The translations under genes and the position numbers were made by a program. From contig SVMM01000003.1 of NCBI GenBank assembly GCA_015067435.1, forward strand, positions 62,001 through 126,000: a DNA stretch of 64,000 bases, in the 5' to 3' direction. The DNA comes from Oscillospiraceae bacterium. GTDB taxonomy: Bacteria > Bacillota > Clostridia > Oscillospirales > Oscillospiraceae. Positions within the stretch are counted from its first letter, which is position 1. The number at the start of each line of letters is the position of its first letter. The notes under the pieces are model-generated. The model ran no database searches. It saw only the letters and a list, made by a program, of their open reading frames with translations, and had not been told where the DNA came from. Positions 1 through 64,000 of the stretch are shown here, in pieces.

Positions 1-302
1 ACTCCAAAAACTGACAAGTCGGTGTGTCCAATGTTCCCGTGAGCCAAAACAGCGGGGTCAAAGAGATCAGCTTGAACGCACGCAGCCCCTTTGTTGAGCG
101 TAAAAAAGAGCCAGTGACCCATGCAATATGGAGGCACATGTGGTATACTCATTATAGCAGAAAAGCCGACAGCGATGGGGTGTTGGTAGCGCCCCATCGC
201 CCAAGCAGGTGATACCCCCACCTACAAGACGGTTTCCCGCGTCGACAGGGCAATTATACCCAGTTTTGCCTTTCTTCGCAAGTGAAACATACTCCTATGG
301 AG

Positions 303-341
303 GCGTCGTGCAGGTAAATGAATCCCTGCGTGACGCTTTTT
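303..341 (+). terminator. Terminator-like hairpin upstream of the first small gene
   Basis: Two 12-nt arms (303-314 and 325-336) pair fully if two G-T wobbles are allowed, with a 10-nt loop, and are followed by five T. It ends whatever is transcribed from the left or acts as an attenuator for the gene at 373. Nothing else convincing is seen in bases 1-302. Confidence 0.5.
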
Positions 342-372
342 CTGTAGACTATAGAAAAGGAGTATCACACAA

Positions 373-672
373 ATGAAGAAAAGGCTATCCGAGATTATGC
401 TGTGGGTCGCACTTCTTATAGTTGGCTCAACGATAGTATCGCGTTGCAGTGATATTGAAGAGAGCCGCTGGGCGAACAAGAACATGATCCTGTCGGTCAA
501 CCTCGGTTCCAGTACAACATGCTCGCTGAGCGTTGCCACTTACAGAGCCGGCCTTGAGACAGTCAGCGATCACGCTGTGGCGCAGCTGCGTATCAATCAC
601 TTACCGAGTGATGAGGGGAACAATAGCAGTCCGTATGATCTGAGCATCACGTTCGAACTCTGCCGCGAGTAA
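373..672 (+). CDS. Small exported protein of unknown function
   Basis: A 99-residue protein whose ATG follows an AAAGGAG ribosome site. Residues 1-24 look like a signal sequence or membrane anchor (basic start, then LWVALLIVGSTIV, with a Cys at 25 that is not in a clear lipobox). The rest is a short alternating polar/hydrophobic stretch containing two Cys (about 50 and 97), consistent with a small beta-rich secreted domain. I do not recognise the family with certainty; it resembles small Firmicute exported proteins in which a domain of this size follows a signal peptide. It lies between two hairpins (303-341 and 686-725), so it appears to be its own transcription unit. Base composition is AT-richer than most of the window. 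Confidence 0.45.
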   Translation: MKKRLSEIMLWVALLIVGSTIVSRCSDIEESRWANKNMILSVNLGSSTTCSLSVATYRAGLETVSDHAVAQLRINHLPSDEGNNSSPYDLSITFELCRE

Positions 673-685
673 CAACCCTACAGGA

Positions 686-725
686 ATCGAGTAGGAGCGT
701 CCCGTGATGGGCGCCCCTACTCGAT
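686..725. terminator. Bidirectional terminator-like inverted repeat
   Basis: Arms 686-699 and 712-725 (left arm begins ATCGAGTAGG) match at 13 of 14 positions. The hairpin lies between the small exported gene on the plus strand and the stop of the giant SLH gene on the minus strand, and is followed on the plus side by a T-rich stretch. Confidence 0.6.
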
Positions 726-754
726 TGTATTCTTTCGCTGTTTTGGTTTCCCAT

Positions 755-3700
755 TTACCTCGCGTTTCGCACGAACCGCGTCATGATCGCCGCAACCTGT
801 GCGCGCGTCGCGCCGCCCCGCGGGTTCAGCGTGCCGTCGCCCATGCCTTCGATCAATCCCGCGCCGACCGCCCAGCGCATCGCATCCGCCGCATAATCCG
901 CCACGCCGCGCGCGTCGGTGAAGCGGTCGAGGCTCGCGCCCGCGCTCACGTCGCAGCCCGCCGCCTTCGCATAGCGGTAGAGGATCGTCGCGAGATCCTG
1001 GCGCGTGATGTCGTCGCCCACGCCGAAGTTGCCGCCGTAGCCCGTGACAACGCCGCTCTCATACGCCCAGCCGACCGCCGCGTTATACCAGTCGGCGGAG
1101 CCGACGTCGCGGAATACCGTGCCGTCGCCCGCCTCCGCACCGCGCGCGAAGTTGTAGAGCACCTGCGCAAGCATCGCGCGCGTCATGGGCGCATCCGGAG
1201 CGAAGCTCCCGCCGCCCGTGCCGTTGAAGATTTCGCGTGCGGTGACGAAGGTCACATACTCGCCGTACCAGCTGCCCGTCGAAACGTCGGCGAAGGCCTT
1301 CGTGTTGTCCACGACGTACAGCTCACATGAGCCGGTGACGGGCACGATGAGGCTGCCCTCATAGCACTCCTTTACGGGCAGGAGCCGGTCATCCGCGCCG
1401 CGCACCATGGCGACGACGCCGTGGCCGCCGCGGCTGACCTGCAGCTCGATCCTCGGCATCTCCGCGGGGCCGACCCTGCCGTCGCCGTTCCGGTCGAAGA
1501 GCATCAGCGGAAGCTCGACCCGAACCGGCGCAGCGGCACCGCCACCCGCCTTCGCCGGCTCGACCGTCAGCGGGGAGCGGATCGGACGGTTCTCCCGGAT
1601 CGCCTGCTCCGCTTCCTCCCTGCTGATCACGGTCTCCATCGAGAGGATCCTGCCGTTCTCGTCCCTCACAACCGTTCCGGTGGAACCGTCGGGCGTCCTC
1701 GTCTCGGTCGTGACGGTTTTGACGACCGTCGTCCGATTGTCTGCATCCGTCGTCGTGACGGTGGCGGCGGTCACGGTGGTCGTCACGCCGTTTTTGTCAA
1801 CGGACGCCTCGATCTTCGCCTCCGTGACGGACTTGGAGAGCACTTTGTCGTTCGCGTCCGTCACCGTGACCGTCGTGGTCGAGGTGCCCGTCGCCGTGCC
1901 GTCCGGGGCGGTGGTCATGCCCGTGACGGACTCTGTTTTGGTCACGCTCACGGTTTCCGTGACCTTGCCCGCCTTGTCAGTGACCTTTTCCGTCACCTTC
2001 TCCGCAGACGTCGTTTCCGTCTTTCCCGTCACGCTACCGTCCGCATTTTTCGCGGTGGTGACGGCAGTGTCCTCCTGCAGCTCGGTTTTTGTCTCGGTCG
2101 TCGTTTTGCCGCCGTTCGCGTCCGTCGCCGTCTCCGTGACGGTCTCCGCTGCGCTCACCTTTGTGGTGTCGGTGACGCTGCCGTCGGCGTTCGTCTTGCT
2201 CGCGGTGGTCTCCGAGCGAGTGCGCTCGGTCTTCACCTCAAGGGCGGAGCCGTCCTTGTTCTCGGTCTTGACCGTCTCCTTGAGCGTTTCCGTCACGGTG
2301 ACGCTGCCGTCGGCGTCCTTCGTGGTGACGGAGGAAGTTTCCAGCTCCGTCGTCACGGTCGAGCCATCGGGATTGGTCGCGGTCTCCGAGGCGTGCGTCT
2401 TCGTCTCGTTCGCCGCGCCGCCGTTTCCGCGCGGCGTGAACTCGTCGGCGGTCGATCCGCCGCCCGCCGCGTCCTTGTATGTCGCCGTGACCGTGACGTC
2501 CTTCGCAAGCATGACGAATGTAGTCTTCGCTGCAAGCGCGTTTGCAAACGCAGCGCCGTCCTCCGTCGTCCACCTGTCAAATGTCTTGCCGCCCGGTGCG
2601 GCGCCCGCCGTGATCGTGATGGTCGTGCCGACAGAGGCGGTATTTCTGTCCGCCTTGCCGTTCACCACGGTGATGTTGTACTCAATCGGTGCAAGCTGCG
2701 CGTAAAGGGTCAGGTCGTCGGCGTCCTCCACCTGCGCGCCGGGGGCATAGGCCGTGCCGGAGCCGTCCTCCTCGGTGTTCCAGCTGCTCAGAAGATAGCC
2801 GTCCGGCACCGCGACGTCCTCTGCGGCGGGGAGGGCGACCCTCATGCCCGCGATGGTTCGATCCGCCACGATCGCGTCCGCCGCCCAGGCTGTGCCGTCG
2901 CCGAGGTTGTAGGCAATCGAGTGCGACGCCGTCAGCGGCGCGGCGGCATACGCGGTCTTGCTCAGGTCGGTGATGTCCGCATAGTAGGGGTTGTTGTCGC
3001 TGTCCGCGAGCAAGATGTACTGCTGGCGGTAGGGCTGGGTATAGCTGACGGCTTCAACGGTGGAGCTGTTGGCCGCGTCGCGGAACGGGGCCACCGTATG
3101 CAGCACCAGATAGTTGTCCGCAGAGAGCTCCGGCGCGATCACGTCGGTCACGCGATAGGCGTTGAGCCGGCCCGTGACGGCGAGACGGTTCATATCGCCG
3201 AAGCAGTGGAGCATCCCCTTGCCGAAGGTGACGTTCCCGCCGACGATGATCTTTGCGTAGGGATTGATCACCAGACCATCGCTCGGACTGTCCGACTCCG
3301 GGAAGCTGAGGTTCCCGTCGACCCGGAGCGTGCCGCCCTCCATGCCGTCCATGTGCATCGCGGTGGTCATGTTCCCAGTGACATGAACCTCCGTCGTGGT
3401 GCCGGAACTGTTGTCGCCGAGATGGAATGCGCCGCAGATCAGGTCACCTTTGGCGGTGAGCTTGCCGTTCCCGCGCACATAGATACTTCTGTCGTTCAGG
3501 TTGAGATCTCCGCACGCCGCGGTGGCGTCGGTGCCGACGACATAGATATTCCCGGCGGTAAACGCGCCGGCTGCGCTGAACGCAGAGTCGCCGATGTACG
3601 CTTCGTGTGTCCCGATGTTGACGGCACCTTCCGTCGTGAGCGTCGAGCCATGGTTGTCATACAGGGTGCCCGAGGCGGTGACATCTCCCTTGGCCTCCAG

Positions 3701-5206
3701 CGTCGAGGCGTCGAGATGCAGATTGCCTCCCCCGGCGGTCACGGCGCCGGTCGTCGACTTGACCGAGCTGCCGTTGGCGAAAATGAAGCCCTGGGAGGTG
3801 ATGTCCCCAACCGCCGTGACCTTCGTCTGAATGCTGAATTGCATGTTTTGCGCGGTAATTGTGCCATCCGTGCTGATCGTGTTTTTGCAGTTTCCGCAGA
3901 GCCAGCCTTCCGTGGAAATGCCCGTTTTCGCCCGTATCTCCGCTCCATCGCAGAGATTCATCCGTTCGCGTGCGCGGATGGCGCCCTCCTCTGCCACGAG
4001 TATGGCGCCGTATCCATTCAAGGAGCCTGAGATGTCAATATCTCTTTTCGCTGTGACTTTTGCCCCCTCGCAGAGGTTTGCATAGCTGCCCTTTACATTG
4101 CCTTCCCTCGATTGGATGACTGCGCTGCCATAGAAATTCAGACTGCTTTTGGCGGAGATATCCCCCTCCGCGCTGAGGGTCGAATTGCAGATTTCCAGCG
4201 AGCCGTTCTCCGACTTCACGACGCCAGTCTCCGACGTGAGCGTGGAGGATTCATGCATATCAATGATGGAATTCGCGGAAATGTCCCCCTTCGCCGCGAC
4301 GCTCGACTTGAACACGTACATGCTCCCCACGCTGATGGCGCCCGCCGTCGATGTGAGCGCGGACGTCTCGTGCGCATTGACATTGCTCGAGACGGTAATA
4401 TTCCCAGACGCCTCGACGCTCGAGCTGTAAAGGTACATGCTCGCGCAGCTGACCGTTCCAGCGGTCAGCGCGGACTGCCGGCTAAGGGTGATCGTGCGTC
4501 CGGCAGCATTCACGGCTCCGGTCACGATCAGCGCGCTCTTGGTCAGCCAGAACTCCGTTCCGGTGGAGCTGAGATCGCCGTTCACGGTGAGCGCGCCGCC
4601 CAGCTTGCCGGGATTGTAGGCGGTAGCGGCAAGGTTGTCCTCGGGCGCGTAAAGGGTCAAGCGCGCGTTCGTCACGTCCCCGTTCACGGTGACGTTCGCC
4701 CTATCGCCGACATGGAGCGCCACGCCTGCCGCGTTGATCGCGCTCACGGTCATTTCTCCCATCTTCACGTCAACGTCGCTGACGGCGGTGAGCGTGCGGC
4801 CTTCGGCGAGGGTCAGTCCGTCCACATAGAGCTCCGCGCAGCCGACGCCGCAGATGTAGAGGTTTTTGTCCGGCGTGCCGGTCAGCGGATGCTCGGGATC
4901 GATGCAAGTCAGAACGCTCATATCCACATCCTGAAGAGGGGCGCTCTCCGGCCCTATATCGTCGACCGTATAGCCGGTGAAGAGCTCCCATTCAGGATCA
5001 TCCTCGGTGCCCCGGTTGATCTTGGCCAAGCGGATGAACACTGTGTCGCCCTCGTCGTCGAGCGACGCCGTTCCGATGGCTGCCGGATCCGGATCTGGAT
5101 CGGCGGCGAACGAGATCGTTCCCAGCAGTTGCGGCACGCACGCCAGCGAAAACGCCAGTAGAATACCGCAAAAGACCGCCAGTCGCTTTTTCCATAGCTG
5201 TTTCAT
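755..5206 (-). CDS. Giant SLH-domain cell-surface protein with beta-helix and Thr-rich repeats
   Basis: A 1483-residue secreted protein. Residues 1-34 form a signal peptide (KKRLAVF, hydrophobic core, FAA cleavage). Roughly 120-690 is a long run of about 20-residue repeats rich in G, S, A and V, typical of right-handed beta-helix surface proteins. Two InlB/Flg_new-type repeats follow (about 740-900; DGYLLSSWNTEEDG and GKTFDRWTTEDG). About 910-1220 is a low-complexity Thr/Glu/Val region with repeated DGSVT units, probably an extended stalk. Three SLH modules end the protein (about 1300-1483; FADVSTGSWYGEYV, FRDVGSADWYNAAV, FTDARGVADYAADA) and should bind pyruvylated secondary cell-wall polymer. 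The start has an AGGAGGT site and overlaps the upstream glycosyltransferase stop by 4 bp (ATGA), so the two are translationally coupled. The ligand is unknown; adhesion or a structural role is inference. Confidence 0.9.
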   Translation of the reverse strand: MKQLWKKRLAVFCGILLAFSLACVPQLLGTISFAADPDPDPAAIGTASLDDEGDTVFIRLAKINRGTEDDPEWELFTGYTVDDIGPESAPLQDVDMSVLTCIDPEHPLTGTPDKNLYICGVGCAELYVDGLTLAEGRTLTAVSDVDVKMGEMTVSAINAAGVALHVGDRANVTVNGDVTNARLTLYAPEDNLAATAYNPGKLGGALTVNGDLSSTGTEFWLTKSALIVTGAVNAAGRTITLSRQSALTAGTVSCASMYLYSSSVEASGNITVSSNVNAHETSALTSTAGAISVGSMYVFKSSVAAKGDISANSIIDMHESSTLTSETGVVKSENGSLEICNSTLSAEGDISAKSSLNFYGSAVIQSREGNVKGSYANLCEGAKVTAKRDIDISGSLNGYGAILVAEEGAIRARERMNLCDGAEIRAKTGISTEGWLCGNCKNTISTDGTITAQNMQFSIQTKVTAVGDITSQGFIFANGSSVKSTTGAVTAGGGNLHLDASTLEAKGDVTASGTLYDNHGSTLTTEGAVNIGTHEAYIGDSAFSAAGAFTAGNIYVVGTDATAACGDLNLNDRSIYVRGNGKLTAKGDLICGAFHLGDNSSGTTTEVHVTGNMTTAMHMDGMEGGTLRVDGNLSFPESDSPSDGLVINPYAKIIVGGNVTFGKGMLHCFGDMNRLAVTGRLNAYRVTDVIAPELSADNYLVLHTVAPFRDAANSSTVEAVSYTQPYRQQYILLADSDNNPYYADITDLSKTAYAAAPLTASHSIAYNLGDGTAWAADAIVADRTIAGMRVALPAAEDVAVPDGYLLSSWNTEEDGSGTAYAPGAQVEDADDLTLYAQLAPIEYNITVVNGKADRNTASVGTTITITAGAAPGGKTFDRWTTEDGAAFANALAAKTTFVMLAKDVTVTATYKDAAGGGSTADEFTPRGNGGAANETKTHASETATNPDGSTVTTELETSSVTTKDADGSVTVTETLKETVKTENKDGSALEVKTERTRSETTASKTNADGSVTDTTKVSAAETVTETATDANGGKTTTETKTELQEDTAVTTAKNADGSVTGKTETTSAEKVTEKVTDKAGKVTETVSVTKTESVTGMTTAPDGTATGTSTTTVTVTDANDKVLSKSVTEAKIEASVDKNGVTTTVTAATVTTTDADNRTTVVKTVTTETRTPDGSTGTVVRDENGRILSMETVISREEAEQAIRENRPIRSPLTVEPAKAGGGAAAPVRVELPLMLFDRNGDGRVGPAEMPRIELQVSRGGHGVVAMVRGADDRLLPVKECYEGSLIVPVTGSCELYVVDNTKAFADVSTGSWYGEYVTFVTAREIFNGTGGGSFAPDAPMTRAMLAQVLYNFARGAEAGDGTVFRDVGSADWYNAAVGWAYESGVVTGYGGNFGVGDDITRQDLATILYRYAKAAGCDVSAGASLDRFTDARGVADYAADAMRWAVGAGLIEGMGDGTLNPRGGATRAQVAAIMTRFVRNAR

Positions 5207-6621
5207 CCTCTTACCTCCTGTTTTTCAGTCTGTTCCGAAAGAATGTGGTCAGCGATACCGTCGGGAAACCCCATGCGGTCGAGCTTGTTCCAGCCGACTC
5301 GTCCGCCGAGGAATGCGATGATCAGTGCCTTGTAGATGAGGTAGGTGCACAGAACGCCGTAAAGGATCCGTTGGGGGACAATGATCAGAATATCGAGCGG
5401 CGACACCCGCTCGCGGGTGTAGACCGTGGAGAGCAGATAGAGCAGCAGCTCCATCACCAGCGAAAAAGCAAAGGACACCCCCAGCAGAAGCATCTCGAAC
5501 CGGTCCGGGTTGACGAGGTTGGTGATCAGGCCGAAGGCGGTCGCGCAGGGAGCCAGTGTCTGAAACACCAGCAGATCCGGCAGCAGCAGGAATCCCATTC
5601 CCGGCGCGCGGAGGCTGAACAGGCAGCGCAGATATTTCGCCATGCATTGCAGCGTGCCGTAAGTCCAGCGGAAGCGCTGGCGCAGGAACGCGCGCAGCGT
5701 CGCGGGCGCCTCCGTCAGGGAAAAGGCGAGCGGCTCAAACAGCAGCCTCCTGCCCATGCGCAGCAGCTGCATCGTCAGATCCCGATCCTCGCCGAGCGTC
5801 TGCGTCGAGAAGCCGCCTACCTCCAGCACCGCCGAGCGCCGCCACATGCCCAGCGCTCCGGGCACCACCGCCATGCACGCGAGGCGGCTCATGCCGTTTT
5901 TGATGAGGTTGAAATCGCGGATGTACTCCACCCGCTGACAGCGGGTGATCAGGTTCGTCACGTTGCCGACGCGCGTGTTTCCCGACACGGCGGCGACACG
6001 CTCGTCCGAAAAGTGCCGCGCCATGAGCCGCACAGCATCCGGACGGATCAGCGTATCCGCGTCCAGCAAAAGCAGCAGCTCGCAGTTTGCCTCGGCGATG
6101 CCGCGGTTGAGCGCCGCCGCCTTGCCGCTGTTCTCCTGCCGCAGCAGGTGCACGCGCCGGTCGCCGCGGAACGCCGCCTCGACGACCTCCGCTGTGCGGT
6201 CGGTCGAGCCGTCGTCCACAACATAGACGTCGATCCTTCCGTAGTCCGAGGCAAGGACGCTCTGCACGGTCTTCACGATTACGCGTTCCTCGTTGAACGC
6301 GGGGATCACCGCGCAGGCCTTCGGCTTCGCTCCGCCGCGTCGGTACGGCGCGGAGCGGCGCGCGCAGATCAGATAGGCCAGCAGCTTCCCGTAGTGCAGC
6401 AGCAGCAAAGCCAGCATGACGCGGTTGAGCGCGCGCACAAACGACAGCCGGAACCAGAAAAGCCGCGCCGCGGCGAGATCGAGCAGCACATAGGGATAAA
6501 ACAGCCGGAAATACAGCCACACGAGGAACAGCGCAAACAGGATGACCGATAGGATATAAAGCCGCCTGTGCGTCGGATCGGAAAAGATCATGTCTTTCTT
6601 CATCGTATGCGTTCCCGTCAT
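5203..6621 (-). CDS. Membrane glycosyltransferase family 2 (PgaC/HasA-like)
   Basis: A 472-residue processive-type GT2. Two or three N-terminal membrane segments (about 20-110) precede the catalytic domain with VIPAFNEE, VVDDGSTDRT, the DAD motif in LLLLDADTL, the GEDRD acceptor motif and the QRFRW product-binding motif. At least three more membrane segments follow. This is the domain order of poly-N-acetylglucosamine or hyaluronan synthases, which polymerise a sugar from a nucleotide-sugar at the cytoplasmic face and extrude it. ATG at 6621 is preferred over the adjacent in-frame TTG at 6624; a GGAG-like site lies about 12 nt upstream. It is coupled by ATGA to the giant SLH gene, suggesting that the glycan and the surface protein are made together. 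An extended -10 (TGGTATGCT, about 6673-6681) may drive the pair, but no good -35 is seen. The product sugar cannot be told from sequence. Confidence 0.85.
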   Translation of the reverse strand: MTGTHTMKKDMIFSDPTHRRLYILSVILFALFLVWLYFRLFYPYVLLDLAAARLFWFRLSFVRALNRVMLALLLLHYGKLLAYLICARRSAPYRRGGAKPKACAVIPAFNEERVIVKTVQSVLASDYGRIDVYVVDDGSTDRTAEVVEAAFRGDRRVHLLRQENSGKAAALNRGIAEANCELLLLLDADTLIRPDAVRLMARHFSDERVAAVSGNTRVGNVTNLITRCQRVEYIRDFNLIKNGMSRLACMAVVPGALGMWRRSAVLEVGGFSTQTLGEDRDLTMQLLRMGRRLLFEPLAFSLTEAPATLRAFLRQRFRWTYGTLQCMAKYLRCLFSLRAPGMGFLLLPDLLVFQTLAPCATAFGLITNLVNPDRFEMLLLGVSFAFSLVMELLLYLLSTVYTRERVSPLDILIIVPQRILYGVLCTYLIYKALIIAFLGGRVGWNKLDRMGFPDGIADHILSEQTEKQEVRG

Positions 6622-6756
6622 CAAGTCTCGTTTTCTCCGCTTAAACTTATACAGATAGGAAATGATGCGTTAAGCATACCACACCTTTACTGATTTGCAT
6701 AGTGTCAAATTGATTGATCTAGGTTCCGGACCGCCAGCGCCATCTACACAGTCCAC

Positions 6757-7347
6757 CTACCACAGCCCGATCTGTGCATCCAGCGGTTGCTTGTCCAGCA
6801 GCGGCGGGATCATGCAGAGGAATTGCTCCGTCGCCTTCAAATCAAAAAGCCACGGCTCCACCTGCTCCCGCTCCAGCACCAGCGGCATGCGGTTGTGCAC
6901 CTCGCGCATGGAGTCGTTCGCCGCGGTCGTGAGGATGGAGTAGCACGGCACGCCGTTCCGAACGTCGTAGATGCCCGCCATGTAAAGGACGGGCGAGCAG
7001 GGGAGGGAGAACTGAAACTTGCGCTTGGCCTTGTCCCACTCATAGAACCCCGTCGAGGGAACCGCACAGTGGCGATACCGCGCGCTCTCGGCAAACGTCG
7101 GCTTTTCAAGCGCGGTCTCCGCCCTTGTGTTGATGAGCATGGACTTCGGCGTCCGGATACCCCAAACCATCAGCTCCGGCGTCGGCCCCTCATCGGAGGC
7201 CAACAGCACGGGCATCTTGCAGCCCGGCGTGATCTCGCCCTGCCGAATGCCCTCGGCGGCGTTCGAGCCGTACTTGGCCTCGACCTCTTGGATGATTTGT
7301 AGAATTTCATCGGCCTGTTCCGCCGTGAACTGATAGCGCCCGCACAT
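6757..7347 (-). CDS. SRAP-family abasic-site protein (YedK/HMCES-like)
   Basis: A 196-residue SOS-response-associated peptidase family protein. It begins MCGRY, so Cys2 becomes the N-terminal nucleophile that forms a thiazolidine crosslink with abasic sites in single-stranded DNA. Other family signatures are NTRAET (Asn and the Arg/Glu pair), the GFYEWD active-site segment (Glu), and the MPLVL segment preceded by HNRMP (His). ATG at 7347 is chosen because Cys2 must be exposed; longer upstream readings would destroy the site. It is divergent from a Y-family polymerase gene, a usual pairing of SRAP with translesion functions. An extended -10 (TGCTATACT) lies on the minus strand about 50 bp upstream. 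Length and motifs are normal for the family. Confidence 0.93.
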   Translation of the reverse strand: MCGRYQFTAEQADEILQIIQEVEAKYGSNAAEGIRQGEITPGCKMPVLLASDEGPTPELMVWGIRTPKSMLINTRAETALEKPTFAESARYRHCAVPSTGFYEWDKAKRKFQFSLPCSPVLYMAGIYDVRNGVPCYSILTTAANDSMREVHNRMPLVLEREQVEPWLFDLKATEQFLCMIPPLLDKQPLDAQIGLW

Positions 7348-7395
7348 GATATCCACCACCCGTATGATAGAGTTGTCATTAGAATAACCAGATTT

Positions 7396-7424
7396 AGTAT
7401 AGCACAATGACGAGCGAATGAAAA
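7396..7424 (-). promoter_or_regulatory. Candidate promoter of the SRAP gene
   Basis: On the minus strand an extended -10, TGC-TATACT (7396-7401 plus TG), is preceded after 17 bp by a weak TTTTCA -35 (7419-7424). The strong extended -10 carries most of the support. Confidence 0.55.
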
Positions 7425-7444
7425 CCATTTCCGGTAACTCCCAC

Positions 7445-7473
7445 TTGACGCAATCAAACGATTGTTCTATTAT
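7445..7473 (+). promoter_or_regulatory. Promoter of the Y-family polymerase gene
   Basis: TTGACG (7445-7450), a 17-bp spacer and TATTAT (7468-7473). Spacing is ideal, and the predicted start lies about 30 bp before the GTG start codon. Confidence 0.8.
7455..7468. promoter_or_regulatory. Candidate LexA (SOS) box inside the polymerase promoter
   Basis: CAAACGATTGTTCT matches the Gram-positive LexA/DinR pattern CGAAC-N4-GTTCG at 8 of 10 defined bases. It fills the spacer between -35 and -10, where LexA would block RNA polymerase. The downstream gene is a translesion polymerase, the expected SOS target. The site is inferred from consensus only. Confidence 0.65.
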
Positions 7474-7506
7474 TGAGCCACAAGAACACGGAGGAGGTGA
7501 GCGGGA

Positions 7507-8751
7507 GTGGAGCGCGGTATACTGCATGTCGACGCCAATTGCTACTATGCCAGCGTCGAAATGCAGCGCAACCCGGAACTGCGCGACAAACCCATCGCCG
7601 TCTGTGGAAGCCAGAAGGAGCGTCACGGGATCGTGCTCACCGCGTCCTATCCTGCCAAGCGTTCCGGCGTCAAAACCGGTATGGCGATCTGGCAGGCCAT
7701 GCAAGCCTGCCCAAGCCTCATTGTCGTGCCGCCGGACTATCCCGAGTATATCCGCATCAGCGGCATGATGCGGGAGATCTTCAATTCCTATACCGACCTC
7801 GTTGAGCCGTTCGGCCTCGACGAGGCGTGGCTTGACGTGACCGGCAGCCAGGAACTGTTCGGCTCACCCGTGGAGATTGCCGAGGCCATCAGCGCGCGCG
7901 TGAAGTTCGAACTGGGGCTGACGGTTTCCATCGGCGTCTCGAACAACAAGATCACGGCGAAGCTGGGCTCGGATTACAAAAAGCCGGACGCCATCACGCG
8001 CATCATGCCTGACAACTATCGGGAGATCGTCTATCCCCTGCCGGTGGAGGACTTGCTCTACGTCGGCCCTGCGACCTCCTGCAAGCTGCGGTGCGTCGGC
8101 ATCGGCACCATCGGGAAGCTTGCCGAGTGCGACGAGGACTTCCTGCACCGCAGGCTCGGCAAGGTGGGACTGGTGCTCAAGACCTTTGCGATGGGTCTTG
8201 ACCCGACGCCGGTCCAGCGCACGGATCATGTGCAGGCGATCAAATCGGTGGGCAACGGCAGCACCGCGCCGCGCGACCTCGTCAATGACGACGACGTGCG
8301 GATCATGCTTTATCTGCTGTCGGAGAGCGTGGCGCTGCGTCTGCGGGAGCTTGGTTCGCGCTGCATGGTGGTCGAGGTATATGTCCGCGACAACGCGCTT
8401 GTTTCCTTCACACGGCAGCGGAAGCTGCGGCAGCCCACCTGCTCCAGCGCGGAGATCGCGGAGACGGCCTTTGACCTCTTCAAGCGCAACTACCATTGGG
8501 ACAAGCCTCTGCGGGGAGTCGGCGTCCGCGGCTCGGAGCTGGTGGACGCGACCAACGGCGTGCAGCTCTCCCTGTATGCGGACGCACGGAAGCGTGACCG
8601 CTGGGAGCAAATCGACGGTGCAATGGACGATCTGCGACAGCGCTACGGCTATCTGAGCGTCCAGCGCGCCATTTCCCGGCTTGACCCACTGCTCGCGGGC
8701 GTCGATCCCTCGCAGCACACGATCCATCCGGTCGGATACTTCGGAGGTTGA
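7507..8751 (+). CDS. dinB: Y-family DNA polymerase (DinB/Pol IV type)
   Basis: A 414-residue translesion polymerase. It starts with a GTG preceded at 8 nt by GGAGG and opens ILHVDANCYYASVE, with the first metal-binding Asp and the CYYASVE steric-gate segment. The catalytic Asp-Glu pair is in FGLDEAWLDV (about 100-110). SIGVSNNKITAKLGSDYKKPDAI (about 138-160) is the family's conserved palm/finger segment, and the C-terminal half is the little-finger domain. No obvious beta-clamp motif is seen at the C-terminus. The gene reads from a promoter overlapped by a LexA-like site and is followed within a few bases by a small conserved-looking gene (8754-9047). Extension from mismatched or damaged primers in the SOS response is the expected role. 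Confidence 0.93.
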   Translation: MERGILHVDANCYYASVEMQRNPELRDKPIAVCGSQKERHGIVLTASYPAKRSGVKTGMAIWQAMQACPSLIVVPPDYPEYIRISGMMREIFNSYTDLVEPFGLDEAWLDVTGSQELFGSPVEIAEAISARVKFELGLTVSIGVSNNKITAKLGSDYKKPDAITRIMPDNYREIVYPLPVEDLLYVGPATSCKLRCVGIGTIGKLAECDEDFLHRRLGKVGLVLKTFAMGLDPTPVQRTDHVQAIKSVGNGSTAPRDLVNDDDVRIMLYLLSESVALRLRELGSRCMVVEVYVRDNALVSFTRQRKLRQPTCSSAEIAETAFDLFKRNYHWDKPLRGVGVRGSELVDATNGVQLSLYADARKRDRWEQIDGAMDDLRQRYGYLSVQRAISRLDPLLAGVDPSQHTIHPVGYFGG

Positions 8752-8753
8752 AT

Positions 8754-9047
8754 ATGGAAGAGAAGCGTATCCGAAAATATGTGCCCGTGGTGCTCCGTGT
8801 CGATGAAAACGGCAAGATCCGGCCGTTGGTGGTGGAGTTCGACGAGCAGCACAAGTATCTTGTTGATCAGGTGACGGATGTGCGCCGCGCCGCCTGCCAG
8901 TCCGCGGGCGGCGTCGGGGATCGGTACACCTGCCGCATCCGAGGACAGGAGGCGTACCTTTGGCTGGAAAAGGGACGCTGGTTCATTGCAGCCAAACCGG
9001 AGTATGTGGCAAAGGAAGACGAAGGAAACGAGGATCATAGCGTATAA
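8754..9047 (+). CDS. Small protein co-transcribed with dinB, function unknown
   Basis: A 97-residue soluble protein. ATG at 8754 is preferred because a GGAGG lies 7-8 nt upstream, inside the end of dinB; a TTG at 8748 is the only earlier in-frame start. It has no signal peptide or membrane segment. The middle (RPLVVEFDEQHKYLVDQVTD) and C-terminal half (DRYTCRIRGQEAYLWLEKGR) read as a short beta-rich fold with conserved-looking Tyr, Trp and Arg. The pattern recalls small DUF6504-like proteins often found beside Y-family polymerases, but I cannot confirm membership. Tight coupling to dinB suggests an accessory role in translesion synthesis (inference). A terminator follows directly. Confidence 0.75.
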   Translation: MEEKRIRKYVPVVLRVDENGKIRPLVVEFDEQHKYLVDQVTDVRRAACQSAGGVGDRYTCRIRGQEAYLWLEKGRWFIAAKPEYVAKEDEGNEDHSV

Positions 9048-9054
9048 GCATGGC

Positions 9055-9087
9055 AAAACGCACGCCCAAATTTCGGACGTGCGTTTT
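9055..9087. terminator. Terminator after the dinB operon
   Basis: AAAACGCACG (9055-9064) pairs perfectly with CGTGCGTTTT (9078-9087) around a 13-nt loop, with A-tract and T-tract at the ends, so it can act for both the dinB operon and the convergent small gene at 9102. Confidence 0.8.
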
Positions 9088-9101
9088 CTATGCGTGCAGG
9101 C

Positions 9102-9266
9102 TTAAGACAGCTCAATTTTACCGTGTTTTTCCTCGTATGCCTCGATCGCGTCGCGGATCAGGATCAAGATTTCTGCGTTTGCGGAGCGGCCTTCATAATC
9201 CGCGACAACGTGGAGCTTGTGCAAGACTTCTTCATCAATACGGATCGACAAACTCTTGATAGCCAT
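9102..9266 (-). CDS. Small ribbon-helix-helix (Arc-like) DNA-binding protein
   Basis: A 54-residue protein. ATG at 9266 is preceded by GAGGT at 6 nt. The N-terminus SLSIRIDEEVLHKLHVVAD is a classic RHH beta-strand with alternating residues (S-S-R-D side) followed by helix A, and EGRSANAEILILIRDAIEAY is the second helix with the family's SANAEI-type turn. Arc/MetJ-type proteins of this size dimerise and insert the strand into the major groove. The C-terminal tail is EKHGKIELS. There is no partner toxin on either side, so an antitoxin role is not supported; a stand-alone regulator, perhaps of itself or the divergent 9395 gene, is more likely. It shares a bidirectional terminator with the dinB operon. 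Confidence 0.85.
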   Translation of the reverse strand: MAIKSLSIRIDEEVLHKLHVVADYEGRSANAEILILIRDAIEAYEEKHGKIELS

Positions 9267-9327
9267 AATGTTACCTCACAATAGATTCATTATGGCTTTA
9301 CTATAGGCGCAGTATGTGCTAATCTTC

Positions 9328-9356
9328 TTGATGTGAACGCGAAATATATCTAAAGT
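9328..9356 (+). promoter_or_regulatory. Weak candidate promoter for the DUF1273-like gene
   Basis: TTGATG (9328-9333), 17-bp spacer, TAAAGT (9351-9356). The -10 matches 4 of 6 bases. It is placed correctly for the ATG at 9395 but would need mapping. Confidence 0.3.
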
Positions 9357-9394
9357 GTGTTCATTTGTGAGTGGTATCAAGAAGGGTAACAGAT

Positions 9395-9910
9395 ATGCAA
9401 CACATTACCTGCGCTATTATCGGCCAGCATCCCATGCGCTTCCCGTGGGGGTTCGACGAGGACGATCCTGGCTGCCAGAACCTCAAGCTCACATTGGCGC
9501 AGAAAATCATGGAGCTGCGGCAACAAGGCGTGACGCGTTTTGCCGTCGTCGCGGACTGCGGCGTCGGGTTGTACGCAGGGGAGTGCGTCAATGCACTGCG
9601 CGAACACGATCCCGACCTCATGCTCTTTGTCGTCTCGCCGCATGAAGGGCAGGCGACCAAATGGGCACCTTACCTTCGCGACCGCTATTTCAAGCTGTTG
9701 GAGGACTGCACTCTCATGGAGCTGGCAAGTCATCGCTGGACGCCGACCTGTGAGCTGGACGCCTACCGTAAGATTATCGACTACGCTGATATGGTACTCG
9801 CAGCCTACGATCCCGCGACGGCGCGCGGCGACGCCGTGGATCAGGTGATGGAATACGCGAGGGAACGCGACGTGCCCGTCGTGTCCATTCCGTTTGGCAC
9901 GGAGGCATAG
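9395..9910 (+). CDS. SLOG-superfamily protein, DUF1273/YpsA-like
   Basis: A 171-residue cytosolic protein. It opens with ITCAIIGQHPMRFPWGFDEDD, the glycine-turn and R-F-x-W/G region of the DUF1273 (YpsA) branch of SLOG Rossmann proteins. Later come FAVVADCGVGLYAGE (about 48-62), VVSPHEGQATKW, RYFKLLEDC and MVLAAYDP (about 127-134), matching the order of the nucleotide-binding fold. SLOG proteins bind nucleotide-derived ligands; YpsA affects cell division and stress in Bacillus, but the biochemical role is not settled. ATG at 9395 is preferred over GTG at 9371 because a GAAGGG site precedes it. It is monocistronic: the next gene has its own promoter. Confidence 0.8.
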   Translation: MQHITCAIIGQHPMRFPWGFDEDDPGCQNLKLTLAQKIMELRQQGVTRFAVVADCGVGLYAGECVNALREHDPDLMLFVVSPHEGQATKWAPYLRDRYFKLLEDCTLMELASHRWTPTCELDAYRKIIDYADMVLAAYDPATARGDAVDQVMEYARERDVPVVSIPFGTEA

Positions 9911-9939
9911 CGCAAGCGGCATCTTTTCGCCAGTGCGGC

Positions 9940-9967
9940 TTGACTATTCCGTGTGCTCTGCTATGAT
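9940..9967 (+). promoter_or_regulatory. Promoter of the SLH gene at 9997
   Basis: TTGACT (9940-9945), 16-bp spacer, and an extended TGC-TATGAT -10 (9962-9967), about 30 bp upstream of the ATG. Confidence 0.75.
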
Positions 9968-9996
9968 AGTATTACCAAGTACGAAGGAGGCGCACC

Positions 9997-11235
9997 ATGA
10001 AGAAAAAAGTGACGGCGCTGCTGCTTGCAGCGATTATGACATTTTCAATATCAGTATCCGCGTACGCGGCGTCCGATTTCACCGATCTGGCGAGCACGCA
10101 CTGGGCGTACAGCGACGTGATGGCGCTGGCGAAGGGCGGGCTGGTCAACGGCATGGGCGACGGGACGTTCCAGCCGGACGGCAAGCTGACGGTGGCGCAG
10201 CTGGCGAAGATCATCTGCGCGGCGAAGGGCCTCGGGCAGAACGTGGACGGCTACTGGGCGGCGGAGTACATCCGCATCTGCCAGAACGACGTCCGCTGCC
10301 TGCCGGATCTCGGCGCGATCACCAAGGAGAACTACGACGTGAACTGTACGCGTGAACTGGCGGCGTACATGATTGTCAACGGCCTCGGCCTCAAGGACGG
10401 GTACACGATCAAGATCCAGCTGCAGGATATCCCCGACTGGAAGAAGATCGACGACAAGTATTCCCGCGCCGTGTGGCAGGCGTACAACGCGGGGCTGCTC
10501 ACCGGCTTTGAGGACGGCACGTTCCGCCCGAAGGAGATCCTGACCCGCGCGCAGGCCTGCGCCATCCTCAACCGCGCCGGCTACACCACGGCGGCCGAGA
10601 AGCCGGCCACGGCCGACACCACGGGTAAGTCCCGCGAGGATCTTTTCGCCACTGCCAAGACGTGGACGGATGTGACATGGAGAGAGGGGTCTGACGGGTT
10701 CGGCTTCGCGCATACGCTCCGTGCGACTGACCGCAAGTGGGGCGGCGTGTATTTGAAGTACGATTCGCAGGATACCAGAGGCGTTCTTCGGATCAAGCTG
10801 GACGAGGTCTATACGGAAGCCTACACCTCCGAGGACTACCAGAACATGAAGAACTTCAATCCGTCCACGGTGGTCACGGCGCCGTCCGGCTTCTCCTACG
10901 ACGCGCGCCAGCTGGTAAAGCGCATCTTCCAAGAGGCCTATCCCACGGGCTACGAGGAAGCGTATCAGGCTCTGAATGATGTGCTCAAGCAGGATATCTT
11001 CGAAGAGCCGGGTATCCACGGAGCTTCCGCGCTACGCTGGATTGACGGTCGTACTCTGACCATCGAGCTTGGCGACGGGGACAATCAGGACTGCGTCATC
11101 GCCATCGGCGGCATTGGGAACAAAGCCGGCTACGAATCGGCTATGGCCCAGCCGCACGTCGGCCATGTCGCCAAGTACCAGTCCTTCTACGGCGGCGGGC
11201 AGGATATGACCACCATGTACGAGCTGGACAAGTAA
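9997..11235 (+). CDS. Exported protein with N-terminal SLH modules
   Basis: A 412-residue secreted protein with a signal peptide (MKKKVTALLLAAIMTF, cleavage near AYAAS). At least two clear SLH modules follow: FTDLASTHWAYSDVMALAKGG with GDGTFQPDGKLTVAQLAKII (about 27-75), and SRAVWQAYNAGLLTGFEDGTFRP with LTRAQACAILNRAG (about 150-195). A degenerate one lies between them. The C-terminal 210 residues form a domain I do not recognise, with many Asp and aromatic residues and no obvious catalytic motif. It is anchored to the wall by SLH and presents this domain outside. RBS is AAGGAGG at 7 nt. A terminator follows at once, so it is monocistronic. Confidence 0.88.
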   Translation: MKKKVTALLLAAIMTFSISVSAYAASDFTDLASTHWAYSDVMALAKGGLVNGMGDGTFQPDGKLTVAQLAKIICAAKGLGQNVDGYWAAEYIRICQNDVRCLPDLGAITKENYDVNCTRELAAYMIVNGLGLKDGYTIKIQLQDIPDWKKIDDKYSRAVWQAYNAGLLTGFEDGTFRPKEILTRAQACAILNRAGYTTAAEKPATADTTGKSREDLFATAKTWTDVTWREGSDGFGFAHTLRATDRKWGGVYLKYDSQDTRGVLRIKLDEVYTEAYTSEDYQNMKNFNPSTVVTAPSGFSYDARQLVKRIFQEAYPTGYEEAYQALNDVLKQDIFEEPGIHGASALRWIDGRTLTIELGDGDNQDCVIAIGGIGNKAGYESAMAQPHVGHVAKYQSFYGGGQDMTTMYELDK

Positions 11236-11248
11236 ATCCGGCCCCAAC

Positions 11249-11282
11249 AAACCACGGAGCCCCGCAAGGGACTCCGTGGTTC
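11249..11282 (+). terminator. Terminator after the SLH gene
   Basis: AACCACGGAG (11250-11259) pairs with CTCCGTGGTT (11272-11281) around a 12-nt loop, followed by TCTCTT. Confidence 0.75.
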
Positions 11283-11457
11283 TCTTACGGCAAAGCTGGG
11301 AGAACGCGGAAACCGCCACCCTGCCCGGTGACGGTTCCCTGTATTCCAGTTTACCCATCAGGGCCAAACCGCTGAACGCGGCGCCCGTGCTCTTATTCTA
11401 TCTCATTCGCGCACATTGTCAAGAACGAGTTCTTCCACTCAACAACCGCATACACTC

Positions 11458-11491
11458 AGCGGAAGGCGCCCTCGCGGCGCCTTCCGCTTTT
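11458..11491 (+). terminator. Strong hairpin with T-run in the leader of the gene at 11525
   Basis: A perfect 13-bp stem (11458-11470 with 11476-11488; AGCGGAAGGCGCC) with a 5-nt loop, followed by TTT. It sits only 33 bp before the next ATG, leaving no room for a promoter, so it is probably an attenuator or read-through terminator. The 11283-11457 stretch before it holds no gene; it contains a palindrome AAGAAC-GA-GTTCTT (11421-11434) of unknown role. Confidence 0.7.
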
Positions 11492-11524
11492 GCATCCATA
11501 TTTTTATCAAGGGGAGGAAAGTCC

Positions 11525-12319
11525 ATGTACCATCTCAAGCGAATCGGCAAACGAACTCTCGCCATGTTCCTTGCCCTGCTGACGGTCTTCTCCCTCTGTG
11601 AGCTGCCGGCCAAGGCAGCCGGAGGAGACGACGTCGGCGTCATCACCCTGTCCGTCCAGCCGTACATCGGCGGAACTGACGCCAAGAACCTCGGCACGGC
11701 GCGTTCCGAGAGCTTCTTCATCAACAACTATGTGGACAGCGCGGGCGAGCCCATCCCGGAGGATTGCTGCTACGGCTTCAAGGTCACGGCAAAATCCACG
11801 AATCCGGGCGAACGTGTCGTCGTTTGGGTCTCAAATAAGTCCGAGGTCGGCGCTGTGCCCGACTCAGTTGAACTCATGGCAGAGAACACCGGTACAGCAT
11901 CTTTGGTTATGTCTGTCCCGAAGGAAATGTGGGCGGATGACTCCGAGACCTACTACTTCCACGCGAAGATCGTCGGCACGGACGAGGAGACCGTCTCCTC
12001 CGTCGTGATGAAGAAGGCGAACAAGGCGACGGCGGGCATCCGCTACACGCGGCGCGGCATCCAAGTGCGCGGCTTCGCCGTCAACGATATCTACGTCTCC
12101 TTCGGCGAGTACGACTACCGCGTCGCGCAGTGGCTCCCGAAGGTGAAGAACGACACGCTCGGCCCGGAATACTACAGCTGGTACAACAACGCCGGGCGCG
12201 GCACCTTCACCACGCAGGCGGACCTGTGGAACACAGGCACCTATGAAAACTGCTACTTCCCGGTCGAGATCACGGACGAAGTCTCCGAGAGCGGGAAACT
12301 GATAAGCGGAAATGATTGA
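11525..12319 (+). CDS. Exported protein of unknown function, possibly truncated
   Basis: A 264-residue secreted protein. The signal peptide is RTLAMFLALLTVFSLCELPAKA, cut near AKAAG. ATG at 11525 follows GGGGAGGAAAG. The mature part looks like two beta-sandwich-like segments (VGVITLSVQPYIGG and ERVVVWVSNKSEVG, then TGTASLVMSVPKEMWADDSETYYFHAKI), as in bacterial Ig-like or carbohydrate-related exported proteins, but no family is assigned. No SLH, LPXTG or membrane anchor is present. The reading frame stops inside an inverted repeat (12315-12358), so the C-terminus may have been shortened by that element. Transcription must pass a strong hairpin just upstream. Confidence 0.7.
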   Translation: MYHLKRIGKRTLAMFLALLTVFSLCELPAKAAGGDDVGVITLSVQPYIGGTDAKNLGTARSESFFINNYVDSAGEPIPEDCCYGFKVTAKSTNPGERVVVWVSNKSEVGAVPDSVELMAENTGTASLVMSVPKEMWADDSETYYFHAKIVGTDEETVSSVVMKKANKATAGIRYTRRGIQVRGFAVNDIYVSFGEYDYRVAQWLPKVKNDTLGPEYYSWYNNAGRGTFTTQADLWNTGTYENCYFPVEITDEVSESGKLISGND

Positions 12320-12358
12320 AATGATTGAAGCGATACTCATCATTTCAATCATTTCAAT
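12315..12358. terminator. AT-rich inverted repeat between convergent genes
   Basis: Perfect 15-bp arms, ATTGAAATGATTGAA (12315-12329) and its complement (12344-12358), with a 14-nt loop. The left arm contains a direct repeat of ATGATTGAA. It overlaps the stop codons of both flanking convergent genes. It may be a bidirectional terminator, though it lacks a GC-rich stem. Confidence 0.6.
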
Positions 12359-14861
12359 ATGAACACATACTAGCCGTCGTGGGCTTTGGCGGAATCGGAC
12401 GTTTGTAACGGCATCCTTCGGTTCGATAGTTTGAGCAACCGTAGAACTCGCCATAAGGCCCCTGATGACGGATCAGGCGTCCGCCGCATTGCGGGCAGGT
12501 ATACCGAGCCTTCCGCATATCATCTTCGTAATCCTCCATCAATTCCTCAACGAAAATGGAGCGGTTCCCATTTATGGCGAGCAGGAAAACCTTCTTCCGC
12601 GCTCTTGTGATTGCCACGTAAAAAAGCCTGCGCTCCTCAGCATGCGGATACAAATCGCAATTGTCCAGAAGCAGTGACAGGATCGGGGCATCTGCTATCT
12701 GACTTGGAAAGCCCATCCCGTATTTTTTGTTGTTCAGGATAAAAACGTAATCCGCTTGCAGACCTTTGGAACTGTGAACGGTCAGAAAGGATATGTTCAG
12801 GTCGGGACGCTTGCTGTATTTTACAACGGTTTTGCCGATTGGGACGCTGTACTGATAGGAAAAGAGCTTGTTTTGATCAAGGATGCGAATGTCGAACCGA
12901 TATCTTCCGAGAAAGAGGACCTCCGCGCCTTTAGGGAGGCTATTTAGCCGCTCCTCCATGAACTTCACTGCATACGTTTCCGTATATCCCTCGATCATTT
13001 CCATAGGGAAACCAATATCAGGAACGGCGCTGATTAAATGCTTACGATGTTGCGCCGGGTTCCTCATAATAAAATCACTGCTGATCTCGATCAAATCCCG
13101 TGGGAAGCGATAGGTCGTTTCTATTTTGCTTGTGACAGCGTCGCCCCAGTATTTTGAAAATTGCAGGATGAAGCCGATATCGCTGCCACTGAAACGATAG
13201 ATGCTTTGCCAGTCATCGCCCACGCAAAACAAAGAATAATCGCTCTGCTTGCGCATCTCCGACAGCAGCCTGTATCGGTCCTGAGAAATATCCTGATACT
13301 CGTCAATAACAACGTACTTGTATGGGTGCTTGTATCTTCCGGTAACGACGTATTTTGTCGAAGCAGAGATAAGGTCGTTGAAATCAAGCGCATCGTTGTC
13401 TCTGAGCATCTGCTCATACCGTTCAAATATGGGATCAATCAAATCCAGAGCAAGCTCAATTCCGAACAAAGCGCCACAGTTTGCGTTGCGTTCCCGGATA
13501 CCCGCTATTCCCATATCGTTGCTCTTAATCAGCGATATAACTGTCCCAAACAGCTCCGCGACACGGTCGAGAGCGCTCTGACGGCCGCCGCTAATTTCCT
13601 TCCAAAGCTCCTGTGCCGATTTGGGGTTAAGGACAGCTCCTGCGTTTTGCAATCTGGCCTTTAACGAGTCAAGCAGTTTTCCTTCAAGCTTTTCATATGC
13701 GTATACCTCTATCATCCTCGTCCCGTTGGTCTTGTGGAGCGAACGCTTCCATTCCATACTTTCGCGATAGGTCTGGGAGGCGCTTTTCCCGTTGCGCTGA
13801 GAAAACCACGGAGGAACATTGCCGTTTCGATCAATACCAAAATACTCAATATACAGGTTGAGATCCGGCAGGAAGAAGTCCGGTTTGTACTGCCCATATT
13901 CAGGCGAGCGCGTATCTACCGGGTAGTCCGGTTCATAGACATATGCTATTCCGTTTTGATAGAGGAAATTCGCAATATCCATCTCACCATAGCTCTTTAC
14001 CTTCTCCTTTTTCATGGTGATCGGTGGATCGTGTTTCAGGTAGTCCTGATACTCCTCCGGCGAATCGAAATCGAACGCCGACTTCTGTGAAGTGCCAAAG
14101 AATGTAAGATATGCCAGCAATTTGTTGAGATACCGTTCATCGGAAATCAGATCATCCAACTGTTTCCTAACAAAGTGCCTGATATCCTTTGCATAGATCC
14201 TCTGTTTTTTTCCGGTTGATGCGGTAATGATTCTGGAGCCCAAACTGTGGAAGGTGGATGCCTCGATATCATATCCAGTCTCGCTTTGCAGCCGGGCCTT
14301 TGCTTCGCCAGCGGAGGCATTTGTGAATGACAGCACAAGGATTTCGCCCGGTGAGCATTTCCCAGCCTTGAGCAGATACTTGACGTACCCGATCATTGTC
14401 GTTGTCTTCCCTGTTCCCGCGCCGGCCAAGACAAGATGGGACCGTGCATCCTTTGCAATGCAGGAAATCTGCTGCAAATCCAATGCCTTCCCTTCGACAG
14501 GATCGACCAAGCTACGAACAGCATTGATCTCTTCTTCCGTGATTGCGATACCATCTTCCTCGGCGGGAGGGTTCTGCTGGGTCTGGAACATGCGAAAGAA
14601 ATCGAAGATACCCTGCCCCAGATTCAAAAGGGCTTGCCTCGCAGAACTGGACCAGCCTATGTCCGCATCGCTGTCATCATCGTCAAGCCAACCGAACCAG
14701 TCGTCTCCGCTGCGTTTCCGCTTTGAATTCGAGCGTCCCCGCCGCTTGCCGAAGGGCTTGTCATCATCGAACCAAGAATCGTCGTCATCGTCATCGTCAA
14801 TTCCCCAAACGAAATCTTGGTCATCGTCACGTCTCTTTCGATATGACCTTTTTCTGCCCAT
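12354..14861 (-). CDS. UvrD/Rep-family helicase, helicase IV (HelD)-like, with embedded nuclease-like segment
   Basis: An 835-residue superfamily 1 helicase. The first ~70 residues are low-complexity with Asp tracts alternating with Arg/Lys. Walker A GAGTGKTTT is at about 147; Walker B is VIDEYQDIS; FVGDDWQSIYRFSGSD-like motif III reads CVGDDWQSIYRFSG; motif V/VI read TVHSSKGLQADYV and LFYVAITRARKKV. Between motif I and II, about 290-345, lies YKPDFFLPDLNLYIEYFG, a restriction-endonuclease-like segment also seen in E. coli helicase IV. The C-terminus has a topoisomerase-type zinc finger (CPQCGG...C...C). ATG at 14861 is preferred because the likely transcription start lies near 14892, which excludes the earlier TTG and ATG. 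GC is visibly lower than its neighbours, suggesting transfer. Role: DNA unwinding/repair, possibly defence. Confidence 0.88.
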   Translation of the reverse strand: MGRKRSYRKRRDDDQDFVWGIDDDDDDDSWFDDDKPFGKRRGRSNSKRKRSGDDWFGWLDDDDSDADIGWSSSARQALLNLGQGIFDFFRMFQTQQNPPAEEDGIAITEEEINAVRSLVDPVEGKALDLQQISCIAKDARSHLVLAGAGTGKTTTMIGYVKYLLKAGKCSPGEILVLSFTNASAGEAKARLQSETGYDIEASTFHSLGSRIITASTGKKQRIYAKDIRHFVRKQLDDLISDERYLNKLLAYLTFFGTSQKSAFDFDSPEEYQDYLKHDPPITMKKEKVKSYGEMDIANFLYQNGIAYVYEPDYPVDTRSPEYGQYKPDFFLPDLNLYIEYFGIDRNGNVPPWFSQRNGKSASQTYRESMEWKRSLHKTNGTRMIEVYAYEKLEGKLLDSLKARLQNAGAVLNPKSAQELWKEISGGRQSALDRVAELFGTVISLIKSNDMGIAGIRERNANCGALFGIELALDLIDPIFERYEQMLRDNDALDFNDLISASTKYVVTGRYKHPYKYVVIDEYQDISQDRYRLLSEMRKQSDYSLFCVGDDWQSIYRFSGSDIGFILQFSKYWGDAVTSKIETTYRFPRDLIEISSDFIMRNPAQHRKHLISAVPDIGFPMEMIEGYTETYAVKFMEERLNSLPKGAEVLFLGRYRFDIRILDQNKLFSYQYSVPIGKTVVKYSKRPDLNISFLTVHSSKGLQADYVFILNNKKYGMGFPSQIADAPILSLLLDNCDLYPHAEERRLFYVAITRARKKVFLLAINGNRSIFVEELMEDYEDDMRKARYTCPQCGGRLIRHQGPYGEFYGCSNYRTEGCRYKRPIPPKPTTASMCSY

Positions 14862-14898
14862 CTCGCATCGACACCTTCCATAATGACGTTCCATAGGC

Positions 14899-14927
14899 AA
14901 TATAGCATATTTTTTGTTTGCAGTCTA
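14899..14927 (-). promoter_or_regulatory. Promoter of the helicase gene
   Basis: On the minus strand TAGACT (14922-14927), 17-bp spacer, and extended TGC-TATATT -10 (14899-14904). It places the transcript start downstream of the first in-frame TTG/ATG, supporting the start at 14861. Confidence 0.6.
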
Positions 14928-14944
14928 TGCTTTTGAAGCAAAGA

Positions 14945-14976
14945 GCAATCGCCCTCCCAAATGGGAGGGCGATTGC
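14945..14976 (-). terminator. Terminator of the SASP gene
   Basis: A perfect 14-bp GC-rich stem (14945-14958 with 14963-14976; GCAATCGCCCTCCC) with an AAAT loop, directly after the SASP stop codon and followed on the minus strand by TCTTTGCTT. Confidence 0.9.
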
Positions 14977-15240
14977 TTATGCTTTCAGGCCGATCTGATA
15001 TGTAACTGTCACCTGATGGTCTTGGCTTGTTCTGTTTTTTCTGACATAGCTCGCATGTCGTACGGGTTCCATCTTCTTGACCATCTGGCCGCCGACGGAG
15101 CCCGCCTCGCGGGAAGTCAGGTCGCCGTTGTAGCCCTGCTTGAGATTGACGCCGACCTCGGAGGCGGCCTCCATCTTGAACTTATCCATGGCGCTGCGCG
15201 CCTCGGGGATGTTGATCTGATTGCTGTTCTTGCTGGACAT
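14977..15240 (-). CDS. Alpha/beta-type small acid-soluble spore protein
   Basis: An 87-residue SASP that coats and protects spore DNA and is degraded at germination. The first conserved block contains ARSAMDKFKMEAASEVGV with the E-A/S-E germination-protease cleavage context (AASEVGV). The second block is LTSREAGSVGGQMVKKM, the DNA-binding signature. The C-terminal ~25 residues are longer and more basic than in typical 60-70 residue SASPs. ATG at 15240 follows AAAAGGAG. A sigma-G-like promoter precedes it and a strong terminator follows, so it is a monocistronic forespore gene. It is the best evidence in the window that the organism sporulates. Confidence 0.92.
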   Translation of the reverse strand: MSSKNSNQINIPEARSAMDKFKMEAASEVGVNLKQGYNGDLTSREAGSVGGQMVKKMEPVRHASYVRKNRTSQDHQVTVTYQIGLKA

Positions 15241-15294
15241 GATCGTTTCTCCTTTTTGATTTGTTGTACATGGTGTTTTTGGGTATCGCAAGCA

Positions 15295-15323
15295 TAGATT
15301 GCCCGCTTCGCGGCGCGTTATGC
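15295..15323 (-). promoter_or_regulatory. Candidate sigma-G promoter of the SASP gene
   Basis: On the minus strand GCATA (15319-15323), 17 bp, then CAATCTA (15295-15301). This fits GHATR and 6 of 7 positions of CATWHTA, the forespore sigma-G pattern; the usual spacer is 18. The leader would be about 45 nt. Confidence 0.5.
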
Positions 15324-15430
15324 GCTCTTTTGCGCGGAAAAAACTGGATCGCGCCCAAGCTTGCAAATATGTACAACAATGCGACCATGTGTCAGCACGG
15401 CGTGTTGTTATGATCCACCCGTCCCCGGGT

Positions 15431-17365
15431 TCATTTCATCTGTTCGCGCATGAATCTGACAAAGTCCTTTTCCGGCATGGGGCGGGCATAATAGAAGCCC
15501 TGGATATAGTCGCAGCCCATCGCCGTGACCATCTTCACCATCTCCTGCGTCTCAATGCCCTCCACGACCAGCTCCTTGCCGATCTCGCGCATCATCCGCA
15601 CCGTGTTGCGCATGATCGACCTCCCGCTCTCGCTGCCCATATCGTCCACGACGCTCTTGTCGATCTTGATGATCTTGAGCGGCAGCCGGGAAATCCGCTG
15701 GATATTGGAATACCCGGTGCCGTAATCGTCCAGCGAGAAGGTATAGCCGCGCTCGGAAAGCCGCCGGATGTTCTCCTCCATCACGCCGCCCACGCTGCCG
15801 TAGGTCGTCTCCGTGATCTCGAAGTTGACGCGCTCCGGTGAGACGCCGTACTTCTCCTCCAGCTGGCGCACCCGATCCGGCAGTTCCGTTTGCAGGCACT
15901 GCGCAACAGACAGGTTGATCTCCACGTAGGACATTCCCATCGCGTCCAGATCGTTCTCGGACAGAAAGCGGTAGACCGCCTCCAGCACAAAATCGCCGAT
16001 GGGAAGGATCAGCCCCCGGCTCTCCGCGGCAGGGACAAAGTATCCGGGCGGAATATAGCCCATTTCGTTGTCGCGCAGGCGGATCAGCGCCTCCGCGGTG
16101 CAAAAGCGCTGCTCCTTGACGGAGTAGATCGGCTGGTAGTACATCTCGAACCGGTTCTCCATGATCGCGCGCTTCAGAACGTCGTCAATGCCGCGCCCCA
16201 GCGCGTAGACCGCGGAGCCGACCACCTCCGACGCCTCGACACTGGCTTTTTCCTGCGGCACCATGCTTGTGAACTCACGGCTGAGATAGAGGATGCCCTC
16301 GGTGCTGTTCAGATCGTCGGGGCAGCGGATATGGCACACGCGCGGCAGGAGCCGGACGCCCAGCTCCGTGAACTTGTCCGTGGTGTTCCTGCGCTCAGCG
16401 AACAGGTGCAGCAGGTCGTGCATGCCGTCGTACGAAATGTCATCCAGCACGGTATACAGCGAGCCGGGACGTTCATAATAGATCTCGCAGTTCCGCATGT
16501 GCTGTGCAAGCACGTTTTTGATGTCGCCTGCAGCCTGAATAATATAGGCGTTGAAGAAATCCTCGCCGATGTACGTTCTGACCTCGTCCGCGTTGATGAA
16601 CCGGATGGCGAGGACCTGCGCGCTCTGTTTCGAGAGGATCAGCTTGTGCACCTCGTCCCGATACGCCTTGTTGTTCAAAAGGCCGGTCTCCATGTCGGTG
16701 ACCTCCTCCGGCCGGAACACAAAGAGCATAATCAGCAGGGATACGAACGCCGAGGCAAACATCTCCACCAGATACTGCGGGTAGAACATCTCGATGATGA
16801 CCGCGGTAAAGACGAAGAGATAGAACGCCGCCAGCGAAAGCCACTTGTCCAGCCCCAGATACCCTCTGGTCAGGAACAGGTACACGACGCCTGCCGCCGC
16901 ATAGAGCCCGGAGATCACATAGAGCCATATCAGCTGCGGGCCGCGCGCATAACCGTTCTCTTCGGTGATCCGGAAAACGCCGTGCGTCACCGGATTTGCC
17001 AGCAGCAGCGCCAGCAGCGCCGCATACGGCGCCAGAAGGATCGCCTTGTTCTTCCAGCTTCGCAGGCGGTAGGTCGTCCGCGTCACGGCGAAGACGAATA
17101 TCAGGTACAGCACGCTCGTCCCGTTGCGCAGCGCCTTGTAGGCGGTGGACAGCACATAGCCCAGAACCACTTCGGAGCGGGACAGCGGCGGCGTTCCGGC
17201 GACAAACTCCATGGCGATGTCGATGCCGGTCAGGGCGAGCGAGATCCAGAGCAGCTCGATGAACAGGCGGTTGGCGAAGCCCACCGTCAGCTTTTTGTCA
17301 TATAGTGCGAGCAGGATCGCGGCGTACACAAACAGCGCGCATATGTCAAAAAAGATGATTTTCAT
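15431..17365 (-). CDS. 7TM sensor with degenerate GGDEF and intact EAL phosphodiesterase
   Basis: A 644-residue membrane protein. Residues 1-215 hold seven or so hydrophobic segments. About 225-375 is a GGDEF-like fold (DMETGLLNNKAYRDEV) without the GGDEF motif. The C-terminal EAL domain (about 390-640) keeps its catalytic set: AEALIRL, INLSVAQ, FEITETTY, LDDYGTGYSN, IIKIDKS, VEGIET and QGFYYARPMP. It should hydrolyse cyclic di-GMP in response to a membrane signal. The gene is the last of a minus-strand cluster (22082 to 15431), 74 bp after the NlpC-like lipoprotein. Its membrane region resembles the two 7TM proteins upstream in the same cluster. Confidence 0.9.
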   Translation of the reverse strand: MKIIFFDICALFVYAAILLALYDKKLTVGFANRLFIELLWISLALTGIDIAMEFVAGTPPLSRSEVVLGYVLSTAYKALRNGTSVLYLIFVFAVTRTTYRLRSWKNKAILLAPYAALLALLLANPVTHGVFRITEENGYARGPQLIWLYVISGLYAAAGVVYLFLTRGYLGLDKWLSLAAFYLFVFTAVIIEMFYPQYLVEMFASAFVSLLIMLFVFRPEEVTDMETGLLNNKAYRDEVHKLILSKQSAQVLAIRFINADEVRTYIGEDFFNAYIIQAAGDIKNVLAQHMRNCEIYYERPGSLYTVLDDISYDGMHDLLHLFAERRNTTDKFTELGVRLLPRVCHIRCPDDLNSTEGILYLSREFTSMVPQEKASVEASEVVGSAVYALGRGIDDVLKRAIMENRFEMYYQPIYSVKEQRFCTAEALIRLRDNEMGYIPPGYFVPAAESRGLILPIGDFVLEAVYRFLSENDLDAMGMSYVEINLSVAQCLQTELPDRVRQLEEKYGVSPERVNFEITETTYGSVGGVMEENIRRLSERGYTFSLDDYGTGYSNIQRISRLPLKIIKIDKSVVDDMGSESGRSIMRNTVRMMREIGKELVVEGIETQEMVKMVTAMGCDYIQGFYYARPMPEKDFVRFMREQMK

Positions 17366-17439
17366 TGTGCACCCTCTGGATATCGTAAATCAGGCTCATG
17401 CAGGCAGAGACGCAAATGCCGCCCTCGCGCGGGTTCTTC

Positions 17440-18213
17440 CTATGCCACTCTCCGTCCGCTGATGAAGCGGTCTCGCCAGTACTGCACGTCCAGGTTCTGC
17501 ACCGAAGCGACCGTGCCCGGCTTGTTGCAGGCGATGAACTGCATGTCCCCCACGTAGATGCCCACGAACCCGGCGGAGCCGCCGATCTCGTTCGCCATCA
17601 CGCAGATATCGCCGCTCTGGAGGTCGTCCCATGCCACACTCTCGCCGAAATCCGCCATCTCGGAGGATCTGCGCGGGATCGCGATGCCGTTCTCGCGGCA
17701 GATGTAATAGACAAAGCCGGAATTGTCGAAGGTATCCGGACCGCTGCCGCCGCTCTCGAACGCGCACCCCAGCAGGTCATACGCCATCGACGCGATCCCC
17801 CCGGCAGCCGCCGAGCCGTCCTGCCGCACAGGTTCGGCGGGCGTCTCCGCCGCGGGCGCCGGCACGATCTCCGGAACCGCAGGCTCCGCCGGCCTCTCCG
17901 GCTCGGCCGGCTGCACGCTCTGGGACGGCAGCGGCGGCTCAGCCGGCTGCACGCTCTGGGACGGCAGCGGCGGCTCAGCCGGCTGCACGCTCTGGGACGG
18001 CAGCGGAGGTTCCGCCGGCGTCTGCGGCTCCTGTTCGCTCTTCGGCGCGGTTTGTGTCGTATCGGTGACGTCCGCGTTCTGCGCGGGGTCCTTCCCGTCG
18101 GCCTTGCCGCGGCCGCAGGCGGTCAGGAGCAGGGCGAGCACGAGCGCCAGAAGCAGCGTTCCGCGAAGCCGTGCTCCATTCCGTCCAACATATGTTTTGA
18201 AAAATCCGTTCAT
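17440..18213 (-). CDS. NlpC/P60-like lipoprotein lacking the catalytic Cys and His
   Basis: A 257-residue lipoprotein. The lipobox is LLLTAC (Cys about 33). A Pro/Glu-rich linker follows, containing three copies of a 12-residue unit (AEPPLPSQSVQP), encoded by a 36-bp tandem repeat. The C-terminal domain (about 140-257) follows the NlpC/P60 pattern, but the nucleophile motif D-C-S-G-F-V reads DNSGFVYYI, the catalytic His of HVGIYVG reads FVGIYVGD, and the third polar residue position reads FIACN. Endopeptidase activity is therefore unlikely; binding to peptidoglycan stem peptides or regulating another enzyme is possible. ATGA overlap with the upstream SpoIIE-type gene couples translation. Confidence in the domain is good, in its role low. 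Confidence 0.82.
   Translation of the reverse strand: MNGFFKTYVGRNGARLRGTLLLALVLALLLTACGRGKADGKDPAQNADVTDTTQTAPKSEQEPQTPAEPPLPSQSVQPAEPPLPSQSVQPAEPPLPSQSVQPAEPERPAEPAVPEIVPAPAAETPAEPVRQDGSAAAGGIASMAYDLLGCAFESGGSGPDTFDNSGFVYYICRENGIAIPRRSSEMADFGESVAWDDLQSGDICVMANEIGGSAGFVGIYVGDMQFIACNKPGTVASVQNLDVQYWRDRFISGRRVA
17906..18013 (-). repeat. Three tandem 36-bp repeats in the lipoprotein linker
   Basis: Units start at 17906, 17942 and 17978. The first two are identical and the third diverges at its end. Each encodes 12 residues of the Pro-rich linker. Copy number is probably variable by slippage between strains. Confidence 0.9.
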
Positions 18214-20066
18214 TCTGCTTCTCTCCCTTTGTACGCAAAGCCGAGCATCGTCAGATCGTCAAACTGCTCGGCGTCCTTCACAAAGCCGTCCACGGCGCGC
18301 CGCACGGCTTGCAGCATTTCCCGCGGCGCGGCGTCGGCGTTCTCGTTCAGCGCCGCGAGCATCCGCCCGGTGCCGAAGAGGGCGTTTTCCGCGTCGGTCG
18401 CCTCCGGCACGCCGTCCGTATAGACGAACAGCTTGTCCCCCGGCTCCAGCGCAAGGGTATACTCCTTGAACTTTATGCCCTCCATACCGCCGACGACGAA
18501 GCCGTGCTTGTCCTTGAACAGCTCAAACTCGCCGCCCGCACGCTTCAGCGCGGGGAATTCGTGCCCGGCGTTCGCGGCGGTCAGCGTGCCGGTGGATATC
18601 TTCAGAACGCCGATCCAGACCGTGACGAACATATCCGCGTCGTTGCGCTCGCAAAGCTGGTCATTGACGCGCCGCAGCGCTTCCGCGGGGCCGCACCCCG
18701 CCATGATCTGGTTGCGGAGCAGCGCCTTGGAGATCATCATGAACAGCGCCGCGGGAACGCCCTTGCCGGAGACGTCCGCGATCGTCAGCGCCAGATGGTC
18801 GCTGTCGATCAGGAAAAAGTCATAGAAGTCGCCGCCCACCTCCCTTGCGGGGTCCATGGCAGCATAGAGGTCAAACTCCGTCCGGTCCGGGAACGCCGGA
18901 AAGTTCATCGGAAGTATGCTGAGCTGGATATCCGCCGCGAGCTTGAGCTCCTTGTCCAGCCGGTCCAGCTCGGTCATCATGGAGACGATGCCGCGCATGG
19001 CGTCGCCGCTTTTCTTTCCCTCCATGACCGTGCGCAGAAAAGAGACCGCGTCCGTGTCCCTTTCGCGCATGAGGCAGCGCACCGAGATATGTATCTTATT
19101 CTCCGGATGCTCCGCGTTGTGCCGGCTCACCGCCTCGTCCGCCTGAGAGGTGTAATACTGCATGGTGGCGCGGCTTTCCACGTTGGAGAACATCACGAAT
19201 TTCTGCTTCTCCGTCCGGATCACGTCGCCCTCGCCGTGCAGCGTGCCGCGCAGAACGGCAAAGCACGCGGCGGGATCGCCCTCGGCCTCCAGGATCAGCG
19301 CGCTGCGCGTATCGTTCTTCCCGACAAGCGCCAGATCCAGCAGATAGACAACGTACCCCTTGTTGTACAGCCCCGATTCCTCGTCCACAAAGCGGAGCTC
19401 GCCGATCATGGAGAAGTAGATCAGCGTCACGCCGATCGCTATGCCCAGAATACCCGTGCTGTACTGCGTGAAAAACTGCGGGAGCTGGAACAGCAGCACG
19501 GACACGAGCATCGGCATGATGTGGAAAAAGCGGATCTTGGTCGCCCTGCGGTCATAGCTTCTGACCATCAGCGAGGCGGAGAGGAACAGAAGGTAGCTCA
19601 CCGCGATCATCACGTAGTAAAGCGGCTTCGCCTCGATCCGGTTGTCCGGCGCGATCGTAAACATGACGCCGTTGAAGAGATTGACGAGCAGCAGGAGCGC
19701 GAAGACCGCCAGCGGAGCGACCCTGAGCGCGCGCAGAAGGGGCTTCCGTCCCCCGCTGCGATAGAGCTTCTTTTCGACGAGGGCCAGCCACAGCCCGACG
19801 ATCGCCAGCTCGCAATATTCCTCCAGCGTCCGGAAGATCAGCGCCGCCGCGTGGCACCATGGGGCGCTCTGCCGGTACATCGCGTCAAAGGCGAAGCAGA
19901 CCAGGCAGGTAAACGTCACCTGACAGCAGAAGATGAAAAACAGCTGCAGCGCTTCGGTCTTCTTCTGCCGGATACGCTCCGACAAAACCAGCAGCAGGCC
20001 CATCACCAGAAGCGACGCGATATCCGCGTAGCAGGATACGATCGCCTCTCCCACGATCATGCCCAT
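18210..20066 (-). CDS. 7TM membrane protein with SpoIIE-type PP2C phosphatase
   Basis: A 618-residue sensor phosphatase. About 10-225 holds seven membrane segments. A GGDEF-derived fold without active motif follows (FVDEESGLYNKGYVVYL, about 230-370), then a short linker helix (ELDRLDKELKLAADIQLSILP). The SpoIIE/PP2C domain covers about 395-615 with the metal-binding motifs REVGGDFYDFF, IADVSGKGVPAALFM, NAGH, YTDGVPEAT and FDDLTML all present. Such enzymes dephosphorylate anti-sigma-antagonist proteins or Ser/Thr targets; no antagonist or anti-sigma gene is adjacent. It overlaps the upstream 7TM gene by 10 bp and the downstream lipoprotein by 4 bp, so all are in one operon. Confidence 0.92.
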   Translation of the reverse strand: MGMIVGEAIVSCYADIASLLVMGLLLVLSERIRQKKTEALQLFFIFCCQVTFTCLVCFAFDAMYRQSAPWCHAAALIFRTLEEYCELAIVGLWLALVEKKLYRSGGRKPLLRALRVAPLAVFALLLLVNLFNGVMFTIAPDNRIEAKPLYYVMIAVSYLLFLSASLMVRSYDRRATKIRFFHIMPMLVSVLLFQLPQFFTQYSTGILGIAIGVTLIYFSMIGELRFVDEESGLYNKGYVVYLLDLALVGKNDTRSALILEAEGDPAACFAVLRGTLHGEGDVIRTEKQKFVMFSNVESRATMQYYTSQADEAVSRHNAEHPENKIHISVRCLMRERDTDAVSFLRTVMEGKKSGDAMRGIVSMMTELDRLDKELKLAADIQLSILPMNFPAFPDRTEFDLYAAMDPAREVGGDFYDFFLIDSDHLALTIADVSGKGVPAALFMMISKALLRNQIMAGCGPAEALRRVNDQLCERNDADMFVTVWIGVLKISTGTLTAANAGHEFPALKRAGGEFELFKDKHGFVVGGMEGIKFKEYTLALEPGDKLFVYTDGVPEATDAENALFGTGRMLAALNENADAAPREMLQAVRRAVDGFVKDAEQFDDLTMLGFAYKGREAE

Positions 20067-20728
20067 GTCTTATCCTCCGTCAGCGGCTGGTTCATCACAT
20101 GGATATGCGCACAGGCGAGAAACAGCGTGTAGGTAAACGCCGTGGAGGAGATCTGCCGGAACCAGACGCCCATGGCAATACGCACCGCGACGGCAAGGAG
20201 GCAGAGGACAATCAGACGGCGATCCATCTGCCGGATCTTGCCGATCGCAATCAGGAAGTAAATGGCGGCGGGCACGAAAACGACGTTGTTGTACGGGCCG
20301 GAATGGTAGATCTGCCCTTCGTCGACGGAAAAGATCCAGCCCGTTTTCAGGTTGATGAGGAGCACCGCGAGGAGCAGCAGGCATGGGATAAGGTACGGCA
20401 GCTTCCGTGCCCGGACGCGCTCCTCGCTCCGATGGATGCGAAAATCCAGATAGAGCACGAAAAGATATGCGAATACCTCGAACGCCGTGTAGAATACGAT
20501 ATTCCCCGCGATCATCACCTCGCGGGCGCCGGGCAGGCCGCGCCCCTCCAGCAGATACGCCGCGGCGTCCGACGCCGCCAGAGCGATCACGGTCAGGGTC
20601 ATCGCAAAATACAGGTTGTCATCCAGCCTTCCGCGCTGCCGGTAAATCGAGGTGCACGCCAGTATCCCCACCAGAAACACCAGTGAGGATGCGTCCATGA
20701 TAAGGCTGCCGGCTGTTCCGTATGCCAA
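20057..20728 (-). CDS. 7TM membrane protein, sensor-only relative of its neighbours
   Basis: A 223-residue protein with about seven hydrophobic segments (for example SSLVFLVGILACTSIY, LYFAMTLTVIALAASDAAAY, LPYLIPCLLLLAVLLIN, LIVLCLLAVAVRIAMGVWF) and short loops with basic residues. It has no output domain, unlike the two 7TM proteins downstream. The start is a TTG at 20728 with GAAGGG at 7 nt; an ATG further in has no ribosome site. The architecture is that of the membrane half of the 7TM-phosphatase and 7TM-EAL proteins, so it may heterodimerise with them (inference). It sits 55 bp after the lipoprotein gene and overlaps the phosphatase gene. Confidence 0.8.
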   Translation of the reverse strand: MAYGTAGSLIMDASSLVFLVGILACTSIYRQRGRLDDNLYFAMTLTVIALAASDAAAYLLEGRGLPGAREVMIAGNIVFYTAFEVFAYLFVLYLDFRIHRSEERVRARKLPYLIPCLLLLAVLLINLKTGWIFSVDEGQIYHSGPYNNVVFVPAAIYFLIAIGKIRQMDRRLIVLCLLAVAVRIAMGVWFRQISSTAFTYTLFLACAHIHVMNQPLTEDKTWA

Positions 20729-20783
20729 GATCTTCCCTTCTTTCTGCTGCGATCCCCGCGCCTGTCTTCCGTCCCTGCGCCGG

Positions 20784-22082
20784 TCAGCGGATGGGCAGCG
20801 CGGCGTATTCCGGAGCGCTGAACCGGAACTGCTCCACCCGGAAGCCGAGCATATCCTCGAAATCAAAATCGCTGTTTTCGTCAAACCCGTCCGTGGGCGT
20901 GACCTTCGCTTCATACTCCATGAGATCCTTGTCGAAGGTCAGCATCGCGTCGCCTTCGAAGACGCTCCAGCCCGTGTTCTCATAGCCCGCGTCGACCAGA
21001 TCCTGCACCGTCTTGCCGGCAAAGGCGTCCAGCTCGTCCTGCGGCACGATGCAGCCGGTGAAATCGACGCAGTCGTCCACGGTGAGCTTGCCGAGGATCG
21101 CGTAGACGTCCTCGTTATAGGTGTCGGAGAAGAAATCCAGCGCTTCGTATGCCTCCATGTCCTCCGCGGATAGCACGGCGCTGAACTGGTACTGCCTGCC
21201 GTCCTTCTCCCCGACGGCGTAAACGCGGTCGTCCTCCATGGTGTAGAGCAGATAGTCGTCCTCGCCCAGCGTTGCGATCAGCTCGTCCAGCGTCCGATAC
21301 GGGCTGTCGACATGCTCGCCCTCCAGCGTGATGTCGCTGTAGCCGCCGTAGCTCTCGCCGATCGTGTAGGCGGGCAGGTCGATGGAGATGTTGTCGTAGG
21401 AGAATTTAAACTCGGCGCTCTCCTTTTCCCCGCCTGCCTCGGCTTCGTAAAGAATGGAGGAAACCGTCCCGTTCCTCGCCGTTCCGGTCACAGTCATCGT
21501 CGCGGCCTTGCCGTCCTCTTCACCGGTAATCACCGAGACAAGCTTCGACGTGACGGCGCCGTTCTCGGTTTTGTCGGTCTGCTTCGCCGAGAACTGAAGC
21601 GCGCCGTCGTCCTCCACGTCGTAGATGCCGGTAACGAACATCTGGAGCGTGCTTTCCAGCGATTCGGAGAACATGTCGTACATGTACTCGTCCTCATAGG
21701 CGGTCTCGCCGTCGCCGATGAAGTACTTCTTTCCGTCCTCGATGAACATGTAGTACGTGATATCCGAGGACGGGTCGACCAGGCAGAAGGTGTCGCCGCT
21801 CGCCATGAACGTGCTTGCCTCGGTCCCGTTGATGAAGCTGGTCATGGAAACGGGGTTTGCCTTCGCAAGGCCGCCGTAGAAGGCGTCGGCAAGCTTCTTC
21901 GCGTCTTCCTTCGTTTCGGCGGTCTTGACCGTTTCACTTGCCGCAGGCGCGGCGCTGCCGCCGCTGCTCTCGCCGCCGGCGGGCTCCGCGCTGCCGCCTC
22001 CGGACTTTTCCGCACAGCCGGAGAGCGAAATGGCAAGCGCCATAAGGACGGACAAGAGCAAAGCCGATACTCTTCTTCTCAC
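20784..22082 (-). CDS. Lipoprotein of unknown function, first gene of the 7TM operon
   Basis: A 432-residue lipoprotein. A GTG start at 22082 follows GGAGG at 8 nt. The signal (SALLLSVLMALAISLSGC) ends in a clear lipobox with Cys near 22, followed by a Gly/Ser/Glu-rich linker. The mature part is acidic and probably beta-rich, with repeated segments such as TFCLVDPSSDITYYMFIEDG and YLLYTMEDDRVYAVGEKDG that read as a beta-propeller- or LolA-like fold; no family is assigned. It would sit outside the membrane and could present a ligand to the 7TM proteins encoded downstream. A consensus promoter lies just upstream. Confidence 0.8.
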   Translation of the reverse strand: MRRRVSALLLSVLMALAISLSGCAEKSGGGSAEPAGGESSGGSAAPAASETVKTAETKEDAKKLADAFYGGLAKANPVSMTSFINGTEASTFMASGDTFCLVDPSSDITYYMFIEDGKKYFIGDGETAYEDEYMYDMFSESLESTLQMFVTGIYDVEDDGALQFSAKQTDKTENGAVTSKLVSVITGEEDGKAATMTVTGTARNGTVSSILYEAEAGGEKESAEFKFSYDNISIDLPAYTIGESYGGYSDITLEGEHVDSPYRTLDELIATLGEDDYLLYTMEDDRVYAVGEKDGRQYQFSAVLSAEDMEAYEALDFFSDTYNEDVYAILGKLTVDDCVDFTGCIVPQDELDAFAGKTVQDLVDAGYENTGWSVFEGDAMLTFDKDLMEYEAKVTPTDGFDENSDFDFEDMLGFRVEQFRFSAPEYAALPIR

Positions 22083-22119
22083 CTCATTTTCCTCCTTCAG
22101 AATTACATTCTGACATATT

Positions 22120-22148
22120 ATTATATCATACGCGGATTTGTTCCGCAA
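22120..22148 (-). promoter_or_regulatory. Promoter of the lipoprotein/7TM/SpoIIE operon
   Basis: On the minus strand TTGCGG (22143-22148), 17-bp spacer, TATAAT (22120-22125), about 30 bp upstream of the GTG start. Confidence 0.8.
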
Positions 22149-22214
22149 TCCCTTTCTGCCCCCTTGCAGAACCGTTGTAAAACTGGAAAAATCCGGTTTT
22201 CCATCGACGCGCGC

Positions 22215-22242
22215 TTGCAAATTTCGCAATTCATGATATAGT
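22215..22242 (+). promoter_or_regulatory. Promoter of the SLH-hydrolase-phosphatase gene
   Basis: TTGCAA (22215-22220), 16-bp spacer, TATAGT (22237-22242). It is divergent from the lipoprotein promoter 70 bp away. The leader is about 78 nt. Confidence 0.7.
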
Positions 22243-22326
22243 TTATTGTTGTCTGCGGAAATCCTCGTTCACCGTTTCATACGGGAAGCGCGCAGGCAAA
22301 ACGACAAAATAGGAAGGAAGGATCAC

Positions 22327-24771
22327 ATGAAGAAACCTCTGGCACTGTTCCTCTCACTCGTGCTCTCGCTTTCGCTGGCCGTGCCGGCGTTCGCGGAGGG
22401 CGACACCCCCTGGTATGCCGAGGCGCAGCAGTACGTCACGGAGAAGGGGATCATGACCGGCACCGACAAGGGTTTTGAGCCGATGGGCGTCACGACCCGC
22501 GCACAGGTGTTCCAGACGATCTACAACATGGAGGGCGCTCCCGCGGCGAGCAGCGACGCGCTGTTCCCCGACGCGGTCGGCAAGTGGTATGCTCTCTCCG
22601 CGGCGTGGGCGCTGCAGGCGGGCGTGACCACCGGCGACAACGGCCTCTACTATGGCGACCGCAGCATCACCCGCGCGGAGCTGGTCACGATCCTCTACCG
22701 CTACGCGAAGGACGTGAAGAAGCTCGACGTCTCCGTGGGCGAGGACACCAATATCCTCAGCTATGACGACGCGTTCAATCTGCCCGAGTGGAGCGTTGCC
22801 GCGTTCCAGTGGGCGTGCGGCGCCGGCGTCATCAACGGCAAGGGCACGGCGCTCGCCCCCTCCGACAGCGCGACCCGCGCGGAGCTGGCGGCTGTCCTGA
22901 TGCGCTTTGATAAGCTCATCGAATCCCAGAAGATCGTGGGCGAGCTCATCTCCATCGATGTGCCCGCCGTGGACGACATCCCCGCGCACTCCGTCCCCGC
23001 GATCGTCACCCTGCCCGAGGGCGAGGGCCCGTTCCCCGCGGTCGTGATGCTGCATGGCACCGGCTCGAACAAGAACGAGGCGGGCGGCGGTTATGACCTC
23101 GCCGCGCCCGCGATGGCGGAGGCGGGCATTGCCACCATCCGCATCGACTTCATGGGCAACGGCGACTCCACCGCCAGCTACAAGGACTACAACTACACCT
23201 CCGCGAACATCGACGCGAAGGCCGCCGCCGACTACATGGCGAAGCTCGACGTGGTCGACGCGAACAAGCTCGCCGTCATGGGCTGGAGCCAGGGCGGCAC
23301 GAACGCGCTGCTCGCCGCCGCCGCGTATCCCGGCACGTTCAAGGCGGTCGTCACGTGGGCGGGCGCGCTCGACCTCACCACGATGTTCGACAACTTCGAC
23401 GCCGCCTACGAGACCGCGAAAACCACCGGCTCGTATGAGATGACCTTTGACTGGCGCGATTCCCTGCCCGTGGGCGAACGCTGGTTCAAGGAGGTCAAGG
23501 AGACCGACGTACTCAAGGCGATCGAGGGGCTCAAGGCACCCGTGCTCTCCATCCACGGCGACAAGGACGACACCGTCCCGTTCGCGGACTCCGAGAACGT
23601 GCAGAAGACGCTCGGCACGAACAACCTCTGCACGATTGAGGGCGCGGACCACACCTATAACATCTTCGTCGAGGAAGACGGCGCAACCATCATGAAGGCT
23701 ATCCGCGCCGGCATCTCCTTCCTCCAGCAGACGCTCAACGGCGCCGTGACCGGCAGGGTCATTGAGGTCGAGAAGTACGGCCATGCCAAGCTCGACACCA
23801 CCATCCTCGGCTTCACCGCCGCGGGCTACGCGCTCGGCGACGTGGTGACGGTCAAGGGCGGCACCTACGCCGGCGACATGCCGTATTTCGACGGCTACTA
23901 TGTCGACAACGGCGACTACATGCTGCGCGCCTATCCGGGCCACGAGAACATTGCCGTCTGCATCAATTACGGCAAGTTCGCCGAGACCGCGGGGCTGAAC
24001 ATCGGCGACACCGTCACCATCTCCCTCAAGGAGAAGGCGGGCGCGCTCACCACGCAGCAGATCAACAACCTCGTTTACACCGACAAGCGCGCGGACTATG
24101 ACTCCGACGCGGTGTTTGCGAACTTCCGCGAGGTCAATACCACGGGCATCGGCGCGGGCAAGCTCTACCGCTCCTCCTCCCCCGTCAACAACGAGCACAA
24201 CCGCGCCGCCGTCGCCAACAAGCTCGTCGAGGCCGCGGGCGTGAAGTCCGTCATGAACCTCGCCGACACGGAAGAGGAATACGCCGCCTACGTTGCCGCC
24301 GACACGTTCTCGTCGATGTACTACAAGGGCCTGTACGACGCGGGCAACGTCATCGTTCTGGGTATGCCGGTGAACTTCTCCTCCGACGAGTTCGCCGAGG
24401 GCATCGTCAAGGGCCTGACCTTCCTCTCCGAGCACGAGGGTCCCTATCTCGTCCACTGCAACGAGGGCAAGGATCGCGCGGGTTTCACCGCGATGCTGCT
24501 CGAAGCGCTGATGGGCGCCTCGCAGGATGAGATCGTGGCGGACTACATGCTCAGCTACGTCAACTACTACCACATCGATCCCCAGGCGGACGCCGCGAAG
24601 TACCAGATGCTCGCGGAGAAGAACGTCATGGAGATGCTGCGCACGGTCGTGGGCGTCGAAAAGGGCGCTTCCCTCGCGGACGTCGATCTCGCGAATGCCG
24701 CCGAGACCTACCTCACCGCGCATGGCATGACCGACACCGCGATTGCCGCGCTGAAGGCGAACCTCAAGTAA
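22327..24771 (+). CDS. SLH / alpha-beta hydrolase / tyrosine phosphatase fusion, secreted
   Basis: An 814-residue surface protein. Residues 1-24 are a signal peptide (ending PAFAEG). About 25-200 holds three SLH modules (WYAEAQQYVTEKGIMTG, WYALSAAWALQAGVTTGDNG, WSVAAFQWACGAGVINGKG). About 210-485 is an alpha/beta hydrolase with an oxyanion HGTGSN segment, the nucleophile elbow GWSQGG (Ser321), HGDKDDTVP and DHTYN for Asp and His. About 490-600 is a beta domain whose GDxVTV and NYGKFAETAGLNIGDTV segments recall the C-terminal domain of SAM-hydroxide adenosyltransferases. About 610-814 is a Y_phosphatase3-type domain with the CX5R loop HCNEGKDRAG (Cys711, Arg717). The ATG follows GGAAGG. All catalytic residues seem intact. 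A wall-bound esterase plus phosphatase is inferred; substrates are unknown. Confidence 0.88.
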   Translation: MKKPLALFLSLVLSLSLAVPAFAEGDTPWYAEAQQYVTEKGIMTGTDKGFEPMGVTTRAQVFQTIYNMEGAPAASSDALFPDAVGKWYALSAAWALQAGVTTGDNGLYYGDRSITRAELVTILYRYAKDVKKLDVSVGEDTNILSYDDAFNLPEWSVAAFQWACGAGVINGKGTALAPSDSATRAELAAVLMRFDKLIESQKIVGELISIDVPAVDDIPAHSVPAIVTLPEGEGPFPAVVMLHGTGSNKNEAGGGYDLAAPAMAEAGIATIRIDFMGNGDSTASYKDYNYTSANIDAKAAADYMAKLDVVDANKLAVMGWSQGGTNALLAAAAYPGTFKAVVTWAGALDLTTMFDNFDAAYETAKTTGSYEMTFDWRDSLPVGERWFKEVKETDVLKAIEGLKAPVLSIHGDKDDTVPFADSENVQKTLGTNNLCTIEGADHTYNIFVEEDGATIMKAIRAGISFLQQTLNGAVTGRVIEVEKYGHAKLDTTILGFTAAGYALGDVVTVKGGTYAGDMPYFDGYYVDNGDYMLRAYPGHENIAVCINYGKFAETAGLNIGDTVTISLKEKAGALTTQQINNLVYTDKRADYDSDAVFANFREVNTTGIGAGKLYRSSSPVNNEHNRAAVANKLVEAAGVKSVMNLADTEEEYAAYVAADTFSSMYYKGLYDAGNVIVLGMPVNFSSDEFAEGIVKGLTFLSEHEGPYLVHCNEGKDRAGFTAMLLEALMGASQDEIVADYMLSYVNYYHIDPQADAAKYQMLAEKNVMEMLRTVVGVEKGASLADVDLANAAETYLTAHGMTDTAIAALKANLK

Positions 24772-24792
24772 AATCGCACCGCACCATAAAAG

Positions 24793-24827
24793 CACGCCGC
24801 AGGAGCCATCCTGCGGCGTGTTTTTTT
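24793..24827 (+). terminator. Strong terminator between convergent genes
   Basis: Perfect 12-bp stem (24793-24804 with 24809-24820; CACGCCGCAGGA), GCCA loop, then seven T. Confidence 0.95.
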
Positions 24828-24835
24828 CGTATTGC

Positions 24836-27508
24836 TCAGTCCACGGTCATGTAGGACAGGCCCAGCGTGCCCGGGCCGCAGTTGGAGGAGATGGCGGGCG
24901 AGGTCTCCTGGAAGATGACCTCCTCGAATTCGATCAGCTTTTTGATCTCCGCGGCGACCTCGTCCAGCTCGGCGCGGGTCAGCTTCGTGTAGGTGATGAA
25001 GAGCATCCTGCGGTCAATGGTATCGCGCTTGGCGAACGCCCATTTGATGTATTGCTTCCATGTCTTGGAACGGGCGCCGATGAAGATGCGGTCCGTGACC
25101 ATCTTCCTCTTGCGCATCACCAGCACCGGGTGCACCATCAGCCCGTCGATCAGGTGGTTCAGCCCCCGGCTGATGCGCCCCGAACGGGCGAGGAACTCCG
25201 TGCTGTCAACGATAAAGCTGGTGCGCAGCCTCGGGCGGAGCCGTTCGAGCTCTTGCAGGATCTTTTCCGCCGTCACGCCGTTTTTCGCCATCTGGTCCGC
25301 GGCGAGCACCATCAGGCCGAGGCCCGTGGACAGGTGCCCGCTGTCCACCACGAAGACGTTGTCGAAGGTCTGCGTCGCCTCCGTCGCGGCGGCGTAGCCC
25401 AGGCTGGTGCCGCTCGCCATGGTGATGTGGATGACGTTGTTCGCGCGCAGCAGCTGGCGGGCGAAGAACTTCTCGTACTCCGATGCCTCCGGCGGCTCCG
25501 AGCGCAGCTCGCCGCGCTGCTGCGTCATGTATTCCAGCACGTCGCGGGACTCCGCCTCCACCCCGTCGAGGAAAATGCCGTGCCCCGTGCGCACATGGTA
25601 GGGCAGCACGGCGATCTCGCGGCTCTTGATGGTCTGCCTGGGCAGGTCGCACACGCTGTCGGTGGTGACGACGACCTGCAGCTTCTTCTCCCGCCGCCGG
25701 ACGGAGACGGACGCATCGTCCGCCGCGGCAAGGTCGGTATCGATGACGCGGATCAGCTCGCGCGGCAGCATCCGCAGCAGCTCGCGCTCCAGCTCGTCGC
25801 CGTTGACCGGCTTGAGCAGGTATCCGTCGAAGCCCTCCTTCACGTACAGCGCCTGCGTGTCGCTGCCGGCGTTCGCCGTCAGCGCGACCACCTTCGTCTC
25901 CCGGCACAGCCCGCCGACCTGGCGGCGGATCTCATGCAGGCACTCGATGCCGTCCATCTCGGGCATCATATGGTCCATGAAGATCAGGTGGTATTGCGTT
26001 TCCAGCGTCTTTTTCAGCGCCTCCTTGCCGCTCTCCACCGTTTCGACCTTCACGCGCGTGTCGCGCAGCAGCTTGCGCACCACGAGCAGGTTGGTGGAGT
26101 TGTCGTCCACCACCAGGATGCGTGCGTCCGGCGCCTCAAAGCTCTGCCGGTACCGCCTGCGGTGCCCGATGGAGTGGCGCAGTTCCAGATTGAGCTCGCC
26201 GATCTGCTTGTCCGCGGCGGCCTTTTGCGGCAGCTCGACAATGAAGCTGGAGCCCTGCATGTACACGCTGTTGACGCGGATGGTGCCGCCCATCAGGTCG
26301 ACGAACTGCTTGACGATGGCAAGGCCGAGCCCCGTGCCCTCGATCAGGCGGTTCTTCTCCTCGTCCACGCGCCGGAAGGCGGAGAACAGATGGGGGATGC
26401 TCTCCTTCTTCAGGCCCATGCCGGTGTCGGTGACGGTGTAGGTCACAAGCCCCATGCCGTCCTCCTGCTGCCGGTACTGCATGGACAGCGTGACGGAGCC
26501 CTCCGACGTGTATTTGATGGCGTTGGTCAGCAGATTGATAAGGATCTGCTTGATCTTGACCTCGTCGCCCACCAGCTGGGCGGGCAGCATGGGGTCGACG
26601 TCGATGTGGAACTCCAGCCCCTTCTCCTTCGCGCGGATCCAGAGCATGCCCACCAGCTCGGAGAGCATCGCGCCGGTGTCGTAGGTCACGGCGGTGATCT
26701 CCATCTTGCCGGACTCGATCTTCGACATGTCCAGAATGTCGTTGATGAGGTGCAGCAGCATCTTGCTCGCCGCCTGAATGTTCATCGCGTCCTCCGCCAC
26801 CTCGTCGGAGATGTCCTCGCGCAGGATCATCTCGTTGAGGCCGACGATCGTGTTGATCGGCGTGCGGATCTCATGGCTCATGTTGGAAAAGAACTGGTTC
26901 TGCGCGCGGTTGAGCTTCTCGATCTCCCGCTCGCGCTGTTCGGATCGCGCGATCTCTTCGCCGTAGGAGCGCACGGCGTAGCTGACGACAAAGCCGCAGG
27001 CGGTGCTTACGATCAGCAGCGCAAACAGCGAGCTGCGGTTGGCGTAGCCCTCCGAGCGCTGCATCATCAGTTCCGGGTGGTAAATATACAGCACGTAGCA
27101 CGCCGAGGCGACCGCGGCGTTGACGATGATGAAGAACACGCGCAGCTTCCCGGACATGACCAGACTGATATACAGCGCGAAGGCGACGAACCAGATCGGC
27201 GAGCCGCCCCGGCCGCCGCCGCTGAAAAAGAACACCGCCGGCATCAGGATAAAGTCGACGAGGAACGAGATGACCGCCGCGCTGAGGTTCATCTTGTGCA
27301 CGGTGTAGCCCCACTGCGCCACCACCGCCGTGATAAGGAAGCAGCAGCCGAGCAGGCCCTTGATGAGCGGACGCTGGCCCACGGCGAAGGAATAGAGCAG
27401 CATGAACAGCTCCGCCAGCAGCAGGATCATCGTGGGCTGCATGAAAAGGCGCGTCCGAAGGTCCTGCTCCGGATCGAACACGGCCTCCAAATACTTCTTG
27501 ATGCCCAT
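24836..27508 (-). CDS. Hybrid histidine kinase-receiver fused to a DegV domain
   Basis: An 890-residue membrane protein. About 20-185 has five or six membrane segments. HisKA has FFSNMSHEIRTPIN with His212; the ATPase domain has NLLTNAIKYTSEG, DTGMGL and GTGLGL. A receiver (about 461-580) has VVDDN, Asp512 in FMDHMMPEMDG and the LKP lysine. The last 280 residues (about 610-890) are a complete DegV/FakB-like domain: VTTDSVCDLP, ITMASGTSLGYAAA, VDSGHLSTGLGL, STEFLARSGRIS, HPVLVMRKRKM and NCGPGTLGLSYM near the end. DegV proteins bind fatty acids and present them to a kinase. Here the pocket is covalently attached to a two-component protein, so lipid sensing or lipid-dependent output is plausible. 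It is the last gene of a three-gene operon, 1 bp after the preceding stop. Confidence 0.9.
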   Translation of the reverse strand: MGIKKYLEAVFDPEQDLRTRLFMQPTMILLLAELFMLLYSFAVGQRPLIKGLLGCCFLITAVVAQWGYTVHKMNLSAAVISFLVDFILMPAVFFFSGGGRGGSPIWFVAFALYISLVMSGKLRVFFIIVNAAVASACYVLYIYHPELMMQRSEGYANRSSLFALLIVSTACGFVVSYAVRSYGEEIARSEQREREIEKLNRAQNQFFSNMSHEIRTPINTIVGLNEMILREDISDEVAEDAMNIQAASKMLLHLINDILDMSKIESGKMEITAVTYDTGAMLSELVGMLWIRAKEKGLEFHIDVDPMLPAQLVGDEVKIKQILINLLTNAIKYTSEGSVTLSMQYRQQEDGMGLVTYTVTDTGMGLKKESIPHLFSAFRRVDEEKNRLIEGTGLGLAIVKQFVDLMGGTIRVNSVYMQGSSFIVELPQKAAADKQIGELNLELRHSIGHRRRYRQSFEAPDARILVVDDNSTNLLVVRKLLRDTRVKVETVESGKEALKKTLETQYHLIFMDHMMPEMDGIECLHEIRRQVGGLCRETKVVALTANAGSDTQALYVKEGFDGYLLKPVNGDELERELLRMLPRELIRVIDTDLAAADDASVSVRRREKKLQVVVTTDSVCDLPRQTIKSREIAVLPYHVRTGHGIFLDGVEAESRDVLEYMTQQRGELRSEPPEASEYEKFFARQLLRANNVIHITMASGTSLGYAAATEATQTFDNVFVVDSGHLSTGLGLMVLAADQMAKNGVTAEKILQELERLRPRLRTSFIVDSTEFLARSGRISRGLNHLIDGLMVHPVLVMRKRKMVTDRIFIGARSKTWKQYIKWAFAKRDTIDRRMLFITYTKLTRAELDEVAAEIKKLIEFEEVIFQETSPAISSNCGPGTLGLSYMTVD

Positions 27509-27509
27509 C

Positions 27510-30071
27510 TCAATCCTCCTCCGGCATGAATTCCAGCACCTCGTCCGCCGCCCCGTCGCCCGGCGCGTCCGCCGGGGCGCTCACGGGCGTCTCCCCGAAG
27601 CATTGGAGCACCGCGTCCGACGTCTCGACGTAGCTCGTGAGCATCGACTCGTGCAGTCTGGACACCGTGCCCACGTCGTTCTCCTTGGCGGAGAACTCCA
27701 GCGTGCGCGCCGTTTCGGACAGCTTTTCCGCGCCGATCATCTTGGACGTGCTCTTGAGCGCGTGAACGAGGATGGCGTAATTCTTCCAGTCCGCCGCGTC
27801 GTAAAAGCGGCGCATCCCGCTCATCTTGCCCGCCGCGCTCTGCGCGAATTCCAGCAGCATCGAGCGGTAAAAATCGCTGTCGCCGCGGCAGTAGCGCAGG
27901 CCCTGGCGCGTGCTGATCCCCACCGCCTCCAGCGCGGCGTAGGGGTCGTCCTCCTTTGCGGCGTCCTCCCCCGCCGCGTCGGGCGCAGCGTCGGGCGCAG
28001 CCATCTTCGACGGGCGCTCGTAGCGGATCGCGGACTTCGGCAGCACGCGCTTGAGCACGCGCTCCAGATCCGTGATCTCAATGGGCTTGGGGATAAACCC
28101 GTCGAAGCCCTCGGCGAGGAACATCTCGCGCGCGCTGCTGACCGCGTTCGCCGTCAGCGCGAGGATGATCTGCTCCTCGCCGCGCTGCGCCGCTTCGCTC
28201 CGCAGGCGCTTCATCGCTTCCACGCCGTCCATCTCCGGCATCATGTGATCCATGAAGATCAGGTCGAAGTGCTTTCTCTGGCACAGCTCGATGGACTCCG
28301 GGCCGGAGCGCGCCGTGGTGACGCGCATCCCATAGTCGCTGAAAATGCCCTCCGCCACCATCAGGTTCATCGGCTCGTCGTCCACGACCAGCGTTTCCAG
28401 TCCGGGCGTGTAGATGCGCCTGTCGTCCTCCAGCTCCTCCTGCCGCGCCGTCGGCAGGCTCAGCACCGTCGCCGCGGGGAAGCAGTAGAAGGGCTTGCGC
28501 AGCACCTTGACGGCGGAGCTGCGGCGCGGCACGAACGCGTCGTTCGCCACAACGATGACCTCCGTCTCGTCCGTCAGCGATTCGAGGTAATCCGCCGCGC
28601 CGAGGTATTCCTCCGCGCCGACGAAAATGTGCGTCAGGCGGTAGAGCTTTTGCAGCTTGCGCAGCTCCTCCTCATTCTCTGCGCGGTGCAGCGGCACGCC
28701 GAGGCCGTGCGTCAGGTTGGCGATCATGCGGTTGTAGAAATCGCGCACCTGCGGGACCTCCAGCTTCTCCAGACAGTCGAAGCACGCGAGGCACAGCTGG
28801 TCGCGGTCGCTCAGGGACATGCAGGCGTCGGCGTCCACGATCTCCTGCGGGATGCTGACCGAAACGGTCGTCCCGACGCCGAGCGTGCTGTCGATGGTCA
28901 TAAAGCCGCCCATCTCGCGCACGAGGCCGTGGACGATGGTCAATCCGAGGCCCAGGCCGCCCGTGCCGCGCGTGCGGCCGGAGTTTCGCTGATAGAAGCT
29001 GTCAAAGATATGCTCCAGCTCCGTCTGCGTCATGCCGAGGCCGGTGTCCGACACCTCGATGCACAGGTTGACGCCGTAGGGGCGCGGCATGGAGTAGACA
29101 CGGCAGTACACGCCGCCCTTGGGCGTAAACTTGATGCCGTTCGTGACCAGATGGTTGAGGATCTTCTTGACCTTGCCCGCGTCGCCGAGGATCGCGGAGG
29201 GGATCTCCGGCGAGACGTCGAACACCAGCTCGCAGCTGATCTCCCCGCGCATGCGGAGGTCCGTGACCAAATCGTTCATCACCGAGGCGATCATGTACGG
29301 CTCGCGGGAGACCACCAGCTTGCCTACGTCCAGCTCGGTGTAGTCCAGAATGTCGCTGATCTTTTCCGCCACGCGGTGGCCCGCGCTCTGCACGGTCTTG
29401 ATGTCCTCGCGCACCGCGTCGTCCTTCTCCCGCTTGAGGATGACCGTGGTCAGGCCGATGACGGCGTTGACCGGCGTGCGGATCTCGTGGGAGAGGTTGG
29501 TGAGGAAGTCGTCCATCCGGTGCGTCTCCTCCTCCAGCCGTGCGATGTCGCTGTCGACGTTGAGAAGGAGCTGCGCCCACTTGCGGATGTTGACCCGCGC
29601 CGTCCAGCCGATCAGGATAATCAGGATGCAGTGCAGCACCAGCCGCAGTATCGCATCGCGATCCAGCGTCCCCTCACGCCACAGCCCGACCGTCGCGCAG
29701 GCCATCGTCAGGTAATAGGTCAGCATGCTCAGCGTGATAAGGTGCTTTTCCCCCGTCATGGTGAACACGAGGATCAGCGCCGAGATAATCGTCGTCATGT
29801 CGAAGATGCTCTCGCCGTGGATGCCGAAGAAGAACGACGTCACCAGCAGCAGGATCGCGTAGATCCACAGCCGCGCGCGTTCGGTCAGCGACTGGCGGAT
29901 GTGGAGCGCCCACGAGATGACCACACCGATGAAGGCCAGCGGAAGTGCCCACGCCTCCCAGCCATTTGCCAGCGTCGACGCCGTCACGACGAGCGAAAGG
30001 TTCGTCAGCGAAACCAGGATCACCAGATGGGAGGTCTTGAACACTTCGTTTTTGCGCAGTCTGTTCTCCAT
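27510..30071 (-). CDS. Hybrid histidine kinase with receiver and HPt domains
   Basis: An 853-residue membrane kinase. Six or so membrane segments lie within about 15-165. HisKA has FLTNLSHEIRTPVN (His195), the ATPase domain has LVTNGIKFTPKGG, DTGLGM and GGLGLGLTIV. A degenerate receiver-like region (about 435-560) precedes a true receiver with VVDDEPMN and Asp608 in FMDHMMPEMDG. A C-terminal HPt (about 690-830) has VHALKSTSKMIGA with His770. Multistep phosphorelay within one chain is expected. It starts directly after the stop of the REC-HD-GYP gene and is followed after 1 bp by the DegV-fused kinase. An Ala/Asp-rich linker (about 675-695) contains a short repeat (PDAAPDAA). Confidence 0.92.
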   Translation of the reverse strand: MENRLRKNEVFKTSHLVILVSLTNLSLVVTASTLANGWEAWALPLAFIGVVISWALHIRQSLTERARLWIYAILLLVTSFFFGIHGESIFDMTTIISALILVFTMTGEKHLITLSMLTYYLTMACATVGLWREGTLDRDAILRLVLHCILIILIGWTARVNIRKWAQLLLNVDSDIARLEEETHRMDDFLTNLSHEIRTPVNAVIGLTTVILKREKDDAVREDIKTVQSAGHRVAEKISDILDYTELDVGKLVVSREPYMIASVMNDLVTDLRMRGEISCELVFDVSPEIPSAILGDAGKVKKILNHLVTNGIKFTPKGGVYCRVYSMPRPYGVNLCIEVSDTGLGMTQTELEHIFDSFYQRNSGRTRGTGGLGLGLTIVHGLVREMGGFMTIDSTLGVGTTVSVSIPQEIVDADACMSLSDRDQLCLACFDCLEKLEVPQVRDFYNRMIANLTHGLGVPLHRAENEEELRKLQKLYRLTHIFVGAEEYLGAADYLESLTDETEVIVVANDAFVPRRSSAVKVLRKPFYCFPAATVLSLPTARQEELEDDRRIYTPGLETLVVDDEPMNLMVAEGIFSDYGMRVTTARSGPESIELCQRKHFDLIFMDHMMPEMDGVEAMKRLRSEAAQRGEEQIILALTANAVSSAREMFLAEGFDGFIPKPIEITDLERVLKRVLPKSAIRYERPSKMAAPDAAPDAAGEDAAKEDDPYAALEAVGISTRQGLRYCRGDSDFYRSMLLEFAQSAAGKMSGMRRFYDAADWKNYAILVHALKSTSKMIGAEKLSETARTLEFSAKENDVGTVSRLHESMLTSYVETSDAVLQCFGETPVSAPADAPGDGAADEVLEFMPEED

Positions 30072-31079
30072 TTATGCCTCCCTCATCTCGTATCCCGTAT
30101 CCTCGTAGATCATATCGAGCATGATTCTCGCGAAGTCCGGATCGAACTGCTTCCCCTTTCCCTTTTCAAGCTCCTCGCACACCACGCCCTGCGGCAGCAC
30201 GTCGCGGTAGCTGCGGCGGCTGGTCATGGCGTCGTAGGCGTCCGCGATGGCGATGATGCGCGCCTCCTCGGGAATATCGGTGCCCGAGAGGCCGTCCGGA
30301 TAGCCGCTGCCGTCGTATTTCTCATGGTGCCAGCGCGCGCCGATAGTCAGCTCCGGCATCTCCTTGATGTTCTTGAGGATGCGCGCGCCCATGACGGGGT
30401 GGTTCTTCACCAGCTCCCACTCCTCGTCCGACAGCGACGCGGGCTTGTTGATGACCGCATCCGGCACGCCGATCTTGCCCACGTCGTGCAGCAGCCCCAT
30501 CATGTAAATGTCGCTCTGCCGTTTTTCCGAAAAGCCCGCGCGCCGCGCGATCTCGCGGGAATAGGTCGCCACGCGGCCGGAGTGGCCGTTCGTGTAGGTG
30601 TCCTTGGCGTCGATGGCCTCCGCCAGCGTCTGCACCACGTGCAGGGAAAGGCTCTCCACCACCTGCGTCTTGCGCGCCACCTCCGACTCAAGGCTGCGCT
30701 GCAGGCGGATCAGATCGATGGTGTGGCGCACGCGCAGCGCCAGCACCTCCGGCACGAAGGGCTTTTTGATAAAGTCCATCGCGCCCAGCTGGAGCCCCCG
30801 CAGCTCGGAGCCCTCGTCCTCGTTCGCCGTCAGGAAGATGACGGGGATCTGCTCCTCGCCCTTTTCGTTCTCGCGCAGGCGCTTGAGCGTTTCAAAGCCG
30901 TCCATCTCCGGCATCAGGATGTCCAACAGGATCAGATCCGGCTTGTTGTCCACCAGATAATCCAGAAGCGCCTGCCCCGAACGCAGCGCCGAAACACGCA
31001 TCCGGCTCTTGCTCAGGATATGGCCCGCAAGCTTCAGATTTGTCACGTCGTCGTCCACAACTACGACCCAGTCAGCCAT
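30072..31079 (-). CDS. Receiver-HD-GYP response regulator (RpfG-like)
   Basis: A 335-residue cytosolic protein. The receiver (1-125) has VVVDDDVTN, the phosphoacceptor Asp in LILLDILMPEMDG and a K-P pair in FIKKPF. A coiled linker (LQRSLESEVARKTQVV) leads to the HD-GYP domain (about 145-335) with HSGRVATYS, LLHDVGKIGVPD, HPVMGARIL, HHEKYDGSGYPDGL and IADAYDAM, all intact. HD-GYP enzymes hydrolyse cyclic di-GMP to pGpG or GMP. It is the first gene of the operon with the two hybrid kinases, which are the likely phosphodonors. Confidence 0.94.
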   Translation of the reverse strand: MADWVVVVDDDVTNLKLAGHILSKSRMRVSALRSGQALLDYLVDNKPDLILLDILMPEMDGFETLKRLRENEKGEEQIPVIFLTANEDEGSELRGLQLGAMDFIKKPFVPEVLALRVRHTIDLIRLQRSLESEVARKTQVVESLSLHVVQTLAEAIDAKDTYTNGHSGRVATYSREIARRAGFSEKRQSDIYMMGLLHDVGKIGVPDAVINKPASLSDEEWELVKNHPVMGARILKNIKEMPELTIGARWHHEKYDGSGYPDGLSGTDIPEEARIIAIADAYDAMTSRRSYRDVLPQGVVCEELEKGKGKQFDPDFARIMLDMIYEDTGYEMREA

Positions 31080-31136
31080 GTTTTCTCTCCCTTTCTCCGC
31101 GCCGGAGCGCGTCTGCCATTGTTGTCAACTCTATAT

Positions 31137-31165
31137 ATTGTAGCATCTCTTTAAGCCGACTGCAA
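31137..31165 (-). promoter_or_regulatory. Promoter of the HD-GYP/hybrid kinase operon
   Basis: On the minus strand TTGCAG (31160-31165), 17-bp spacer, extended TGC-TACAAT -10 (31137-31142). Confidence 0.75.
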
Positions 31166-31216
31166 GTGGCAGATGCGCACCCCCACGCATTAAAATAGAC
31201 TTTTCCTCATTTTTTC

Positions 31217-31245
31217 TTGCCATCTGGGGAAAAACTGGATATACT
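31217..31245 (+). promoter_or_regulatory. Promoter of the GGDEF-EAL gene
   Basis: TTGCCA (31217-31222), 17-bp spacer, TATACT (31240-31245); divergent from the operon promoter 50 bp away. Confidence 0.8.
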
Positions 31246-31297
31246 GTATGTAGTAGTCTGAAATCGTCAGCGCTGCCGCTGTCAGGGGGAGACGGAT

Positions 31298-33454
31298 ATG
31301 GAGAGATATCAGTTCGATGAAAGGGAACAGCACTTGATGGAAAACTCGCGCATTCCCTTTGCCGTATACCAGTTCATCGACAGGCGCGTGGTCACGCTCG
31401 CCCTCTCCAGGGGCATGTGCGATCTTCTGGGGCTTGACGATCTGGCGGACGCCTACAGCCTGATGGACCGCGACATGTACCGCAGCACGCATCCCGACGA
31501 CGTGGCGCGCGTCGCCGACGCGGCGTTCCATTTTGCCAGCGCGGGCGGCGAATACGACGTGGTCTACCGCTCAAAGCCGGAAAACAGCGAGGACTACAAG
31601 GTCATCCACGCGCACGGCGAGCACATTGTCACGGAGACCGGCATCCGTCTGGCGGTCATCTGGTACGCCGACGAGGGCGTCTATGCCGCCGGAGGCCCCG
31701 GCGCGAAGTACAAGCTCAACGGCGTGTTCAGCAAGGCGCTGCGCGAGGAGAGCATGGTCCGGCGCAGCTACTACGACAATCTCACCGGCCTTCCGAATCT
31801 GGGCTTCTTTTTCGAGCTCGCCACCCGCAGCAGGGATTCGCTCGCGCTGGACGGGAAGAAGACCGCGATGCTGTTCTTCGACCTCTGCCGGATGAAGTCG
31901 TTCAACCGCGAGCACGGCTTCGCGGAGGGCGACCGTCTGCTGCTCGCCTTTTCGCGGAGGCTGGCGGCGTTTTTCGGCAACGAGAACTGCGCCCATTTCG
32001 GCGAGGACAATTTCGCCGCCTACACCGACGCGGAGGGGCTGGACAGCAAGCTTGCCGACCTGTTTGCGGCGTGCGCCGAGATCAACGACGGGAAAAACCT
32101 TCCCGTCCGCGTGGGCATCTACCTCTGGCAGGACGCGAAAATGGTGGCAAGCACCGCGTGCGACCACGCAAAGGTCGCCTGCGACACGCTGCGCGGCGTC
32201 TATTACTCCACCTATTGCCGCTTCACCGAGAGCATGCTGACGGCGGCCGCCAAGCGGCAGTATTTTATCGACAACCTCGACCGCGCGCTCAGCGAGGGCT
32301 GGATCCAGGCGTATTATCAGCCCATCGTCCGCGCCGCGAACGGCAAGGTGTGCGACGAGGAGGCGCTGGCGCGTTGGACAGACCCGGAAAAGGGCTCCTT
32401 TACGCCGGCGGAGTTCACCCCCGTGCTGGAGGAGGCAAAGCTGATCTACAAGCTTGACCTCTTCATGGTGGATCAGGCGCTGGACAAGATGAAGCGTCTG
32501 GCGGATGAGGGGATCTATATTGTCCCGTGCTCCGTGAACTTCTCCCGCTCCGACTTCGACGCCTGCGATCTGGTGGAGGAGATCCGCCGGCGGGTGGACG
32601 ACCGCGGAATCCCCCGCAGCATGCTGACCATCGAAATCACGGAGAGCGTGATCGGCAGTGACTTCGAGTACATGCGCGAGCAGGTGGACCGCTTCCACGC
32701 GATGGGCTTCCGCGTGTGGATGGACGACTTCGGCAGCGGCTATTCCTCGCTGGACGTCCTGCAGAGCATCCGCTTCGACCTCATCAAGTTCGACATGCTG
32801 TTCATGCAGCAGTTCGACCAGTCGGACAAGTGCAAGATCATCCTCACGGAGCTGACGAAAATGGCCATCGCCCTCGGCGTCGAAACGGTGACGGAGGGCG
32901 TGGAGACCGCCGAACAGGCCGAGTTCCTGCGTGAGATCGGCTGCACGCGCCTGCAGGGCTTCTATTTTTGCAGGCCGCTCCCGCTGGAGGGCGTTCTGGA
33001 CCGCTATCACACGGGGGGCCAGATCGGCTTCGAGAATCCGGAGGAATCCGGGTACTACGCGTCCATCGGTAAAATCAACCTGTACGACCTCGCGGTCGTC
33101 ACAAACGAGGACACGGGGGCGTTCGACCAGTATTTCGACACGCTCCCCATGGCGATCCTCGAATCGAGCGGGGACGAGGCCACGATCATACGCTGCAACC
33201 GCTCCTACCGGGAGTTTATGAAGCGCATGTTCGGGATCGACCTGCGCGGCGTCAAGGTGCGCTTCGACGCCGCGCGGGACACCGGCAATTCGTTTATGGA
33301 CGCGGTGCGCCAATGCGGCAGGGACGGGAACCGGATCATTCTGGACGAGGAGATGCGCGACGGCTCGTCCGTCCACTTCTTCGTGCGCCGCGTCGCGATC
33401 AATCCCGTCACGGGCACCGCGGCGCTGGTCGCCGTTGTCCTCTCCGTCAAGTGA
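31298..33454 (+). CDS. PAS-like / degenerate GGDEF / EAL protein
   Basis: A 718-residue cytosolic protein. The first ~130 residues look PAS-like (YQFIDRRVVTLALSRGMCDLLGL, THPDDVARV). The GGDEF domain (about 155-310) starts YDNLTGLPNLGFFFEL, but the signature reads FGEDNF instead of GGDEF, so cyclase activity is unlikely. The EAL domain (about 325-570) keeps DEEALARW, VNFSRSDF, LTIEITES, MDDFGSGYSS, LIKFDMLF, TEGVETAEQ and QGFYFCRPLP, so phosphodiesterase activity is expected. The C-terminal ~140 residues form a second PAS-like fold (FDTLPMAILESSGDEATIIRCN). No membrane segments are present. RBS is GGGGAG. It diverges from the HD-GYP operon, so two enzymes that would lower cyclic di-GMP share this locus. 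Confidence 0.9.
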   Translation: MERYQFDEREQHLMENSRIPFAVYQFIDRRVVTLALSRGMCDLLGLDDLADAYSLMDRDMYRSTHPDDVARVADAAFHFASAGGEYDVVYRSKPENSEDYKVIHAHGEHIVTETGIRLAVIWYADEGVYAAGGPGAKYKLNGVFSKALREESMVRRSYYDNLTGLPNLGFFFELATRSRDSLALDGKKTAMLFFDLCRMKSFNREHGFAEGDRLLLAFSRRLAAFFGNENCAHFGEDNFAAYTDAEGLDSKLADLFAACAEINDGKNLPVRVGIYLWQDAKMVASTACDHAKVACDTLRGVYYSTYCRFTESMLTAAAKRQYFIDNLDRALSEGWIQAYYQPIVRAANGKVCDEEALARWTDPEKGSFTPAEFTPVLEEAKLIYKLDLFMVDQALDKMKRLADEGIYIVPCSVNFSRSDFDACDLVEEIRRRVDDRGIPRSMLTIEITESVIGSDFEYMREQVDRFHAMGFRVWMDDFGSGYSSLDVLQSIRFDLIKFDMLFMQQFDQSDKCKIILTELTKMAIALGVETVTEGVETAEQAEFLREIGCTRLQGFYFCRPLPLEGVLDRYHTGGQIGFENPEESGYYASIGKINLYDLAVVTNEDTGAFDQYFDTLPMAILESSGDEATIIRCNRSYREFMKRMFGIDLRGVKVRFDAARDTGNSFMDAVRQCGRDGNRIILDEEMRDGSSVHFFVRRVAINPVTGTAALVAVVLSVK

Positions 33455-33469
33455 CCCTGCAACCAGACG

Positions 33470-33508
33470 CCGCAGGACGGGATCATCCCGCGGTTTTTAA
33501 TCTTTTTT
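33470..33508 (+). terminator. Terminator after the GGDEF-EAL gene
   Basis: CCGC...GCGG outer pairs enclose a CGGGAT/ATCCCG palindrome, followed by TTTTTAATCTTTTTT. Confidence 0.7.
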
Positions 33509-33597
33509 AACAAATTCCCATGATATTTCTTAACATTGCCCCTTTATCTTAATACTTGCAAGAGACAAGTGCTTCTTTTCATCTTTATCTCCTTTTT

Positions 33598-33630
33598 GGA
33601 AAGGCGCCGCAAGGCGTCTTTCCTCATTTT
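33598..33630 (+). terminator. Second terminator-like hairpin upstream of the his operon
   Basis: GGAAAGGCGCC (33598-33608) pairs with 33613-33623 at 10 of 11 positions across a GCAA loop, then TCATTTTTT. No gene is seen between 33509 and 33597, so a short RNA could end here. Confidence 0.6.
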
Positions 33631-33681
33631 TTGCGTTGCGAGGGCAAAAATTGGAAAAGTCAATGGCAAAAATGCGAGAAA

Positions 33682-33708
33682 ACCGCGCGGCGAACGCGCG
33701 GTCTTTTG
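33682..33708 (+). terminator. Third terminator-like hairpin upstream of the his promoter
   Basis: ACCGCGCG (33682-33689) and CGCGCGGT (33695-33702), 5-nt loop, followed by CTTTTG. Three hairpins in 250 bp insulate the his operon from upstream transcription; otherwise the 33455-33738 stretch holds nothing recognisable. Confidence 0.55.
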
Positions 33709-33738
33709 TAGTTCTGTCACGAATCGCACAAAGGGGCG

Positions 33739-33767
33739 TTGACGTTATCCGGCTACTGTGTTATCAT
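33739..33767 (+). promoter_or_regulatory. Promoter of the histidine operon
   Basis: TTGACG (33739-33744), 17-bp spacer, TATCAT (33762-33767), 36 bp before the first ATG. No T-box or His-codon leader is visible. Confidence 0.8.
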
Positions 33768-33772
33768 GCTAA
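33761..33772. promoter_or_regulatory. Candidate operator for the HisR-like repressor
   Basis: TTATCATGCTAA is a near-palindrome centred on CATG (10 of 12 bases symmetric) lying over the -10. It is followed by TTGT-TAAT-ACAA (also symmetric). A repressor encoded by the first gene would block transcription here. Assignment is by position and symmetry only. Confidence 0.4.
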
Positions 33773-33802
33773 ATTGTTAATACAAAAAACAGGAGGGGCA
33801 CT

Positions 33803-34099
33803 ATGGATTATCTGCATTCAGAGGCCATGGACCGTCTGTACGGCGTCATCGCGTCGCTGCGCACCGAAGAGGAGTGCGCCGCGTTTTTTGAGGATCTCTG
33901 CACGGTCCGTGAGCTTCAGGATCTGTCGAAGCGTCTGGACGCGGCGATCCTGCTCGACCGCGGGCTGAACTATCAGGAGATCGCGGAGCGTGCCGGCATC
34001 AGCACGGCGACCATCAGCCGCGTGAACAAAAACGTCCGCTACGGCTGCGGCGGCTTCCGCGCCGTGCTGGACCGCATGCACACGGAGGTGGAAACATGA
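33803..34099 (+). CDS. hisR: YerC/TrpR-family regulator of histidine genes
   Basis: A 98-residue TrpR-like protein. SLRTEEECAAFFEDLCTVRELQDLSKRLD is the TrpR-family helix core, and LNYQEIAERAGISTATISRVNKNVRYGCGG (about 55-85) is the helix-turn-helix. YerC/YecD proteins in Firmicutes are predicted histidine-gene repressors, and its place as the first gene of the his operon agrees. It has a GGAGG site and overlaps hisZ by 4 bp. The co-repressor would be histidine by analogy with Trp for TrpR. Confidence 0.88.
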   Translation: MDYLHSEAMDRLYGVIASLRTEEECAAFFEDLCTVRELQDLSKRLDAAILLDRGLNYQEIAERAGISTATISRVNKNVRYGCGGFRAVLDRMHTEVET

Positions 34100-35058
34100 A
34101 GCTGGACCCCTCGATCCTGGACGATACGGAAAAGCTGAATCTGGCGCTGCGCTCGCTGTATCTGCGGCACGGCTTCACCCGGTTCCGCATGGGGAAGTTC
34201 GAAAAGTACGACCTGTACATGCAAAACAAGGACTTCCTGATCTCCGACAATATCATCACGTTCACCGACACCAACGGCGTCCTGATGGCGCTCAAACCGG
34301 ACGTGACGCTCTCGATCATTAAAAGCCGCCGCGACGTGCCTGGCACACTGCAAAAGATCTGCTACAACGAAAACGTGTACCGCGTGTCCAAGGGCGCGGG
34401 CTGCTTCCGGGAGCTGATGCAGGCGGGCGTGGAGTGCATCGGCAGCGTGGACGAGCGCTGCGTGGGCGAAACGCTGCTTCTGGCGGCGGAGAGCCTCGCC
34501 CTGTGCGCGCCGGAATACGTGCTCTCCGTGTCGCATCTGGACATCCTGCGCAGCTTTGTGGAGAGCGTTTCCGATAGCGCGTCCGTCCGCCGGCGCATCC
34601 TCAAGTGCGTGAGCGAGAAGAACCTGCACGGCATTTCGGGCATCTGCCGCGACGAGGGCATCGCATGGAGCAAGGCGGAGGCGCTGCGCGCCCTGCTGGG
34701 GCTCTACGGGACGCCCGAGAGCGTGATGCCGCGCCTCAGAGAGCTCTGCGCGGGCCGGGCGCTGGACGCGGAGCTCGCCCACCTCGACAGCGTGCTCTCC
34801 GTGCCGCTGGGCGCGGGGCTGGGCGGCCGGGTGCGGCTGGACTTCTCGTCCGTGAGCAACATGAACTACTACAACGGCGTCCTCTTCAAGGGCTTCATCG
34901 AGGGCGTGCCCGACAGCGTTTTGTCCGGCGGGCAGTACGATAAGCTGATGCGCCGCATGGGAAGCCGGTCGAACGCCGTCGGCTTCGCCGTGTATCTGGA
35001 CATGCTGGAGCGGCTGAGCGATATGGAGGCGGTGGTCCCCGCCTTCGCGGAGGAATAG
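34096..35058 (+). CDS. hisZ: ATP phosphoribosyltransferase regulatory subunit HisZ
   Basis: A 320-residue class II HisRS-like protein without aminoacylation function. Motif 2-like FRELMQAGVECIG and the motif-3-like segment LSGGQYDKLMRRMG are visible, as is YYNGVLFKGFIEG, equivalent to the histidine-A motif. It lacks the C-terminal anticodon-binding domain of true HisRS (normal HisRS is about 420 residues). HisZ forms an octamer with the short HisG encoded next and confers histidine feedback. ATGA overlap with hisR. Confidence 0.93.
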   Translation: MKLDPSILDDTEKLNLALRSLYLRHGFTRFRMGKFEKYDLYMQNKDFLISDNIITFTDTNGVLMALKPDVTLSIIKSRRDVPGTLQKICYNENVYRVSKGAGCFRELMQAGVECIGSVDERCVGETLLLAAESLALCAPEYVLSVSHLDILRSFVESVSDSASVRRRILKCVSEKNLHGISGICRDEGIAWSKAEALRALLGLYGTPESVMPRLRELCAGRALDAELAHLDSVLSVPLGAGLGGRVRLDFSSVSNMNYYNGVLFKGFIEGVPDSVLSGGQYDKLMRRMGSRSNAVGFAVYLDMLERLSDMEAVVPAFAEE

Positions 35059-35077
35059 AAAGAGATGGAGAACAACG

Positions 35078-35701
35078 ATGCTGAACATTGCGCTGCCCAA
35101 GGGACGGTTGGGTGAAACCGTCTACGATATCTTTGAAAACGCGGGCTTTCCCTGCCCCTCCATTCGGGAGAGCGGCCGAAAGCTGATCTTTGAGAACCCG
35201 GACGCGGACGTCCGCTATTTCTGGGCGAAGCCCTCCGACGTGTCGATCTACGTGGAGCGCGGCGCGGCAGACATCGGTGTGGTGGGCAAGGACATCCTGC
35301 TGGAATACGAGCCGGACGTCTACGAGCTGCTCGACCTCGGCGTCGGCACGTGCCGCATGGCGGTCGCCGCGCCGCGGGGCTACCGGGACAACCCGCAGCA
35401 CACGCTGCGCGTGGCGACAAAGTTTGCCCGCATCGCGCGCAACCACTACGCCGCCGCCGGGAGGGACATCGACGTCATCCATCTCAACGGCTCCATTGAG
35501 ATCGCACCGATCCTGGGGCTTTCGGACGTCATTGTGGACATCGTGGAGACAGGGACGACGCTGCGGGAGAACGACCTTGAGGTCATCGAGACCATCGTAC
35601 CCGTCAGCGCGCGCCTGATTGCCAACAAATCGAGCTATGCCTTCAAGACCGCCCAGATCGAGCGGCTGACGAGGGAGCTTGCGAAGAAAGAGGAGGCGTG
35701 A
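35078..35701 (+). CDS. hisG: ATP phosphoribosyltransferase, short form
   Basis: A 207-residue HisG catalysing the first histidine step (ATP plus PRPP to phosphoribosyl-ATP). It opens LNIALPKGRL; the PRPP-binding loop reads DIVETGTTLRENDL (about 152-165), and GVVGKDILLEY is also conserved. The length shows the short form, which lacks the C-terminal ACT-like regulatory domain and needs HisZ, encoded just upstream (19-bp gap). Confidence 0.96.
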   Translation: MLNIALPKGRLGETVYDIFENAGFPCPSIRESGRKLIFENPDADVRYFWAKPSDVSIYVERGAADIGVVGKDILLEYEPDVYELLDLGVGTCRMAVAAPRGYRDNPQHTLRVATKFARIARNHYAAAGRDIDVIHLNGSIEIAPILGLSDVIVDIVETGTTLRENDLEVIETIVPVSARLIANKSSYAFKTAQIERLTRELAKKEEA

Positions 35702-35703
35702 AT

Positions 35704-36987
35704 ATGATCCGGATCATGACCTACGGCGAGACGCCGAACAGTGAGATCTTTCTGCGCGGCCTCGGCGTCGTCGACGTCAGCGACGTGGTGCGCGTCATCA
35801 TCGACGACGTACGCGCCAACGGCGACCGCGCGCTGCTGTCCTACGAGGAGCGCTTCGACCACGCGCATTTGAGTTCCCTTGAGGTAAGCGCCACGGAGAT
35901 CGAGGCGGCGCTCGCGGCGACGGAGCCCGCGTTCCTCGACATCCTGCGCCGCGCCGCGGCGAACATCCGCCGCTTCCACGAGCAGCAGAAGCGGCAGGGC
36001 TTCGTGCTCGACGAGGCGAACGGCGTCATGCTCGGGCAGAAGATCGAGCCCATGGAGCGCGTGGGGCTGTACGTTCCGGGCGGCACCGCCGCGTACCCCT
36101 CCACCGTACTGATGGACGCCATCCCCGCAAAGATCGCGGGCTGCCGCGAGGTCGTGATCGTCACGCCGCCCAACGCGGAGGGAAAGATCAATCCCGCCAT
36201 CCTCGCCGCCGCGTCGGTCGCGGGCGTGGACCGCATCTTCAAGACCGGCGGCGCGCAGGCGATCGCCGCCCTCGCCTACGGCACCGAGAGCGTGCCCCGC
36301 GTGGACAAGATTGTCGGCCCCGGCAACGCCTACGTCGCGGAGGCGAAGCGGCAGGTGTTCGGCACGGTGGCGATCGACATGATCGCGGGGCCGAGCGAGG
36401 TGCTGATCGTCTCCGACGGCAAGAGCGACGCGCGGCACCTCGCGGCGGATATGCTGGCGCAGGCGGAGCACGACAAGATGGCGACCGCCGTGCTGGTGAC
36501 GGACTCGATGGCGCTTGCCCACGCGGTACAGTCGGAGCTGGAGGCGCAGCTTCCCCGGCTCGCGCGCGAGGAGATCGCCCGCGCCTCCATCGAGAACAAC
36601 GGCAAGATCATCGTCGCGGAGGATCTCTCCGCCGCCATCGAAATCGCCAACGAGATCGCGCCGGAGCATCTGGAGCTGTGCGTGGACGAGCCGTTCGCCT
36701 ATCTCGGCGCGATCCGGCACGCGGGCAGTGTGTTCCTCGGCCGGAACACGCCGGAGGCGCTGGGCGACTATCTCGCCGGTCCCAACCACACGCTGCCCAC
36801 CGGCGGCACCGCGCGCTTTTCCAGTCCCTTGGGCGTGGACGATTTTATCAAAAAAACGCAGTTCATTTACTACACAAAGGACGCGCTGGGCGCCGTCGCG
36901 GAGGACATCGCCGTCTTCGCGCGCAAGGAGGGGCTGACCGCCCACGCCAAAAGCGCAGTCATTCGATTTGAGGAGGAGCAGTCATGA
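35704..36987 (+). CDS. hisD: Histidinol dehydrogenase
   Basis: A 427-residue enzyme making histidine from histidinol with two NAD. PGGTAAYPSTVLMDAIPAKIAG, GPGNAYVAEAKRQVFG, DMIAGPSEVLI, AQAEHDKMATAVLVT and GPNHTLPTGGTARFSSPLGV carry the metal-binding Gln/His and catalytic Glu/His residues. ATG at 35704 is preferred over GTG at 35698 because a GGAGG lies 8 nt upstream of it. It is 2 bp after hisG and overlaps hisC by 4 bp. Confidence 0.96.
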   Translation: MIRIMTYGETPNSEIFLRGLGVVDVSDVVRVIIDDVRANGDRALLSYEERFDHAHLSSLEVSATEIEAALAATEPAFLDILRRAAANIRRFHEQQKRQGFVLDEANGVMLGQKIEPMERVGLYVPGGTAAYPSTVLMDAIPAKIAGCREVVIVTPPNAEGKINPAILAAASVAGVDRIFKTGGAQAIAALAYGTESVPRVDKIVGPGNAYVAEAKRQVFGTVAIDMIAGPSEVLIVSDGKSDARHLAADMLAQAEHDKMATAVLVTDSMALAHAVQSELEAQLPRLAREEIARASIENNGKIIVAEDLSAAIEIANEIAPEHLELCVDEPFAYLGAIRHAGSVFLGRNTPEALGDYLAGPNHTLPTGGTARFSSPLGVDDFIKKTQFIYYTKDALGAVAEDIAVFARKEGLTAHAKSAVIRFEEEQS

Positions 36988-38048
36988 GTCGATTTTTCAG
37001 TGTAAAATACAATATGCTGGAGCCCTATACCCCCGGCGAGCAGCCGCAGGACATGCAGTATGTCAAGCTCAACACCAACGAGTCCCCCTTCCCGCCCTCG
37101 CCCAAGGCGATCGAGGCGGCGGCAAAGGCGGCGGAGCGTTTGCAGCTCTATTCCGACCCCGAGTGCCGGACGCTGACGGAGAAGTTCTGCGAGGTGTTCG
37201 GCACGGGCAAGGACGAGGTCATTTTCGCCAACGGCTCGGACGAGGTGCTGAACTTCGCGTTCATGGCGTTTTGCGACGACGCGCACCCTGCGGCGTTCCC
37301 CAACATCACCTACGGCTTCTACCCGGTGTTCGCGCAGCTCAACGGCGTGCCGTACCGGGAGATCCCCCTGTTCCACGACCTGACGATCAATCCGGAGGAT
37401 TACTGCGGCATCAACAAGACGATCTTCCTCCCCAACCCCAACGCGCCGACGGGCATTGCCCTCCGCCGCAGCGACATCGAGCCGATCCTGCGCACGAACC
37501 CGAACAACGTGGTCATCGTGGACGAGGCTTACGTGGATTTCGGTACGGAGAGCTGCCTCACGATGACGCGGAAGTACGAAAACCTGCTCGTGGCGCAGAC
37601 GTTCTCCAAGTCCCGCTCCATGGCGGGCGCGCGGCTGGGCTACGGCGTCGGGAACCCGGAGCTGATCCGCGACCTCAACACGATCAAATACTCCACCAAC
37701 CCCTACAACATCAACAGCATGTCCATGGCGGCGGGCATCGGCGAACTCAGCGACGAGGAGTACACGCGCAAGAACTGCCGGACCATCGAGGAAAACCGCG
37801 AATTCACCGTGGAGGCGCTGCGCCGCAGGGGCTTCGCGATCCCGGATTCCAAGGCGAACTTCATCTTCGTCAAGCACGTCATGCTCGACGGCGAGACGAT
37901 CTACCGCAAGCTCAAGGAGCGCGGCGTGCTGGTGCGCCACTTCACAAGGCCCATCATCGCCGATTACAACCGCATTTCCATCGGCACGAGGGAGCAGATG
38001 CAGACGCTGATCGACAAGCTGGACGAGATTTTGGGGGAAACGGCATGA
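36984..38048 (+). CDS. hisC: Histidinol-phosphate aminotransferase
   Basis: A 354-residue fold-type I PLP enzyme. KLNTNESPFPPSP is the N-terminal HisC signature, NGSDEVLNFAFMAF the cofactor phosphate-binding region, LPNPNAPTG and VDEAYVDF the PLP-ring binding Asn and Asp, and TFSKSRSMAGARLGYG holds the Schiff-base Lys (about 215). It transfers an amino group from glutamate to imidazole-acetol phosphate. Overlaps hisD and hisB by 4 bp each. Confidence 0.95.
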   Translation: MSRFFSVKYNMLEPYTPGEQPQDMQYVKLNTNESPFPPSPKAIEAAAKAAERLQLYSDPECRTLTEKFCEVFGTGKDEVIFANGSDEVLNFAFMAFCDDAHPAAFPNITYGFYPVFAQLNGVPYREIPLFHDLTINPEDYCGINKTIFLPNPNAPTGIALRRSDIEPILRTNPNNVVIVDEAYVDFGTESCLTMTRKYENLLVAQTFSKSRSMAGARLGYGVGNPELIRDLNTIKYSTNPYNINSMSMAAGIGELSDEEYTRKNCRTIEENREFTVEALRRRGFAIPDSKANFIFVKHVMLDGETIYRKLKERGVLVRHFTRPIIADYNRISIGTREQMQTLIDKLDEILGETA

Positions 38049-38632
38049 GAACGGCTGAGCTGAGCAGGACCACGGCGGAGACGGACATCCGCCTCTCCCT
38101 CTCGCTGGACGGGACCGGAAAGAGCAGCGTCGACACCGGCTGCGGCTTCCTCGACCACATGCTGACGCTCTTCGCGCGGCACGGGCGCTTCGATTTGACG
38201 CTCACGTGCAAGGGCGACGTGAACGTGGACTACCACCACACCACGGAGGACGTCGGCATCGTGTTGGGGCAGGCGTTCGCACAGGCGCTGGGCGAAAAGC
38301 GCGGCATCAGGCGCTACGGAAGCATGCTGCTGCCGATGGACGAGGCGCTGATCCTCTGCGCGGTCGACCTCTCGGGGCGCGCGCACCTTGAATACGCGCT
38401 GGATATCCCGACGCAGAAGGTCGGCGACTTCGACACGGAGCTGACGAAGGAGTTCTTCCTTGGCTTCGTGCGCAGCGCGGCGTGCACGCTGCACCTGCGC
38501 CAAATGGCGGGAGAAAACTCCCACCATATCATCGAGGGCGCGTTCAAGGCGTTCGGGCGCGCAATGCGGGAGGCGGTCGCCATTGACGAGGCGTTCCGCG
38601 ATGAGATCCCGTCCACAAAGGGGATGTTGTAA
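38045..38632 (+). CDS. hisB: Imidazoleglycerol-phosphate dehydratase
   Basis: A 195-residue monofunctional HisB. The Mn-binding histidines are in GCGFLDHMLTLFARHG, DYHHTTEDVGI and ENSHHIIEGAFKA. Dehydrates IGP to imidazole-acetol phosphate. No phosphatase domain is fused, which explains the separate PHP phosphatase at the end of the operon. ATGA overlap with hisC. Confidence 0.96.
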   Translation: MRTAELSRTTAETDIRLSLSLDGTGKSSVDTGCGFLDHMLTLFARHGRFDLTLTCKGDVNVDYHHTTEDVGIVLGQAFAQALGEKRGIRRYGSMLLPMDEALILCAVDLSGRAHLEYALDIPTQKVGDFDTELTKEFFLGFVRSAACTLHLRQMAGENSHHIIEGAFKAFGRAMREAVAIDEAFRDEIPSTKGML

Positions 38633-38633
38633 T

Positions 38634-39245
38634 ATGGTTGCAATCATCGATTACGGCGTCGGAAACCTGTTCTCGCTGCAAAGCTCCTTTGCCGCCATCG
38701 GGCAGGAGGCGGTCGTGACCGCCGATCCCGAACGCATCCGCGCCGCCGACCGCATCCTGCTGCCGGGCGTGGGCGCGTTCCGCGACGCGGCTGACAAGCT
38801 GCGCGCGAGCGGCATGGACGCCGTCGTGCTCCGCGAGGCGAAGCGCGGCAAGCCGCTGCTTGGCGTCTGTCTCGGCATGCAGCTGCTGTTCGACAGGAGC
38901 TATGAGTACGGCGAGCACGAGGGGCTCGGCCTCATCCCGGGCAGCGTGCGCCCCATCGCGGATGTCATCCCCGAGGGGCTGAAGATCCCGCACATTGGCT
39001 GGAACGCGCTGACGATCACGCGCGAAACGCCGCTTCTCGGACGCATTCAAAGCGGCGAGCACGTCTATTTTGTCCATTCCTACTACGCCGCCGACTGCGC
39101 CGACGCGGTGATCGCGACGACCGAGTATGGCGCGGAGCTGACGGCGGCGGTGGCGTCCGGCAGCGTGTACGGCTGCCAGTTCCACCCGGAAAAAAGCGGC
39201 GCGACGGGGCTCAATATCCTGCGCGCCTTCTGTGAGGATGTGTGA
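38634..39245 (+). CDS. hisH: Imidazole glycerol phosphate synthase glutaminase subunit
   Basis: A 203-residue class I glutamine amidotransferase. IIDYGVGNLFSLQ starts the domain, the nucleophile is in GVCLGMQLLF (Cys about 80), and YGCQFHPEKSG holds the His-Glu pair. It supplies ammonia to HisF. It begins 1 bp after hisB. Confidence 0.96.
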   Translation: MVAIIDYGVGNLFSLQSSFAAIGQEAVVTADPERIRAADRILLPGVGAFRDAADKLRASGMDAVVLREAKRGKPLLGVCLGMQLLFDRSYEYGEHEGLGLIPGSVRPIADVIPEGLKIPHIGWNALTITRETPLLGRIQSGEHVYFVHSYYAADCADAVIATTEYGAELTAAVASGSVYGCQFHPEKSGATGLNILRAFCEDV

Positions 39246-39247
39246 GC

Positions 39248-39973
39248 ATGGTTATTTTTCCGGCAATCGACCTCTATGAGGGCAAGGCGGTGCGCCTCTA
39301 TCAGGGCGACTACGCGCAGATGACCGTCTACAGCGACGATCCGCCGGCTCTGGCGAAGGATTTCACCGCCGCGGGGGCGGCGCACATCCATCTGGTCGAT
39401 CTGGAGGGCGCGAAGACCGGCGAGACGCCGAACTTCGACGTCGTGCGCGCCATCAAGGCGTCGAGCGGCGCGTTCTGCGAGATCGGCGGCGGCGTGCGCT
39501 CCATGGCGGTGGTCGAGCGCTATCTCGGCGCGGGGCTGGACCGCGTGATCCTCGGCACCGCCGCGCTGACGGACGAGGCGTTTCTGCGCGCGGCGGTGGA
39601 AAAATTCGGCGGGAAGATCGCCGTCGGCGTGGACATCCGCGACGGCTTCGTCGCCATCCGCGGCTGGACGGAGCAATCGGCGCAGGACGCCTTTTCCTTT
39701 TGTCAGAAGATGCAGGCGCTCGGCGTACGGACGTTGATCTGCACCGACATTTCGCGCGACGGCGCGATGCGCGGCACGAACCGCGCGCTCTACGAGCGCC
39801 TGTCCGGCGAGCTTGATTTGCAGATCGTCGCCTCCGGCGGCGTGTCCACGCTGGACGACGTGCGCTCGCTCGCCGAAATGGGGCTCTACGGCGCCATCAT
39901 CGGCAAAGCCTATTACACCGGAGCCGTCGACCTGCGCGAAGCGGTCGCGGCGGCAAGCGAGGTGGAAAAATGA
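39248..39973 (+). CDS. hisA: ProFAR isomerase
   Basis: A 241-residue beta-alpha barrel. FPAIDLYEGKAVRLYQGDY has the first catalytic Asp, EIGGGVRSMAVVERYL and ILGTAAL bind the first phosphate, and CTDISRDGAMRGTN the second catalytic Asp. ATG at 39248 is taken; GTG at 39242 overlaps hisH but has poorer ribosome-site spacing. Overlaps hisF by 4 bp. Confidence 0.96.
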   Translation: MVIFPAIDLYEGKAVRLYQGDYAQMTVYSDDPPALAKDFTAAGAAHIHLVDLEGAKTGETPNFDVVRAIKASSGAFCEIGGGVRSMAVVERYLGAGLDRVILGTAALTDEAFLRAAVEKFGGKIAVGVDIRDGFVAIRGWTEQSAQDAFSFCQKMQALGVRTLICTDISRDGAMRGTNRALYERLSGELDLQIVASGGVSTLDDVRSLAEMGLYGAIIGKAYYTGAVDLREAVAAASEVEK

Positions 39974-40728
39974 TTACCAAACGCATCATCCCCTGTCTGG
40001 ACGTGCGGGACGGCAGGGTGGTCAAGGGCGTCAACTTCGCGGGGCTGGGCGACGTCGCCTCGCCCGTGGAGCTGGCGGAATACTACAGTGCCAACGGCGC
40101 GGACGAGCTGGTGTTCTATGACATCACCGCCTCCGCGGAGGGGCGCGCGCTCTTCACCGACATTCTCTGCGAGACGGCGCGGCGTGTGTTCATCCCGCTG
40201 ACCGTGGGCGGCGGCGTCAACTCCCTCGCGGATTTTGAGCGCGTGCTCGGCTGCGGCGCGGACAAGGTGAGCGTCAACTCCGGCGCGATCCGGAACCCCG
40301 CGCTCGTCGGCGAGGCGGCGAAGCGCTACGGCGACCAGTGCGTCGTGCTGTCCGCGGACGTGAAGCGCGTGGACGGCGTGTTCCGCGTGTTCGCCAAGGG
40401 CGGGCGCGAGAACACGGGCATGGAGGCGGTCGAGTGGATACGCCGCTGCGTCGGCGACGGCGCGGGCGAGATCGTGCTCAACTCCATCGACACCGACGGC
40501 GTCAAGGGCGGCTTCGATCTGGAGATGCTCGCCGCGGTCTGCGACGCGGTGAGCGTGCCCGTCATCGCCTCCGGCGGCGCGGGCAAAATCGAAGACTTCA
40601 TCACGCTGTTCCGTTCGCTTCCCAAGGTGGACGCCGGGCTTGCGGCGTCGATCTTCCACTTCGGCGAGGTGTCCATCCGCGAGCTGAAGGAAGCCATGGC
40701 GGCGAACGGCATCCCCGCGCGTCTATAA
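39970..40728 (+). CDS. hisF: Imidazole glycerol phosphate synthase cyclase subunit
   Basis: A 252-residue barrel. [22 protein letters not shown] with the catalytic Asp, [23 protein letters not shown], and the second catalytic Asp in ILNSIDTDG-type sequence ([14 protein letters not shown]). With HisH it makes IGP and AICAR from PRFAR and glutamine. The AICAR released links this operon to the neighbouring purine genes. Confidence 0.97.
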
Positions 40729-40741
40729 AAGGAGAAAAAGC

Positions 40742-41389
40742 ATGATCGATATTTCCGAACTCAAATTCGACGAGCGGGGCCTGATCCCCGCCATCGTCGC
40801 GGACGCCGTCACCAAGCGCGTCCTGACGCTCGCCTACATGAACGAAGAGAGCCTTCGCATCTCGATGGAAAAGGAGCTGACCTGCTTCTGGAGCCGCTCG
40901 CGCAAGGAGCTGTGGCTCAAGGGCAAGACGAGCGGGAACTACCAGCACATCGTCTCCATCACCGCCGACTGCGACCGCGACGCGCTGCTGGTGCTCGTGG
41001 AGCCGGACGGCCCCGCCTGCCACCTCGGCACGGAGAGCTGCTTCGAGTACCCGCTTTTTCAGAGCGCGGAGCGCGAGGAGTTCTCCCTGCGCGGTCTGTA
41101 TCAGCTCCTGCAGGGGCGCAAGGCGGAGCTGCCGGAGGGCTCGTACACGACCTACCTCTTTGAAAAGGGCCTCGACAAGATCCTCAAGAAGGTCGGCGAG
41201 GAGTGCACCGAGGTCATCATCGCGGGCAAGGCGCAGGACAAGAAGGAGACGGTCTACGAGATCGCCGACCTCGCCTATCACGTTATGGTGCTGATGGTCG
41301 AAGCGGGCATCACACCGGAGGATATCCACCGCGAGCTGGCGTCCCGCCACGTGATCGACCACAAGGTCAAGCAGGAGAAGATGGTATGA
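40742..41389 (+). CDS. hisIE: Bifunctional phosphoribosyl-AMP cyclohydrolase / phosphoribosyl-ATP pyrophosphatase
   Basis: A 215-residue fusion. HisI (1-115) has [30 protein letters not shown] with Zn/Mg ligands and HLGTESCF. HisE (about 120-215) has [25 protein letters not shown] and [13 protein letters not shown] with the acidic metal-binding residues of the MazG-like all-alpha fold. These do steps 3 and 2. It overlaps the phosphatase gene by 4 bp. Confidence 0.95.
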
Positions 41390-42195
41390 TACGCTTCGAC
41401 CTGCACACGCACTCGAATTACAGCGACGGGGAGAACACGCCGGAGGAGATGATCGAATCCGCGATCTCCCTCGGTCTGACATGCCTCGGCATCTCCGACC
41501 ACAGCTATACGTCCTTCGACCTCGAACCCTGCGTGCCAAAGGAGCGGCTGGAGGAGCGGCGGCGCGCCATGGCGGAGCTGCGGAAGAAGTACCACGGTCG
41601 GATTGACCTGTTCTGCGGCATTGAGCAGGAGTATTACTCAGACTTCCCCGCGGAGGGGTACGACTACATTATCGGCTCGGTGCACTATCTGCTGCTGGAC
41701 GGCGAGTACCGCCATGTGGACAACACGCCGGAGATGGCGCGCCGGACGGTCGAAGCGTATTTCGGCGGCGACTGGTACGCTTACGCAGCGGCGTACTTCG
41801 ACACGGTTTCGGACGTGGTGGAGCACACGGGCTGCGACATCATCGGGCATCTCGACCTCGTGTCCAAGTTCAATGAGAAGGAGCAGCTGTTCGATGAGAG
41901 CCACCCGCGCTATGTTGCGGCATGGCAGGCTGCGATCGACCGGCTGCTGCCGTACGGAAAGCCCTTCGAGATCAACACCGGCGCCATGTCGCGCGGCTGG
42001 CGTACGCAGGCGTATCCCAACGCGCAGATGATCGATTACATCCGCGCCAACGGCGGCAGGCTGCTGCTATCCAGCGACAGCCACAGCGCCAAAACGATCC
42101 GGCACGCCTTCGCGCGCTATGAAGAGGCGCTGGGCGACAGCCTGATCCAGAGCGCGGACGAGCTGCCCTGCCTGCGGCGCGGCCGTCTGGCATAA
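41386..42195 (+). CDS. hisK: Histidinol-phosphatase, PHP family
   Basis: A 269-residue PHP-domain phosphatase (HisK/HisJ type). [12 protein letters not shown] has the metal-binding HxH, LGISDHSY the next His, [10 protein letters not shown] the Glu, [20 protein letters not shown] and LSSDSHSA the remaining ligands. Converts histidinol phosphate to histidinol, completing the pathway that the monofunctional HisB leaves open. Last gene of the his operon. Confidence 0.93.
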
Positions 42196-42204
42196 AAACA
42201 AAAA

Positions 42205-42221
42205 GCCGCCGAAGCGGCGGC
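42205..42221 (+). other. Short GC hairpin between hisK and the AICAR transformylase gene
   Basis: GCCGCC (42205-42210) pairs with GGCGGC (42216-42221). On the plus strand it lacks a T-run (the tract is A-rich and lies before it), so it is not a good terminator and may only reduce read-through or protect the mRNA end. Confidence 0.4.
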
Positions 42222-42261
42222 ATACGCACCATGCCCATCAACCATACGGGAGGTACGACGC

Positions 42262-43446
42262 ATGACGGAATTCGAGCTCAAATACGGCTGCAACCCCAAC
42301 CAGAAGCCGGCGCGCATCTTCATGGAAAGCGGAAGCGAGCTGCCGGTACAAATTTTGAACGGCCGCCCCGGCTACATCAACTTTCTCGACGCGCTCAACG
42401 CCTGGCAGCTGGTGCGCGAGCTAAAGGCCGCGCTGGGGCTGCCAGCCGCGGCGTCCTTCAAACACGTCAGCCCAACCTCCGCCGCGCTGGGCATCCCGCT
42501 GAGCGAGCGGATGAAAAAAGCCTGCTTCGCGGACGACGTCGACGGGCTGGACGACTCGCCGCTCGCCTGCGCCTACGCCCGCGCGCGCGGCACGGACCGC
42601 CTGTGCTCGTTCGGCGACTGGGCGGCGCTGTCCGACGTGTGCGACGCGGCGACGGCGCGCGTGCTCCGGCGCGAGGTCTCCGACGGCGTGATCGCCCCCG
42701 GCTATGAGCCGGAGGCGCTTGCGATTTTGAAGGAAAAGCGCGGCGGAAACTACAACATCGTGCAGATCGATCCGGACTATGAGCCGGAGGAGCTGGAGCG
42801 CAAGCAGGTCTTCGGCGTCACGTTCGAGCAGAAGCGCAACAACGCGGTCATCGGCCCCGATCTGCTCAAAAACATCGTCACCGCCAACAAGGTGCTGCCC
42901 GCGAGCGCCGTGCGTGACCTGATCCTCGCGCTCATCACGCTCAAATACACCCAGTCCAACTCCGTGTGCTACGCCGTGGGCGGACAGACCATCGGCGTGG
43001 GCGCGGGACAGCAGTCCCGCATCCACTGCACGCGGCTCGCCGGCTCCAAGGCGGACACGTGGTTCCTGCGACAGTCGCCGAAGGTGCTCGCCCTGCCGTT
43101 CTGGGACAACATCTCCCGCCCCGAGCGCGACAACGTCATCGACGGCTACATCAACCAGAACGAGGAGGACGTCTGCGCCGAGGGGATCTGGCACCGCTAC
43201 TTCTCCAGACGCCCCGAGCCGTTCACGCGCGAGGAGCAGCTTGCCGTCCTGCGCGAGGCGGACGGCGTGTCGCTGGGCTCCGACGCGTTCTTCCCCTTCC
43301 CGGACAACGTCGAGCGCGCCTGCCGCAGCGGCGTGCGCTACATCGCCCAGCCGGGCGGCTCCGTGCGCGACGCGGAGGTGATCGCCTGCTGCGACCGTCA
43401 CGACGTGGTCATGGCGGCGACGGGCCTGCGCCTGTTCCACCACTGA
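42262..43446 (+). CDS. Stand-alone AICAR formyltransferase (PurH transformylase half)
   Basis: A 394-residue protein matching only the transformylase part of PurH. LKYGCNPNQKPARIF is the start signature, SFKHVSPTSAALG holds the catalytic Lys-His, NSVCYAVGGQTIGVGAGQQSRIHCTRLAGSKAD is the substrate-binding block (split here as GQQSRIHCTRLAGSK), and RYIAQPGGSVRD lies near the end. The N-terminal IMP cyclohydrolase domain of normal PurH (about 200 residues) is absent. It converts AICAR plus 10-formyl-THF to FAICAR. It is 66 bp after hisK, with a GGGAGGT site and no visible promoter, so it is probably co-transcribed with the his operon. A separate PurO-type IMP cyclohydrolase lies convergently 27 bp away. 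Confidence 0.9.
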   Translation: MTEFELKYGCNPNQKPARIFMESGSELPVQILNGRPGYINFLDALNAWQLVRELKAALGLPAAASFKHVSPTSAALGIPLSERMKKACFADDVDGLDDSPLACAYARARGTDRLCSFGDWAALSDVCDAATARVLRREVSDGVIAPGYEPEALAILKEKRGGNYNIVQIDPDYEPEELERKQVFGVTFEQKRNNAVIGPDLLKNIVTANKVLPASAVRDLILALITLKYTQSNSVCYAVGGQTIGVGAGQQSRIHCTRLAGSKADTWFLRQSPKVLALPFWDNISRPERDNVIDGYINQNEEDVCAEGIWHRYFSRRPEPFTREEQLAVLREADGVSLGSDAFFPFPDNVERACRSGVRYIAQPGGSVRDAEVIACCDRHDVVMAATGLRLFHH

Positions 43447-43473
43447 TCCGCAGGAGGAACGACGATAGCGGTG

Positions 43474-44106
43474 TCAGTCCCCCAGCAGCTTGTTGAACAG
43501 CGTCACCGTCCCGTTGACGCAGGCGTAAAGGGCGACCTTGTTCTCCGCGTTGAGCGCGCGCCAGACCTCCTCCGGCTCCGGCAGGTCGATATCAAGCGGC
43601 TCGCCCGCGAAAGAGGGCAGCGGGTTTCCGTCGCCCTGATAGGTGCTCAGGAACCGTCCCCGTCCCTCCTCGCAGCCCTCGTAGCAGAAGAACTCTCGCA
43701 GGCAGCGTCCGCCGCTCCGCTTGAGGATGGACAGCTCGAAGCTGCCGTCCGGATAACACAGGGCGGAGATGCGCGGGGTATAGTTCGGCTCGTCCGGCTC
43801 GTACGTCCGCGTCATCAGCGCCTTTCGGAAGTCGCCGACGTCGCGGATGGTGTCCGTCTGGTCGCCGTTGGTGACGATCAGGCCCCGCGGCGTCCGGCGC
43901 ACGGGATGATAGATGATAAGGCTCGGATCGGTGACTCTGCTCTCGTCAAAGGCGCGCGTGCGGATGCCGTCCTCCGTGCGCTCAAAGATGCGGTTGCGGC
44001 TGTTTTCGCTGCGCCCCATGATAAAGTAGTACACGCGGTCCTTCCCCACGGCAATGCCGCGTCCGGGGTACGGATTACCCCGCAGAAAAGCCAGAAAATC
44101 CGTCAT
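43474..44106 (-). CDS. IMP cyclohydrolase, PurO-like
   Basis: A 210-residue protein. NPYPGRGIAVGKDRVYYFIMGRSENSRNR (split: NPYPGRGIAVGK, YYFIMGRSENSRNR) matches the archaeal-type IMP cyclohydrolase family (PF07826), as do LIIYHPVRRTPRGLIVTNGDQTD segments and NYTPRISAL. It would close FAICAR to IMP, the step missing from the stand-alone transformylase encoded next to it. Family length (about 200-240) agrees. It is the last gene of a minus-strand operon after a cyclase-family gene and a nitrilase-family gene, overlapping the latter by 4 bp. Confidence 0.85.
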   Translation of the reverse strand: MTDFLAFLRGNPYPGRGIAVGKDRVYYFIMGRSENSRNRIFERTEDGIRTRAFDESRVTDPSLIIYHPVRRTPRGLIVTNGDQTDTIRDVGDFRKALMTRTYEPDEPNYTPRISALCYPDGSFELSILKRSGGRCLREFFCYEGCEEGRGRFLSTYQGDGNPLPSFAGEPLDIDLPEPEEVWRALNAENKVALYACVNGTVTLFNKLLGD

Positions 44107-44993
44107 TGCGATCTCTCCTCTCCATCAAAATACGACTGTTCCGGCGCGTGCAGCGTGTAGATGTCCGTCCTGCGGTGACGCAGAAGCGGGATCTGCGCGC
44201 GCACGCGCTCTGTTTCCGCGAGGTCGAGTACGACGAGCTGCCCGCCCTCGCCCTCATCCATCTGTGCGAGCACCCTGCCCCACGGGTCGACGGCGATGCT
44301 GTGCCCCCAGGACTGATAGTCTGCCGCCGCGTCCCACGACGGCGCCGTGCCGACGGCGAACACCTGCTGGAACATCGCCTGCGCGCGGAACATCAGCTCC
44401 CAGTGCAGCGGCCCCGTCGTCATATTGAACGCCGCGGGCACCAGAATGAGCTCCGCGCCCCGCAGCGCCATCAGGCGGGCAAGCTCCGGGAAGCGGAAAT
44501 CATAGCAGACGCACAGCCCCATTTTCCCGAATTCCGTGTCGAACACCGTGATCCCGCCGCCCGCGCTGAGCGTGTCCGACTCCCGGAACGATTGTCCGCC
44601 CGCCACGTCGATGTCGAAGAGGTGCATCTTGCGGTGCTTCGCGACCCGCTTCCCCGCGCGGTCGAACACATAGGCGGTGTTGTAGACCCGCCCGTCCGCG
44701 CCGCGTTCCGGCATGGAACCCGCCGAAAGGTAGACGCCGTACTCCTTTGCCAGCGACGCGCAGGCGCGGGCGGTCTCTCCGTCCTCCCCCTCGGCATAGA
44801 CGGGGAACTTCTCCGTCACATACGGGCAGCAGAACATCTCCGGCAGGCACACGAGATCCGCGTCCAGCTCCCGCGCGCGGCGGCAGGCGTCCTCCGCGCG
44901 CTCCAGCGCCTCCGCCGGCTTCTCCGGCACCTTCATCTGCCATTGGAGGATGCGCAGGCAGCCTCCCCGCGCGGCTTTGTTCTCGTCCATCAT
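44103..44993 (-). CDS. Nitrilase-superfamily amidase (Nit2/omega-amidase-like)
   Basis: A 296-residue carbon-nitrogen hydrolase. The catalytic triad is Glu in LVCLPEMF (about 52), Lys in HRKMHLFDID (about 122) and Cys in LCVCYDFRFPE (about 162). The branch resembles Nit2 omega-amidases or deaminated-glutathione amidases, which hydrolyse alpha-ketoglutaramate-like amides. It lies in an operon with a cyclase-family protein and PurO, so amide or formamide chemistry around purine/histidine breakdown is possible, but the substrate is inferred only. Confidence 0.88.
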   Translation of the reverse strand: MMDENKAARGGCLRILQWQMKVPEKPAEALERAEDACRRARELDADLVCLPEMFCCPYVTEKFPVYAEGEDGETARACASLAKEYGVYLSAGSMPERGADGRVYNTAYVFDRAGKRVAKHRKMHLFDIDVAGGQSFRESDTLSAGGGITVFDTEFGKMGLCVCYDFRFPELARLMALRGAELILVPAAFNMTTGPLHWELMFRAQAMFQQVFAVGTAPSWDAAADYQSWGHSIAVDPWGRVLAQMDEGEGGQLVVLDLAETERVRAQIPLLRHRRTDIYTLHAPEQSYFDGEERSQ

Positions 44994-45021
44994 CCGTTTC
45001 TCCCTCCGCGATACGCCGCGC

Positions 45022-45669
45022 TCAATCCTCGAACCATGCCACCGCGCGGATCGGCGAGCCGTCGCAGTTCTCGATCTTCAGCGGGAAACAGCTGAACCAG
45101 AACAGCTCCGGGCCGCACTGCTCCAGACGGCACAAATTTTCGATGTTGACGATGTCCTTCTCCGCGAACAGCCGCTTGTGCCGCGTCAGGTTCACGTCCG
45201 CGATGGGGTCGAGCCCGATGACGTCGAAGCCGATCCCCTTGTAGCTGCCGTTCAGAATGTGGTCCAGCACCGCGTCGTCGATGCAGGGGTAGTCCCCGAA
45301 GTAATCCTCGCTCCCCCACTTTTTGTCCCAGCCGAGGCAGAACAGCAGGAAGTCCGCGGCATCGGCCTTTTCGCCGTAGGGGCGCAGGTGCTCCATGGTG
45401 ATCGCCTCCCCGCAGGCAAGCGCGCGGCAGTCGACCACCAGCGCTTTGCCGATGAACTGCTCCGGCGGAAAGGCGTCCAGCGTCGTCCGGTGCGCATAGA
45501 GGTGGGCGGGCGGGTCCATGTGCGTCCCCGTATGCGTGAACATGGTGATCCGCGTCTCCTTGAAGCCGTCCTTTTCATAGGTGTTCGCCGCCTCGAACCG
45601 GGGCGGCTCCGTCCCCGGATACACGGGCATCTCCGGCGTGATCGCGTGGGTGAGATCGATGACCTTCAT
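45022..45669 (-). CDS. Cyclase-family metal-dependent hydrolase (kynurenine formamidase-like)
   Basis: A 215-residue protein. IDLTHAITPEMPVYPGTEPP and the metal motif HTGTHMDPPAH (about 50-60) are the family signatures; GFDVIGLDPIAD and NLTRHKRLFAEKDIVNIENL lie in the second half. Members cleave formyl-amides, cyclic imides or lactones. ATG at 45669 follows GGAGG at 7 nt. First gene of the operon with the amidase and PurO; 28 bp separate it from the amidase. The exact substrate is unknown. Confidence 0.87.
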   Translation of the reverse strand: MKVIDLTHAITPEMPVYPGTEPPRFEAANTYEKDGFKETRITMFTHTGTHMDPPAHLYAHRTTLDAFPPEQFIGKALVVDCRALACGEAITMEHLRPYGEKADAADFLLFCLGWDKKWGSEDYFGDYPCIDDAVLDHILNGSYKGIGFDVIGLDPIADVNLTRHKRLFAEKDIVNIENLCRLEQCGPELFWFSCFPLKIENCDGSPIRAVAWFED

Positions 45670-45706
45670 GGCGCAGTCCTCCGTTCTTTCTTTGTCGCTT
45701 TCCATC

Positions 45707-45735
45707 AGCATAAACCCGCGCCATGCTCCTGTCAA
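45707..45735 (-). promoter_or_regulatory. Promoter of the cyclase/amidase/PurO operon
   Basis: On the minus strand TTGACA (45730-45735), 17-bp spacer, TATGCT (45707-45712). Confidence 0.8.
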
Positions 45736-45780
45736 TGACAAGCGCGCCGCAATTTCTCCGCCCGTTCTTTCGGGAAAGCC

Positions 45781-45809
45781 TTGTCAATGCGCGCAAAACG
45801 CGGTATAGT
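45781..45809 (+). promoter_or_regulatory. Promoter of the SLH gene at 45844
   Basis: TTGTCA (45781-45786), 17-bp spacer, TATAGT (45804-45809), 34 bp upstream of the ATG. Confidence 0.8.
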
Positions 45810-45843
45810 AGATGACAGTTTGAAATGAAAGGAGCATTTAGCC

Positions 45844-47319
45844 ATGAAGAAACTCAAACGCATCCTCTCTCTTGCGCTGGCGCTGTGCCTTTGCTGCTCG
45901 TTCGCCTTCGCCGCGGCGGGAACATCGCAGCTCCCCAACGTCGGAGAAGCAAGCCTCAACCTGACGGCGCAGCAGGCGGAGGCGTTCGCCCAGAAGCTCC
46001 GCGACGCGGACAAGCGCGCCGGAAAGGTCTGGGCAACGGATTACGAGGACTGGGACGAGCTGGAGGGCTACGTTGTCTGCGGCACGCTGATCGGCACCGG
46101 AGACAGCGCGATGCTTTGGATCGCCGACTACCTCATCAACGTCAGCCGCGAGGCGGAGTGGCCCGGCGAGATCGCCCTCGGCAGCGGCTGCATCAGCATC
46201 GCGTTCGAGGAGCTGTGGCAGTGGGACGGCTCGAAGGCGGTCGGCTTTGCGCCGGTGAACACCTGCGGCGGCCACGTCGCGCTGCGCGAAGTCGGCGTGG
46301 AGGCGTTCTCGGTCTACGGCGGCACCGACGTCGACGGCGACGAGTGGGACGCGTTCTACCCCTTCTCCAAGGGAATGCTCGCGAAGGAGCCCAGCTGGTG
46401 CCGCGCGTGGTGCTGCGCGTATGACTACCGCCTTGAGGCTGCGGGCGTCGCTGCCGCCGGCAAGGCGCCGAAGAACATCGCCATCGAGTTTGTCCAGTAC
46501 CTGACGGACACCAACCAGTGGCCCGTGCTCCCGTTCGACTGGACGACGTTCTACACCACCGACGAGATGTGGGAGATGGCCAGGATCTTTGACGTGTCCG
46601 CCGGCAAGAGCTGGCAGAATCTCTATCCGGACGGCGGGTTCCCCTATATCAGCAGCAACGAGAATGCTGTGCCCGGCGCGTTGATGACCGCCGCGTTCAT
46701 CGTCGACGACACCGACGACCAGTGGGTCGAGGTGAACGATCTGGCCGGAATGCTGGAATCCTACGCCGCGATGAACACGGGCTACGCCGGCTTCGCGGAC
46801 GTTCCCGCGAACGCGTACTACGCCGATGCCGTGAAGTGGGCGGCGGAGAACGGCATCACCACCGGCACGGAGCCGGGCGTCTTCTCGCCGAACGACACCT
46901 GCACGCGCGGTCAGGTCGTGACCTTCCTGTGGAGAATGGCGGGCCAGCCCGAGCCGACGTCGAAGAAGAACCACTTCCGCGACGTGAAGGCGGACGACTA
47001 CTTCTACAAGCCCGTTCTGTGGGCAGTGGAGCAGGGCATCACCAACGGCACCTCCGCCACCGCGTTCTCTCCGAACGACCTCTGCACCCGCGCGCATGTG
47101 GTCACGTTCCTCTGGCGCGCGCTGAACAAGCCCGCGGCGCGCGGGAGCAGCGCGCTCGCCGCGCAGTTCCCCACAGACTACTACACCGACGCGGTCGCGT
47201 GGGCGGACAGCGTGAAGCTCCTCTCCGGAACGGCGCAGGCGTTCACCCCCGGCGCGAACTGCCCGCGCTCGGACATCGTCACCTACCTCTATCGCTGTTA
47301 TCTGCTCGCCGCCGGCTGA
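45844..47319 (+). CDS. Exported protein with three C-terminal SLH modules
   Basis: A 491-residue secreted protein. The signal peptide is KRILSLALALCLCCSFAFAAAG. The unknown N-terminal domain (about 30-310) is rich in Trp and has Cys clusters (WCRAWCCAYDY). Three SLH modules follow: FADVPANAYYADAVKWAAENGITTG, FRDVKADDYFYKPVLWAVEQGITNG (both quoted in part: YYADAVKWAAENGITTG, YFYKPVLWAVEQGITNG) and YYTDAVAWADSVKLLSG, each with a T-R-x-x-V-T-F/Y-L-W/Y-R segment. It is anchored by SLH binding to the wall polymer. Function of the N-terminal domain is unknown. Monocistronic by promoter and terminator. Confidence 0.88.
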   Translation: MKKLKRILSLALALCLCCSFAFAAAGTSQLPNVGEASLNLTAQQAEAFAQKLRDADKRAGKVWATDYEDWDELEGYVVCGTLIGTGDSAMLWIADYLINVSREAEWPGEIALGSGCISIAFEELWQWDGSKAVGFAPVNTCGGHVALREVGVEAFSVYGGTDVDGDEWDAFYPFSKGMLAKEPSWCRAWCCAYDYRLEAAGVAAAGKAPKNIAIEFVQYLTDTNQWPVLPFDWTTFYTTDEMWEMARIFDVSAGKSWQNLYPDGGFPYISSNENAVPGALMTAAFIVDDTDDQWVEVNDLAGMLESYAAMNTGYAGFADVPANAYYADAVKWAAENGITTGTEPGVFSPNDTCTRGQVVTFLWRMAGQPEPTSKKNHFRDVKADDYFYKPVLWAVEQGITNGTSATAFSPNDLCTRAHVVTFLWRALNKPAARGSSALAAQFPTDYYTDAVAWADSVKLLSGTAQAFTPGANCPRSDIVTYLYRCYLLAAG

Positions 47320-47347
47320 GTGGCGCGGACGAACCATATCATAAATC

Positions 47348-47379
47348 GAGCCTGCGGCCGGGTTTCCGACCGCAGGCTC
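47348..47379. terminator. Bidirectional terminator between convergent genes
   Basis: GAGCCTGCGG at 47348-47357 pairs with CCGCAGGCTC at 47370-47379, extended by CGG/CCG inside, with a short T-containing loop. Confidence 0.75.
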
Positions 47380-47396
47380 TCGTATGTTCTGTTGGT

Positions 47397-48203
47397 TTAC
47401 GCCTTATCCAGCAGCTTCCTGATGTACGCGAGGTCCGCCGCGGCGTCCTGCGCGGCATACTCGAAGTTCAGCGTGCCGTCGAAGCCGGATTCGACGATCG
47501 CCCTGCAGATCGCCGGAAAGTCCATGGACGATTCGCGCGGCGAGCAGCGGTTTTCCCCGGTAATGTCGATCTGGCGGCAGTATGGGGCATATTTGCGGAT
47601 GGTTTCGGGGATGTCAAGCTCCTCGATAAAGAGGTGCATCAGGTCGAGCGACATCCGCAGCCGGGGCGAGCCGACCTCCCGCAGCAGCTCCGCGACGGCC
47701 TCCGGCGTGTAGTACATGTTGGCTTCCTCGTGGTTGTACGACTCGATCGCGACGTCGATGCCCACCTTCTCGCAATGCGCCGCCACGGCGCGGATGCTCT
47801 CGCCGAAGTTGCGCAGCGACTCCTCCGGCGAACCGGCGTGCTGCCGGTTGCCGCGGATCATCCCGATCACCGTGACGGGCCGTCCGATCTCCGCGGCGCG
47901 GTCGGCGAGGGTACAGAGCCTCTCGACGCACGCCGCGCGCTTCTCCGGGTCGGAGGAATTGAGCGTCAGGCCGTCGACGGAGGCGACCTTGCCGTTGGCG
48001 ACCGCGGAAAACACGATCCCCGTCTCCGCGGAGAGCCGCAGGAGCTTTTCCTTCGGGAGGTCCTCCGGCACGCGCGCGGTGAGCTGGACCGCGTCGAAGC
48101 CCGCTTCCTTCGCCCGCCGGACGGTCTCCTCCAGCGGGCCCTGAAATACCGCGACCTTGCTCGGCGCGGCCGCCTCCGTGGTCACGGCGCTGAACAGTAA
48201 CAT
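47397..48203 (-). CDS. Sugar phosphate isomerase/epimerase-like TIM-barrel protein
   Basis: A 268-residue xylose-isomerase-like (AP endonuclease 2 fold) protein. Barrel segments include AKEAGFDAVQLTARVPED, VTVIGMIRG, GIDVAIESYNHEEANM, MSLDLMHLFIEE and TLNFEYAAQD; the metal-binding Glu (IESYN), Asp (LDLMH), His and Glu (NFEY) positions are present. Members isomerise or dehydrate sugars and cyclitols. ATG at 48203 follows AAGGATG. No sugar kinase or transporter is adjacent, so the substrate cannot be inferred. It is divergent from the permease-kinase gene. Confidence 0.85.
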   Translation of the reverse strand: MLLFSAVTTEAAAPSKVAVFQGPLEETVRRAKEAGFDAVQLTARVPEDLPKEKLLRLSAETGIVFSAVANGKVASVDGLTLNSSDPEKRAACVERLCTLADRAAEIGRPVTVIGMIRGNRQHAGSPEESLRNFGESIRAVAAHCEKVGIDVAIESYNHEEANMYYTPEAVAELLREVGSPRLRMSLDLMHLFIEELDIPETIRKYAPYCRQIDITGENRCSPRESSMDFPAICRAIVESGFDGTLNFEYAAQDAAADLAYIRKLLDKA

Positions 48204-48280
48204 ATCGCCACATCCTTTCTTTTCACGCGGATGGCGCGAGCTTCTCCCGCCTCCCGCTTTTCCTTTCCGGTTCCGCACAC

Positions 48281-48309
48281 ATTATACCGGAATCCCCGCG
48301 CGCTCGCAA
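48281..48309 (-). promoter_or_regulatory. Promoter of the TIM-barrel gene
   Basis: On the minus strand TTGCGA (48304-48309), 17-bp spacer, TATAAT (48281-48286). Confidence 0.8.
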
Positions 48310-48373
48310 GCACGGATTGCGTTTTGTCCGCATCCGCGCGGCGTTCGGCGCCTTGGAAAACCGCGGGAACCGA

Positions 48374-48402
48374 TTGACTTTTCCCCCGGCGCACGCTAAA
48401 AT
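48374..48402 (+). promoter_or_regulatory. Promoter of the permease-kinase gene
   Basis: TTGACT (48374-48379), 17-bp spacer, TAAAAT (48397-48402). The leader of about 75 nt contains a strong hairpin, CCCCGCC (48429-48435) with GGCGGGG (48452-48458), 25 bp before the ATG. Confidence 0.75.
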
Positions 48403-48483
48403 GATATTTGTGAGGTTATACCGCTTTGCCCCGCCGGACGGCGTGCGGTAGGGCGGGGGCACCGCGTGCAAGAGGATGATTTC

Positions 48484-51405
48484 ATGAACACCGGAAACGG
48501 AAGCAACAAGCAAAACAGCGGCGGGCTGACGCGATACCTGTCCGCGCTGGAGGTCTGGGCGCTGTCCATCGGCTGCGCCGTCGGCTGGGGCGCGTTCGTC
48601 ATGCCGGGGACGACCTTCCTGCCCATCGCCGGGCCGCTCGGCACGGCTGTCGGCATGGGAATCGGCATGCTCATCATGCTGCTCATCGGCGTCAACTACC
48701 ACTTCCTGATGAACAAGTACCCCGACGCCGGCGGAACGCTGACCTACTCGATCCGCGCCTTCGGCTTTGACCACGGCCTGCTGAGCGCGTGGTTCCTCAT
48801 GCTGGTGTACATCGCCATCATGTGGGCAAACGCCACCGCCACCGTTCTGATCGTGCGCAACCTGTTCGGCGACGCGCTGCAATGGGGCTTCCACTATCAG
48901 GTCGCCGGCTATCATGTGTACATGGGCGAGGTGCTGCTGACGTTGGCGGTCATTCTCGCCTCCGGCATGATCTGCATGCGCAGCAAGCGCGCCGCCGTGG
49001 TGATCCAGACGATCATGGCGATCACGCTGGTCTGCGGCGTTTTGATCTGCTCGATCCTTGTGCTTCGCAAGAGCGGGCTCGCCGCTCTCGCGCCTGCCAT
49101 CGCGCCGGGGGATCACAGCCTCGGATGGCAGGCGGCGCGGATCGTCGTGCTGACGCCATGGGCGTATGTCGGATTCGAGTCCATATCCAACTCCACGCAG
49201 GGGTTCAAATTCTCGCCGAAAAAATCCATCTGGGTCATGCTGGCGGCGCTGCTCGCGGGCGCGGCGTGCTACATCCTGCTCGCGCTGGTCGCCGCCGCCG
49301 TCCATCCCGACGGATACGGCAGCTGGGCCGAGTACGTCGCCGCGCTGGGCGAACAGGACGCTCTGGCGAGCATCCCCGTGTTCTACGCGGTCCACGCCGT
49401 TCTGGGCAAGGCGGGGCTCAGCATTTTGGGACTGTCGGTCGCCGCGGGCATCGTCACGGGCCTGATCGGCAACTACATCGCGGCAAGCCGCCTGATCTAC
49501 GCCATGACGGAGGACGGCATCCTGCCCGAGCGCTTCGGACGGCTTGACCGGAACGGGAATCCCGCCTTCTCGCTCAAATTCCTCATGCTGATCTCCCTTG
49601 CCATCCCCTTCGCGGGCAGGGCGGCCATCGGCTGGATCGTGGACGTCAACACCATCGGCGCGCTGATTGCCTACGCCTACACCTCCGCGTCCGCGTACAA
49701 GCTGGCGCGGGAAGACGGCAACACCGGCGTCGCGGTCACGGGCATGACCGGCACGGTGGTGTCGCTGCTGTTCTTCCTGTATTTCATGGTGCCGAGTATC
49801 CGGACGGTCAGCACGCTGTCCACGGAATCGTATCTGATCCTGATCGTGTGGAGCATCCTCGGCGTGCTGTTCTTCCGCGTCGTGTTCGAGCGCGACAGGC
49901 AGGGCCGGTTCGGGCGCTCCACCGCGGTGTGGGTCACGATGCTGTTCCTGATTTTCTTCGCCTCGACACTCTGGCTCCGCGAGTCGACAAGCGCCGACGC
50001 CAAGGAGGCGCTCGTCGATCTGAGCAGCTACAGCGAAACGCAGCTTGCGCGGCACGGTGTCGAGCCGGACGAGCGCGAGGCCGCGGACGCCGAGCAGTAC
50101 CTCGAACAGAAGGTCGACGAGGTCGACGGCGGCATTACGAGCATAAGCCGGATGCATTTGACGGTCATCCTGATCGCGCTCCTGCTCATGTTCAACATCT
50201 ATCAGGCGATCATACAGCAGGAAAAGCGGATGGAGGTGCAAAAGCTCAAGGCCGAGGAGAGCAGCCGCGCAAAGAGCACGTTCCTCTCGAACATGAGCCA
50301 CGATCTGCGCACGCCGATGAACGCGATCATCGGCTATACCACGCTGGCGAAGCGGACGGACGGCCTAAGCGCGGAGACGACGGCGTACCTTGAAAAGATC
50401 GAGGCGTCCAGCGAGCACCTGCTCTCGCTCATCAACGACATTCTTGACATGAGCCGCATTGAAAACGGCAAGATGGAGCTGGAGCTCACGAGGGCCGATC
50501 TCATTCACACAATGGACGGCGTGCGGGACATCTTCTCCATGCAGATGGAGGCAAAGCGCCTCGCATTTTCCGTGGACACGGACGGCGTGCGGGACCGGAC
50601 GGTGCTATGCGACGCCAATCGTTTCAACCGCGTACTGCTGAACCTCATCAGCAACGCCTACAAGTTCACGCCGGAGGGCGGAGAGGTTGCCGTGACGCTG
50701 GCGCAGACCGGCGCGGCGGAGGGCGTCGGCTCCTACGAGCTGCGCGTCCGCGATACGGGCATGGGCATGAGCCCCGAATTCGCCGCGACGGTGTTCGACG
50801 CATACGCCAGAGAGAAGACCGCGACGCAGATCCAGGGCACCGGCCTCGGCATGGCGATCACCAAGAGCATCGTGGATCTGATGGGCGGCACCATCGACGT
50901 CGAGACGGAGCAGGGCAAGGGCACGGAGTTCATCGTCCGCGCCGACTTCGCGCTCGCGGACGAGGCGGACGCGGACGCCGCGCCGTCCGAACCGGACGCG
51001 GCACAGCCCGTCGCGGGTTTCTCCGGTGTCCGGCTGCTGCTCGTGGACGACAACGAGATCAACCGCGAGATCGCCATTATGCTGCTGGAGGACGCCGGAT
51101 TCACGATCGACACCGCCGAGAACGGCAAGCTCGCGCTCGATATGGTCTCCGCGTCGAAGCCCGGCGACTATCAGGCGGTGCTGATGGACATCCAGATGCC
51201 GGTGATGAACGGCTACGAGGCGACGCGGGCGATCCGCGCGCTGGACGATTCGGCGCTTGCGTCGATCCCGATCATCGCCATGACGGCGAACGCCTTCGCC
51301 GAGGACAAGCAGGCCGCGAAGGACGCCGGCATGAACGGACACATCGCAAAGCCCATCGATGTGACGAAAATGCTTCAGGAGCTCTCCCGGGTGCTTCGGA
51401 AATAG
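48484..51405 (+). CDS. APC-family permease fused to a hybrid histidine kinase and receiver
   Basis: A 973-residue protein. Residues 15-500 form an amino acid-polyamine-organocation permease: the unwound TM1 motif reads SIGCAVGWGAFVMPG, with about 12 membrane segments and TPWAYVGFESISNSTQGFK (TM6 region). A periplasmic-length loop and one more membrane segment (MHLTVILIALLLMFNIYQAI, about 558-578) lead to HisKA with FLSNMSHDLRTPMN (His606), an ATPase domain (NLISNAYKFTPEGG, DTGMGM, GTGLGM) and a receiver with VDDNEIN and Asp902 in MDIQMPVMNG. It recalls CbrA, which joins an SSS-family transporter to a kinase, but uses an APC transporter. Amino-acid sensing through the transporter is inferred. 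ATG at 48484 follows AGAGGATG. No separate regulator is adjacent. Confidence 0.92.
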   Translation: MNTGNGSNKQNSGGLTRYLSALEVWALSIGCAVGWGAFVMPGTTFLPIAGPLGTAVGMGIGMLIMLLIGVNYHFLMNKYPDAGGTLTYSIRAFGFDHGLLSAWFLMLVYIAIMWANATATVLIVRNLFGDALQWGFHYQVAGYHVYMGEVLLTLAVILASGMICMRSKRAAVVIQTIMAITLVCGVLICSILVLRKSGLAALAPAIAPGDHSLGWQAARIVVLTPWAYVGFESISNSTQGFKFSPKKSIWVMLAALLAGAACYILLALVAAAVHPDGYGSWAEYVAALGEQDALASIPVFYAVHAVLGKAGLSILGLSVAAGIVTGLIGNYIAASRLIYAMTEDGILPERFGRLDRNGNPAFSLKFLMLISLAIPFAGRAAIGWIVDVNTIGALIAYAYTSASAYKLAREDGNTGVAVTGMTGTVVSLLFFLYFMVPSIRTVSTLSTESYLILIVWSILGVLFFRVVFERDRQGRFGRSTAVWVTMLFLIFFASTLWLRESTSADAKEALVDLSSYSETQLARHGVEPDEREAADAEQYLEQKVDEVDGGITSISRMHLTVILIALLLMFNIYQAIIQQEKRMEVQKLKAEESSRAKSTFLSNMSHDLRTPMNAIIGYTTLAKRTDGLSAETTAYLEKIEASSEHLLSLINDILDMSRIENGKMELELTRADLIHTMDGVRDIFSMQMEAKRLAFSVDTDGVRDRTVLCDANRFNRVLLNLISNAYKFTPEGGEVAVTLAQTGAAEGVGSYELRVRDTGMGMSPEFAATVFDAYAREKTATQIQGTGLGMAITKSIVDLMGGTIDVETEQGKGTEFIVRADFALADEADADAAPSEPDAAQPVAGFSGVRLLLVDDNEINREIAIMLLEDAGFTIDTAENGKLALDMVSASKPGDYQAVLMDIQMPVMNGYEATRAIRALDDSALASIPIIAMTANAFAEDKQAAKDAGMNGHIAKPIDVTKMLQELSRVLRK

Positions 51406-51419
51406 CGTACGGCAAGTCA

Positions 51420-51470
51420 GCGCCGTGCGCGCGGACCGAAAAACGGTCTGCGCGCACGGCGCTTGTGTTT
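51420..51470. terminator. Terminator between convergent genes
   Basis: GCGCCGTGCGCGC (51420-51432) pairs perfectly with 51450-51462, extended by ACCG/CGGT around an A5 loop, then TTGTGTTTT. Confidence 0.85.
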
Positions 51471-51479
51471 TGCCATGAT

Positions 51480-54065
51480 TCAAACGGAAAGGATCGAAAC
51501 CGCCGCCATCGCCGCGAAGAGCAGGACGCCCCACGCGGAGAGCACCGTCCGAAAGCGCACGCCGTCAGCGGATATCTCGCGATTGCGGACGCGGTAGAAG
51601 AACAGCACGGAGCCCAGAAGCGACAAAAGCAGCAGCGCCGCGAGATAGAGCAGAAGCAAAAGCACCCGCGGCTCGCCGATCACGGCGGACCACCGCACCT
51701 CGGAGAACATCGCGTCCGGCATGGCGTCGTACGCCAAGTTTATGAGTGCCGGAAGCACGACCGCGCTCATGCCGTTGATGACCACATGCAGCGCGATCGT
51801 GTAGCGGAGCCGCCGCGTCCGAAGATAGACGTAACCGAACACCAGCCCCAGCAAAAAGGCGTAACACGCCTGCGGGATCGAGCTGTGGAACAGCGCGAAC
51901 AGGAGCGCCGAGGCAAACAGCGCCATCTTCTCCCCGTAGGGAAGCAGCCGCTCCATCACGCAGCGGCGAAAGACGAATTCCTCCATCAGCGGCGCGGCAA
52001 GCGCAAGAATCAGCGCCTGCACCGGCGGGCTGACCCCGGAGGGGGCCTCGATCTGCGGCAGCGGAAGCGAAAATCGGACGACGGAGTGGAACAGCTCGTC
52101 CAAAAGGAGTCCCATCAGGTTCCCGCCATACATCACGAAAAAGCATACGGGGAAGATGGAGAAAAAACGCCGGACGCCGAGGCCGCGTTCTTCGCAGCCA
52201 TGCTTCGCCCCGAGCTGCCGGAGCACCCATTTCGGTCCCGCGAGCAGCGCAAAGGCGGGCAGTCCGAAGGCGTAGATGGGCAGATAGACCGCCAGCACCG
52301 GCGAGACGTCCGGCGCGGCGGAGAGGGCGATCTGCCCGCCGCGGATGGCGAGGAACATACCGGCGAGCGCCAGCCCCACACGCGTCGCCGCGCGCCGCGC
52401 GCCGCGCTCGTCCGGCACATAGCCGTCCGTCCGCGGCAAAAGCCCTTCGCTGGGCGAGAGCCAGACCCCGGCAAGCCCCAGAAAGACGGAGCCGAACAGC
52501 AGATCCAGCACGGTGACAGCCGCGAAGCCCAGCGCGGCGTTGCCCGCGATGATGCAGGAGGAAACCGCTATGGCGTCGAAAATGATCCCCGCGTAGAGCA
52601 GCAGGATCTGGATGATCTGCTTGAGGCTCGTCCCGATGGCGGTCGGGATGGAGACGTCCACGAACGCTCCCGCCGCGGCGGCGAAAAAGTCCACGGAGAA
52701 CAAAACGGGCAGGAACAGCAGCCCCGTCAGCGGTGAAAAGCCCGCCGCCGCCGTTCCGACCATGAGCGGCAGGGCGACGTCCAGCACGCAGTTGCAGCTG
52801 CCCCCCAGCAGGGAGTAGAACAGCTTGCCCCAGATCGGCGTCGGCTGGAGCAGGAAGGACGCCTTGCGGATGTCCTCCGTGACCGGTGAGACGATGGTGC
52901 GGAAAAACGCCATCACGCACAGCGCCAGCGCGGGGATATAGGAGACGGGCTTATCCAGAAACCAGCGGTCGAACAGCCCCGCCGCCAGCGCGGCGCACAG
53001 ATACGTCACGGTGGTGCGGGTGATCGCGCCGAAGCGGGAAAAGCGGAAGCGGTTGTAGAGCGCCTTGAAAAAGTAGACGCTTCCGCCGCGTCCGAAGCGG
53101 AAGCCGTCCCGCTCCATCTCCCGGCGGTAACGCCTCCGGCCCGTCACCAGCAGCGTGGGGTTCTCGCCGCTCAGCTCCTCCATCAGCATCGCGAGCTCCT
53201 GCGCGTGGCTCAGCGTCTCCTCATAGTAGTCCGCCGGGATGCGCCCCGCCGCAAAAGCCAGCGCGGCAAGCAGCCCCGCGTTCAGCGCGAGCAGGCCGAG
53301 CGACAGGGGGATATTCCCCTCCAGCGCGCAGCCAAGAAAGCCCTTGATCCAGCCCCAGACGGGTATCCAGCGCATCAGCGGCGCGTTGAAGAACCGGCTG
53401 GCGCAGCGCAGGAGCAGCTCCTCCCCGCTGTCGCGATAGAGCCGGTAGAACGCAAGCCCCACCACGCCGAGCACGGCAAAAATGCCCCAGCGCAGGTTCC
53501 GGCGAAAGCGCGGATGCGTGCTGCCCACCTCGTAGATGACGACCTTGAGCAGGACGGAGAACGCCATGGTCAGGCACCACGCCGCCGGTATGGCGAAAGC
53601 GGCATAGGGCGTGAGGGAAAAGCGTCCCGCCAGCGAGGGCAGCTCCAGGCACAGCAGCACGGTACACAGCGCCGCCGGGCCCATCGTGGTCAAAAGCCGG
53701 AAGATGAGCACCCTTTGCGGGCTCAGCGCGCTCGCGAACAGCAGATTGACGTCCGACTGCAAAAACAGGTTGCTGACGCTCTTTTCCGCGCCGACGGACT
53801 GGATCACCAGAATGCCGAGGATCAGCAGCCCGGCGAAAAGCTCCGCGACGTTCACCCCCGTGACGCTGTTCATCTCCAGAAGCTCCGCCCAGCTGTCCGG
53901 CAGCACGGACTCGGCGGCAAGGCGGTGATAATACCACACGACCAGCTGCCACACCGCGAAGAGCGCCAGCAGAAAACCGACCGTCAGAAGGAACACCCAC
54001 GTCCGGAAGAGCTTCCGGAACTGGTTCCAAGCGCTGTGCCGGAAGTAGTAAAACAGCATCCGCAT
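51480..54065 (-). CDS. ABC exporter permease fused to a CPBP intramembrane protease
   Basis: An 861-residue polytopic membrane protein. The first ~550 residues resemble the putative ABC exporter permease family (PF16962-like), with about 12 membrane segments and a central cytosolic loop (LSHAQELAMLMEEL, about 285-300). The last ~220 residues form a CPBP (Abi/Rce1-like) domain: APLMEEFVFRRCVMERL (the EExxxR motif, Glu695-Glu696), ALLFALFHSSIP (His) and ALHVVINGM (His/Asn), all intact. The ATPase is encoded just upstream (2-bp gap). CPBP proteases of Firmicutes often mature or confer immunity to bacteriocin-like peptides, so export coupled to processing is a plausible role. The fusion is unusual; no frameshift is seen at the junction. 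Confidence 0.85.
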   Translation of the reverse strand: MRMLFYYFRHSAWNQFRKLFRTWVFLLTVGFLLALFAVWQLVVWYYHRLAAESVLPDSWAELLEMNSVTGVNVAELFAGLLILGILVIQSVGAEKSVSNLFLQSDVNLLFASALSPQRVLIFRLLTTMGPAALCTVLLCLELPSLAGRFSLTPYAAFAIPAAWCLTMAFSVLLKVVIYEVGSTHPRFRRNLRWGIFAVLGVVGLAFYRLYRDSGEELLLRCASRFFNAPLMRWIPVWGWIKGFLGCALEGNIPLSLGLLALNAGLLAALAFAAGRIPADYYEETLSHAQELAMLMEELSGENPTLLVTGRRRYRREMERDGFRFGRGGSVYFFKALYNRFRFSRFGAITRTTVTYLCAALAAGLFDRWFLDKPVSYIPALALCVMAFFRTIVSPVTEDIRKASFLLQPTPIWGKLFYSLLGGSCNCVLDVALPLMVGTAAAGFSPLTGLLFLPVLFSVDFFAAAAGAFVDVSIPTAIGTSLKQIIQILLLYAGIIFDAIAVSSCIIAGNAALGFAAVTVLDLLFGSVFLGLAGVWLSPSEGLLPRTDGYVPDERGARRAATRVGLALAGMFLAIRGGQIALSAAPDVSPVLAVYLPIYAFGLPAFALLAGPKWVLRQLGAKHGCEERGLGVRRFFSIFPVCFFVMYGGNLMGLLLDELFHSVVRFSLPLPQIEAPSGVSPPVQALILALAAPLMEEFVFRRCVMERLLPYGEKMALFASALLFALFHSSIPQACYAFLLGLVFGYVYLRTRRLRYTIALHVVINGMSAVVLPALINLAYDAMPDAMFSEVRWSAVIGEPRVLLLLLYLAALLLLSLLGSVLFFYRVRNREISADGVRFRTVLSAWGVLLFAAMAAVSILSV

Positions 54066-54067
54066 GG

Positions 54068-54787
54068 TCAGCCCTCTTCGCGCATCCCGGCGCCGTCTTC
54101 CGTTACGGAGAAGAACAGGCGCTCCAGCGTCCCGCCGTCCGCGTCCAGCTCCTCCCGGGACACGTCCGCCGCGACCTCTCCCCGCCGCATGACGATGGTC
54201 CTGTCCCAGAGCATGTCCACCGAGTCGATGATGTGCGTGCTGATGAGGAGCGTCGCACCCTGCGCGCGCAGGCGTTCCACCGTGCTTTTCAATTCCTTGA
54301 TGGCGTGCGGGTCGAGGCCGATGAACGGCTCGTCCAGCAATATGACCGTAGGCTGCGTGAAAAGCCCCAGACAGATGTTCAGCTTCTGCGCCATGCCCTT
54401 GGAGAGCTCCGAGCCCAGCTTTTTCCGCTGCTCCGCAAGGCCGAACCGCTCCAGCAGCTCCTGCGCCCTGTCCGCGTAATCCTCCAGCTCGTAGGCGCGC
54501 GCAAGGAACTCCATGTGCTCCGCCACGGTGAGGTTGGGATAGAACGACGGGATCTCCGGAATGTACCCGATCTCCCGGCGGCTCTCCGGCGCGGTGTTGG
54601 GGCGGCCGTTGACGAGGATACGCCCCTCAAAGCGCAGAAAACCGATGATCCCCTTCATCAGCGTGGATTTGCCCGCGCCGTTGGGACCCAGCAGAACGGT
54701 GACGCTTCCGTCGGGCAGGGTGAATGTGATATCCCGGCAGGCGACGGTCTTTCCGTATTTTTTTGTATAGTGCGAAACCTCCAGCAT
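54068..54787 (-). CDS. ABC transporter ATP-binding protein
   Basis: A 239-residue ATPase for the exporter permease encoded next. Walker A GPNGAGKST (about 34-42), signature ELSKGMAQKL (a variant of LSGGQ), Walker B ILLDEPFIGLDP and the H-loop STHIID are present. The LSKGM signature is typical of drug- or peptide-exporting ABC-2 subgroups. It follows the CoA-transferase gene by 47 bp on the same strand with a GGAGGGG site. Confidence 0.92.
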   Translation of the reverse strand: MLEVSHYTKKYGKTVACRDITFTLPDGSVTVLLGPNGAGKSTLMKGIIGFLRFEGRILVNGRPNTAPESRREIGYIPEIPSFYPNLTVAEHMEFLARAYELEDYADRAQELLERFGLAEQRKKLGSELSKGMAQKLNICLGLFTQPTVILLDEPFIGLDPHAIKELKSTVERLRAQGATLLISTHIIDSVDMLWDRTIVMRRGEVAADVSREELDADGGTLERLFFSVTEDGAGMREEG

Positions 54788-54834
54788 GGTATCCCCTCCG
54801 CTCTGTTTCTCCGGCGCTCCGCGATCTCCGCGGC

Positions 54835-56154
54835 CTACCGGAAGTTCTCCGCGGCGCAGCGGGCAAGCTCCGCGCGGAAATCAGGGTGCGCGACGGCGAT
54901 CATCGCCTCCGCGCGCTCGCGCAGCGACAGGCCGCAGAGCTTGGCGACGCCATACTCCGTGGCGACGTACTGGATCATCGTGCGCGGCGCGGACACCGTC
55001 GCCCCGCCGGGGATGAACGGCACGATATTCGACTTGCGCTCCCCGTCCTTCGTGACGCGGGAGGAATTGAGGCAGACGAAGCCCTTCCCGCCCGCGGAGC
55101 GGAACGCGCCTTCGAGGAAGTCCATCTGCCCGCCGATGCCGGAGAGCTGGCGCGTGAGCGCGCTCTCGCCGTTCTCCTGCCCCATCAGGTCAAGCTGCAC
55201 GCCGCCGTTGATACTGATGACGTTTTTCATCGTCGCGATGCGGTACGGGTCGTGGACATAGTCGAGGTCGCCGGGGTGGAACAGCTCCGGCTCCGCGTCC
55301 AGCCAGTCGTACAGCTCCTGCGAGCCCATGGCGAGGTTCCACGTCGAGCGTCCCGCGTCGAACTCCTTGCGCGCGTTCGTCAGCTTGCCCGCGCGATGAA
55401 GCGCAAGGAACGCGTCGCTGATCGTGCCCGTGTGGCAGCCGATGTCCTTCAGATCGGACTGTGCGACCATGTTCGCCACCGTGAACGGCACGCCGCCCAC
55501 GCCCAGCGACAGCACCGCGCCGTCCGGGATCTCGGCGACGACCAGCTCCGCGATCCTTTTGTCGGTCTCAGACGCCTCCTTGTAGCTGCGCACGGGCAGC
55601 GGCTCGTGCGCACCCTCGACGATGTAGTCCGCCTCGCTCAGGTGCACGCGGTGCGAGCCGTCCACGCCCTGCAAGCGCGGATAGCGCTCGTTGATCTCAA
55701 AGACGACGGTGCGCGCGTTCTCGAAGATCGTGCGCCACGCGTAGTTGGAGATGCCGAGACCGCAATAGCCCTGCCCGTCGGGACGCGACACCGGCACAAA
55801 CGCCACGTCCACGCGGATGTGGCGGCGGTACAGCTCCGGCAGGGAGCGCAGCATCACCGGCAGGAACTCCACCAGACCGCGCGATTGGAGCTTGCGCTCA
55901 TAGTCGCCGATGTGCCAGCTGTAGTAGGTGAAGCTCTCCCGCTCCGGGTCCGCCTCCACCGCCTCGATGCGTGGTCGGATCACCAGCCCGCCGCGGATCT
56001 TCACATCGCGCAGCGTGCCCTTGCGGGCCGCGAGCGCCCTGTCCATCAGCTCGGGAAAGCCCGCGCCGAAGCCGTAATCCACCCAGTCGCCGTCGCGCAC
56101 GGCCGCTGCCGCCGCCTCCGGCGTGACCAGCTTTCCCCGATACTCTGCCTGCAT
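54835..56154 (-). CDS. Butyryl-CoA/4-hydroxybutyrate CoA-transferase-like protein, catalytic Glu missing
   Basis: A 439-residue acetyl-CoA hydrolase/transferase family protein. KLVTPEAAAAAVRDGDWVDYG, YYSWHIGDYERK, VDVAFVPVS, LSLGVGGVPFTVANM, SGIGGQMDFLEGAF, VATEYGVAKL and AVAHPDFR follow the butyryl-CoA:acetate CoA-transferase order over the full length. However, the segment normally reading H-T-E-M, whose Glu forms the glutamyl-CoA intermediate, reads CHTGTISDAF (about 240-249), so Gly replaces Glu. A Glu-to-Gly change needs two base changes, which argues against a sequencing slip. Either the protein is inactive or uses another residue. ATG at 56154 follows a GGGGG site. It may share a transcript with the ABC exporter downstream. 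Confidence 0.85.
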   Translation of the reverse strand: MQAEYRGKLVTPEAAAAAVRDGDWVDYGFGAGFPELMDRALAARKGTLRDVKIRGGLVIRPRIEAVEADPERESFTYYSWHIGDYERKLQSRGLVEFLPVMLRSLPELYRRHIRVDVAFVPVSRPDGQGYCGLGISNYAWRTIFENARTVVFEINERYPRLQGVDGSHRVHLSEADYIVEGAHEPLPVRSYKEASETDKRIAELVVAEIPDGAVLSLGVGGVPFTVANMVAQSDLKDIGCHTGTISDAFLALHRAGKLTNARKEFDAGRSTWNLAMGSQELYDWLDAEPELFHPGDLDYVHDPYRIATMKNVISINGGVQLDLMGQENGESALTRQLSGIGGQMDFLEGAFRSAGGKGFVCLNSSRVTKDGERKSNIVPFIPGGATVSAPRTMIQYVATEYGVAKLCGLSLRERAEAMIAVAHPDFRAELARCAAENFR

Positions 56155-56187
56155 GACACTACCCCCATGGTTTTCATATTTGCAGCT

Positions 56188-56216
56188 ATTATAGCATACC
56201 GCCGTGGATTTGCCAA
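56188..56216 (-). promoter_or_regulatory. Promoter of the CoA-transferase-like gene
   Basis: On the minus strand TTGGCA (56211-56216), 17-bp spacer, extended TGC-TATAAT -10 (56188-56193). Confidence 0.85.
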
Positions 56217-56251
56217 GGCTCGCCCGGTCAACTTTCCCGCGGAAAAAACGC

Positions 56252-56280
56252 TTGACAAACGCACGGCTTCGTGTCATACT
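56252..56280 (+). promoter_or_regulatory. Promoter of the tetR-CPBP operon
   Basis: TTGACA (56252-56257), 17-bp spacer, CATACT (56275-56280). Confidence 0.8.
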
Positions 56281-56286
56281 ACATCC

Positions 56287-56305
56287 GTTATATAACATCA
56301 GTTAT
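56287..56305. promoter_or_regulatory. Candidate TetR operator
   Basis: GTTATATAAC (56287-56296) is a perfect palindrome just after the transcription start region; ATAAC-ATCA-GTTAT (56292-56305) overlaps it. Position and symmetry suggest autoregulation by the TetR protein. A similar arrangement occurs at 62336-62355. Confidence 0.55.
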
Positions 56306-56321
56306 CAAAGGAGTGACGCCT

Positions 56322-56888
56322 ATGCCGCCAAAGGCAAAAATCAGCCGGGATATGGTGATCGAGGCGGGGCTCGCGGTCGCGCGGAGCGAGGGCGCGCAGG
56401 CGATCAGCGCCCGCAGCGTCGCCGCGAGGCTCGGCTGCTCGACGCAGCCCGTGATGTATCTCTACGACACGGTGCAAGCGCTCAAGGCGGACGTCTACGC
56501 CGCCGCTGATGCGCTGCACACGGCGTATCTCCTGCAGCCGGACGAGGCGGGCAGGAACCCGCTGCTCTCGATCGGGCTGCGGTACATCCGGTTCGCGCAC
56601 GAGGAAAGGCACCTGTTCCGCTTTCTGTTCCAGTCCGATCGGTTCCGCAGCAGGAGCTTTCGCGAGCTGCTGACCGCGGACGAGCTCGCGCCCGTCATCG
56701 AACCGCTGCGCGCGCAGGCGGAGCTTTCCACGGCGCAGGCGGAGGAGGTGTTTGCGACGCTGTTCATCTGCGTTCACGGCGCCGCGAGCCTGCTCGCGAA
56801 CAACTCCATGGATTTCGACGAGGCGTACTTCGTCAGGCTGCTGGAAAACACGCTTGCCGGCGCGGTCGCGGCGCAGAAAAGAGGATAA
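56322..56888 (+). CDS. TetR-family transcriptional regulator
   Basis: A 188-residue regulator. The N-terminal helix-turn-helix is ISRDMVIEAGLAVARSEGAQAISARSVAARLGCSTQPVMYLYDTVQAL (about 6-52), with the recognition helix at STQPVMYLY. The C-terminal ligand domain resembles the TetR_C_24/WHG groups (LLSIGLRYIRFAHEERHLFRFLF). ATG at 56322 follows AAAGGAG. It is 4 bp ahead of a CPBP protease gene, likely its target; operators overlap its own promoter. Confidence 0.9.
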   Translation: MPPKAKISRDMVIEAGLAVARSEGAQAISARSVAARLGCSTQPVMYLYDTVQALKADVYAAADALHTAYLLQPDEAGRNPLLSIGLRYIRFAHEERHLFRFLFQSDRFRSRSFRELLTADELAPVIEPLRAQAELSTAQAEEVFATLFICVHGAASLLANNSMDFDEAYFVRLLENTLAGAVAAQKRG

Positions 56889-56892
56889 CAAC

Positions 56893-57645
56893 ATGAAAAA
56901 GCTGTATGAGAAAAACGAGATCACCTTTGCCCTCGTCCTGATTGCGGTCTATGTCGTCGGGTCGAGCGTCATGCAGAGCATATCGGCGTCGGTCGGCGTG
57001 CTCTATCTCGCGGAGGCGGCATACAACCTGATCCTGACGGCGATCCTGTTCACGTTCATCCGGAAAAACGGCCTGATGCGCCACGTCGGGCTCTGCCGGG
57101 GCGACGTGAACGCGAAGCGGATGCTCTTCTACGTCCCGCTGTTCCTGACCGGCGGCATGGGCGCGCTCTTCGGCGTCGGGCTGCAATACGACGCGGCGGG
57201 CACGGTGTTCCACACGGTCTCGATGCTCTGCGCGGGCTTTCTGGAGGAGGTGATCTTCCGCGGATTTTTGTTCAAGGGCATGGCGAAGGAGAACCTCACG
57301 CGCGCGGTCGTCGTCTCGTCCCTGACCTTCGGCCTCGGCCACATCGTCAACCTTCTGTTCAACGACTACCGGCTCTTTGACAGCCTGACGCAGATCACCT
57401 ACGCCGTGATCGTCGGCTTCCTGCTTGTATTCATTTTCCTGCGCACGGGCAGCACGCTCCCCTGTATCGCCTTCCACGCCTTCAACAACTGCATGACGGC
57501 ATTTACCAGCATGGGAAGGCTGGTAAATGCCGTCGGAAGTGAGGAGACAGCCGAGCTGATCGTTCTCTCTTTGATGATCGCGGTCGCGCTCGGCTACACG
57601 CTGTATGTCGTCAAGGCGATCCCGAAGCGCGAGATTGCCGATTGA
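56893..57645 (+). CDS. CPBP-family intramembrane metalloprotease
   Basis: A 250-residue protein with about seven membrane segments. The protease motifs are LEEVIFRGFLFKGM (Glu118-Glu119, Arg123), FGLGHIVNLLF (His) and CIAFHAFNNC (His-Asn). The C-terminal segment contains a 16-bp perfect inverted repeat at DNA level (57495-57534). It is the second gene of the tetR operon, so expression is probably inducible. Substrate unknown; CPBP enzymes act in peptide maturation, immunity or regulated proteolysis. Confidence 0.9.
   Translation: MKKLYEKNEITFALVLIAVYVVGSSVMQSISASVGVLYLAEAAYNLILTAILFTFIRKNGLMRHVGLCRGDVNAKRMLFYVPLFLTGGMGALFGVGLQYDAAGTVFHTVSMLCAGFLEEVIFRGFLFKGMAKENLTRAVVVSSLTFGLGHIVNLLFNDYRLFDSLTQITYAVIVGFLLVFIFLRTGSTLPCIAFHAFNNCMTAFTSMGRLVNAVGSEETAELIVLSLMIAVALGYTLYVVKAIPKREIAD
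57495..57534. repeat. Perfect 16-bp inverted repeat inside the CPBP gene
   Basis: GACGGCATTTACCAGC (57495-57510) and its exact complement (57519-57534), 8-nt loop, within coding sequence near the protein's C-terminus. No T-run follows, so it is not a terminator. Confidence 0.9.
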
Positions 57646-57651
57646 GCGCGC

Positions 57652-59703
57652 CTAGCGCCGCAGCTCCGCGTCGCTGACGATGGAATAGTACGCCTTTGCG
57701 GTGCCGCGGTAGACGAACACGTAGAACAGCGCAAACGCAAGAAAGCAGATGACGTTTGTCAGAACGAGCAGCGGCGTGTTGTTCACGCCGAAGATGCGGA
57801 GGATCTTCTGCACGAACGGGAACGCGAACGCGAGGTGCACGCCCGCGAGCAGCAGCGGAGCGAAGAACACCGTGAGCACCTGCGAATCGACGGCGCCCTT
57901 GATCTCCCGCTTGGTCATGCCGACCTTCTGCATGATGTCGAAGCGGCGCTGGTCCTCATAGCCCTCGGAGAGCTGCTTGTAGTAGATGATGAGCGCCGCG
58001 GCGGCGATGAACACGATGGACAGGACGATGCCTAGGAAGAAGAGGCTGCCGTACATGCCGTAGTAGTCGCCGCGGTTCCGCGCGAGCGTGCTGACGCCGA
58101 GACCGTACAGCTCTGGTTCCATCCGCTCATACAGCGCGTCCCGAAGCGTTGACCAGAGCTCGGCCTGCTCGTCCTCGCTCATACCGGCGAGTTCGAAGTT
58201 CAGATACTGCCTGGGGCTGGCGGTCAGCATGTGATCGTCAAGAGCCTTGACGTAATCGAAGACCTCCTGCGCGTAGTCCTCCCAGTCCGGCACGAACACA
58301 AAGTACGTCGTAACGAGGGTATCGGAGGTAGGCACCTTGAACTGCAGCTTGTCGAGCGTGCCGCAGACATGGAGTGTCCGGCAGCCCTTGATGGTGAAGG
58401 TGTCGTAGGCATAGGTGCTGCCGCTGGACCAGATCAGTGCCTCACCCGGGGAGAGTGTCAGCTTCGTCCCCGAAAGGCGCTCATAGTCGGAAAGCGGGAG
58501 AATGTAGACCGAGCGGAGATTCTCCGTCACCTGTGCCGAAGTGGTGAGGTCTGTGTAAAGGGCGGCGCCGTCCAGCTGCAGCGTGCCGCCGTCGAAGTAG
58601 CCGCCCGAGTCCAGCGCGGTGTAGGCGGCCATTTCGGTTTCATGTCCGCCGACGGTATCGTGGATGATGGCGCGCAGCCGGTCGAATGTCTCCTCCGAGC
58701 AGACTGCTGGGGAGGAAAAGCGCGCCTTCACCATGAGGTCATAGGGGCACTCCCCGCGCAGCGAGTCCTCGCCGCCGAAGTAGAGGCAGCTTGAGGACGA
58801 GAGCATCACCAGCACCATCGTCGCGAGGATGCAGATGCTTGCCAGCCCCGCGCCGTTGCGCTTCATGCGGAACGCCATCGAGGAGACGGAGACGAAGTGC
58901 GCGGGCTTGTAATAGTAACCCTTCTTCTTTTGCAGAAGTTTACATAACGCAACCGAGCCGGCGATGAAAAGCAGATAGGTCGCCACAATGACCATCAGCA
59001 CCGCCGCGAAGAACAGCATCAGCGCGGTCAGCGGCGCGTCGATGCTCACCGCGAGATAGTACGCCGTGCCGAGGATCGCGACACCCGCGAGGGCGAAGAG
59101 CCAGTTCGCCTTGGGTGGCTTCTCGCCCGCCGCCTCGCTTTTGAGCAGGTCGAGCGGCTTCGAGAGGCTGACACGCGCGAGCGACGCGATGAGCAGCAGC
59201 ACGAAGATCGCACCGAAGAAGAGGAACGCCGCGGCAATGCTCATCGGCTCCACACGCATCGCAAAACCAACGTTCTCGCCCGCCATGTGCAGCAGGAACA
59301 GCTCGGCGAGCTTGGCGAACAGCAGCCCGCCGGCAAGGCCGGCGACAAGTGCGAAGGCCGCCGAGAGCAGCGTCTCCCACAGCAGGATACGGCTGATGTT
59401 GCCCTTGTTCATGCCGAGGATGTTGTAAAGCCCGAACTCGCGGTTGCGCCGCCGGACGAGAAACGCGTTGGTGTAGAACAGGAACAGCAGTGAGAACAAC
59501 GCGATGACGATGGTGCCGAGCAGCAAGACGATCTTCATTGAGCTGCCGCCGCGCATGGTCTCCATCAGCGGGGAATAGGCAAGGCTTGAGAGAATGTAAA
59601 ACACCGTCACCATGCCCGCGCAGGTGAGCAGGTACGGCAGATACAGCCGCTTGTTCTTGCGCATCCCGTCGAGCGCGAGGCGGAGATAAAAGCCCTTTTT
59701 CAT
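57652..59703 (-). CDS. BceB-like ABC transporter permease
   Basis: A 683-residue FtsX-family permease. The FtsX signature REFGLYNILGMNKGNISRILLWE is early (about 92-115, quoted in part), with ten membrane segments in the 2-6-2 style. A large extracellular domain of about 200 residues between segments VII and VIII (roughly 310-530) is the hallmark of BceB-type peptide-sensing and detoxification transporters. It overlaps its ATPase gene by 4 bp. With the kinase and regulator upstream it makes a BceRSAB set that senses and resists cell-wall antimicrobial peptides such as bacitracin-like compounds (by family). Confidence 0.92.
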   Translation of the reverse strand: MKKGFYLRLALDGMRKNKRLYLPYLLTCAGMVTVFYILSSLAYSPLMETMRGGSSMKIVLLLGTIVIALFSLLFLFYTNAFLVRRRNREFGLYNILGMNKGNISRILLWETLLSAAFALVAGLAGGLLFAKLAELFLLHMAGENVGFAMRVEPMSIAAAFLFFGAIFVLLLIASLARVSLSKPLDLLKSEAAGEKPPKANWLFALAGVAILGTAYYLAVSIDAPLTALMLFFAAVLMVIVATYLLFIAGSVALCKLLQKKKGYYYKPAHFVSVSSMAFRMKRNGAGLASICILATMVLVMLSSSSCLYFGGEDSLRGECPYDLMVKARFSSPAVCSEETFDRLRAIIHDTVGGHETEMAAYTALDSGGYFDGGTLQLDGAALYTDLTTSAQVTENLRSVYILPLSDYERLSGTKLTLSPGEALIWSSGSTYAYDTFTIKGCRTLHVCGTLDKLQFKVPTSDTLVTTYFVFVPDWEDYAQEVFDYVKALDDHMLTASPRQYLNFELAGMSEDEQAELWSTLRDALYERMEPELYGLGVSTLARNRGDYYGMYGSLFFLGIVLSIVFIAAAALIIYYKQLSEGYEDQRRFDIMQKVGMTKREIKGAVDSQVLTVFFAPLLLAGVHLAFAFPFVQKILRIFGVNNTPLLVLTNVICFLAFALFYVFVYRGTAKAYYSIVSDAELRR

Positions 59704-60464
59704 GCGATCTCACCACCCGTCGCAAGCACCGTCAGCGTGTCGGAGATCTTCTGGTAGAGCTGCTCGTCCGTGTCCTTCCCGCGGTAGAGCTGGTGATAGA
59801 CCTCGCCGTCGCGGATGAACAGCACGCGCGTCGCGCGGCTCGCCGCCTTGACGCTGTGCGTCACCATGACGATGGTCTGGCCCCTGCGGTTCACGTCGCC
59901 GAACAGCGTCAGCAGCTCGTCGGTCGAGCGGGAGTCCAGCGCGCCGGTCGGCTCGTCCGCGAGCAGGAGCTTCGGCTCCGTGATGAGTGCGCGGGCGACG
60001 GCGGCGCGCTGCTTCTGACCGCCCGATACCTCGTAGGGATACTTTTTGAGCAGGTCTGAAATGCCCAGCTCCTCCGCCAGCGGAAGCAGACGCTCCGCCA
60101 TTTCCGCATGGCTCTTGCCCGCGAGCACGAGCGGCAGGTAGATGTTGTCCTCCAGCGTGAAGGTGTCGAGCAGATTGAAGTCCTGAAACACAAAGCCTAG
60201 CTGGTCGCGCCGGAACGCGGCGACGTCCTTCTCCGGCAGGGACGAGGTGTCCACGCCGTCGAGCAGTACCGTGCCGGCGGTCGGCTTGTCGAGCGCCGCC
60301 AGCAGGTTCAAAAGCGTCGTCTTGCCGCTGCCCGACTCTCCCATGACCGCGACGTACTCCCCGCGCTCAACGGAGAAGTTGACGCGGCGCAGCGCCTCGA
60401 CCTTCTGCGTGCCGAAGCGCGAGGTGTAGACCTTTTTCAAATCATGTACTTCCAGAATGCTCAT
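59700..60464 (-). CDS. BceA-like ABC transporter ATP-binding protein
   Basis: A 254-residue ATPase. Walker A GESGSGKTT, Q-loop FVFQDFNLLDTFTL (the FNLLDT segment typical of BceA/MacB-type), signature YEVSGGQKQRAAVARAL, Walker B LLLADEPTGALD and H-loop MVTHSV. Start ATG follows GGAGG. It is 107 bp after the kinase gene; this gap holds a promoter and an inverted repeat likely bound by the regulator. Confidence 0.94.
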   Translation of the reverse strand: MSILEVHDLKKVYTSRFGTQKVEALRRVNFSVERGEYVAVMGESGSGKTTLLNLLAALDKPTAGTVLLDGVDTSSLPEKDVAAFRRDQLGFVFQDFNLLDTFTLEDNIYLPLVLAGKSHAEMAERLLPLAEELGISDLLKKYPYEVSGGQKQRAAVARALITEPKLLLADEPTGALDSRSTDELLTLFGDVNRRGQTIVMVTHSVKAASRATRVLFIRDGEVYHQLYRGKDTDEQLYQKISDTLTVLATGGEIA

Positions 60465-60494
60465 TGCAGTTTCCTCCTTCGGAATTCTGCACTT

Positions 60495-60547
60495 ATCATA
60501 GCAAGCGGGAAAATGTCATGCCATCGATTTGGCTTACATTTTCCCGC
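60495..60547 (-). promoter_or_regulatory. Promoter and inverted-repeat operator of the BceAB-like genes
   Basis: An extended -10 TGC-TATGAT (60495-60500, minus strand) has no recognisable -35, as expected of an activated promoter. Perfect 12-bp arms GCGGGAAAATGT (60505-60516) and complement (60536-60547) flank the -35 region; the inner bases are also partly symmetric. TGACA/TGTAA half-sites within resemble BceR-type boxes. Confidence 0.55.
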
Positions 60548-60571
60548 CGATTTCTTACAATTGCGTCACAT

Positions 60572-61558
60572 TTACTCCACCGTCAGCTTTTTCCGGGAGA
60601 GGTCGAGCCGCACGGTCGTCCCCTGCCCCGGCTCGGACGCGATCGAGATCGCGTGGCCGAGGTTCTGGCAGACGCGGCGGCAGAGGTAGAGCCCCAGCCC
60701 GCTCGCGTGCTTGTCCGCGCGGCCGTTGCAGCCCGTGTAGCCCTGCTCGAACACGCGCGGCAGATCCTCCGGCGCGATGCCGATGCCCGTGTCCGCGACG
60801 CAGAGCACGGCGGGCGCCTCCCAGAAGATCGACACCCTGCCCTCCGGCGTATACTTGAGCGCGTTGGAGATCAACTGCTCCAGCACAAAGGCAAGCCACT
60901 TTTCGTCGGTCAGCACGCGCGCATTCGTCGGGCGGAAGTCCAGCGCGAGCCGCCGCTCGATGAACTCTCCGGAGAACTTCTTCACCGCGCCGCGCACGAT
61001 CGTATCGAGGTCGTACTCGCGCAGCACGTAGTCCGTCGCCTCGGCGTCCAGCCGCAGGTAGGCAAGCACCATCTCGACGTAACGCTCCACGCGCCCCAGC
61101 TCCGCCGTCAGGCGGCGAGAGAGCTGCGTATCTTCGTTTTGCAGTGTCAGGCGCATCGCCGCGATGGGCGTTTTGATCTGGTGCGCCCAGAGCGTGTAGT
61201 AGTCCACCATGTCGGCGAACCTCCGCGCCGCTGCCGCGTCCTGCGTGCGCCGCGCGTCGCGCAGCAGCGCGATGATCCGGCGGTAGTCCGCGTCGACCAC
61301 GGTCTCCGCGTCGGGCAGCATGTCCTCCGTCAGCTCGGCGGTCAGCGCCGCAAGCGTCCGGTGCTTCCCCGCCGCACGCGCGCCGCGCAGAAGCGCCCAG
61401 ACAAGCCACGCCGCGCCGCTGACAAGCGCCGGATAGCCGACCGCGCCGAGCGGCAGGCCGTAGAGCCAGAACGCCGTGCCGAACACGGCGCAGCACAGCG
61501 CGAACACGCCGAGCGCCGGCAGCTGCGCGCGCAGATAAAGCTTCCAGAAATCCCTCAT
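60572..61558 (-). CDS. BceS-like intramembrane-sensing histidine kinase
   Basis: A 328-residue kinase with two membrane segments (about 13-55) separated by only a few residues, so there is almost no extracellular sensor; such kinases take their signal from the Bce transporter. HisKA reads LWAHQIKTPIAAMRL (His about 122), followed by NALKYTPEG, DTGIGI and SGLGLYL ATPase boxes. It overlaps the regulator gene by 4 bp. Confidence 0.92.
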   Translation of the reverse strand: MRDFWKLYLRAQLPALGVFALCCAVFGTAFWLYGLPLGAVGYPALVSGAAWLVWALLRGARAAGKHRTLAALTAELTEDMLPDAETVVDADYRRIIALLRDARRTQDAAAARRFADMVDYYTLWAHQIKTPIAAMRLTLQNEDTQLSRRLTAELGRVERYVEMVLAYLRLDAEATDYVLREYDLDTIVRGAVKKFSGEFIERRLALDFRPTNARVLTDEKWLAFVLEQLISNALKYTPEGRVSIFWEAPAVLCVADTGIGIAPEDLPRVFEQGYTGCNGRADKHASGLGLYLCRRVCQNLGHAISIASEPGQGTTVRLDLSRKKLTVE

Positions 61559-62226
61559 TCGACCAGATACCCCACGCCGTGCTTCGTTGTGATGAAATCG
61601 CGCAGTCCCGCCGCGTCCAGCTTTTTGCGGAGCCTTCCCACGTTCACCGTCAGCGTGTTGTCGTCCACGAACTCGTCCGACTCCCACAGCAGCTCCATCA
61701 GCTTTTCGCGGCTGACAACCCGCCCCTTGGAGCGCATCAGCCCCAGCAGGATGCGGTATTCGTTTTTCGTCAGTTCGATCGTCGCGTCCGCGAAGCGCAG
61801 CGAGCCGTCGCCGGTGTTGAGCAGCGCGCCGCGGTGCTCCAGCACGTCCGGCGACGCGCCGAAATCGTAGGCGCGGCGCAGCAGCGCGTTGATCTTCGCC
61901 ATCAGCACACTCTGGTCGAAGGGCTTGGCGATGAAGTCGTCCGCGCCCATGTTCATCGCCATGACGATGTTCATGTTGTCGGCGGCGGAGGAGATGAAGA
62001 TGACCGGCACCTTGGAAACGCCGCGGATCTCGCGGCACCAGTGGTAACCGTCGTAGAACGGCAGCGATATGTCGAGCAGCACGAGCTGCGGCGCGCAGGC
62101 GGAAAACTCCGCCATCACGTTTCTGAAATCGCGGACGCAGACCGTCTCCATGTCCCACAGCGCGGTCTGGGCTGCAATGGCGTCCGCGATCCCGCGGTCG
62201 TCCTCGACGAGAAAAATTCGATACAA
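61555..62226 (-). CDS. BceR-like OmpR-family response regulator
   Basis: A 223-residue regulator. The receiver has YRIFLVEDD, the phosphoacceptor Asp in LVLLDISLPFYDG and the Lys in DDFIAKPFDQ. The winged helix follows (IELTKNEYRILLGLMRSKGRVVSREKLMELLW; NVGRLRKKLDA; HGVGYLVE). A TTG at 62226 is chosen: AAGGGGG lies 8 nt upstream, and the longer ATG reading begins upstream of the predicted transcription start. Drives the BceAB-like genes. Confidence 0.92.
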   Translation of the reverse strand: MYRIFLVEDDRGIADAIAAQTALWDMETVCVRDFRNVMAEFSACAPQLVLLDISLPFYDGYHWCREIRGVSKVPVIFISSAADNMNIVMAMNMGADDFIAKPFDQSVLMAKINALLRRAYDFGASPDVLEHRGALLNTGDGSLRFADATIELTKNEYRILLGLMRSKGRVVSREKLMELLWESDEFVDDNTLTVNVGRLRKKLDAAGLRDFITTKHGVGYLVE

Positions 62227-62257
62227 TGCACATGCCCCCTTCCGCGGATCATCCTCA

Positions 62258-62286
62258 ATTATCTTCCGCATCCGCCGCCGTGTCAA
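62258..62286 (-). promoter_or_regulatory. Promoter of the BceRS-like genes
   Basis: On the minus strand TTGACA (62281-62286), 17-bp spacer, GATAAT (62258-62263). Confidence 0.75.
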
Positions 62287-62302
62287 GCGCGGAAAAACCA
62301 TC

Positions 62303-62331
62303 TTGACAACGTCGCGGCGCCTTTATATAAT
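62303..62331 (+). promoter_or_regulatory. Consensus promoter of the small kinase gene
   Basis: TTGACA (62303-62308), 17-bp spacer, TATAAT (62326-62331): a perfect sigma-A promoter, and so probably in need of repression by the operators that follow. Confidence 0.9.
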
Positions 62332-62355
62332 AACGTACGTTAAATAACAGTTATT
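62332..62355. promoter_or_regulatory. Paired palindromes after the promoter, candidate TetR-type operator
   Basis: AACGTACGTT (62332-62341) is a perfect palindrome; AATAAC-A-GTTATT (62343-62355) is a second. The second shares the ATAAC/GTTAT halves with the site at the tetR gene (56287-56305), with a spacer 3 bp shorter. Confidence 0.5.
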
Positions 62356-62436
62356 ATCAATCGCTTGATCCGTCTTGTGGAGGACGGCGAAGCACGCCTC
62401 CGAAGGTCAGTTTCAGAAGGAATGGGGTAATCAGCC

Positions 62437-62907
62437 ATGGTCATCGGCATCATCGGAGAGAATTGCAGCGGAAAATCCACGCTGGCGGGCGAGATCAGCC
62501 GCGCGCTCGGCGCGGAGGTCGTCACGGGAAGGGACTATCTGCGGCTGGCAAAAACCGAGAGCGAGGCGGAGGCGCTGTTCCGGGACAAGCTCCGTCGGGC
62601 GGTTTCCGAGGGAAACGTGATCTATGTGATCTCCGAGCCGGAGCTTTTGAAGCTGCTGCCGGAGGGCGCGATCAGGATTCTGGTCAGCGCCGATCTGGAC
62701 ACGATCAAGGAACGCTTCCGCGCGCGGATGCACGGCGGACTGCCCGCGCCGGTGGAGGCAATGCTGGAGAAAAAGCACGGAATGTTCGACGACGGGAATT
62801 ACAGCTTCCGCTTCGACGGAGCATCGGGCGACGCGGCGTCCCTGTGCGCGGAGCTTCAGAAACACGCCTCCGCTCCGTCGGCGGCAACGGAAACCGCGTC
62901 GGCCTGA
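62437..62907 (+). CDS. Small P-loop kinase-like protein
   Basis: A 156-residue cytosolic protein. VIGIIGENCSGKSTLAGEIS carries the P-loop (GENCSGKST, about 7-15). DTIKERFRARMHGGLP (about 88-103) looks like a lid Arg region, as in small nucleotide or cofactor kinases. No clear Walker B with two acidic residues is seen (VIYVISEPELL is the candidate). The last 30 residues are Ala/Ser-rich. The substrate is unknown. It is read from a perfect promoter with palindromic operators and is divergent from the BceRS-like genes. Confidence 0.75.
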   Translation: MVIGIIGENCSGKSTLAGEISRALGAEVVTGRDYLRLAKTESEAEALFRDKLRRAVSEGNVIYVISEPELLKLLPEGAIRILVSADLDTIKERFRARMHGGLPAPVEAMLEKKHGMFDDGNYSFRFDGASGDAASLCAELQKHASAPSAATETASA

Positions 62908-62968
62908 CCCGCAAGGATCACGTTCTTCCCGCCGCTTTTCTCCCGCGCTCCGCAGAGTGGGCAGAGCC

Positions 62969-62997
62969 TTGGCAAAACCGCCGCGCTGTGTTATACT
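62969..62997 (+). promoter_or_regulatory. Promoter of the gene at the right edge
   Basis: TTGGCA (62969-62974), 17-bp spacer, TATACT (62992-62997); leader about 110 nt with no clear structure. Confidence 0.75.
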
Positions 62998-63112
62998 GGT
63001 ACACGGCACAGAACTCCGCCCTGCGGAAAAGGACACACGGCGACATGACGGCAGCAGGCAATTGCCGTCTGCCGCCGGCCGCGGCGGCGCACAGCTTCGG
63101 GAGGTGAACGCC

Positions 63113-64000
63113 ATGAGCATCAGGCAGGAGGCTTCGGCGCAGTATCAGGAGGCGCTCAAGCGCGGCAAAAAGACCTGTAAGCAGCGCGCGGCGCGCGATC
63201 TGTCCCCCTATCCCGCCGTGCTGGACTTACAGGTGAACGACGCCCAGCTCGCGGGGCGCGTGGAGCTGGGGCTTTGCGACATTCCGGCGGATCGCATCGT
63301 CGGCACGAAGACCGAAGGGCGGCAGAACGCCTTTGCCGCCGATTTCATGCCGCTGATGGAGACGGGCACGGAGTTCGCCGAGAAGTGGATCAACCTCTGC
63401 GCCGCGCACCTGAGCGACGAGGGCATCCGCGAGCCGATCCGCTGCTACGAATATCTGGGCAGATTCTATGTGCAGGAGGGCAACAAGCGCGTCAGCGTGC
63501 TGCGCAGCTACGGCGCGCCGACCGTCCCCGCCTATGTCATACGCCTGTTGCCCGAGCGCACGGACGCGCCCGAAATCGAGGCGTACTACGACTTTCTCCA
63601 CGCGTGGCAGCTCACGGGGCTGTTTCAGGTCTCGTTCAGCCGCGCGGGCGGCTTTGCCCGGCTTCAGGCGGCGCTGGGGTACGAGCCGGAGCACGTCTGG
63701 ACGCAGGAGGAGCGCCGCCGTTTCCTCGCGCGCTTTTCCGCGTTCGAGCGCGCGTTCGATCTGCTGGACGATGTGACGCTCGGCATCACCGCCGCCGACG
63801 CGCTGCTTGTGTGGCTGCGCATTTACTCTTTTGACGAGCTGGCCGGCATATCCGAAGCGGAGCTGAACCGCTCCCTGTCCGCCGTCTGGGCGGACGTGGA
63901 GGTCGCGGCGCGGGGCGAGCCGCTGGAGATCAGCACCGAGGCGGCGGAAAAGGCGCCCGGCGTGCTGAACCGTATCGTCAAGAGCGTGTTCCCGAGTCAT
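63113..64000 (+). CDS. ParB-like N-terminal domain protein, probable BMP-family binding protein (partial)
   Basis: The frame is open for 296 codons from an ATG with GGAGGTG at 6 nt and leaves the window without a stop. The first ~170 residues contain DIPADRIVGTKTEGRQNAFA, EPIRCYEYLGRFYVQEGNKR and VSVLRSYGA, the order of a ParB/sulfiredoxin-like fold (D-I-P-x-I-V-G, R-x-x-A-F, G-x-x-Y-V-x-x-G-N-K-R). There is no signal peptide. The remainder to the edge is helical (for example FLARFSAFERAFDLLDD). I recall clostridial proteins of about 700 residues with this N-terminus followed by a BMP/PnrA-like periplasmic-binding domain, but that part is outside the window, so the name is tentative. Confidence 0.75.
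   Translation, partial: MSIRQEASAQYQEALKRGKKTCKQRAARDLSPYPAVLDLQVNDAQLAGRVELGLCDIPADRIVGTKTEGRQNAFAADFMPLMETGTEFAEKWINLCAAHLSDEGIREPIRCYEYLGRFYVQEGNKRVSVLRSYGAPTVPAYVIRLLPERTDAPEIEAYYDFLHAWQLTGLFQVSFSRAGGFARLQAALGYEPEHVWTQEERRRFLARFSAFERAFDLLDDVTLGITAADALLVWLRIYSFDELAGISEAELNRSLSAVWADVEVAARGEPLEISTEAAEKAPGVLNRIVKSVFPSH

Follow-up and report, generated by a model that had tools for sequence, protein, structure and literature searches.

Membership in the DegV family (PF02645) commonly leads to a protein being regarded as a fatty acid carrier, and the carriers FakB1 and FakB2 of S. aureus are members. In FakB1, according to two papers (PMC8892158, PMC9136124), the carboxylate of the fatty acid is bound by a network made up of Thr62, Ser95, Ser171 and His270; phosphorylation by FakA requires Arg173, and Arg205 is the docking residue for both FakA and the membrane. 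Fatty acid sensing is described in PMC5391125 at the membrane (RpfC) and through a PAS domain (RpfS, RpfR); the DSF input of the Xanthomonas RpfC/RpfG system is a medium-chain fatty acid (PMC5391125). The SaeRS system of S. aureus is inhibited by free fatty acid, and Fak acts on it indirectly, by lowering the pool, an earlier case of a two-component system under the control of fatty acid pools (PMC5539427). No account of a fusion of a DegV/EDD domain with a kinase or receiver was found in the literature searched (subscription papers and preprints lay outside it), so that, within that literature, we agree with an earlier note on this DNA that no system of this form has been described. To our knowledge, SaeS has no FakB domain. 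PMC9912610 and PMC12688256 concern stand-alone DegV proteins.

Here we analyzed a window of 64,000 nt (the whole stretch of DNA under study) from an Oscillospiraceae bacterium (GCA_015067435.1, contig SVMM01000003.1, positions 62,001 to 126,000), a bacterium of gut and rumen type. It encodes a DegV domain that resembles FakB in its whole-length fold profile, its tunnel inserts and its mostly kept hydroxyl residues, but that is fused behind a receiver, lacks the docking arginine, carries asparagine for the network histidine and belongs to a family in which the catalytic arginine is relaxed. The neighboring genes recall RpfC/RpfG, a multi-membrane-segment HK-REC-Hpt kinase with a REC-HD-GYP regulator, in architecture only. 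They differ from it in having two kinases, one Hpt and a DegV domain. We draw this parallel with a fatty-acid-responsive system as an analogy.

The fusion gene and its relatives

The fusion gene (P0002; ORF call, translation and Pfam) occupies 24836..27508 and encodes 890 aa. These coordinates had been given correctly in the earlier note; the strand, absent from it, is minus, and all parts of the protein described here are read on that strand. Five or six membrane segments come first (aa 21-180, 26969..27448), in a region that, by hydropathy scan, has no sizeable soluble outside domain. Pfam then finds, in the order proposed earlier and with the key residues where they had been placed, HisKA (aa 202-267, 67.0 bits, 26708..26905), HATPase_c (aa 314-429, 93.1 bits, 26222..26569), a receiver (Response_reg, aa 464-575, 84.2 bits, 25784..26119) and DegV (aa 612-887, 24848..25675). 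By alignment, the codons of His212 and Asp512 lie at 26873-26875 and 25973-25975. Among the aligned relatives (the best 80 of at least 551), His212, the ATPase residues N325, N329, D361, G363, G391 and G393, and the receiver residues D468, D469, D512 and K566 are invariant (80/80), and T544 is kept in 79/80. The HisKA histidine, the ATPase motifs and the DD-D-T-K set of the receiver, which characterize a hybrid histidine kinase, are all present. The best NCBIfam matches of the kinase part are hybrid kinases of the TorS and BarA type (308 and 299.5 bits), far under the equivalog cut-offs of 676.5 and 890.

A profile search with the C-terminal part, suggested earlier as a check, returned DegV both in Pfam (154.9 bits, cut-off 27, profile positions 2-278 of 280) and in NCBIfam (TIGR00762, 163.8 bits, cut-off 99.7). 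These full-length matches above curated cut-offs place the protein in the DegV family. When the domain was searched against PDB sequences, 21 distinct sequences matched at E up to 0.001. The best was 2dt8 ("DegV family protein", E 4.4e-22), followed by 4x9x ("DegV domain-containing protein MW1315", E 1.4e-18), which we take to be S. aureus FakB2; the remaining 19 are named DegV, Fak B, fatty-acid-binding or uncharacterised.

DegV domains number seven in this genome, and two of these lie in long frames, namely the window gene and one on contig C26. Fusions, told from stand-alone DegV by score, were found in 7/200 genomes of the family, own genome included, with the long frames of lower-scoring matches checked only in part. 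In five of the six other fusion genomes at least the receiver lies in frame with DegV, and in the sixth the contig begins within the receiver and truncates the gene. Fusions recur in the samples from the order, class and phylum (394, 391 and 398 genomes; thresholds 1e-60, 1e-80 and 1e-80), and none with this domain order was found outside the window's class among the 391 and 398 genomes at E up to 1e-80. One lower-scoring family match (L023, 448-2337) is a 630-aa frame in which Pfam detects DegV only, with no kinase or receiver: a stand-alone-type DegV ends the frame, and its first 350 residues, which match no Pfam entry at E up to 0.01, are perhaps merely an open upstream stretch.

A scan of named contigs with a REC-DegV alignment as query yielded at least 551 confirmed relatives, the best 80 of which were kept. 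By NCBI family name, these 80 comprise 69 Lachnospiraceae, 6 Oscillospiraceae and 1 Clostridiaceae, with 4 lacking a family. Receiver and DegV share one frame in all 80 loci (81 genes), as follows from a query that held both; the neighboring genes were not selected for. The count of the HisKA-REC-DegV order that had been called for earlier gave kinase, receiver and DegV in one frame in 79 of the 81 genes, the other two (L095, L101) being cut by a contig end. Mean pairwise identity in 1500 sampled pairs is 72% for HisKA, 58% for REC, 37% for DegV and 27% (26.6%) for the membrane part, so that DegV is more variable than the kinase core.

Antisense to the fusion gene, an open frame of 903 aa spans it from end to end (24818-27529, plus strand). 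Comparable long opposite-strand frames lie over other genes of the window, and base composition is the probable cause.

Partner kinase, Hpt domain and regulator

Directly upstream of the fusion gene, at a distance of one base, lies a second hybrid kinase of 853 aa (P0003, 27510..30071, minus strand; Pfam and partner searches). Its order is membrane segments, HisKA, HATPase, a private middle region, REC and Hpt. The Hpt domain (aa 738-804, 27660..27860, minus strand; Pfam 32.0 bits, cut-off 24.6) is the only one of the pair, and it would make an Hpt available to the receiver of the fusion, as a multistep phosphorelay demands; this transfer is predicted from sequence.

Among the best 80 of at least 551 loci, 75 of the 81 fusion genes have enough upstream flank to look for such a partner, and each of the 75 is immediately preceded, on the same strand, by hybrid-kinase sequence of the partner type. 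Partner kinase and receiver lie in one frame in 72/75, with just 269 aa in the case of L118; a run of unknown bases breaks the partner of L130, that of L114 is in two adjacent frames, and in the partner frame of L093 Pfam shows only ATPase and Hpt. The middle region, between ATPase and receiver, was recognised in 71 of the 72 one-frame partners. We used this region as a tag for co-occurrence. It is present in 6 of the 7 family genomes with a fusion (the seventh, G222, has a fusion truncated at a contig end) and in none of the 193 without, the family samples for fusion and tag being taken as the same since the settings were identical and all 26 listed genomes were shared. A set of 17 chosen genomes shows it in 13/13 with a fusion and 0/4 without, and it occurs twice in the two genomes that have two fusions, one copy in G766 lying on another contig than the fusion. 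These genomes are related and not independent, so we attach no probability to the counts. The fusion gene is one half of a strict, obligate two-kinase pair.

Exactly one Hpt was found in 72 of the 75 pairs from the best 80 of at least 551 loci, on the partner in 50 and on the DegV protein in 22; no pair has two. The pairs with the Hpt on the DegV protein belong to another clade than that of the window. Of the three pairs without one, the second pair of L112 and that of L106 adjoin a separate Hpt gene, and for L128 none is in sight. Hpt domains were called by BLAST with two Hpt queries and checked by Pfam on 14 kinases, with one disagreement: the weak BLAST match to a partner Hpt in L106 was not borne out by Pfam. 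On a tree of the 80 fusions, with L106 then still labelled as partner-Hpt, the position of the Hpt changes once, which means that the one-Hpt rule rests on conservation and not on repeated swaps. Independent swaps as proof of a shared Hpt were rejected for this reason. At L112, two fusion pairs stand in tandem with the Hpt gene between them.

The three-gene run starts with a REC-HD-GYP response regulator of 335 aa (P0004, 30072..31079, minus strand; Pfam), which is followed without a gap by the partner gene. In the best 80 of at least 551 loci, 68 pairs could be tested for a kinase-free regulator next to them: 51 have one and 17 do not, seven further pairs being left uncalled. These adjacent regulators are REC alone (24), REC-HD-GYP (13), REC-GGDEF (7) and, in smaller numbers, others. 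HD-GYP, GGDEF or EAL domains are found near at least 32 of the 80 loci, a count made with few queries on cut flanks, so that c-di-GMP is an output seen often but not throughout.

The window has further signalling genes around the relay: a GGDEF-EAL protein with a weak PAS match (31298-33454, plus strand), divergent from the relay run, an EAL protein (15431-17365, minus strand) and a SpoIIE phosphatase (18210-20066, minus strand), which make the neighborhood rich in such genes. Beside the relay, three SLH repeats, an alpha/beta hydrolase and a tyrosine-phosphatase domain (Y_phosphatase3) share a single frame (22246-24771, plus strand), an unusual cell-surface fusion. Another frame (51480-54065, minus strand) joins an ABC exporter-type membrane protein (PF16962) and a CAAX protease-like (Rce1) domain.

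DegV residues compared with FakB

For the residue comparison, we take FakB2 T61, S93, R170, R202 and H266 to be the counterparts of the FakB1 sites named above. The FakB2 letters were checked on the 4x9x chain, and the FakB1 and FakB2 numberings were matched by spacing, without direct alignment. At these positions the residues of the window protein are S, S, R, I and N. By alignment columns and residue count, S670 and S702 stand at T61 and S93, and R778 at R170 (all within 24848..25675, minus strand). By alignment, I810 (25079..25081, minus strand) replaces the arginine that docks FakA and the membrane, and N876 (24881..24883, minus strand), within an NCGPG motif, replaces the histidine of the carboxylate network. 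The statement in the earlier note that the domain has all its usual motifs is therefore wrong for R202 and H266. The FakB hydroxyls are present and the docking arginine and network histidine are not; because these two defining residues are missing, we do not file the protein as a FakB in spite of its DegV profile.

We compared 87 non-redundant fusions with 51 stand-alone DegV proteins, controls that were the nearest relatives rather than drawn at random. Arg202 is found in 0/87 fusions versus 48/51 controls, and the site holds F, M, I or V in 64/88 fusions. His266 is kept in 3/87 versus 49/51, with asparagine in 74/87 (75/88). Arg170, kept by the window protein, is present in 31/87 and absent in 56/87, versus 50/51 in the controls. 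Serine or threonine occupies position 61 in 74/87 (75/88) versus 51/51, leaving 13/88 with neither, and Ser93 is found in 57/87 (58/88) versus 51/51, being absent in 30/88. No fusion combines Arg170, Arg202 and His266, as 47/51 stand-alone proteins do. One of the controls (L055) is in fact a split form, and is the source of the sole Asn and of the sole Lys at position 170 among them.

Pfam DegV matches 86/86 family domains at E up to 0.001, and 6/86 also match FakA-like_C, which occurs once in the window's genome. The three tunnel-forming inserts, whose bounds were moved from FakB1 to FakB2 numbers by offset, are within one residue of full length in 88/88 fusions. Such inserts are absent from FakA_C, as stated in PMC9136124. 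With all three kept, a FakA_C-like domain without a tunnel is disfavoured. The near fixation of asparagine in a domain that is otherwise variable argues against plain decay.

At four loci, in three genomes, a hybrid kinase is followed directly by a stand-alone DegV gene. The kinase consists of HK, the middle region and REC, with an Hpt in two of the loci, and is the only kinase detected in the stretch. Asparagine stands at the His266 site in all four split forms, one of which retains Arg202. The four group in a single clade (SH-aLRT 99) next to the fusions. In the DegV tree that includes all four, the fusions require two changes, and the branches concerned are weak; in an earlier tree with a single split form, the fusions made up one side of a branch with a support of 41. 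These loci show that this DegV type goes with a kinase, fused or not. Features beyond those of the earlier note are the family-wide change from histidine to asparagine, the kinase with which the fusion is obligately paired, the presence of just one Hpt in the pair and the HD-GYP regulator.

Role of the DegV domain

We give about even credence to a reading in which a FakB-derived domain, freed from FakA, acts as an acyl-ligand input to a shared phosphorelay of two kinases and one Hpt. The DegV domain would bind a fatty acid, or an acyl molecule like it, drawn from the membrane, and fatty acid kinase would no longer use it as a substrate. Whether the domain is loaded or empty would affect how the HK-REC core acts as kinase or phosphatase. 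Both kinases would send phosphate to the single Hpt, from which it would pass to the regulator, and in the window the REC-HD-GYP regulator would then change c-di-GMP. The fuller claim, that a carrier domain was detached from FakA, changed in the residues for docking and for the head group, and taken into an obligate two-kinase phosphorelay of gut and rumen Clostridia as its cytoplasmic lipid receptor, is possible, and we hold it to be somewhat less than evenly probable. The position after the receiver is unusual for an input and counts against the sensor reading. We also count against it that Ser93 is found in only 58/88 fusions and neither S nor T at position 61 in 13/88, that 17/68 pairs have no adjacent kinase-free regulator, that c-di-GMP domains were seen near only 32/80 loci, itself a lower bound, and that one split form has Arg202.

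If the acyl-input reading is true, this would be FakB-based fatty acid sensing by a kinase, distinct from the membrane sensing of RpfC and the PAS-domain sensing of RpfS and RpfR. Membrane or dietary fatty acids would then be linked to phosphorelay control in Lachnospiraceae and their kin and, in the window, to c-di-GMP control as well. A sizeable branch of DegV has its carrier-defining residues consistently replaced, and the domain stays part of a signalling system. A simple sequence test is suggested, in which NCGPG in place of an HxGPG-type motif, together with the lack of Arg202, may tell a signalling DegV from a FakB.

The strongest competitor is a domain that binds no ligand and serves in docking or dimerisation, placing the two kinases or the Hpt, which we consider unlikely. 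The EDD-fold C-terminal domain of FakA does bind protein without a tunnel, the two kinases are strict partners, and the F, M, I or V at the docking site could make a hydrophobic contact; the domains that also match FakA-like_C and the loss of Ser93 in 30/88 fit as well. However, the tunnel-forming inserts, reported as absent from FakA_C (PMC9136124), are kept here, and the asparagine in 75/88 is unlike a decaying pocket. The split loci, moreover, show a single detected kinase in the stretch, so that joining two kinases is not the sole role of the domain.

A second alternative, that DegV is an output through which receiver phosphorylation controls fatty acid capture or release for FakA and phospholipid synthesis, seems improbable to us. 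DegV sits after the receiver, the usual place of outputs and relay domains, the genome has a FakA-type gene, the hydroxyl positions are mostly kept and the window protein retains the catalytic R778. Against this, the docking arginine is absent from 87/87 fusions and the catalytic arginine from 56/87. Because the window protein keeps its catalytic arginine, this alternative, though weakened, retains some probability for that one protein. The earlier note had offered two options, lipid-controlled signalling and phosphorelay-controlled lipid handling. Its link between DegV and a phosphorelay stands, while lipid handling through FakA is made unlikely by the same arginine losses, and FakA-type use of the domain is disfavoured on its residues. 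Lipid-controlled signalling, a candidate function, is the option that we prefer.

There is also a slim chance that DegV binds a small molecule other than a fatty acid and that the asparagine marks a change of head group. The exchange of H for N is almost fixed in the fusions (74/87) and seen in 4/4 split forms, but the positions whose hydroxyls hold the carboxylate in FakB are mostly kept. Finally, chance fusion, assembly error or frameshift has nothing in its favour except that the architecture is rare (7/200 family genomes), and is refuted by the two copies in this genome and by 80 further one-frame loci from the best 80 of at least 551, which also answers the frameshift check set out earlier.

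The second copy, on contig C26, has the order HK-REC-DegV-Hpt. Adjoining it (L008, 10345-12297) is a REC-GGDEF protein whose Hpt-like tail resembles the one on the fusion.
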